Shown here: positions 1 to 26,431 of the stretch, piece after piece
Position numbering within the stretch: the stretch's first letter is position 1
Layout: each line of letters begins with the position of its first letter
Origin: a virus
IMG/VR virus record: IMGVR_UViG_3300028071_000006
Location: 1 to 26,431 of that record
Strand: one strand, 5' to 3'
Length of the DNA: 26,431 nucleotides
Position numbers and translations under genes: made by a program
The notes under the pieces: generated by a model
What the model was told of the DNA's origin: nothing
The model's database searches: none
What the model saw: only the letters and a program-made list of their open reading frames with translations

Positions 1-2421
1 CATGCCCTTCTCGTTGACCACCGCCGTGTCCGGCACGTCCACGCTGCGTCCGAGCTTCTCACTCAGGCGGCTCACGGCTTCGTTGAACATGCGTGCATCG
101 CGGCGCTGGCCGCTCACCTCGCCGTCTTGATATGGCTGCGAGGTGCGCATGACTTTGGTCATGGCCACGGTGTCGAAGATGTCGCTGTCGGGCTTGTCCG
201 GGTTCGTTCGCAGCGCCCGTGGGCTCGTGCGTCGATCGTCCGCGCCCTTGCCGCCCTTGAAGCGCATGCGGCTGACACCGACGGCACTCAGGGGTGCGCT
301 CGGGTCTGCTTTGCTCTGTTCGGGGCTCTGCTGCTCGAAGGCCAGCGCCGGGTCTTTGGGGTCCGGGTCTTCCACCTCGGTCTCGGTCAGGCCGTCGTCG
401 AAGTCGGCGCCGTCCTCGTCACTGGCCGTGTCAACGCGCTGCTCTTCCTTCAGGCGGCTCTTGCGGATGTCCTCGAGCACGCTGTCGGTCTTTTCGCCGA
501 AGTACTCGCGCATGCCTTCGATGATCTGGCGCGAGCGGTAGCGGTCTTCGGCCGTGCCTCGGTCGGGGCGAGCATCCCACTCACGCACGGCGCGGTACAG
601 CGCGCGCATGTCAGAGGTGGTCACAGACTTGGCCTGCTCCGGCTGCAGCGCGTTGGTCATGCGGCCGATCACGCGGGTGTAGCTGTCACGCGTGTCGAGG
701 ACGTTGTTCAGGCCCTTGTAGAACGCATCGCGCTGCTGCAGGGTCGCTCCGGGGAACGTCGCGCGGAACACTTGCTCCATCACGGCAGACGAGTGCTCGC
801 CCAATGCGTCATCGAGCATGCTCACGGTGCGAGCAGGGACGCGCTCGCCGATCGTCATGGCACGCACGGTGTTGGCCAGAGCGCTGCTGAACGCGGTGCG
901 CACTTCAGGGTCCACCTCCACGCCGTGATTGTTCAGGGCGCGCGAGACCACGCTCTCGTCGATCTGCGCACCCAGGCCGGACATCACTTTCGACTGCTTG
1001 GCGTTTTTGTCGGCAGCGGGCAGACGCGCTTCGGCCCAGGCGCGCATGTCGTCGGTCGCGCTGCGCAGCATCGTGCTGGCGCGGTCGTAGCCCTCACGGG
1101 CCTTCTGCATGCCTGCCACGGTCGCGCGGTTGGCTGCGTCGCCCAGGTTGCCGGCCGCCTCGGTGAGCTGAGCCCGGCGCTCGGGGGTCAACCATGCGTC
1201 GGTCTTGGCCAAGAGGCCGTCGGCGAACTCCTTGGCTTTGGCCGCGTGGCCCTTGTCCATCTCCTGCACGCGCGCTTGGAACTCAGGGCTGGCGGGGTCG
1301 CCCTCGGTCAGCACCGGGTCGTCTTCCAAGGGTTTACCCTGAGTCATCCGCTCGGCGGCGGACGCGGCCTTGCCCTTGAGGCCTGCCAGGGCGTCGAGCA
1401 CGGTTTGGCCGGCATCCGCGCCTACGTTTTTGACATTTTGCGCCACGCCTGCCAGATCGGTCTCATCCAGCGCCGTCTTACCGGCCGTCAGGGCCTCGGA
1501 TACGCCCGTGGCGGCGTTTTCAGCGCCCCGGCGGGCACTCGACACTGCCTGATCGCTCAGGCCCGCAGCGGCGGTTTTAAGCGCTCCGGGCGCAGCCTTC
1601 ACTTTTTCGGACATTCCCTGCACGGCAGCCCGCGCCGCAGCGCCGCCGCGCGCCGCCACGTCGCCTGCAGCACCGGGCACGCCCAAGGCTGCGCCACCCA
1701 GGGCACCAGCGATGGCGTTGTCTCGGATGGCCGTCGCGTCGAGATCTTGGCCCATGGCCACTTGCTTGAACGCCTCTCCGCCCGCCTCGGTGGCGCTCTC
1801 GCCCAGGGCTGCGCCTGCGATGTTCTTCGCGGTGGTGGCCCGCAGGCCGCCGCCCGCCACCAGCGGTGCGGCAGCGCGGCCTGCCAGCTTGGCCCCGACG
1901 ACACCGGGCACGACGCTTTGCAGGGCCGCGGAACCGCCGCCGATCAACGCGGCGTCACGCAGGTTCACAGCCTGCCCTGCGTCTTGCTGGCGCTGCACGA
2001 CGTCGCCCATCTCCATCGGGGCGAACGTGGCGGCGGGGGCAAGCATGCGCGTCGTCAGGCCTGCATTGCGCGTCAGGACGCCGGCCGCGACGGCTGGCAC
2101 GACAGACGGCAGGGCCTGCCCGACCGTACCTGCGCCAAACTCCAGCGCGTCGCGCAGCGATCCGATCTGGTCGACCGACTGCACGCGCGGTGCGGCTTCG
2201 GCCGCTCGCTGGCGCAGCTCCGTCGCTTTGTCGTGCAGTCCGCGCCCGAGACCGTCAGCGCCCAGCTCGTTCGCGACTGCGCCGCCCAGGCTAGCGAGCT
2301 GCGAACCCATGCCCAGCGTACCGGAACGCAAGCCCGCGCCCGCCGCCTCGCCGAGAGTCTGCCCTTGATCGACGCCCTCGGAAGGAGTCAGCTGCTTGAT
2401 GGTGTCGGTGAGGATGCCCAT
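1..2421 (-). CDS. Giant internal virion (DNA-ejection) protein, N-terminal part, runs off left edge
   Basis: An open minus-strand frame of 807 codons starts at the ATG at 2421 and is still open at base 1, so only the N-terminal part is seen. The ATG overlaps the TAA of the upstream gene (TAATG) and has an AAGGA Shine-Dalgarno about 8 bases upstream. Residues 1-250 are rich in Gly and Ala, with several weakly hydrophobic stretches (about 94-116, 158-190, 236-252) and a GESATEAGGE motif near 207-216, a pattern common in very large phage internal virion or polyvalent proteins. Residues about 250-640 look helical and charged, and 665-700 are very acidic. No catalytic motif is visible in this part. 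Last in the late operon after two other putative virion proteins, it probably is packaged in the capsid and ejected with the DNA. That role is inferred from position, size and composition; enzymatic domains may lie in the unseen C-terminal part. Confidence 0.72.
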   Translation of the reverse strand, partial: MGILTDTIKQLTPSEGVDQGQTLGEAAGAGLRSGTLGMGSQLASLGGAVANELGADGLGRGLHDKATELRQRAAEAAPRVQSVDQIGSLRDALEFGAGTVGQALPSVVPAVAAGVLTRNAGLTTRMLAPAATFAPMEMGDVVQRQQDAGQAVNLRDAALIGGGSAALQSVVPGVVGAKLAGRAAAPLVAGGGLRATTAKNIAGAALGESATEAGGEAFKQVAMGQDLDATAIRDNAIAGALGGAALGVPGAAGDVAARGGAAARAAVQGMSEKVKAAPGALKTAAAGLSDQAVSSARRGAENAATGVSEALTAGKTALDETDLAGVAQNVKNVGADAGQTVLDALAGLKGKAASAAERMTQGKPLEDDPVLTEGDPASPEFQARVQEMDKGHAAKAKEFADGLLAKTDAWLTPERRAQLTEAAGNLGDAANRATVAGMQKAREGYDRASTMLRSATDDMRAWAEARLPAADKNAKQSKVMSGLGAQIDESVVSRALNNHGVEVDPEVRTAFSSALANTVRAMTIGERVPARTVSMLDDALGEHSSAVMEQVFRATFPGATLQQRDAFYKGLNNVLDTRDSYTRVIGRMTNALQPEQAKSVTTSDMRALYRAVREWDARPDRGTAEDRYRSRQIIEGMREYFGEKTDSVLEDIRKSRLKEEQRVDTASDEDGADFDDGLTETEVEDPDPKDPALAFEQQSPEQSKADPSAPLSAVGVSRMRFKGGKGADDRRTSPRALRTNPDKPDSDIFDTVAMTKVMRTSQPYQDGEVSGQRRDARMFNEAVSRLSEKLGRSVDVPDTAVVNEKGM

Positions 2422-4271
2422 TATCGGAGTCCTTTGAGGGCGGCCTGCTCTTCCAGAGTCGGGCCGAGTGTTGAGGTCGGGGCCTTGAAGAGGTCAGGCA
2501 GGACATAGTTCGCCGGACCGTCTGCGTATCGGAGGTCGTTGACGCCGATGCTGCCGCCTCCTGCCATCTTGAAGCGCTTCTGCACAAGGCCGGCGTCGGT
2601 GCCAGTGATGGCGTAATCGAACAGGTCGTCCGAGCGATTGGCAGTAGCCGTACCAGGGATGAGACCACGGGCCTCGGTCACGCGGTTGCGACGATCGAAC
2701 AGCTGCTTGAGGGTCTGCTTGTCTTGCTCGTCCAGAGCGGCGATGCCGAGCTGCTGCAGGCGCTCAGCCTTCTGCACGCTGGCGGCGTCGCCCGCTTGCT
2801 GCAGGCGCGTGATCATGTTGCCCAGCGTGGCGTTCACAGCGGTGTTGAAATCCGCGACCTTGGCCTCGTCCGGAATCGCTTTGCCGTCCTTGTCGCGCGT
2901 CACGAACGCGGACTTCGCCCACTCGTTGAAATTGTTGCGCGCGTCTTGCCGCTGGCCAAACATGGTCTTGGCTCGCTCTTCGCCGAACTTGGCGACGTCG
3001 AGCTGGTACTGGCGATCGTCCTTCATCTGCGCCATGCGCCCCTGCATGCGGGCGATGCCGGCCTGCACGTCCTGGCCGCGCAGCGAGACAGCGTTGTTCC
3101 CCTCAGCGATCGCGCGCTGCGTGTCTTGGCCTCGCTGAGCGGTCGCATTGTTGATCTCGTTCATGCCCTGCTCGACCTCGTTTCGAGCGGATGCACGCGC
3201 CGTGTTTTCGATGTCGCCGGACAGCTGCCCGGCCAACTGCATGGCTGCAGCTCGCTCACGCGCGCTGCCGCTGCGCAGGCCATCAGTCACAGCGCGCTGG
3301 GCGTTGCCCTGAGCGACTTGATCGCGGAAGGTCTGAGCCGAGCGCACCTGGGACGGCACGCTGCCGCCCAAGCTGGCCGCCCCGCCGCCTGCCACCATCG
3401 GTTCGGTTGCAGGAGTGGGGGCCACGGACGATGCGGTGGGGACGCCCGGGGCGATCGACACGGCGCCGCCGCGCATGCCCATCAAGGCGGCGTTGTCCGG
3501 CCCTGCGACATTGGTGTACAGCGTGCGGCCATCCGGCGTGGTGACGCGGCGCACGCTGTTGTCGCTGGCGGTGTCCAAGGCGCGAGCCTGCCAGCCCGCG
3601 GGCAAGTCGTTCGTGACCTGCGGGCCGCTGCCCGGCGGGGTGTTGCTCGGGTACACGGGCGCGCGCAAGTCAGCGGTACCGGCAGCGGGCGCTGCGAACG
3701 ACATCGGCGCGACGTTGGGTTCGCTGGGGTTGTCTCGGAACAGCTTGCCTGCGAGTCCGCCGGTCAGGTTGTTTCCCAGGTCGGACGCGAACCCGCCAGC
3801 GCGCAGTGCGGCGAACTTGGCAATGTCGCCGATGCTGCCGTCACCCGTGGGCTCGCTGACGCCGAAGCGCTTCGCGTAGCGGGCAGTGCTGTCGTCTTGC
3901 ATGGAGTCGCCGATGGCCTGTGCTGCAGCCACAGCGCCGCCGGCCTTGAGCATCCCGGACACCTTGCTGCTGTTGAGCACCCCGCGCACCGTGTTGCCGG
4001 CGGCGCCGGTCATCGAGCGCAAGCCGCTGAGCGAGGTGGTCGGTTGCCCAGGCACGGACGGAGGCGCGCGCATCGCGCCTGCTTGCTGCGACGCGCGGAA
4101 TGCCTGCGCTTCAGCGCTCGGTGCACCGGCTGCAACGTTCGGGTTGCGGAGGCCCGCCGAGTTCGGCTGTGCGTGAAACTCGGTGACTTCCACGCCCGGG
4201 ATAGGGCGAGCGCTGCGCATCGTCGGACTGAGCTCGTCGACCTCAAGGCCGGGGATTCGTGGAGTTGCCAT
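2421..4271 (-). CDS. Putative internal virion protein (616 aa)
   Basis: 616-residue protein with no catalytic motif recognised. The N-terminus carries a duplicated linear motif, IPGLEVDEL at residues 6-14 and IPGVEVTEF at 24-32, 18 residues apart. Residues 60-260 are Gly/Ala/Pro-rich and low in complexity; the middle (about 290-470) is strongly helical, rich in Gln, Arg and Ala, and likely coiled coil; the C-terminal 100 residues look globular. The start ATG has a TAAGGAG Shine-Dalgarno whose TAA is the stop codon of the upstream gene, and the stop overlaps the start of the giant protein (TAATG). Placement directly before the giant ejection protein, and the helical composition, suggest a DNA-ejection or inner-core protein functionally like the middle internal virion proteins of podoviruses. 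This is inference from context; no specific family was recognised. Confidence 0.7.
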   Translation of the reverse strand: MATPRIPGLEVDELSPTMRSARPIPGVEVTEFHAQPNSAGLRNPNVAAGAPSAEAQAFRASQQAGAMRAPPSVPGQPTTSLSGLRSMTGAAGNTVRGVLNSSKVSGMLKAGGAVAAAQAIGDSMQDDSTARYAKRFGVSEPTGDGSIGDIAKFAALRAGGFASDLGNNLTGGLAGKLFRDNPSEPNVAPMSFAAPAAGTADLRAPVYPSNTPPGSGPQVTNDLPAGWQARALDTASDNSVRRVTTPDGRTLYTNVAGPDNAALMGMRGGAVSIAPGVPTASSVAPTPATEPMVAGGGAASLGGSVPSQVRSAQTFRDQVAQGNAQRAVTDGLRSGSARERAAAMQLAGQLSGDIENTARASARNEVEQGMNEINNATAQRGQDTQRAIAEGNNAVSLRGQDVQAGIARMQGRMAQMKDDRQYQLDVAKFGEERAKTMFGQRQDARNNFNEWAKSAFVTRDKDGKAIPDEAKVADFNTAVNATLGNMITRLQQAGDAASVQKAERLQQLGIAALDEQDKQTLKQLFDRRNRVTEARGLIPGTATANRSDDLFDYAITGTDAGLVQKRFKMAGGGSIGVNDLRYADGPANYVLPDLFKAPTSTLGPTLEEQAALKGLR

Positions 4272-4276
4272 GTCGG

Positions 4277-4283
4277 CTCCTTA
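4277..4283 (-). promoter_or_regulatory. Stop codon embedded in Shine-Dalgarno (TAAGGAG) for the 616-aa gene
   Basis: The minus strand reads TAAGGAGCCGACATG. The TAA terminates the 331-residue gene and the overlapping AAGGAG is the ribosome binding site of the next gene, so terminating ribosomes are placed directly on the next start. It fixes the start of the downstream gene at 4271. Confidence 0.75.
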
Positions 4284-5276
4284 CAGAGATTCGTTTCCAG
4301 AGAACTGAGTCTGAGCAGTCAGTCCGTTGAGAGCGGCAGCGGCCTGAGTCCCCAGGGACTGCGCTGCTGCCATTGTCGCCTGAACTCGCTGGTTCATGGC
4401 GTCGACGCTGGCCCGCTGGTTCGCCTCGCTCGTGCGTTGGACCAGTTCTGCGTTCGACAGGCGAGCGCGCAGCGGAAGTTCTGCTGCGGCCACTTGAGCC
4501 GTGTAGAAGCTCGACAGCGTCTGAGCGGCCTTGGCCTGGACGTCCAGCATGGCAGTGGTGATCGCAGCGCCCGTCTGCGGCCCCAGGGCCAGCACGCGGA
4601 TGTACTCGCCGGCCGACTGCAGCGCCTGCGTGCGCAAGGTGATGGCGCGCTCGACGGCGAAACGTACATTCTCGATCTCCAGCGTCATCGCCTGGATGGC
4701 GAGCTGGCGGGAGTTGTCGCCCAGTCGGTCACCCGCTTCGCGGCGGATGTTGGCGATGCTGGCCATCATGCTCCCGGGCGGGAGGCGGTAGCGCTTGGCA
4801 GAGAACCCCGTGAGCGCCTGTCGTTCAGTCCGTCGAGCTTCTGCCAGCACGCGGTCGCGATCGCGGTCATAGATGCGCTGTTCCGCCGCAGGCGTCAGGC
4901 CGGTTCCGCCTTCAGAGATGGCTTTGTTGAGCCAGTCGCCGGCAGCGGTGAACGCATCGGTGTTGCCGAAGTATTCGCTGATGAACGACGTGAAGTTGTC
5001 GGTCAGCAGCGCTTTGATCTCATTGACCGTGGACGTGTAGAGACCTGTCGCCTCTGCGATCGACATCGGCTCCGTCAGGCTCGGCGTGGACGGGATCTCA
5101 GGCAGCGCGGCTTGCGGCGTCGACACGATCAGCGAGGGCGTGGACGCGCGGTCCACCGCGTCTTGAGACATGCTCAGGGCGTCGGCGGATTTCTGAAACG
5201 CCAAGTCCCACGCTTCGTTGTAGACGCCCGTGACGAACGCGGCTGCGACGGAAGGGCCGGTGTAGGTGAATGCCAT
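4281..5276 (-). CDS. Helical virion protein, likely ejection or tail-associated (331 aa)
   Basis: 331-residue, mostly alpha-helical protein rich in Ala, Gln and Arg. After a short N-terminal region with Pro-rich linkers (residues 45-70), it has a helical stretch with RIYDRDRDR near residue 135 and a motif LPPGSMMASIANIRREAG near 165-182, of a type I associate with phage virion proteins next to internal virion genes. The C-terminal half repeats long heptad-like segments ending in Gln/Ala-rich sequence. The ATG shares one base with the upstream TGA (TGATG), so translation is coupled. Its TAA stop is part of the next gene's Shine-Dalgarno. It lies between a SPRY-like tail protein and two internal virion proteins, so it could be an ejection protein or a tail/needle component. 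The exact role is not determined by sequence. Confidence 0.65.
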   Translation of the reverse strand: MAFTYTGPSVAAAFVTGVYNEAWDLAFQKSADALSMSQDAVDRASTPSLIVSTPQAALPEIPSTPSLTEPMSIAEATGLYTSTVNEIKALLTDNFTSFISEYFGNTDAFTAAGDWLNKAISEGGTGLTPAAEQRIYDRDRDRVLAEARRTERQALTGFSAKRYRLPPGSMMASIANIRREAGDRLGDNSRQLAIQAMTLEIENVRFAVERAITLRTQALQSAGEYIRVLALGPQTGAAITTAMLDVQAKAAQTLSSFYTAQVAAAELPLRARLSNAELVQRTSEANQRASVDAMNQRVQATMAAAQSLGTQAAAALNGLTAQTQFSGNESL

Positions 5277-7144
5277 CAGATTCTCCGAGAGGTAGGAGCC
5301 GAGCGGAACTCAATGCGGTCGAGTTCAAAGTCGTCACCATTGTCGTTGATGACCTCGAGCTCGAAGTAGGTGGCCCGCAGCCCTTTGCCGATGTCGACGC
5401 GCTGCATCTGCATCTCAGGGCTACTGCTTCGCGCGGTGTAGAGGTACGCATTATCCCCCACCGTCACCCGCAGGCGAAGTGGCCCGTCCGAAGCCGCCGC
5501 GAGGTAGCACTCCGACGCCCATTTGAGCAGCGAGGTGCCTGCGTCCACCGCGCCTGCGTTCACGGACGCCTGGATCGGCAGGCCGGCGTCTGTGTCACCG
5601 CCCAGCAAGAACACGCCGTCCCGCGAGAGCCCGTACACGTCGTCGCCGATGTGGAAGTACGACAAGAACCCGTACCCCTCGTAGCGGCTGAAAGCCGACG
5701 TGTCTGCGTTCACGACGATCGTCTCGCCTGCGTTGTCCCACAGCGGCACCCCTGCATACGTCTCGGCTCGGCTGGTGGCAATCGCTTCGATCAGCTCGAC
5801 GACGTCGAAGTCTCCGCTCGCTGTCGCTCGCGTAAAAGCGTCGCTGTCGATGACGGTCGCAACGGCCAGTGTGGCTGTGCCTGATGCCGTCATGTTGATG
5901 GCCGCAAAGGCAATCTGTGTGCCGGCGATCTCGTGGGCCGTGATGGTGCGCGAAATGATCGACGCGTTCTCGTTGCCTTCGTAGGCGTTGGCGTACGAGG
6001 ACAGACGCGGCAGGGTCACGACTGCTTCGCCGTACACGCGATCGCTACCGCGCGACACAAACGTCGGCATGGTGAGGTTGCCGCTGATCACGCCTCCGGT
6101 CGTACCGACCGCGGCCGATGTCAGGTAGGCCATGGACCCTTTCGACAGCCCGTAAGGCGGCACGACTTTGCTGGTGTACGCGTCGGACGTCAGCGCGGGC
6201 AGGCGAGTCGTCGCTTGGCCGTACGGGCGCCCGTACGCGGACGCAAGGGCGATGACCGGCTGCATGGTGCACGAGACCGTGGCGATCAAGTGCCCGCCGC
6301 CGGCAGTTCGCAACGAGGCCATGTACGCGGCGGCAGCGGCGTACGCGCCCTCACCGCCCGCGCTGCGCAACGGCTGCATAGATGAGGCGCCGGACGCTTC
6401 AGCCGTGAGGATCGGGTCGTACACATAGTCGCCGCCGGAGTACAAGCTTGCGAGCAGGAACACAGGTGTCGTGCTGGGTGCGGACGACGTGAACACAGTC
6501 GTGTCGTTGACCGTGTATGTCACCGTGCCGTTTTTTCGACGAATGCCGAATACGTCCCCGGATGCAAACACGGTGTCTTCCGTGCGGCGCACACCCTTCT
6601 CGTAGATCGCGTAAGTGCGACCCTGGATGTAGAAGTTGTGAGACATCACGGTGTAGTCGTAGAGTGCTGTCCAGCGCCCCACGAACGCGGCTTCCAGCAG
6701 ACCGACCATGGCCCCGACGTTGTTGGTGTCCGCCTTGAACGACACGCGCCCGTCAGAAAGCAGCACGTCTACGGACCGGGCCGTGCCGGTCCAGCCGAGG
6801 TTGTACTCCGTCACCACTGTGGGCGGGACCGACGCACGGTACGGCGTGGGGGCGATGTACGACTGCTCCGGCACAAACCGCGAAACGTTCTGCAGTGTGC
6901 AGAGGATCGCGTAGTTGACGTTGTACGAGAGGTCAGACCCTGCGCCGCCCATGGTGAGCAGCTGTTGGGCCAGCTCTTCGATGGACTGCCCGGTGTCGTA
7001 CAGGTCGTAGTTGACGACGCTGCACACCCGCTGCTGTTCCGTCACCCAGTGCGCAGGGATGTACGGGCGGCCAGGACTGGCCGGCACAGCAGATGAGCCG
7101 GGGAGGGTGTAGGTGTACGAGACCTTGGTCAGAACGTTGCGCAT
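5276..7144 (-). CDS. Tail protein with SPRY/ConA-like domain (622 aa)
   Basis: 622-residue protein. Residues about 112-247 form a beta-rich module with the hallmarks of a SPRY/concanavalin-like sandwich: a regular alternation of beta strands, GDVFGIRRKNGTVTYTVN (197-213), then ASLYSGGDYVYDP (232-244). The central part (about 300-430) is rich in Thr, Ser, Tyr and Ala with repeated short LPAL/LPRL strand motifs, typical of beta-structured phage surface proteins. The C-terminal 80 residues (ending FELDRIEFRSAPTSRRI) resemble a jelly-roll cap with acidic residues. An AAGGGTGAG ribosome site precedes the ATG, which directly follows the preceding TAA. A role in the tail, possibly carbohydrate recognition, is inferred from fold signs and neighbours; no enzyme motif is seen. 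Confidence 0.65.
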   Translation of the reverse strand: MRNVLTKVSYTYTLPGSSAVPASPGRPYIPAHWVTEQQRVCSVVNYDLYDTGQSIEELAQQLLTMGGAGSDLSYNVNYAILCTLQNVSRFVPEQSYIAPTPYRASVPPTVVTEYNLGWTGTARSVDVLLSDGRVSFKADTNNVGAMVGLLEAAFVGRWTALYDYTVMSHNFYIQGRTYAIYEKGVRRTEDTVFASGDVFGIRRKNGTVTYTVNDTTVFTSSAPSTTPVFLLASLYSGGDYVYDPILTAEASGASSMQPLRSAGGEGAYAAAAAYMASLRTAGGGHLIATVSCTMQPVIALASAYGRPYGQATTRLPALTSDAYTSKVVPPYGLSKGSMAYLTSAAVGTTGGVISGNLTMPTFVSRGSDRVYGEAVVTLPRLSSYANAYEGNENASIISRTITAHEIAGTQIAFAAINMTASGTATLAVATVIDSDAFTRATASGDFDVVELIEAIATSRAETYAGVPLWDNAGETIVVNADTSAFSRYEGYGFLSYFHIGDDVYGLSRDGVFLLGGDTDAGLPIQASVNAGAVDAGTSLLKWASECYLAAASDGPLRLRVTVGDNAYLYTARSSSPEMQMQRVDIGKGLRATYFELEVINDNGDDFELDRIEFRSAPTSRRI

Positions 7145-9046
7145 TTACTCACCCTTGAAATCGTTGGGGAAGGCCGGGAACGGAGGGGCCAGTTTTTTGT
7201 TTGACATGATCAGCAAGCCCGTGTCTCCGCCGCATCCGTCCGGGTCAAATTCTCCGTACGGTAAGTCTACGCCGGCCGACACCGTGAGCGCCTTCGTGAA
7301 CGTGTCGAACAGGTCGGTCGTCTTCCACCAGACGATCTCGGTCTTCCCTGATACCTGCTGCCCGATCAAGATCGAGCCGTCAGAGACTCCGTCTTTCCAC
7401 GGGCTCTGCACGACCAGCGGCGGGCTGCGGTACACCGCGGGCCATAGGTCTTCTGGTAGGTCTTTTGTCACCCACGTAGCACCAAAGTCGGTCGTCAGCA
7501 TGATCTTCCAGGCCTTCGGGTTCCAGTGGCGGATCGGAACCATGATGCACCCCTCGCCGAACGACCAGTGCTGGCTCTTGGCTGCGTTGTCGGCCGCCCA
7601 AGACACAGTCGGGCCCGCGCACCCGGCAGCGATGTCTCCGTAGTACGTCAGGCTGTACAGATCATTGCGGACGAAGTCCGCAGGCATCACCACCGACGGC
7701 AGCCCCCACGAGGACAAGTCCAGAGCCGTGTACGGCAAGCGCCACGTCGTGCCGCTGCGCCCCATCCACCCGCGTTGGCCTCGCGCATCGAGTGGGCCGG
7801 TGACTCGCGAGCGCCATGCGTCGGCAGGCCAGGATGCTTGGGTGTACCCGTCGTCATCCCCGATGAACAGGACAGGGCGTGTCGTCGTGTTCGGCCCCGG
7901 CGCCGCCTGCGTGACATAGCCGGTCGTGTCCCCCGCGCTGAAGTACAGAAAATGCTTGCCCGCGCCCATGTACCCGATCAGCACGTGGGGCTCGATGCCC
8001 TGTAGTGCGCTCGAGTTGTATGGCAGTAGGTCTGCCGTCACCCACGGGCTGATGACTTCCTCCAGTACCGGCTCATGGACGATGGACCACGTCTCTCCGA
8101 AGTCGTCCGTACGTACCGTGTACACGGACAGGTTGTTCACGTTGTTCGCCGATACGTCGGCGTCTGTACAGGTGACGTACAGCGCTCGCGCTTTACCGCG
8201 CCCGGTACAGAACACACGCGACATGCTGCTTCGTCCGGACCCCACAGGCAACGTCGAGCAGTTTCGCGTGAACTTGGTGCTGAGTGCTTTCGTCTTCGTG
8301 TTTCCGATGGCGATCTGGTGACGGTACACCCCTACACCCAGCGTGTACGTGAGCGAGCTAACACCGAACACGTAGTCTCCGTCATCGTTTTGCCCGAGCG
8401 CAAAGACCCCGTATGGCGCGGCGCTCATGGACATGTCGGCAAGATGCTTGGCCGTGGAGTGTGTTGTCGTTGAGCGCAATTCTTGGAATGAGGTTGCCCC
8501 CGTCAACGCGTATGACACGGACTTGGAATCTTCTGCTGGCTCGTCTTCGGTGCCTGGGCGTTTCACGTACGTCAGTACGGGCCACGTACTGATGAACGAC
8601 CAGTTGGTAAACGGCACGTCGCGTTGGTAGGACTGCCGGCACCATAGGACGTACCCCCCACCCACATGCACTGCGCCCGTCCGTCCGTTGATGAACGACT
8701 TGGTCGCTCCGGGGATCGTCGGTACCGCCGGCACGGCTCCCATAGCGCTCGTGACGTTTGTCCCCTTTGATGCAGAGCCGCCGGTAAGGGCTCGGCTCAC
8801 GAGGGGCTTTTTGTTTGACGGTTCCGCGAAGTCTTGCTCAGTCGGCGTACTGAACACCGTGACGAGTCCCAGGTCGTCGGGCGTCTCGATCGTGCGCACG
8901 TAAGAGAACTCACCCGCTTTGTCGGCGATGGTGTTGCCGACGCGGCGGGTGAGGAAAGGGGCGTCAACCATGTCGAGCGCCCGCGAAGCGGCTTGGCCCA
9001 CCGGGGACGGCGAGCCGAGCACTTTAGGGAACGGAAACTTTTTCAT
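7145..9046 (-). CDS. Sialidase-like beta-propeller tail protein with Asp-boxes (633 aa)
   Basis: 633-residue protein with two clear Asp-box (BNR) motifs: TDDFGETW at residues 313-320 and TTDFGATW at 518-525. A degenerate third, TTDLFDTF, follows nearer the C-terminus. Asp-boxes mark blades of sialidase-type and sortilin-type propellers (established family knowledge). The first 170 residues are likely a virion attachment region with little predicted enzyme content. The catalytic Arg triad and Tyr/Glu of true sialidases could not be confirmed, so it may be a glycan-binding or structural propeller and not an enzyme. The start overlaps the preceding gene by 23 bases and has no clear Shine-Dalgarno, so it probably depends on translational coupling. 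Flanked by ConA-like proteins, it fits a tail or receptor-recognition block. Confidence 0.65.
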   Translation of the reverse strand: MKKFPFPKVLGSPSPVGQAASRALDMVDAPFLTRRVGNTIADKAGEFSYVRTIETPDDLGLVTVFSTPTEQDFAEPSNKKPLVSRALTGGSASKGTNVTSAMGAVPAVPTIPGATKSFINGRTGAVHVGGGYVLWCRQSYQRDVPFTNWSFISTWPVLTYVKRPGTEDEPAEDSKSVSYALTGATSFQELRSTTTHSTAKHLADMSMSAAPYGVFALGQNDDGDYVFGVSSLTYTLGVGVYRHQIAIGNTKTKALSTKFTRNCSTLPVGSGRSSMSRVFCTGRGKARALYVTCTDADVSANNVNNLSVYTVRTDDFGETWSIVHEPVLEEVISPWVTADLLPYNSSALQGIEPHVLIGYMGAGKHFLYFSAGDTTGYVTQAAPGPNTTTRPVLFIGDDDGYTQASWPADAWRSRVTGPLDARGQRGWMGRSGTTWRLPYTALDLSSWGLPSVVMPADFVRNDLYSLTYYGDIAAGCAGPTVSWAADNAAKSQHWSFGEGCIMVPIRHWNPKAWKIMLTTDFGATWVTKDLPEDLWPAVYRSPPLVVQSPWKDGVSDGSILIGQQVSGKTEIVWWKTTDLFDTFTKALTVSAGVDLPYGEFDPDGCGGDTGLLIMSNKKLAPPFPAFPNDFKGE

Positions 9047-9620
9047 TCGTCAAGTTGAAGAAGGTCCAGAACTCTCGTGCGACGGCGGGGGTACGGGTCG
9101 TGTTGCCGTCGATCTGCAGTCGCTCCACATACCCTGAGCCGAACGCCCGCACGGCGACGCGGTGTGCACGTCGCTCGTCTTCCGGCACCGCGATCAGGCT
9201 GGTCGTGGTCGACTGCGTCGCTCCGTTGACATACAGCCGCTGCAGCGTCGGCGAGAACGACAAGGTGACGGCAATGTCGTCTACGAGGTTTGAGCCCGAG
9301 TCGGGGTAGTTCGATGTGTAGTTGCGCGTATAGGACAACGCAGACGCCCACATCTCGGTGAATGATCCCGATGTGTAGCGCATGTACCGCGAGGAAACGA
9401 CGATGTCGGAAAACGTGTCGTAGTGAGGGGCATCTGGGTTGCGGAAGCAGCACAGCTGCAGGTAGCTCTGGTGCGCAGGGTCCACGGAGTCCTCGCCCAT
9501 CGTCAACACGATGTCTACCCCGTGCACGCGCTGCTCAACTCCGTTCACGATGGGGTTCGTGGTGCTCGACATGCCCGATACGATCAGGTCGAGCGTGAAC
9601 TCGGATGGGTAGGTACTCAT
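9024..9620 (-). CDS. ConA/LamG-like virion protein, second half of a split domain (198 aa)
   Basis: 198-residue beta-rich protein. Residues 125-136 (TLQRLYVNGATQ) and the following RVAVRAFGSGYVERLQI (154-170) match TMARVYVNGTMT and LMTVREFGAYRTTDIYSVRM of the upstream protein, the usual LamG/concanavalin pattern of a strand carrying (V/L)YVNG followed by two strands. The ATG overlaps the upstream TGA (ATGA). The protein begins where the domain's early strands should already have occurred, while the last 81 residues of the upstream protein look like those missing early strands. So this is probably the downstream part of a duplicated domain, made either as a separate chain by reinitiation or joined by a frameshift. 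Function is likely a virion surface or tail module; no catalytic motif is seen. Confidence 0.62.
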   Translation of the reverse strand: MSTYPSEFTLDLIVSGMSSTTNPIVNGVEQRVHGVDIVLTMGEDSVDPAHQSYLQLCCFRNPDAPHYDTFSDIVVSSRYMRYTSGSFTEMWASALSYTRNYTSNYPDSGSNLVDDIAVTLSFSPTLQRLYVNGATQSTTTSLIAVPEDERRAHRVAVRAFGSGYVERLQIDGNTTRTPAVAREFWTFFNLTNEKVSVP

Positions 9621-10633
9621 TCGCCGACCTTCAGTGCTTTGTCGTTACGGCCGCCGTACGGCAGGTATCGCGTGTTGGTGCCTGTGCCGTCGAGTACCGG
9701 ATCGCTGCCGGAATAGCTCAGGCGGTTCTCCATGTACAGCTTGCCGGCCCCGTTGAGCACGGCGGTCGTGTTGGCGTCAGTGTCGTTGACCCAGTTGCCA
9801 AACGCCGTGACCTCGGGGGCTCGTCCTGTCGGTACTGCGCCTGCGGCACCTTCCATCTCGTCGCGTAGCAGTGTGCTCAAGTCCATCGGGAAGTACTCAC
9901 CGCGGATGGTGAACATGCGCACCGAGTAAATGTCAGTCGTTCGGTATGCACCGAACTCTCGCACCGTCATCAAAAAGGGCATGCGTGCTCGACGGGCACC
10001 GACGTCAACTTCGTTCGTCATGGTGCCGTTGACGTACACCCTGGCCATCGTGTCTTTCAGCCGCACGTACACGGTAGACCGCAGCGAGTTTGCAACCAGT
10101 CCGCTCGACGTAGCGTCGATGACGTACCGGGTGCCTCCATTGCAAACGATGACCTGAATCGCGTGCGTCGAGCCAGAGGGGGTGACCTTGATCTGCACCG
10201 ACGTGACCGTTGCAGAGGCCGCTGAGCAGTCCCGTGCATAGGATTGCGCCGACGTGCCGCCGTAATGATGCGTGAGTTCCAGCGGAAACGGCGTCCCGGT
10301 TGTGGACGGTGCTTGCATCTGGTACTGCAACTCCAGGCCGATGTCGGCATCGCGTGCGTTGGGGTCGCCCGGAAAGTCAGTGAGCACCGATTCGGTATAA
10401 GGCGTGGTGTACCACTCACGCGGATCCACCACGCCCGAGCCAGGGGACGTGAAGCGCGCACCGGGGTACATGGTGCCGCCCGAGAGGACCTGCGCAGTGG
10501 ACGCGGGCGACCCTGTGGGTCGCCGCCATTTGGCACCGGATGCTGCCTGGAAGCCGATCAGGCCCCCTAGCGTCGATGAATTCGTGCTGAGCACGGAGGT
10601 GTTTGACGCAAAGTCATCGAACACAGACAGCAT
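9617..10633 (-). CDS. ConA/LamG-like virion protein (338 aa), ends inside a second domain copy
   Basis: 338-residue beta-rich protein. Residues 1-246 form one complete ConA/LamG-like domain: it opens with FDDFASNT, has a mid-domain strand IGLELQYQMQ (98-107) and the diagnostic RVYVNG (198-203). Residues 258-338 restart the same pattern (DEMEGAAG, then FGNWVND) and stop at ...KALKVGE, about a third of the way through a second copy. The next gene, in the -1 frame, supplies the remaining strands. The ATG at 10633 is preceded by TAAGGGGG, where TAA is the upstream stop. Likely a tail or capsid surface protein. What is seen is the internal homology; the fold name is inferred from the pattern and was not computed. 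Confidence 0.65.
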   Translation of the reverse strand: MLSVFDDFASNTSVLSTNSSTLGGLIGFQAASGAKWRRPTGSPASTAQVLSGGTMYPGARFTSPGSGVVDPREWYTTPYTESVLTDFPGDPNARDADIGLELQYQMQAPSTTGTPFPLELTHHYGGTSAQSYARDCSAASATVTSVQIKVTPSGSTHAIQVIVCNGGTRYVIDATSSGLVANSLRSTVYVRLKDTMARVYVNGTMTNEVDVGARRARMPFLMTVREFGAYRTTDIYSVRMFTIRGEYFPMDLSTLLRDEMEGAAGAVPTGRAPEVTAFGNWVNDTDANTTAVLNGAGKLYMENRLSYSGSDPVLDGTGTNTRYLPYGGRNDKALKVGE

Positions 10634-10643
10634 CTTTGCCCCC

Positions 10644-11084
10644 TTACAGCGTCGGCAGAGCCACGCTGTAGTAGTCGACCGTCTGAGTCGCGCCCGACGT
10701 CAGCGTGGTGCTGCTCAGGTTCAGCTCAGCACCGGCCGTGGCGATTTCACCTTGCAGGCGGGCCTGGGTGGTCGAAGACGCGCCCGTGTCGCTGGCGGCG
10801 ACGTGGCGGTAGTAGGTTGCAGCGCCCGACAAGGCGACGACGCCTGACCACGTCTCCGACGTGCTTTTGGCCAGCACGCCGCCCGTCGCGGTGCTGGCCA
10901 TGTTCACACCGGTGCCGGTGCTGTTCAGGCTGATCGTGCACAGCAGACTGCCGGACGCCGCGTCATCGGCGCTGGCCGGCGGGGTGCCCGAGTAGATTTT
11001 GATGAGACCGCCCGCCATCAACGTGGCGAGGGAGCCGGTGTCCAGCAGCTTGTTGCGCAGGCCGGTCGAAACTTTCAAGGTCAT
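10644..11084 (-). CDS. Small virion protein (146 aa)
   Basis: 146-residue protein, rich in Thr, Ser, Ala and Gly, predicted beta. It starts MTLKVSTGLRNKLLDTG and contains IKIYSGTPPASADDAASG at residues 28-45, a signature I associate with small phage proteins found in podovirus tail regions; no function is established that I can name. The start is fixed by TAAGGAG seven bases upstream of the ATG, the TAA being the stop of the preceding gene. It lies between another small virion protein and the ConA-like pair, in the same transcription unit, and is most likely a tail or head surface component. Assignment to the virion is by context. Confidence 0.6.
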   Translation of the reverse strand: MTLKVSTGLRNKLLDTGSLATLMAGGLIKIYSGTPPASADDAASGSLLCTISLNSTGTGVNMASTATGGVLAKSTSETWSGVVALSGAATYYRHVAASDTGASSTTQARLQGEIATAGAELNLSSTTLTSGATQTVDYYSVALPTL

Positions 11085-11090
11085 GGAGGA

Positions 11091-11097
11091 CTCCTTA
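11091..11097 (-). promoter_or_regulatory. Stop codon embedded in Shine-Dalgarno (TAAGGAG) for the 146-aa gene
   Basis: The minus strand reads TAAGGAGTCCTCCATG. TAA ends the 168-residue gene and the overlapping AAGGAG serves the 146-residue gene, fixing its start at 11084. Confidence 0.75.
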
Positions 11098-11601
11098 GCT
11101 GGTGGAGACGAGAGAGATGCCGGCCGTCACGCGCAGGATCGAACCGACGTCGAGGACTTTGGGCGAGGAAAAGCGGACCACTGACAGCAGCACGCCGGCC
11201 GTGCTACCGACCGATTGTGCCGAGACGAGGAAACCGCCGTAGATGGTCTCGGCTGAGGCCATCGTGAACTCGGCCTTGTTGTCGTGGTTGTCGCAGACGC
11301 CGCCCGTCACCGTCGAGCCGACAAAAGCCAAACGGTTGGAGCCGTAAGCAGACGACTCAACCGCGTTCGCGCTGATGTTCGCGGCCGTGTCGTTCGTGTT
11401 CGGCGTGTAGGCGCCTTTGTACAGCCCGATGTACCACGAGGCGAACTGCGAACTGCCTTTCAGGACAACGCCGAGCATGTGGTTGAGGCCCTGGAGCGGC
11501 ATCAGGTTGTCGACGATTTCGCTGTCCGTGACCTCGCCGTCTTTGTTGACGACCTCGATCAGGTATTTGAAGCCGACAGGGAGGGTGGTGATGGCGTTCA
11601 T
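11095..11601 (-). CDS. Virion protein of unknown function (168 aa)
   Basis: 168-residue protein. The pattern LMPLQGLNHMLGVVLKG (33-49), followed by SWYIGLYKGAYTP (55-67), then ESSAYG, KAEFT and a C-terminal VLDVGSILRVTAGISL, is one I recognise from podovirus-like phages as a small conserved structural protein, but its exact role is not known to me. The ATG overlaps the TGA of the preceding 420-residue gene (ATGA), so the two are translationally coupled. It may be a tail-associated or capsid decoration protein. Confidence in the gene is high; confidence in a precise function is low. Confidence 0.62.
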   Translation of the reverse strand: MNAITTLPVGFKYLIEVVNKDGEVTDSEIVDNLMPLQGLNHMLGVVLKGSSQFASWYIGLYKGAYTPNTNDTAANISANAVESSAYGSNRLAFVGSTVTGGVCDNHDNKAEFTMASAETIYGGFLVSAQSVGSTAGVLLSVVRFSSPKVLDVGSILRVTAGISLVSTS

Positions 11602-12860
11602 GCGGTGTTCCTTCGCACAATTTCCGCGTCCATGAAACTCGAAGCAGCAGCGCGGGACTGCTCAGCTCCGAACAAAGTCGTGAGCATCTGGCGGAGACCG
11701 TTCTGCTCGACGAACATGCTGGCCCCCGCCTGGGCGTGTGGCGCAACGTTGTTCGCCTCTTGGATGTTCTTCACCTCGCCCGATTGGTCACCCACGATTA
11801 TGCCCTTCTCGGACATCCACCACACTTTGTTCTGGTTCGGGATGGCGCGAAGCGAGTACGGCACCGCATCGTAGGGCAGCTGCGGAAGCATTTCGGCCCC
11901 GTCGATGTCGCCGGGGAGCCAGTAGGTTTCGCCCGCGGCGATGAACGTGCCGGTCTCGAGCGACGCCAACAGCGTCACAGGGTGCTCGAACAGCACGTAG
12001 CTTCGATCTCGGGCGCACACGTGACCCGAGAAAGGCTCGCTGAAAAACACCGCGTTGCCGACCGCGCTAAGCACGCGACCACCGAGTGTGTCCATGAAGC
12101 GCCCGGCCGGCATCGGCTGAAGTCCGGCTACCCAGAACTCTGCCCCGTCTGAAGGAGCGACGGCCAGTGTGACCGGCGGCGTGGGGGTAGACCCCTGTCC
12201 GAACTCCATGACCTCCATCAGTTCGCTGCCGTTCGCGCGAGACATGCCGATGACGACGGTGACCCCGGACGGGAGTGTCGCTGGGAGGTTGCTCACGAGG
12301 ATGCCGCCGGTCGTTACGTCGACGGCTTGCACTTCGGGGGCGGCATGCAGCGCGCCGTCGTCGGCGCGGTACGCTACCGACACTCGGTACAGGCCTGGGG
12401 GCAGGGCACCCGTCGTCTGGGTGCAGGCAAACGTGGGCTGCGGTAGCGTCCACGCGCGCACCTCGTTCTCGGGCGTGATCAGCTGGATCGTATCCTCATC
12501 GGACAGCAGCGTGCCGGCCGGCACATCGCAAAAAGCAGGTCGGCGCCCCGGCACGCACGCACCGAGTACCTCTGACTGCAGCCCGCCGTTCTGCTGCCGC
12601 ACGAACAGGATCTGCCCGTTATCGACGACGAGCGCCCCGGCCGCGTGCTCTACGGCACCGGTGGCATCCGTCAGGGAAAGGGCCTGCGTGAATCCGCGAC
12701 GGCGCGTTACACGGCCCTCGCTGTGAACGTCTGCGTTCACGATGGCGCGCGCAAAACGCCCCTGCTGCCCGACCGTCTTCTCGACCAAGTCGCGCGGAGA
12801 CCGGCGGTTGTTTTCACCGAAGGGGAAAGGGCCGACGCGGATTGGGTTTGAGGCGGTCAT
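11598..12860 (-). CDS. Tail hub/nozzle-like protein (P22 gp10-like, tentative; 420 aa)
   Basis: 420-residue protein. The N-terminus reads like a podovirus tail-hub or packaged-DNA-stabilisation protein: NNRRSP at 17-22, then AIVNADVHSEGRVTRRRGFTQ (a 'new DNA, then RRR-G' pattern typical of the family), a Fn3/Ig-like insertion around GLYRVSVAYRADDGALHAA, and a C-terminal GAEQSRAAASSFMDAEIV segment. The repeated beta pattern suggests a beta-propeller. In P22 the equivalent gp10 closes the portal channel below the gp4 adaptor; here the adaptor gene is at 15743-16402. The start ATG has no evident Shine-Dalgarno and directly follows a 10-bp hairpin (12865-12903). Alternative: another kind of tail propeller. 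The family link is tentative. Confidence 0.6.
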   Translation of the reverse strand: MTASNPIRVGPFPFGENNRRSPRDLVEKTVGQQGRFARAIVNADVHSEGRVTRRRGFTQALSLTDATGAVEHAAGALVVDNGQILFVRQQNGGLQSEVLGACVPGRRPAFCDVPAGTLLSDEDTIQLITPENEVRAWTLPQPTFACTQTTGALPPGLYRVSVAYRADDGALHAAPEVQAVDVTTGGILVSNLPATLPSGVTVVIGMSRANGSELMEVMEFGQGSTPTPPVTLAVAPSDGAEFWVAGLQPMPAGRFMDTLGGRVLSAVGNAVFFSEPFSGHVCARDRSYVLFEHPVTLLASLETGTFIAAGETYWLPGDIDGAEMLPQLPYDAVPYSLRAIPNQNKVWWMSEKGIIVGDQSGEVKNIQEANNVAPHAQAGASMFVEQNGLRQMLTTLFGAEQSRAAASSFMDAEIVRRNTA

Positions 12861-12985
12861 AGGTAGGGGCCGTGATATGCCAAGGACTCACACCACGGCC
12901 CCTGGCGGGGGTTGGGAACCGAGCCGAAGGTCTCGGATAGCGCCGCACACCGCGCTTGCGCGCATACCCGCTGGTGCTGGTGGTG
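12861..12985. other. 125-base intergenic region between Rz and tail hub
   Basis: Contains the 10-bp hairpin at 12865-12903 and, closer to the Rz stop, a weaker inverted repeat (CCGAG / CTCGG). No T-tract and no promoter-like pair were recognised. No ORF is supported here. Confidence 0.5.
12865..12903 (-). promoter_or_regulatory. Hairpin ending 4 bases before the 420-aa gene start
   Basis: A perfect 10-bp inverted repeat (AGGGGCCGTG at 12865-12874 and CACGGCCCCT at 12894-12903) with a 19-base loop occupies the leader between Rz and the 420-residue gene. It lacks a following T-tract, so it is not a typical terminator. On the minus strand the distal arm begins AGGGG, and the downstream arm ends four bases before the ATG, where a Shine-Dalgarno would be expected but is not seen. 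It could control translation or protect mRNA ends. Its role is inferred. Confidence 0.5.
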
Positions 12986-13462
12986 CTATTTGGTACGACT
13001 CAGCTCGATGTCGATTATGGCGTTGAGCTGGTCAGAGATTTTCTTGTACTCGACGCGACATTCTAAGATCGCCTCGCTCACATCTCGGTCTGTGGCGAAG
13101 GCTTCTTGGTCCCGCTGGCTTTCAGATCGTTCAGCGGCTTCGGGCGCACCAGTAGGTTGCTCGGCAGTGCCGGGCACTCGGTCGGCGGTGTTGAGCACGC
13201 GCACAGCGCGAGACTCAAGACAACGCCGACCAGTCGTCGCGGTTGCGAGCTTTTGCCTTGCGTCGTCGCGTTGCGCTGTGAGGGTACCGACGATTGCCTC
13301 ATGTTCTTGGCCTCTTTTGCGGTACTCCCGCTCTTTACGTTCCCGTTGCTCGCTCGCTTGCTTTTCGGCTTTCAGCTGCTCTCTCTCCTTTGCGCCCTGA
13401 CCTGCAAAAAACGAAAGCGCGGACGCTATCGCGATGAGGGCAAGGACGACGTAGGCGTTCAC
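12986..13462 (-). CDS. Rz: Rz-like inner-membrane spanin (i-spanin, 158 aa)
   Basis: Gram-negative phages end lysis by fusing inner and outer membranes with an Rz/Rz1 spanin complex. This 158-residue protein has a single N-terminal signal-anchor (VVLALIAIASALSFFAG, residues 5-21) followed by a long charged coiled coil (KEREQLKAEKQASEQRERKE and onward), the i-spanin architecture. The GTG start at 13462 overlaps the endolysin TGA (GTGA). A longer upstream extension of the frame is rejected because it would run back through the endolysin and put unrelated sequence before the membrane segment. A different-frame lipoprotein (Rz1) lies wholly inside, at 13078-13302. Length is close to lambda Rz (153). 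Identification rests on architecture, position after the endolysin, and the nested lipoprotein gene. Confidence 0.85.
   Translation of the reverse strand: MNAYVVLALIAIASALSFFAGQGAKEREQLKAEKQASEQRERKEREYRKRGQEHEAIVGTLTAQRDDARQKLATATTGRRCLESRAVRVLNTADRVPGTAEQPTGAPEAAERSESQRDQEAFATDRDVSEAILECRVEYKKISDQLNAIIDIELSRTK
13078..13302 (-). CDS. Rz1: Rz1-like outer-membrane lipoprotein spanin (o-spanin, 74 aa), nested in Rz
   Basis: 74-residue reading frame wholly inside Rz in another frame, the classic nested Rz/Rz1 arrangement. It has a basic n-region ending QPRR, a hydrophobic stretch (LVGVVLSLAL) and a lipobox LCAC at residues 33-36, predicting lipidation of Cys36 by the host Lol pathway. The mature chain of about 38 residues is Pro-rich (STPPTECPALP), as expected for o-spanins that bind the C-terminus of Rz. 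The ATG at 13302 is the likely start, though an internal GTG just before the hydrophobic segment cannot be excluded. No gap in either frame suggests both products are under selection. Confidence 0.82.
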   Translation of the reverse strand: MRQSSVPSQRNATTQGKSSQPRRLVGVVLSLALCACSTPPTECPALPSNLLVRPKPLNDLKASGTKKPSPQTEM

Positions 13463-13983
13463 AGCTGCGCCTTCATGCAGCGCTCGTGCAGCGCCAGTCG
13501 GTTCGTCCACAGGCCGGCGCAAACCTTGTTCGGCTTGGAGCAGTCGATCTTGGTTTTGGGGTCGACGGTGTACATCTTCCACATGAGGATGCCCTCGCAC
13601 GCGCCCTGGTAGTCGCGAGCGTTGAGGCGGCTGACGATCGTCGACGAGCAGAATGCGCCCGAGCCGATGTTGTACGACAGGTCGAGGTACAGGTCGTACT
13701 CTTCCTGAAACAGCGGAACTTTGACGCAGCGCTTGAGAGCGCCTTCGAACTTGTTCACGTCGCGCAGAGCGCGCTCGAGGGCCAGCACCGGCGTGATGCT
13801 GTCGCCCATCTTCACCCCCTCGGTCGTGCCAAAGCCGATCGTCGGGACGTCACCTTTCGTGGGGATGATCGCGCGATCGCTGTAGCCTTCAGTCTGCATA
13901 CGCGCCACAAACGCCGCTGCCGACATGGTCAGCAGCGTCACGGCGACGCGCGCCTTGAACTGAGTCGACACGGGCGGGGTCAC
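13459..13983 (-). CDS. SAR-type GH24 endolysin (174 aa)
   Basis: Muramidase of the GH24 (T4 lysozyme-like) family that cuts peptidoglycan. Starting at the GTG at 13983, residues 13-27 (VAVTLLTMSAAAFVA) form a weakly hydrophobic, Ala/Ser/Thr-rich signal-arrest-release segment, so the protein is likely exported by Sec, tethered, and then released when the holin depolarises the membrane. The catalytic Glu is probably E32 in EGYSDRA; TIGFGTT at 48-54 is the GH24 signature. The usual Asp about nine residues after the Glu is absent and D45 (GDVPT) may replace it. The GTG is chosen because it overlaps the holin stop (GTGA) and has a GAGGGG ribosome site; a longer ATG start would run through the holin. 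Cysteines at several C-terminal sites may form disulfides. Confidence 0.85.
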   Translation of the reverse strand: MTPPVSTQFKARVAVTLLTMSAAAFVARMQTEGYSDRAIIPTKGDVPTIGFGTTEGVKMGDSITPVLALERALRDVNKFEGALKRCVKVPLFQEEYDLYLDLSYNIGSGAFCSSTIVSRLNARDYQGACEGILMWKMYTVDPKTKIDCSKPNKVCAGLWTNRLALHERCMKAQL

Positions 13984-14225
13984 AGGTAATCCCCTCGAAT
14001 CGCGCGCATCTGGGCATCGTGCTGCTCTTGCTGGCGACGGTCTTCGCGGCGCTTGAAATAGAGGTTCACGATGAAGCCGACGATACCGAGGATGATACCT
14101 ACAGCGACGCCGGCCTCGCTCGTTGTAAGCCACCCGATGAAGCTCGTTCCTGCGCCGACGTACGTGGCCTTGGATGCCACGGAGGCGACGACGGCATCAG
14201 CAGTGTGTTCGTGGATGTCGTTCAT
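13980..14225 (-). CDS. Holin, HP1-like class II (81 aa)
   Basis: Forms lesions or pinholes in the inner membrane that time lysis. The 81-residue protein has two membrane segments (about 17-34 and 38-57) and a strongly charged C-terminal tail (KRREDRRQQEQHDAQMRAIRGD). The motif VGAGTSFIGWLTTSE followed by GIILGIVGFIVNLYFKRREDRR matches the HP1-type holin family (Phage_holin_2_3). The ATG at 14225 is preferred to a start 57 bases upstream, because the family usually begins close to this point and the upstream extension overlaps the SGNH gene. No strong Shine-Dalgarno is seen. It directly precedes a SAR endolysin, with which pinholins usually work, and the stop overlaps its GTG. Confidence 0.82.
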   Translation of the reverse strand: MNDIHEHTADAVVASVASKATYVGAGTSFIGWLTTSEAGVAVGIILGIVGFIVNLYFKRREDRRQQEQHDAQMRAIRGDYL

Positions 14226-14241
14226 GGTGTACGGCAGGTAG

Positions 14242-15732
14242 TTATTTGATGCGGCAGTAGAGGTACGGCACGGTGAACACACCCGTGCAGGCGCCCGCGC
14301 CGTACCCGATTTTCAGGTTGGCGCGAATGCGTGTGGCACCCACCGGGATGACAAACCCGGGGGCGTGGAACACGAGCTCGTTCGGGCTGAACTCGCCTTG
14401 TGGGTCAGACGCGCTTTCCGCCATGCACGTCGATTCGTACAAAGGGGTGCTGCCGTTGAGTGCCTCGATCTGCAGCTTGGCGTACGAGAAATTCGACGAG
14501 ACGTTCGTCGCCTTGATGGCCATGCGTGCGTAGTCGATGTAGTCGACGCCCGGCGTGAGAGCGGCGCCCGACGCCATGTTTACGAACTGCGCAGACGCGT
14601 TCAGGATGGCGAGGTCGTCGGCGCCGTCCGTCTTGGTGCCGCTGAACGTCAGCGTGCATGCTGTGCCGCCAGGATCGCTGGCGTCGGCGACGTTGGTGGC
14701 CATCGTCACGAGTGCAGCCGACGTGCCGGAGCGGACGTACTGGATCTGCCACGAGTCCGGTGCCACACCTGCGGCGGGGGCGGTGACCGTGCCCGCCGAG
14801 CCCGAGAGCAGAGGGTTCAGCATCAGTTGTTTGGACTGTGCGTACGTCTGCCGGCAGTCCACGTTCGACGCAGGAGGTACGAACGGGTTCGAGAAGTTTT
14901 CGCGGGCGAAGTCTTTGGCGAACTGGCGTCCGATCCGCACGCCGCCCTTTGCCCCGATGTGCACGCCCGCCGATGCTTGGTCGTACAGCATGCCGGACAG
15001 GGCCGACCCGACTGAGCTGGTGCGGTCGATGAGCGCACGGTGAGCGTCCGACGCGACGGCCAGATTGTCTCGTACCAGATCCGCGATGTACTGTCGGATC
15101 AGCACGATGTTTTGGCGAACAGTGGTCGTGCTGAAAGCGCCGTACCGCGGAGTCGTGTACACGATGCGGAGGGCGGCACCGATCGCTCGGCACTTCATCG
15201 CGTACTCACGCAAAGCGATGCCGAAGGCGACGCAGTTGTCGGTGTCGAGCAAGTTGTTCTGCCCCGGCATCAACAGCACTTCGTTCGGGCGGTATGCGGC
15301 GACAGACGAATCAAAGCGCGCCAGAATCTGCTGCATGGTTTCGCCAGGGACTGCCGACACGGCCACCACGTCGTACGGCCAGCCGATTTCGGCCAAGCAG
15401 TGCACCCAGTAGCCGCGCGACGACAGCAGGCGGTAGGCACCCGCTGACACGACGTCGCCGTTCTTGCTCTGGGAGTCGCCGTCCACCACCAGGGTCCGGC
15501 GGGCGAATGGTGCGCCGCTCACCAGCAGCGCGCTTGATCCTGCTCGTTGCAGCTGCCCCGTCGCGCCGACGTAAACGAGCTGCTGAATGGCGGAGTTCGT
15601 CGGCGCCCCGTATGTCGCCGAGCCGGCGGTAACCAGGGCCGAGGCCGGGGAGGTGTCGAGGTCGTACGACACGCCGGCTTGTAGCCACAAGCCCGCGTAC
15701 GTGCGACTCGTGGTCATCGTGATCACTGGCAT
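14242..15732 (-). CDS. SGNH/GDSL-hydrolase domain tail-fibre or esterase protein (496 aa)
   Basis: 496-residue protein. Residues 1-75 look like an N-terminal beta-structured virion part. Residues 80-290 hold an SGNH/GDSL esterase domain: block I VVDGDSQ with the likely catalytic Ser87, block II Gly at 130 (VPGET), block III MPGQNN (155-160), and block V with His258 (AGVHIGAKG). The block-V Asp usually three residues before the His is absent; D251 is the nearest. The C-terminal 200 residues are beta-rich and resemble carbohydrate-binding or fibre-tip modules. Such domains in phages often deacetylate surface polysaccharide, so this could be a host-glycan O-acetyl esterase (inference). A TAAGGAG ribosome site containing the preceding stop fixes the start. 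It lies between the tail adaptor and the lysis genes. Confidence 0.75.
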   Translation of the reverse strand: MPVITMTTSRTYAGLWLQAGVSYDLDTSPASALVTAGSATYGAPTNSAIQQLVYVGATGQLQRAGSSALLVSGAPFARRTLVVDGDSQSKNGDVVSAGAYRLLSSRGYWVHCLAEIGWPYDVVAVSAVPGETMQQILARFDSSVAAYRPNEVLLMPGQNNLLDTDNCVAFGIALREYAMKCRAIGAALRIVYTTPRYGAFSTTTVRQNIVLIRQYIADLVRDNLAVASDAHRALIDRTSSVGSALSGMLYDQASAGVHIGAKGGVRIGRQFAKDFARENFSNPFVPPASNVDCRQTYAQSKQLMLNPLLSGSAGTVTAPAAGVAPDSWQIQYVRSGTSAALVTMATNVADASDPGGTACTLTFSGTKTDGADDLAILNASAQFVNMASGAALTPGVDYIDYARMAIKATNVSSNFSYAKLQIEALNGSTPLYESTCMAESASDPQGEFSPNELVFHAPGFVIPVGATRIRANLKIGYGAGACTGVFTVPYLYCRIK

Positions 15733-15738
15733 CGTCTG

Positions 15739-15745
15739 CTCCTTA
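15739..15745 (-). promoter_or_regulatory. Stop codon embedded in Shine-Dalgarno (TAAGGAG) for the SGNH protein
   Basis: The minus strand reads TAAGGAGCAGACGATG: TAA ends the adaptor gene, and AAGGAG serves the SGNH gene, fixing its start at 15732. Confidence 0.75.
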
Positions 15746-16402
15746 GTAGCCGCCGTACGCTACGACGCGCGTTTTGTGGCGCAGTCGGCGGTCTTCGATC
15801 TTGGAATCCTCGCAGTACTGCAAGAAGGATAGCTCGAACTCGCGCGCCTTCGTCTTGTCGAAAGCCTCGGAGTCCTGTTTGCCGTAGGCCCGCGACTTGA
15901 CCCAGCGTAGAAGGTGCTGGTGGTGCTGCACGTCGACCTCGAGCTGTTCGTTTTTCGTCGCGTTGTTGACCGGCTGCAGCGGCAGGCGGAACACAGTGGT
16001 CTCGATGACGACGTCTTCAGAGGGCAGGGGCCAGACGCGGACTTTGGTGCGCTCCAGCCCGATGACGACCGCGCCCACCGGGCCGCTGCGCCCATCGAAG
16101 CGCATGCCCTGGGTCGCGGTGTCTTCGATGTTGACGAGATCGACCGGGCGTCCGTTGTCCCGACGGAAAGCGGTGCGCCATTTCAGAATGAGGGGACTGG
16201 TGGTGTACCAGTCCTGGCCTGCGATGACCTCGATGTTGACGATGCTGGCCGTCGAGGCGTCAGCGATCCCGTCCGTTTTTCGGCAGAACATCATCTGCGC
16301 GTCGTCGATGTACGACAGGATCTCTGCGTCGGACCAAAGGTACGGCGCAGCCAGATCGTTCATCTCCTGGCGGAACAGCTGAAGCAGCTCTTGGCCGGTC
16401 AT
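15743..16402 (-). CDS. Head-to-tail adaptor (P22 gp4-like/DUF6682-like, 219 aa)
   Basis: 219-residue protein that would bind below the portal and form the first ring of the tail. The N-terminal helix pattern (QELLQLFRQEMND, then YLWSDAEILSYIDDAQMMF, residues 22-40) is the characteristic helical start of phage adaptors such as P22 gp4 and DUF6682 proteins. The middle is a beta-rich part ending in a VWPLPSED motif (about 127-134), and the C-terminal HHQHLLRWVKSRAYGKQDSEAFD region is the usual helical end. The ATG at 16402 is one base after the upstream TGA with AAGGAC as ribosome site. Position after the capsid and before fibre genes agrees. The family name is inferred from pattern. Confidence 0.72.
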   Translation of the reverse strand: MTGQELLQLFRQEMNDLAAPYLWSDAEILSYIDDAQMMFCRKTDGIADASTASIVNIEVIAGQDWYTTSPLILKWRTAFRRDNGRPVDLVNIEDTATQGMRFDGRSGPVGAVVIGLERTKVRVWPLPSEDVVIETTVFRLPLQPVNNATKNEQLEVDVQHHQHLLRWVKSRAYGKQDSEAFDKTKAREFELSFLQYCEDSKIEDRRLRHKTRVVAYGGY

Positions 16403-16403
16403 G

Positions 16404-16769
16404 TCAGTCCTTGGTCTGGTACTCGAGCCACGCAGTGTCGCGCTCTTCAGCGCTGGGCTTCCAGCCGAGGGCGTCGTTCAGGGCCTTGATGCTCGGAGCA
16501 CCGTTGGCGCCGAAGTCGTCGCGGGAGTTGCGCTCCACCATGACCGCGATGGCAGCCAGCAGCGCGTCCTGGCGTTCGGTCGGGTCAGTCGGTTCGACCG
16601 CAGGCTTGTCGTCGGTGCTGTCTTGCAGCTCTTCCTCGGGCACGCACCCCAGGTTGAGCACTTCGGCGTGCATCTCCTTGGGGACAAACGTCGGCACACC
16701 CTTCTTGAACTCGATCGAGTGGCCGGTCAGCGACGCGATGGTGCGATCGCGACTCGAGATGAATTTCAT
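16404..16769 (-). CDS. Small head-region protein (121 aa)
   Basis: 121-residue acidic protein, starting MKFISSRDRTIASLTGHSIEF and continuing VPKEMHAEVLNLG (29-41). This beginning is recognisable from small phage proteins found just after major capsid genes, but I do not know a function. The N-terminal half looks like a small beta domain; an acidic, Pro-rich linker (residues 50-66) follows, then a helical C-terminal part. The start has TAAGGAG upstream, almost identical in context to the 616-residue gene's leader. It could be a head-completion or connector-assembly factor. Function is not determined. Confidence 0.6.
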   Translation of the reverse strand: MKFISSRDRTIASLTGHSIEFKKGVPTFVPKEMHAEVLNLGCVPEEELQDSTDDKPAVEPTDPTERQDALLAAIAVMVERNSRDDFGANGAPSIKALNDALGWKPSAEERDTAWLEYQTKD

Positions 16770-16775
16770 GTTCGG

Positions 16776-16782
16776 CTCCTTA
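16776..16782 (-). promoter_or_regulatory. Ribosome binding site (TAAGGAG) for the 121-aa gene
   Basis: The minus strand reads TAAGGAGCCGAACATG, close to the site before the 616-residue gene (TAAGGAGCCGACATG). Here TAA is not a stop codon of an upstream gene. It lies just after the UUCG hairpin. Confidence 0.7.
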
Positions 16783-16785
16783 GAA

Positions 16786-16805
16786 GTCAGGGCCGAAGCC
16801 CTGAC
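16786..16805 (-). promoter_or_regulatory. UUCG-tetraloop hairpin between two small head genes
   Basis: A perfect 8-bp stem (GTCAGGGC / GCCCTGAC) closed by a TTCG loop on the minus strand, between the 144-residue and 121-residue genes. There is no T-tract, so it is more likely an RNA-stability or processing element, or a partial attenuator, than a strong terminator. UUCG loops make unusually stable RNA hairpins. Confidence 0.6.
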
Positions 16806-16819
16806 GTGGGTTGTTCAGA

Positions 16820-17254
16820 TCAAGCGACCTGGACTTCGTTGGTGCGGCCGGTCACGACGTACTGGACGCGGACGGTCACCGTGCCTGCCGTGGCGTTGCC
16901 GTTCTGGTTGGCCAGGGTGATGCGGATGTCTTCACCAGAACCGCGGTAGCCGGTGGGCACCAGAGCCGTGCGACCGGCCGTCTTGATGCTGGTGGCGGCC
17001 AAGTAGCGGCTGGCCGACGCCGAGTCGCCCACGGCGATGGTCGCGGTACCGGTGTCGTTCGACACGGTCTCAACGGTCACGTCACCGCCGACGACAACAG
17101 CGTTGGGCGGCAGACCGATGATGTCGGCCACGGGGGCGGCGACCGAGAACAACTTCTCGACGCCGTCGGTCATGACCATGGTGTCGGTCACGTTGAGGGT
17201 GAACTCAGCCGACAGCGCGTACTGCAGGCCTCGGTTCTTCAGGAGCTTGGCCAT
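16820..17254 (-). CDS. Probable capsid decoration or head protein (144 aa)
   Basis: 144-residue beta-rich protein. It has the pattern LIGLPPNAVVVGGDVTVET-like (46-64), then ASRYLAATSIKTAGRTALVPTG (80-101), and ends RVQYVVTGRTNEVQVA. The same pattern occurs in small proteins beside N4-gp56-type capsid genes (family knowledge), and a capsid decoration or vertex role is a reasonable guess. The start has a perfect AAAGGAGG site, so expression should be high, in line with a capsid component. It is bounded on each side by an 8-bp hairpin. No enzyme motif is seen. Structural class is inferred; function is unknown. Confidence 0.65.
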   Translation of the reverse strand: MAKLLKNRGLQYALSAEFTLNVTDTMVMTDGVEKLFSVAAPVADIIGLPPNAVVVGGDVTVETVSNDTGTATIAVGDSASASRYLAATSIKTAGRTALVPTGYRGSGEDIRITLANQNGNATAGTVTVRVQYVVTGRTNEVQVA

Positions 17255-17288
17255 GACTGGCCTCCTTTCATGAGCTGGTTGTGCTACG

Positions 17289-17308
17289 GGCCGGCGTCAG
17301 CCGGCCCT
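17289..17308 (-). promoter_or_regulatory. Strong GC hairpin after the major capsid gene
   Basis: A perfect 8-bp GC-only stem (GGGCCGGC / GCCGGCCC) with a 4-base loop (TGAC on the minus strand) starts six bases after the capsid stop codon. No T-tract follows, so transcription probably continues into the 144-residue gene. Likely role: protecting capsid mRNA from 3' exonucleases or partial attenuation (inference). Confidence 0.6.
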
Positions 17309-17314
17309 GGCCCG

Positions 17315-18427
17315 TTACTGGGCGACGTAGCAGGAGATCACGCCGAAGTCTTCGACGGAACCGGCCTCGTAGATGTTGCCGAATTTGGGCTTCAGGAAGC
17401 CCAGAATCTTGCCCACCGAGATGCCTTGTTGGTTCTCGTAGTCGAAACCCTTCTCGACCCACTCGGGGGCGCCGATGTCTGCCATGCCCAGGGCCTGCGC
17501 GCCGCAGAACAGGACTTGGCAACCGTCGACGGTACCGCCGGAGCCCCACTTGGAGCCGGAAGCGGCACCGCGGGTGTTGTAGACGTGGCGGAACTCGTGC
17601 AGGTAGATGCCGTCGATCTTCACGCTGGAGCCGGTGAACAGGGCGTTGTTCTTGTCGGCCTGCTGCGAGTGACGCAGGTTCAGCATGTAGTCGGGGTCCT
17701 GCTTCAGCTTCGCGAACGCCGAGGGGGTCAGGAAGGCGTGGTAGGTTTCCTCGCCGCCGTCTTCCTTGATGCCGCGAACGTAGCGCTCCTTGGCGTAAGC
17801 CTTGAGCTGCACGAACATGTTCCACGTCGGGGTGTCGGCGGCGGCCAACGCAGACGTGGCAGCCGAGGCGACCAGCGTCTTGTTGGTGCCGTCCCAGCGC
17901 AGGCGGCGGTTGGCGGACGGGGCTGCCACGTCGGCGCCGAACTCGAGGAACGGCAGGTCCGAACCGGTGCGGTTGGTACCGTTGTTCTTCTTGGTGTAGG
18001 CCACGCCGGACATGGTCAGGAAGGCCAGCTGGTCGATGCGGTCGGCCAGCCAGTAGGCCAGCACGTCACGGCTGTTGCCGCGGAACTCGACGATCGACTT
18101 CTGGTCGGCCATGCGGCCTTCGTGGCGGTTGGCGTGACGCAGCTGGTCGACGCGGATCACCTGATCGAAGGTCTGCATCGCCTCTTCGTTGCCTTCCAGG
18201 GTGCGGTCACCGGCCACGCCGTCGCCTTGCAGGTCGGCCAGCAGGGTGATGACTGCGCGAGCGCCCTTCTCGGTCTTCTTCAGCTCGGTGATGTGCTGGA
18301 TCAGCGAGTTGGGGCCTTTGCCCAGGAAGCGGTTGACGAAGGACATGTTGCGGGCCTGACGCCAGAGGTCCATCGACCAAACGGTCTTCTGTTCACTGGT
18401 CAGCAGGCCAAAGTTCGTGAGTGCCAT
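17315..18427 (-). CDS. Major capsid protein, N4-gp56/DUF4043-type (370 aa)
   Basis: Forms the icosahedral shell. The 370-residue protein has the family pattern of N4-gp56/DUF4043 capsids (HK97 fold): MALTNFG... opening, NSLIQHITELKK (residues 40-51), GDGVAGDRTLEGNEEAM (67-83) and IRVDQLRHANRHEGRMADQKS (about 90-110), followed by a conserved YWLADRIDQ helix. The start at 18427 is chosen because a good AAAGGAGAGC site lies eight bases upstream and the family begins here; a longer frame from 18481 has no ribosome site and unrelated N-terminal residues. It follows the tailspike after a terminator and an AT-rich leader, so it likely heads its own mRNA. Scaffold and portal are encoded upstream. Confidence 0.9.
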   Translation of the reverse strand: MALTNFGLLTSEQKTVWSMDLWRQARNMSFVNRFLGKGPNSLIQHITELKKTEKGARAVITLLADLQGDGVAGDRTLEGNEEAMQTFDQVIRVDQLRHANRHEGRMADQKSIVEFRGNSRDVLAYWLADRIDQLAFLTMSGVAYTKKNNGTNRTGSDLPFLEFGADVAAPSANRRLRWDGTNKTLVASAATSALAAADTPTWNMFVQLKAYAKERYVRGIKEDGGEETYHAFLTPSAFAKLKQDPDYMLNLRHSQQADKNNALFTGSSVKIDGIYLHEFRHVYNTRGAASGSKWGSGGTVDGCQVLFCGAQALGMADIGAPEWVEKGFDYENQQGISVGKILGFLKPKFGNIYEAGSVEDFGVISCYVAQ

Positions 18428-18433
18428 GGGGCT

Positions 18434-18438
18434 CTCCT
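18434..18438 (-). promoter_or_regulatory. Ribosome binding site of the major capsid gene (AGGAG)
   Basis: AAAGGAGAGCCCCATG on the minus strand gives a strong Shine-Dalgarno with a 6-7-base spacer and decides the capsid start at 18427 against a longer frame. Confidence 0.8.
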
Positions 18439-18466
18439 TTGACTGTGGGTTGAAGTACTGGCATTT

Positions 18467-18484
18467 GTCGTGTCTCGCCACGAC
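18467..18484 (-). promoter_or_regulatory. 5' leader hairpin of the capsid mRNA
   Basis: A 6-bp inverted repeat (GTCGTG / CACGAC) with a 6-base loop sits in the untranslated leader, about 40 bases upstream of the capsid start. It may stabilise the mRNA 5' end; role inferred. Confidence 0.4.
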
Positions 18485-18527
18485 CAGCGAACTGAGAATG
18501 TGTCGTCATCTCGCACGATGGGAGCGA

Positions 18528-18547
18528 GTGTAATCTACTTTTTACAC
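18528..18547 (-). promoter_or_regulatory. AT-rich palindromic element upstream of capsid, candidate promoter or operator
   Basis: Minus strand: GTGTAA, eight bases, TTACAC, a perfect 6-bp inverted repeat in an AT-rich patch that stands out from GC-rich surroundings. It lies directly after the terminator and 80-100 bases upstream of the capsid start. -10-like hexamers TAGATT and TACACT are present, but no convincing -35 at 17 bases, so a standard sigma70 promoter is not established. A regulator site or phage-polymerase promoter is possible. Confidence 0.4.
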
Positions 18548-18552
18548 AAAAG

Positions 18553-18579
18553 AGAACAGCCCGCGATGCGGGCTGTTCT
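18553..18579 (-). terminator. Rho-independent terminator after the tailspike gene
   Basis: A perfect 12-bp stem (AGAACAGCCCGC / GCGGGCTGTTCT) with a 3-base loop, 14 bases downstream of the tailspike stop codon and followed on the minus strand by CTTTTGTG. The long GC-rich stem and the adjacent T-run mark an intrinsic terminator between the tailspike and capsid transcription units. It is close to a symmetric stem, so it might also act from the other strand, where TTGATT follows. Confidence 0.85.
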
Positions 18580-18593
18580 TGATTGGCAACGGG

Positions 18594-21293
18594 TCACGCG
18601 AAGTACGCGAGCGCGCCGCCTTTCTGTACCCACTTCGTGCCGTCGTACGCGAAGCGCGTGCTGCCCGTGGAGCCCGCAGCGGCCGTGCCGTCATCGGCTT
18701 TCTTGAACACCGAGGCCCAGGTCACCGTCACCGCTCCGCCCGCCGGGTGCACGATCGTGACATCCAGCTCGTCGCCTTTGCGCGCCGATGTCGGCGCGTT
18801 GATGGTCAGGTTTGCGCTGGGCTGCAGAACAATCTTGCGGCTGGTCAGCATGCTGTGCGTAACGGAGGCAGCTTTGTACACACGGGTGTCACATGTGATG
18901 CCCAGGGTGTTCGCTACCGACATGATGGGCAAGTTCATCACGTTCGGCGCAAGCGGCGTGATTACGCCGCTGAAGTCGCTGTCCTTGATGACCAGTCCGT
19001 TGACGCGGAGGGGGTTGTTCGACGCCGCGCCGATGCCGTACGACGACGCGCCGCCGCGGATCGTGACGCGTTCCAACGTCATCGTGTTTTGCGTAAGCGC
19101 GGTGCGGCCGGGAGTGACAACGGTGGCCCCGCGCAAGCCCACTACCTCGTTGTTGAAGTCCTTGAGGTAGATGGTCGTCTCGCCGAACATCTTGTAGATC
19201 CAGTAGTAGCCGTTCAGAGACCCGCCGCCTGACAGCACGTTGTCAAAGATGCCGACGTAGTCACCGGCACGCCAACCGACCGCAGGCGTGCCGATCGGGC
19301 ATTCATAGGCGCCGAACCCGTCGACGGAATCAGTCGCTGAAACAAAGACGTGCTCTTGCCAGAAGTTGCCGTTGAACCCGAAGTTGATCGCTGCCACGTT
19401 GGGCTGCACGCCCTCGAACAAGCAGTCGTGCAGGACCGTGTCGCGTGCGTTGAACGAGATCACATGACCGTTCACCACTGACACGTCCGCGTTGCTGACG
19501 AGGTGCCCCGAGATGCGGTTATCGCGGGTTTTGTGCACGGTCGAAGCGTTCGCGATCTGAATCCCGCCGTTTCCGGGCATGTTCTGACAGTTGATTTTCG
19601 TCTGCGTGCCCTGGACGTCCTGCAAGGACCCGACGCCGAAGCGTGTGGACGAGCCGGTCGTGTCGTTGATGACGAGACTCGCTTCGACGGAGGTGTCCAT
19701 CGTGCCCACGTTCATCACGCCGAACGCGTTCACCCCGGAGTGGGTCAGCTCGAGGAACAGCTGACAGCCGGTGCCGGTGCCGCCTGTCGGCGAATTGGGG
19801 GTGGGCGGAAGAGTGGTGTACTTGCCGCGCGAAATGGGGCGCACCGCCTCGACCTCACCGTTGGGGCCGACTTGCGTGACGCGGAACACAGCGTGTTCTT
19901 GCACTGAGCCGCCCGACAACGTCAGGTCGTCGCCGACGGTGTAGCCAGTGCCCGACGACACATGCACCAGCTGGCCGGATGTCCAGGCGGCGAACGCCGT
20001 GCTGTCCAGACCCACGTTGTTACGATACGCGATGTCGCTCAGACCGAACGTGTTGGCGGTCGGGATACGGACTTGGTAAAAGCCCGACAGGTTCTGCATG
20101 CCGTTGGACGGGATGTTGATGAACGAGACGACTTTGCCCGTGGTCAACCCGTGACCGTTGAGCGTGACGATGGCCTCGCTGGCGAGCGACACGGCCGATG
20201 GCGAGCCGATCAATGTGCCCGGGATCGCCGAATACACCCCCGTGCCGTCGGTACCGACATCCAAGTCGGCCTCCACGTGCACGTCGCGCAGATCGGAGAT
20301 GACGCTGGTGTCAGGGGTAGCGTGGTTCATGAGCGACACGCCGCCGTTGCGCAGCTGGCCTACACGACCCGTGAACGAGATGCGACCGCCGGAGACGCGA
20401 CCTGTTTTGGTGTACCCCAGTGCAGAGGCGAACGGTTTGGTTGCCGGGACGTACACCTTGCAGCCCGCGCCGCGTGTGCCGAGCGTAGACACACCCACAG
20501 CCGAAAAGTTCTTGAGCCCTTGATCGTCGTAATACTCGCTGTTGGTGATCTGATCGTCGCCGAAGGCCAAGCAGTCGTCGCCCGCCTCGATGTACCCGCC
20601 GATCACGTGGATGTTTTCGCCGAACAGGATGTGCAGCCCGTCTTGGAACACCCGCGTGGCGCCCAGGACCCGGGGGTTCATGATCGTGATGTTCTTTCCG
20701 CCGATGCGCGTGGACCAGTTCTGCGACCACAGCCCTGCGATGAGCGTCACGTCCTTGATGAGCAGGTTCTCGACGTTGAAGTACTCCATCACGGACAGGT
20801 AGTCTTTGTTCGCAGCATCAAGCGTGATGTCTTCGAGACCCATGAAGCGCGCCGAACCGTACCAGCTGCCGTTCTTCTTGTTCCATTTGGCGCGGATGAC
20901 CGACGACAGAGGGCTGGTGAACAGGGCCCCGTTGGTGTAGACGGCGTTGGTCGTCTTGATCAACGTGGTGCCGTTGCCCTTGATGTGGATGAACTCAGGG
21001 TGCCACAACCCGCTCACGAGGTACGGGGCCTGCCCGTACAGCTCGACGGTGCGGCGGCGCTTCGAGGCGGCGGCTTCCGCTCCCATGGTATCGAGGAAGT
21101 CCTGCAGGATGGCGGTGTCGTCGTTGCCGCTCGGTTTGGGCGCGGCAAATGCCGCGCCCGAGGACACGTCGGGCACCCACCCCGCCCCTTCGTAGTAGAC
21201 CCACGCCGAGCCGTCGCCCATGCTGATGGTGTCGCCTGTTCGGTAGCCAGGGAGATTGGACGGGGATGAAACGAGGTTCGAGGTGTAGTGCAC
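18594..21293 (-). CDS. Beta-helix tailspike, pectate-lyase/GH28-like (899 aa)
   Basis: Receptor-binding tailspike, probably degrading or binding host surface polysaccharide. The 899-residue protein has an N-terminal part with GYRTGDTISMGDGSAWVYYEG (16-36), then a large right-handed beta-helix from about 85 to 830, seen as regularly spaced short strands with N-rich turns. FQDGLH (216-221) and IEAGDDCLAFG (235-245) match the spacing of acidic residues (NTDG and GDDC) of GH28 polygalacturonase-like enzymes. The other GH28 motifs (GHG, RIK) are not clear, so catalysis is inferred only. The C-terminal 64 residues are a beta cap (TVTWASVFKK, then STRFAYDGTKW). The start is a GTG at 21293 with GGAGA upstream. 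It sits between a small unknown gene and the capsid gene, an unusual position for a tailspike. Confidence 0.82.
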   Translation of the reverse strand: MHYTSNLVSSPSNLPGYRTGDTISMGDGSAWVYYEGAGWVPDVSSGAAFAAPKPSGNDDTAILQDFLDTMGAEAAASKRRRTVELYGQAPYLVSGLWHPEFIHIKGNGTTLIKTTNAVYTNGALFTSPLSSVIRAKWNKKNGSWYGSARFMGLEDITLDAANKDYLSVMEYFNVENLLIKDVTLIAGLWSQNWSTRIGGKNITIMNPRVLGATRVFQDGLHILFGENIHVIGGYIEAGDDCLAFGDDQITNSEYYDDQGLKNFSAVGVSTLGTRGAGCKVYVPATKPFASALGYTKTGRVSGGRISFTGRVGQLRNGGVSLMNHATPDTSVISDLRDVHVEADLDVGTDGTGVYSAIPGTLIGSPSAVSLASEAIVTLNGHGLTTGKVVSFINIPSNGMQNLSGFYQVRIPTANTFGLSDIAYRNNVGLDSTAFAAWTSGQLVHVSSGTGYTVGDDLTLSGGSVQEHAVFRVTQVGPNGEVEAVRPISRGKYTTLPPTPNSPTGGTGTGCQLFLELTHSGVNAFGVMNVGTMDTSVEASLVINDTTGSSTRFGVGSLQDVQGTQTKINCQNMPGNGGIQIANASTVHKTRDNRISGHLVSNADVSVVNGHVISFNARDTVLHDCLFEGVQPNVAAINFGFNGNFWQEHVFVSATDSVDGFGAYECPIGTPAVGWRAGDYVGIFDNVLSGGGSLNGYYWIYKMFGETTIYLKDFNNEVVGLRGATVVTPGRTALTQNTMTLERVTIRGGASSYGIGAASNNPLRVNGLVIKDSDFSGVITPLAPNVMNLPIMSVANTLGITCDTRVYKAASVTHSMLTSRKIVLQPSANLTINAPTSARKGDELDVTIVHPAGGAVTVTWASVFKKADDGTAAAGSTGSTRFAYDGTKWVQKGGALAYFA

Positions 21294-21308
21294 GGCGGTC
21301 TCCGAAAG

Positions 21309-21656
21309 TTAAGAGGCGTGGGTTCCTTCGACCCCACGTGCGATACGGTCCTTGGTGCGCGACTCAAGCGCCTGCGCGGCCAGCTCGAGGTGGTTGATGG
21401 CGCGCTGGTTTTCAGCGCACGGGAACTTGCTGTTGAGCACCTTCATGCGATGCGTCAGCACCGCGATGAGGGCCTCGTTGGTCAGGCCGTTGACGCCGGC
21501 CTCTTTGATCGGCCCGAGCTGGAACGACAGGCGGAGAGAGTAACGCCCGGCGTGAACGTCGTACACATGCCCTTCGACGCTGGTACCGTCTGCCATGCCG
21601 CTGATGGCGTTCACATAGACGCCGTTGTGGTCAGTGTGGATGCGAGCCATGATCAT
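21309..21656 (-). CDS. Small phage protein with Acb2/Tad1-like helical hairpin (115 aa), tentative
   Basis: 115-residue protein. The first 55 residues are beta-like (IHTDHNGVYVNAISG, then YSLRLSFQLGPI). The C-terminal part has helix 1 (VNGLTNEALIAVLTHRMKV, 55-73), a turn FPCAEN (78-83), and helix 2 (QRAINHLELAAQALESRT, 84-101), ending RIARGVEGTH (104-113). A phage family with the pattern NE-L..-R...-N-A...L.-A..-RT..-R-RGVEG is familiar to me from structural gene neighbourhoods. Its hairpin resembles Acb2/Tad1-type proteins, which sequester cyclic nucleotide signals of CBASS and Thoeris defence; the connection is inference from pattern, not computed. ATGA overlap with the scaffold stop; an in-frame ATG six bases on is an alternative start. 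It could equally be a small capsid-assembly or unknown accessory protein. Confidence 0.55.
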   Translation of the reverse strand: MIMARIHTDHNGVYVNAISGMADGTSVEGHVYDVHAGRYSLRLSFQLGPIKEAGVNGLTNEALIAVLTHRMKVLNSKFPCAENQRAINHLELAAQALESRTKDRIARGVEGTHAS

Positions 21657-22705
21657 GCCTCCAGTTCGTCGCCGCGCATGGCAGCCAGGGTCTTTTCGTC
21701 GAGCTTCATGAAGTCGTCCTGCGACATCTTGAGCACGTCCTTCGCGCTGATCTGGCCACCGAGCTTGTCGTGGTCTTGGCCGACCTTCGTCGTCGCAGGA
21801 GGCTGCCGGCCGGCAACGTCCGCGTTCTTCTTGCGCTGCTCTGCCGCACGCGCTTCTGCCTTGGCCTTGGCCGCGTCCTCAGCACTGACGCGCGGGGTGG
21901 CCTCGGCGGCGGTCTCCTGGGCGCGGGTCTTGGGCGGCATGATGAGCTTGATAGCCTTCTGCAGCGCCTGCGAGGGCGTGTAGCCCGTGGTTTGGTAGGC
22001 GGCCTTGAGCTCGAGCACTTCAGCGGTCTTGTCCTTGTCGAAGTCCTGGTGCTTGGGGTCCAGCTGCGGGTAGGCCTCTTCCATGCGGTCGACCAGGGTG
22101 TCGTAGCGCACGCGCTCGACGGCGCGAGCTTCCGCGGCCTGGATGTTCATGTTGGTGCGCTTGTCGTTGATGTCGCGGTCCATCGTGCGGATCTCGCGCA
22201 TCAACTTGTTGGCTTTGTCCAGCTCACCGTCTGCCACGGCCTTGTTGTACTCGGTCTCTTTCGCGATCAGCTTGTCCTCGAGCTGAGTGATCTCGTCGTT
22301 CGTGGCAGCGACTTGCTGGCCTTGCTGGAACTTCGACAGCTGCTGCTCGAGAGCTTCACGTCGGCCGCGCTCGGCCTCGAGAATCTCTTTGTGGCGGCTG
22401 AGCGGGATGCGCGCGTCGGCCTTGGCCTTGTCGTCCTTGTCGGCCTTGCCGTCGCTGCCCTTGTCCGGGTTGTCCGGGTCCACGTCGCTCTCGTCACCGC
22501 CACCGCCGTCGCGCAGCGAGGTGTCGGCGGCGCCGATCGTGTCGGCGTCCGGCTTGACGTCGGGCTTGACGTCGGGCTTTTTGACTTCATCGTCCGTGGG
22601 CGTCCAGTTGTCGCCGCGGTCGACTGTGCCGCCGCCCGCGCCGCCCTGGTCGGCGTCGCCTGCAGGTTCCATGTAGCGCTTGAACATCCAGTGCAGCTTG
22701 ATCAT
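21653..22705 (-). CDS. Scaffold protein (350 aa)
   Basis: Guides procapsid assembly and then leaves the shell. The 350-residue protein is highly charged, Asp/Lys/Ala-rich, with a central coiled coil (QQLSKFQQGQ, then ITQLEDKLIAKETEYNKA). The first 100 residues are low-complexity and acidic; a KPDV unit is repeated three times in tandem (nearby DNA at 22544-22579). The C-terminal part has a run of Lys, Ala and Arg and ends with MSQDDFMKLDEKTLAAMRGDELEA, the helix-loop-helix that in other phages binds the coat protein. ATGA overlap with the portal stop places it in the standard portal-scaffold order. Compared with P22 scaffold (303 residues) it is somewhat longer. Confidence 0.8.
   Translation of the reverse strand: MIKLHWMFKRYMEPAGDADQGGAGGGTVDRGDNWTPTDDEVKKPDVKPDVKPDADTIGAADTSLRDGGGGDESDVDPDNPDKGSDGKADKDDKAKADARIPLSRHKEILEAERGRREALEQQLSKFQQGQQVAATNDEITQLEDKLIAKETEYNKAVADGELDKANKLMREIRTMDRDINDKRTNMNIQAAEARAVERVRYDTLVDRMEEAYPQLDPKHQDFDKDKTAEVLELKAAYQTTGYTPSQALQKAIKLIMPPKTRAQETAAEATPRVSAEDAAKAKAEARAAEQRKKNADVAGRQPPATTKVGQDHDKLGGQISAKDVLKMSQDDFMKLDEKTLAAMRGDELEA
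22544..22579 (-). repeat. Short tandem repeat in the scaffold gene
   Basis: Three adjacent 12-base units, two identical (22556-22567 and 22568-22579) and a first diverged copy, encode a tandem KPDV-like peptide in the low-complexity region of the scaffold protein. Probably slippage-derived and easily variable in number. Confidence 0.6.
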
Positions 22706-24837
22706 GCTGTTTCCTTCGGGTTGGAGGGTTGGGGGTTGGGTTGGTTGGCTTGCTTCACGGCCACGGCCCGCTGAACGGCGGCGTCCTGTTCGCGAAGGCG
22801 GGCGTTCTGCTGCGCCTCCATCTGGCGCAGCCCGAACTCGAACTGCATTTTGCGCTCTTCCATGCTCATCTCGTGTTGGAATTTCTTCTCATCGAGTGCG
22901 ATGTCGGCCTGCACCTTCATCGCCTGGGCCTGGGCGCCGTTGTCCTCTGGCGGCGTAGCCGCTTCCTTCTCAGCCAGCACGCCTTCCTTGCGGGCCTTGG
23001 CGTGCTTGAGGCCGGCGTCGGCCTGCTTGCCAGCGGCCTCTGCTTCCGTCTTGGCGACTTCGGCCTGCTGGCCACGCATGGCGAGCGCTCGCTGTGCCTG
23101 CGCCTCGGGGCTGTTCGCCGCCGCGTTCATCTTCTTGATGATCTCGCGCTTGCCGATCAGGCGGCTGTTCTCGATCAGCGTTTCGTCCGGGATGGCGACA
23201 CCCAGTTCCTTCAGAGCGACGGCTTGGTCGAATTGGCTGTCCTCCAGGGTCTCGCGCTGCGGTACGCTGGAAGTGACGGTGTCGTACTCACCGAGCATCA
23301 GGTCGTTGACGACAGTACCATCGGGGCTCATGCCGTTGATGGTGAACGTCTCTTCCTCGCCGGTGAGCTTGTCCTTGGTAATGGTCAGGACGCGTTCCTC
23401 GGTGTAGAACGTCTGGATCAAGTCCAGGATGTTGCGAGCCAGGATGAAGTCGGAGCGCGTCAAGCTGTCCAGAGGCTTGACGAAGTTCGTGCTGCCGGCC
23501 TGACGCTTGGCCTGGATCGCCTTGGCGGCGACGTCGGCGCGGTCTTGGCCCTGCATGCTGTCCGAGACGCCAGAGATCCCCTTGAGGTGTTCCTCGGCCT
23601 TGTAGCTGATCCGGTCCAGACCCTGCGGCACCTGATTGGGCTGAATCTTGACCAAGTCTTTGTCCGGGTCGCCATTGACCTCGACCACGAGGCCGGTCTC
23701 GGCACCGCGCTGCTCCAGCTCTTCGGCGCTCATGTTCACCAGGGCGCCGGCCTTGGCCTTCCAGCCGCTGTTGGCCGTGGTGTTGACCACGTGCAGCTCC
23801 TGGCTCGAGACCTTGTTGAGCAGCTCCTGCGGCCCGATGAGGTTCTCCACGAGGCCGATCGTGGTGCCGTGACGGAAGAACGGAAAGAAGGGCACGACCG
23901 TGAAGTGCTTGTACGGGCTCCAGTCGTCGTGCAGCACCACGTTGTCGGCGATCACGACCCACTTGATGCGGTGGACCATCTTCGGGACGACCTTGAAGCC
24001 GAACTTTTCCACGAACCACGCGATGCGGTTGCGGTCGAAGTCGGCCGGGATGGCGCGCATGTCGCCCGTGGTTGGGTCAACGAAGTGCTTCTGCTTATCC
24101 AGCGTGCGGTACTGACGTTCGATCAAGCGGATGTTGCGCATCACGCTGGACTCATCGTACGTGCCGTTGTACATCGGGTTGAAGCGGTCACCGAAGCGAT
24201 CGCGCGTGGACTGGATGCTGTCGTAGCCGTACGGGAAGAAACTCTGCTCGCGGTTGCGCAGAAGATCGGCATCTTCCTTGTTGTACAGCACCGCGATGTC
24301 GTCAGCGGTCACCCACTTGGTCGTGAAGACCTCGTTCCACGTGTCCGGGTCGTACTGCTCGCCGTCCGGGTCCACGATGACGTTCTTGGGGTTCAGGTTC
24401 TCGATGACGACCTCGCCCTGCAGGCTGTCGTTGAACCCGATGCGGACGTCGAGGAACCCGCGGGACGTGATGATCCCGTCGGCGAACATGTCCGAGCGCT
24501 TCCAGTCCAGCTGGTTGTTGTCGCTGATCTGTTTGAAGACCTTCGTCAGCACGTCGGCCGTCTCGGCGGGCGACCCTGAGCGCGGGCGGAACGCGATCTC
24601 GTTGCGGTTGTAGATCTGCTCGCCCATGACGTTGGCCATGGTCGAGATGATCTTGTTGATCGTCAGTGCCGGGCGGCGCTGCAGGCGCAACTTGGTCTTG
24701 TCGGCCTTGTCCCACTGGTCGCCGCGAAAGAACGCCTCGCACTTGTCCGCCTTCTCGACGAACTGCGCGTGCCCGTTGTCACGGGCCCAGGCGTAGCGGT
24801 ACCAGATTTTTGTGCACAGGGCGGCGTCGATCGGCAT
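22702..24837 (-). CDS. Portal protein, P22-type (711 aa)
   Basis: Forms the dodecameric ring at one capsid vertex through which DNA is packaged and leaves. At 711 residues it is close to the P22 portal (725). The N-terminal RGDQWDKADKTKLRLQRRP (38-56) followed by LTINKIISTMANVMGEQIYNR (58-78) is the clip-proximal start of this type, with VVIENLNPKNVIVDPDGEQYD (about 142-162) downstream. The C-terminal 180 residues form a long, strongly charged coiled coil (KTEAEAAGKQADAGLKHAKA, then HEMSMEERKMQFEFGLR), comparable to the internal barrel of P22 portal. Stop overlaps the scaffold start (ATGA), and the gene follows terminase in the usual order. Confidence 0.88.
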   Translation of the reverse strand: MPIDAALCTKIWYRYAWARDNGHAQFVEKADKCEAFFRGDQWDKADKTKLRLQRRPALTINKIISTMANVMGEQIYNRNEIAFRPRSGSPAETADVLTKVFKQISDNNQLDWKRSDMFADGIITSRGFLDVRIGFNDSLQGEVVIENLNPKNVIVDPDGEQYDPDTWNEVFTTKWVTADDIAVLYNKEDADLLRNREQSFFPYGYDSIQSTRDRFGDRFNPMYNGTYDESSVMRNIRLIERQYRTLDKQKHFVDPTTGDMRAIPADFDRNRIAWFVEKFGFKVVPKMVHRIKWVVIADNVVLHDDWSPYKHFTVVPFFPFFRHGTTIGLVENLIGPQELLNKVSSQELHVVNTTANSGWKAKAGALVNMSAEELEQRGAETGLVVEVNGDPDKDLVKIQPNQVPQGLDRISYKAEEHLKGISGVSDSMQGQDRADVAAKAIQAKRQAGSTNFVKPLDSLTRSDFILARNILDLIQTFYTEERVLTITKDKLTGEEETFTINGMSPDGTVVNDLMLGEYDTVTSSVPQRETLEDSQFDQAVALKELGVAIPDETLIENSRLIGKREIIKKMNAAANSPEAQAQRALAMRGQQAEVAKTEAEAAGKQADAGLKHAKARKEGVLAEKEAATPPEDNGAQAQAMKVQADIALDEKKFQHEMSMEERKMQFEFGLRQMEAQQNARLREQDAAVQRAVAVKQANQPNPQPSNPKETA

Positions 24838-24844
24838 AGGCGAC

Positions 24845-25207
24845 TCACTTCAAGAATTTGAGCTTGTAGAACGACTTGTCGATCACCGACAAGATTTCGT
24901 CGATCAGGTTGGCCAACTCCGTGCTGCCGTCTGCACACTCGGTGCGGTGCGCCTTGATCCACTGGTGCAGATCCGGCAGCCAATCCACCGGCTCCCCGGT
25001 GGGCACAGGCACGTTGGGGAAGCTCTTGAACGGCCCCTCCACGCCCATGCGGCACTCGGCGAACGTATCTGCAGCCTCGACGATGGCGTCATAGAACTCG
25101 TTCAGCGCCATGTGCGCGGAGTACGAGCGGGTCGTGAAGTGGGCAAAGTGGGCGGCGGTGCGCGCTGCGAAGCAGCGGGCGATCAGTTCGGCGCATTTAT
25201 CGGCCAT
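24845..25207 (-). CDS. DUF5856-like small protein (120 aa)
   Basis: 120-residue helical protein. The stretch HFAHFTTRSYSAHMALNEFYD (residues 21-41) and IVEAADTFAECRMG has the pattern of a small phage family (DUF5856) found in podoviruses and other phages near packaging genes, with His residues at regular spacing; a ferritin/Dps-like bundle has been suggested by analogy only. It contains four predicted helices, with a Cys at 50s and a Pro-rich loop (NVPVPTGEP). An AGGAGA ribosome site seven bases before the ATG fixes the start. It sits between the terminase and the portal genes, seven bases before the portal. Function is not known. Confidence 0.6.
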   Translation of the reverse strand: MADKCAELIARCFAARTAAHFAHFTTRSYSAHMALNEFYDAIVEAADTFAECRMGVEGPFKSFPNVPVPTGEPVDWLPDLHQWIKAHRTECADGSTELANLIDEILSVIDKSFYKLKFLK

Positions 25208-25225
25208 GCGGTTCTCCTGTGCGCA

Positions 25226-26431
25226 TCAAGCTGCCATGTGCGACGCTGCTGCGCCACCGACCTTGAGTTTGTCCTTCCATGACGGAATCCTCTGAGCACG
25301 CGGTTTGAGAGGTGCAGCCCGCCCGATGGCAAGCTGCGTCATCCAGGCCAGTGAGTCAACGCAGTCGTCGTGCACGCCGGCCGGGAAGCGCAGCATTTCC
25401 TGCCGCACGACGTCGTACCAGTCACCCGAGTCGTTGAAACTGACCATGCCCTGTTGCATTCGGCCTTGAAGTGGGCGGGCACGCGCCATTTTGTCGGTGA
25501 TCGGCTTCAGCACTTCGATGGACGGGTAGAGCTGCCGCTCTTTCATGCGCTTTTTCAGCAGCGCTTCGATCGCTCGATAGATCTGCCCGTCCTCAAAGCC
25601 CAGAATCAGACTCGGACTATACCAGCGTACGACAAGATTCAGGATGCTCTCCACGATGAAGAACGCGTCCCCGCTTTTGAAGCGCAAGACCTCAGCGATG
25701 TGCAGCATGTCGTTCGTGTCCTGCAGCCCGACGCTGCCGACCGTGTAGTCGTTCTGCTTTTTCTCGCTGATGGCGAAGTCGAACGCGATGTAGACGTTGG
25801 CGTCCTTGACCCTTGGCGGCTGGGCGCGGCGGAACTGCTCGCGGGTGAAATACGCCCCATCGTCAGGGACCGGGTTCTGCTGATACAGGGCTGCCCACCA
25901 GCGCCCGCCGTTGTTCTGGGCCTTGATACGCAGCAGCTTGGCCACGTCGTAGCGCGCCGGGTGTAGCGCGTCTCCCATGTTGCGCAGCCAGCGCAAATGG
26001 CTCGGATCCGTGCCGCTGAGCATTGCCCTCGCCGCAGCCTCTCGGGCCTCTTCTGGGAACGCCATGACCTTGGCGCTGACCATGGCCTTGCGGAGCACGT
26101 CCTGCGCCATCTTGCCGGCGTCAATGCGGACGATCTCGTCCGTGACGGGATCCAGCCACTCGTCCTGCTCGGCCAGGGCCGGGTACTTGACCACCTCGAA
26201 CTGGTCGATGTGGTCCTCGTCGCCGCCCAGCTTCATCATGTTCTGCAGGCGGCCCGCCAAGTCGTCGTCGTGCCACCACGTCTGGATCACCAGCACGCCG
26301 CCACCGGGGGCCAAGCGGCTGTAGGCGGTGGACAGGTACCACTCCCAGGTCTTTTCGCGGCCGTCGGCGCTGTCCGCCTCTTCCGCGTTCTTCACGGGGT
26401 CGTCGATCACGAGGACGTGAGCGCCCTTACC
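25226..26431 (-). CDS. terL: Terminase large subunit, C-terminal part (start beyond window)
   Basis: The packaging motor that threads DNA into the procapsid and cuts it. The frame is open to the right edge and gives 402 visible residues. The first residues show the Walker B region (AHVLVIDDP, residues 4-12), followed by a coupling motif (IQTWWHDDDLAGRL, 49-62), so the last part of the ATPase is present; the Walker A region lies outside the window. The RNase H-like nuclease follows: first Asp at 218 (YIAFDFAIS), second acidic at 280-281 (GFEDG), and third at 355 or 359 (VHDDCVDSLAW). A segment of about 50 residues between EWLDP and GDALHPARY looks longer than usual. Stop TGA is 18 bases before the next start. 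Confidence 0.88.
   Translation of the reverse strand, partial: GKGAHVLVIDDPVKNAEEADSADGREKTWEWYLSTAYSRLAPGGGVLVIQTWWHDDDLAGRLQNMMKLGGDEDHIDQFEVVKYPALAEQDEWLDPVTDEIVRIDAGKMAQDVLRKAMVSAKVMAFPEEAREAAARAMLSGTDPSHLRWLRNMGDALHPARYDVAKLLRIKAQNNGGRWWAALYQQNPVPDDGAYFTREQFRRAQPPRVKDANVYIAFDFAISEKKQNDYTVGSVGLQDTNDMLHIAEVLRFKSGDAFFIVESILNLVVRWYSPSLILGFEDGQIYRAIEALLKKRMKERQLYPSIEVLKPITDKMARARPLQGRMQQGMVSFNDSGDWYDVVRQEMLRFPAGVHDDCVDSLAWMTQLAIGRAAPLKPRAQRIPSWKDKLKVGGAAASHMAA

Follow-up and report, generated by a model that had tools for sequence, protein, structure and literature searches.

Among the closest known relatives of the locus analysed here are gene blocks of the KPP25-like and the Acidovorax AP1-like podoviruses. 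The window, i.e. the whole stretch of 26,431 nucleotides (positions 1 to 26,431 of IMG/VR virus record IMGVR_UViG_3300028071_000006), shares with them the order portal, P0004-like and then P0005-like gene. In the KPP25-like genome a P0012-like gene follows as in the window, but there P0005 stands directly after P0004, unlike in the window. AP1 showed no P0012-like gene, and its slot is filled by other genes, one of them ending in the motif FW-x7-E. Compared with P0002 of the window the AP1 slot protein gave nothing of note by BLASTP and has the C-terminal tag alone in common. The passages of PMC11597636 consulted give no link between the AP1 proteins tested there and this gene block. In sequence searches of the PDB the tagged 390-aa protein of the KPP25-like genome has nothing better than weak matches to sialidase/BNR proteins and GFP (E 0.08 or more), and the 649-aa protein of this genome has no match.

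Two further proteins, L031 (223 aa) and L052 (226 aa), resemble the window in their slot after a P0004-like gene, in their DDF-type start and in their C-terminal FW-x7-E. They comprise one chain with one domain, whereas the window has a second chain and a further domain upstream, and their pairwise sequence likeness to the window proteins is weak. As we read them, about 75–85 residues precede the part that appears P0002-like. L031 matches Laminin_G_3 at E 8.6e-4, below the cut-off, and L052 has no Pfam match; a ConA-like nature of the unsplit tagged relatives is weakly suggested. Searching the phage collection of 50,697 records with L031 and L052 yielded none at E 0.1, and P0001 and P0002 have no homologue or counterpart among the same records.

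Gene 1, gene 2, their parts and the two adjoining genes lie on the minus strand. Gene 1 (9617–10633) codes for P0001 (338 aa), with an N-terminal extension, a putative ConA/LamG-like core and a C-terminal tail of about 80 residues. Gene 2 (9024–9620) codes for P0002 (198 aa), with a probable beta-sandwich-like domain and the C-terminal FW-x7-E motif. The preliminary description had delimited both reading frames and their ATGA junction correctly. At this junction (9617–9620) the TGA stop of gene 1 overlaps the ATG start of gene 2, which places gene 2 in frame -1 relative to gene 1. Overlaps of this kind are commonplace in phage operons. Gene 2 has a Shine-Dalgarno-like stretch (GAAGG) that is no stronger than that at 26% of random positions. 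Upstream the block is bounded by P0004 (10644–11084), a virion structural protein of phrog_3758.

The division into two genes appears to be genuine and maintained. All four other IMG/VR records found carry it, ATGA included. The overlapping stop and start are identical in these records, which represent two lineages, as in a gene pair coupled by termination–reinitiation, and one record differs by 214 mismatches in 1610 bases with zero indels. In comparison with the L005 copy, dN/dS is 0.038 for residues 1–256 of gene 1, 0.059 for the gene 1 tail and 0.079 for gene 2, and exceeds 1.9 in both wrong frames for tail and gene 2 alike. This means that purifying selection acts in both frames, the 3' end of gene 1 included. 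Since the same split occurs in four other records, one of them diverged without indels, and both frames are under purifying selection, a sequencing error is excluded as its cause; a recent natural breakage of one gene is very unlikely. That single-chain proteins of similar type fill the slot in some other phages would suit one gene split by a recent natural frameshift or by a sequencing or assembly error. Against this explanation stand not only the sharing of the split with a clearly diverged record and the selection on both sides of the join but also the start codon exactly at the join, and we regard it as scarcely credible.

Programmed -1 frameshifting, which is used in phage tail genes, would produce a minor P0001–P0002 fusion alongside the separate products. 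Reading would pass straight on in the -1 frame, and a second domain might begin with the P0001 tail. However, the gene 2 frame opens just 24 nt ahead of the gene 2 ATG, and the sole zone for a frame-joining -1 shift (9621–9647, with GAAGG inside) is bounded upstream by TAA in the window and by TAG in L005. As noticed before, a canonical slippery heptamer (XXXYYYZ) is absent from these 24 nt, in the window as well as in L005. Pseudoknot-free folding of the RNA at 9540–9690 gave z +0.52 against 200 shuffles, i.e. nothing unusual, and gene 2 has its own ATG. Because of the short opening and the unremarkable local RNA a programmed shift is unlikely, and a fusion made in this way is accorded a low probability. 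With sequencing error, recent breakage and programmed frameshifting set aside, two separate chains remain from the alternatives that had been proposed.

In P0001 the N-terminal extension (residues 1–96, VFDDF...AKW; 10346–10633) is possibly like the start of the unsplit proteins of related phages. The core (residues 97–246; 9896–10345) includes the motif RVYVNG and was assigned from VIA and a weak Laminin_G_3 match. Its AF2 model (pLDDT 37, pTM 0.46) has nine strands at residues 98–226. Foldseek aligned it best with a GH16 glucanase (E 1.1e-5, TM-score 0.22), the query-normalised TM-score being 0.28 at most among the 50 matches listed. VIA returned Z 8.5 for PAPP-A, 8.4 for a neurexin LNS domain and then lower values over residues ~97–262, with Z near or below 8 rated as common by the tool itself. 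The top structure matches of this low-confidence model are GH16, LNS and LamG folds. The fold class indicated for the core is PF13385 (Laminin_G_3, ConA-like lectin/glucanase superfamily). The 246-aa N-terminal piece matched it at E 0.058 with 14 bits (residues 142–211), missing the curated cut-off of 27.6, and the full chain not at all at E up to 1; likewise the L005 copy, P0002 and the joined second copy gave no match. Sequence searches of the PDB with P0001 and L031 (limits E 5 and 1) gave no match. Taken as a model-based assignment, the core (about residues 97–262) fits a ConA/LamG-like fold, and to this extent the label given in the preliminary description stands for P0001; for P0002 it is plausible from beta-sandwich matches with Z up to 6.8.

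The AF2 model of P0002 (pLDDT 46) has ten strands at residues 12–171 and matches galectin, SPRY and other beta-sandwich domains at this level of Z, the SPRY and galectin alignments spanning residues 5–178. No PDB structure matched at E 0.001 or better, and among the 50 matches listed the query-normalised TM-score is at most 0.38. Further matches in the PDB were fructofuranosidase sandwich domains, the pilin PilC, toxin binding domains and PL7 lyases, and in the viral library minor tail, plant-virus and other proteins (best E 2.7e-4). As these lie also outside the ConA-like, galectin and SPRY folds, the model singles out no one family. By sequence P0002 gave three chance-level PDB matches (E 0.27–0.77). 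P0002 looks beta-sandwich-like in its model and may be able to fold alone. Since this low-confidence model on its own spans most of a sandwich (~5–178), the break would be at the start of the core and not clearly inside it. Sandwich folds of both P0001 and P0002 are weakly suggested by these models.

It had been proposed that the locus holds a duplicated domain whose second copy is divided between the P0001 tail and P0002. The underlying likeness of RVYVNG in P0001 to RLYVNG in P0002 was recovered by BLASTP in a match of 48 columns (35% identity), its E of 0.058 referring to that single comparison. As a whole, the duplication did not rise beyond chance in shuffle tests and profile–profile comparison. 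In local mode (five pairs, uncorrected) shuffling yielded p 0.035 when core 1 was compared with P0002 and p 0.10 when the N-terminal extension was compared with the tail; semi-global mode showed no signal (p 0.378 and 0.694). Six of the 13 control slices outscored the core 1–P0002 pair, and two did so strongly (z 4.84 and 5.56), so these shuffle tests are weak here; P0002 against the same 13 slices reached z 1.03 at most. When copy 1 and the joined copy 2 were compared profile to profile, the probabilities were 0.9% and 1.7%, and a Pfam scan of the joined copy 2 showed no ConA-like family.

A comparable split, as we read it, is seen in L029 (IMGVR_UViG_2918748958_000001), where a DDF-type domain and the start of a second domain are followed by a stop and then by a gene with the rest and FW-x7-E. 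Its genes are parted by an in-frame TAA plus one codon, those of the window by a change of frame, and its motif lies inside the protein, with a galactose-binding-like stretch after it (PF23623 at E 9e-6, just below the cut-off); no Pfam ConA match was obtained. As the arrangement occurs in one record only, it may reflect a nonsense mutation or an error. Scans with the first L029 gene and with the start of P0003 gained no further records, and in the phage collection the L029 tail matched, in part, a single Rhizobium phage (E 0.04).

The P0001 tail (residues 257–338, RDEM...KVGE; 9620–9865) may serve for docking or be the beginning of a second domain. A profile trained on the domain starts of four relatives recovered P0001 residues 4–36 at E 0.01, the best hit outside the training set, and with six relatives the P0001 N-terminus ranked ninth at E 0.22; the diverged copy of P0001 scored E 1.7 and 4.5, respectively. 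L029 was absent from the best 22 matches of the four-sequence profile. These profiles missed the tail, and a first version likewise found nothing there. Against the unsplit relatives the tail has no significant match; tail and P0002 were not recovered as consecutive parts of one homologue, the relatives being too diverged for a decision. A by-eye likeness of RDEM..GRAP..W in the tail to RDEF..GRAP and RDDF..GR.P..W in L029 did not reach significance (p 0.055 and 0.15). P0002 is most like the second domain of L029, a likeness that went from p 0.0025 to 0.195 once the last 22 residues were removed. Of the earlier idea that two chains assemble one domain, the two chains stand, but no sequence test links the tail significantly to gene 2.

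New is the FW-x7-E tag at the C-terminus of gene 2 (FWTFFNLTNE, 9042–9071), common to otherwise unrelated proteins of related phages. Under the rule that FW-x7-E lies within 14 residues of the C-terminus in a gene near P0004-, P0005- or P0012-like markers, 26 of the 1082 distinct ORFs found on marker-bearing strands of related gene blocks have it (shuffled mean 0.59). The carriers form 20 groups of dissimilar bodies. At least one is present in 19 of 39 distinct gene blocks, and under this strict rule 20 of 39 have none at the C-terminus. P0002 belongs to these carriers and gene 1 is without tag. Judged from these sequences, FW-x7-E looks like a portable anchor that KPP25/AP1-like podoviruses use for their variable proteins; receptor-binding candidates could then be found by their C-terminus despite unrelated bodies. 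In the literature, covered mainly by the beginnings of abstracts, we found no description of tag or split, which does not show that none exists.

Plainly observed are two maintained frames, no frameshift signature and a common tag on gene 2. Our preferred reading, held with a confidence just short of even, is that both genes encode separately translated subunits of one variable virion surface protein. The phage would be short-tailed and KPP25/AP1-like, and the protein would most likely be an appendage that binds carbohydrate. The ATGA overlap would couple their translation. Gene 2 would supply a beta-sandwich subunit whose tag holds it on the virion. Untagged gene 1, with its own ConA/LamG-like domain, would enter the particle by packing its tail (~257–338) onto gene 2, the tail taking the place of the N-terminal stretch found within the chain of unsplit tagged relatives. 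Against docking speak the failure of every sequence test to tie the tail significantly to gene 2 or to the domain starts of the relatives and the P0002 model, which alone forms most of a sandwich, both models being of low confidence (pLDDT 37 and 46).

The same observations would suit neighbouring virion proteins that each fold alone, the tail being a linker or contacting something else and the likeness of the cores reflecting only a shared fold class; this we consider a real possibility, though below even. The alignment of P0002 residues 5–178 with SPRY and galectin domains, the tail without significant match and the commonness of ATGA overlaps agree with it. It is at odds with the ~75–85 residues that seem to precede the P0002-like part in unsplit, tagged L031 and L052, and with a tail about as constrained as the adjacent coding sequence (0.059 vs 0.038–0.079). 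A bolder form of our preferred two-subunit reading is a lectin-like second domain permanently divided between two co-translated chains. Strand complementation would hang an untagged receptor-binding subunit on a small FW-x7-E-anchored adaptor, with the tag swapped among unrelated surface domains across the phage group. We hold this to be rather doubtful. If both chains did share one domain, it would be a natural split lectin serving as virion assembly joint.

The neighbouring genes belong to virion families, four of them with solved relatives; PDB entries 26gp, 26la and 44nx contain relatives of P0004, P0005, P0012 and the protein at 11095–11601. A P0012 profile found all four seed genomes. 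Among drawn genomes it matched 3 in a set of 399 and 3 in a set of 369, the seed being counted in each case; in the four new stretches from this search a pattern search showed no tagged protein. Next to gene 2, and overlapping it by 23 nt, lies P0003 (633 aa, BNR-like; 7145–9046), with a BNR repeat at E 0.023, below the cut-off, and a relative in phage AP1 at E 2e-5 in a two-sequence comparison.

Both open reading frames, their ATGA join and their relative frames are as given in the preliminary description: gene 1 (P0001, 9617-10633, minus strand, 338 residues) is followed by gene 2 (P0002, 9024-9620, minus strand, 198 residues) in the -1 frame. The frame of gene 2 has only 24 open nucleotides 5' of its ATG; the stop codon that bounds them is TAA in the window and TAG in L005, a diverged virus record, and within this zone neither contains an XXXYYYZ heptamer. 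RNA folding around the join gave z +0.52, with 130 of 200 shuffles equally good. A GAAGG stretch lies 7 nt 5' of the gene-2 ATG; its anti-SD energy (-4.9) is inside the range of 14 gene starts tried here and matched by 26% of 400 random positions.

Scans with P0001 and with P0002 led to the same four records, each with the identical split. Three of them show 0, 0 and 1 mismatches to the window over 1610 bases and thus may be the same virus; L005 shows 214 and no indel. Sequencing error was rejected as cause of the split since four further records share it and L005 diverged without an indel. Against L005, dN/dS is 0.038 for P0001 residues 1-256, 0.059 for the tail (257-338) and 0.079 for P0002, whereas the two other frames give 2.6 and 6.0 (tail) and 2.0 and 8.6 (P0002). 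Therefore, each piece is preserved in its own frame as far as the join, in a comparison of two distinct lineages only. The shared split and this own-frame selection speak for two chains, as the preliminary description had considered.

One of the readings it offered, a duplicate of the first ConA/LamG-like domain divided between tail and P0002 so that two chains share one domain, did not fare equally well. The P0001/P0002 match is real but small, and neither the shared domain nor the duplication as a whole emerged from direct tests (BLASTP, profile-profile comparison, shuffles, domain-start profiles). BLASTP of P0001 against P0002 gave E 0.058. Profile-profile probabilities were 0.9% and 1.7% for copy 1 against joined copy 2 (tail plus P0002 as one chain), at most 5.6% for joined copy 2 against relatives and 8.3% for P0002 alone against domain 1 of locus L029. 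Shuffling copy 1 against joined copy 2 gave p 0.61 (semi-global) and 0.16 (local), and 6 of 13 unrelated control slices outscored the pair of P0001 core and P0002. In local tests P0002 was shuffled against seven partners: L029 domain 1 (0/400 shuffles equal; 0.0075 without the last 22 residues), L029 domain 2 (p 0.0025; 0.195 without these residues), L097 (0.015), L052 (0.0275), L022 (0.065), copy 1 (0.09) and L031 (0.45); the tail alone never fell below 0.055. The P0001 N-terminus was the top match outside the training set of a four-relative domain-start profile (E 0.01) and ranked 9 with six relatives (E 0.22), below two other untrained matches; its diverged copy reached only E 1.7 and 4.5, and the tail ranked 87 and 92 in the two copies (~0.5 bits). 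The top semi-global control score belonged to P0004 (10644-11084) against the P0001 core (9896-10351; z 5.56, 0/300 shuffles equal).

P0002 bears a C-terminal motif (9042-9071, minus strand) that P0001 does not have, namely FW (or W for F), seven residues and E. It was noticed by reading and counted afterwards in loci collected via P0004-, P0005- and P0012-like marker genes. At most 14 residues from the end, it occurs in 26 of 1082 distinct ORFs on marker-bearing strands and in 0 of 1262 on other strands, mostly antisense ORFs and hence a weak control; 300 rounds of shuffling the last 40 residues gave on average 0.59 carriers (maximum 4). The other 25 carriers are in L005, L014, L016, L025, L027, L030-L034, L037, L051, L052, L056, L057 (two), L072, L098, L102, L103, L107, L108, L114, L116 and L117. 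With the last 25 residues disregarded the 26 form 20 groups. When P0004-to-P0012 blocks are told apart by their P0004-like sequences, which makes the window's type and L005 two, 19 of 39 contain at least one carrier, in 13 of the 19 between both marker genes. Variants without E, with eight spacer residues or with an internal motif (L097, L100, L099, L022, L029) were left uncounted. Two maintained overlapping frames and a shared motif on P0002 are present, and FW-x7-E, common to otherwise dissimilar proteins of one gene block, looks like a portable anchor tag. The KPP25-like tagged protein of L014 (16771-17943, 390 residues) is annotated as 'photosystem II D1 protein', a name that looks wrong; it has weak BNR/sortilin-like matches only.

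The slot contents vary among the loci read. Single-chain proteins with a DDF-type start occur in L031 (223 residues; Laminin_G_3 E 8.6e-4, under cut-off), L052 (226), L097 (216) and L100 (214), and in L022 (4444-7431) one chain of 995 residues has a part resembling them, with FW motif, ahead of a P0005-like protein. L029, the only record with this layout, has two DDF-type stretches, an in-frame TAA after the second and then a further ORF; at 8447-10246 two same-frame ORFs are parted by TAA plus one codon, and in the second of them FW-x7-E is internal, with a galactose-binding-like stretch after it. The label ConA-like for L052, L097, L100, L029 and, possibly, L022 is our pattern-based one, and Pfam gave no ConA-like match for them.

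The AF2 models of P0001 (pLDDT 37, pTM 0.46, nine strands at 98-226) and P0002 (pLDDT 46, ten strands within residues 12-171 and, at the FW motif, a short helix spanning 184-188) are both poor and suggest a fold class only. In Foldseek against PDB, P0001 matched GH16 glucanases best (E 1.1e-5), then LNS, galectin and LamG domains, with query TM-scores of 0.20-0.28 among the matches listed. VIA-align gave Z up to 8.5 over ~97-262, chiefly PAPP-A, LNS/LamG, GH16 and pentraxin-like chains, and for P0002 at most 6.8 (galectin, SPRY, fructofuranosidase, other sandwiches), values which the tool itself warns are common. P0001 residues 142-211 match Pfam Laminin_G_3 at E 0.058, under cut-off, and the L005 copy has no match to this family. 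At an E-value limit of 0.001 the P0002 model matched nothing in PDB and ten entries of the viral library, with mixed names. In our reading each copy would comprise an extension of ~80-95 residues followed by a core, and copy 2 would be broken where its extension meets its core.

The window is a virus record of 26.4 kb whose minus strand carries a P22-type portal (Pfam E 6e-93; ~45% identity to KPP25-like Pseudomonas phages, 39% to Acidovorax phage AP1), major head protein, SU10-like adaptor, head-closure protein and further virion families. The pair is flanked by P0004 (phrog_3758, 10644-11084, minus strand) on one side and on the other by P0003 (7145-9046, minus strand) and, beyond it, P0005 (5276-7144); P0012 lies at 4281-5276. 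Solved structures 44nx, 26gp and 26la are relatives of P0004, P0005, P0012 and the 11095-11601 protein, labelled just 'Structural protein'; a PDB sequence search found no relative with solved structure for P0001 and P0002. Position and neighbours suggest that both are virion proteins, and variability and fold class point to a possible sugar-binding role at the surface. P0002 would be anchored through FW-x7-E, given the spread of this motif over dissimilar bodies. The P0001 tail may dock on P0002, which seems to lack a part compared with unsplit tagged relatives while P0001 has an extra one; this step would be the novel one and is the least supported of the mechanism. Along 7145-11084, dS against L005 changes sharply, from 0.31 in P0004 to 0.99 in P0001 residues 1-256, 0.66 in the tail, 0.16 in P0002 residues 1-60, 0.39 in residues 61-198 and 0.72 in P0003, which suggests mosaic exchange.
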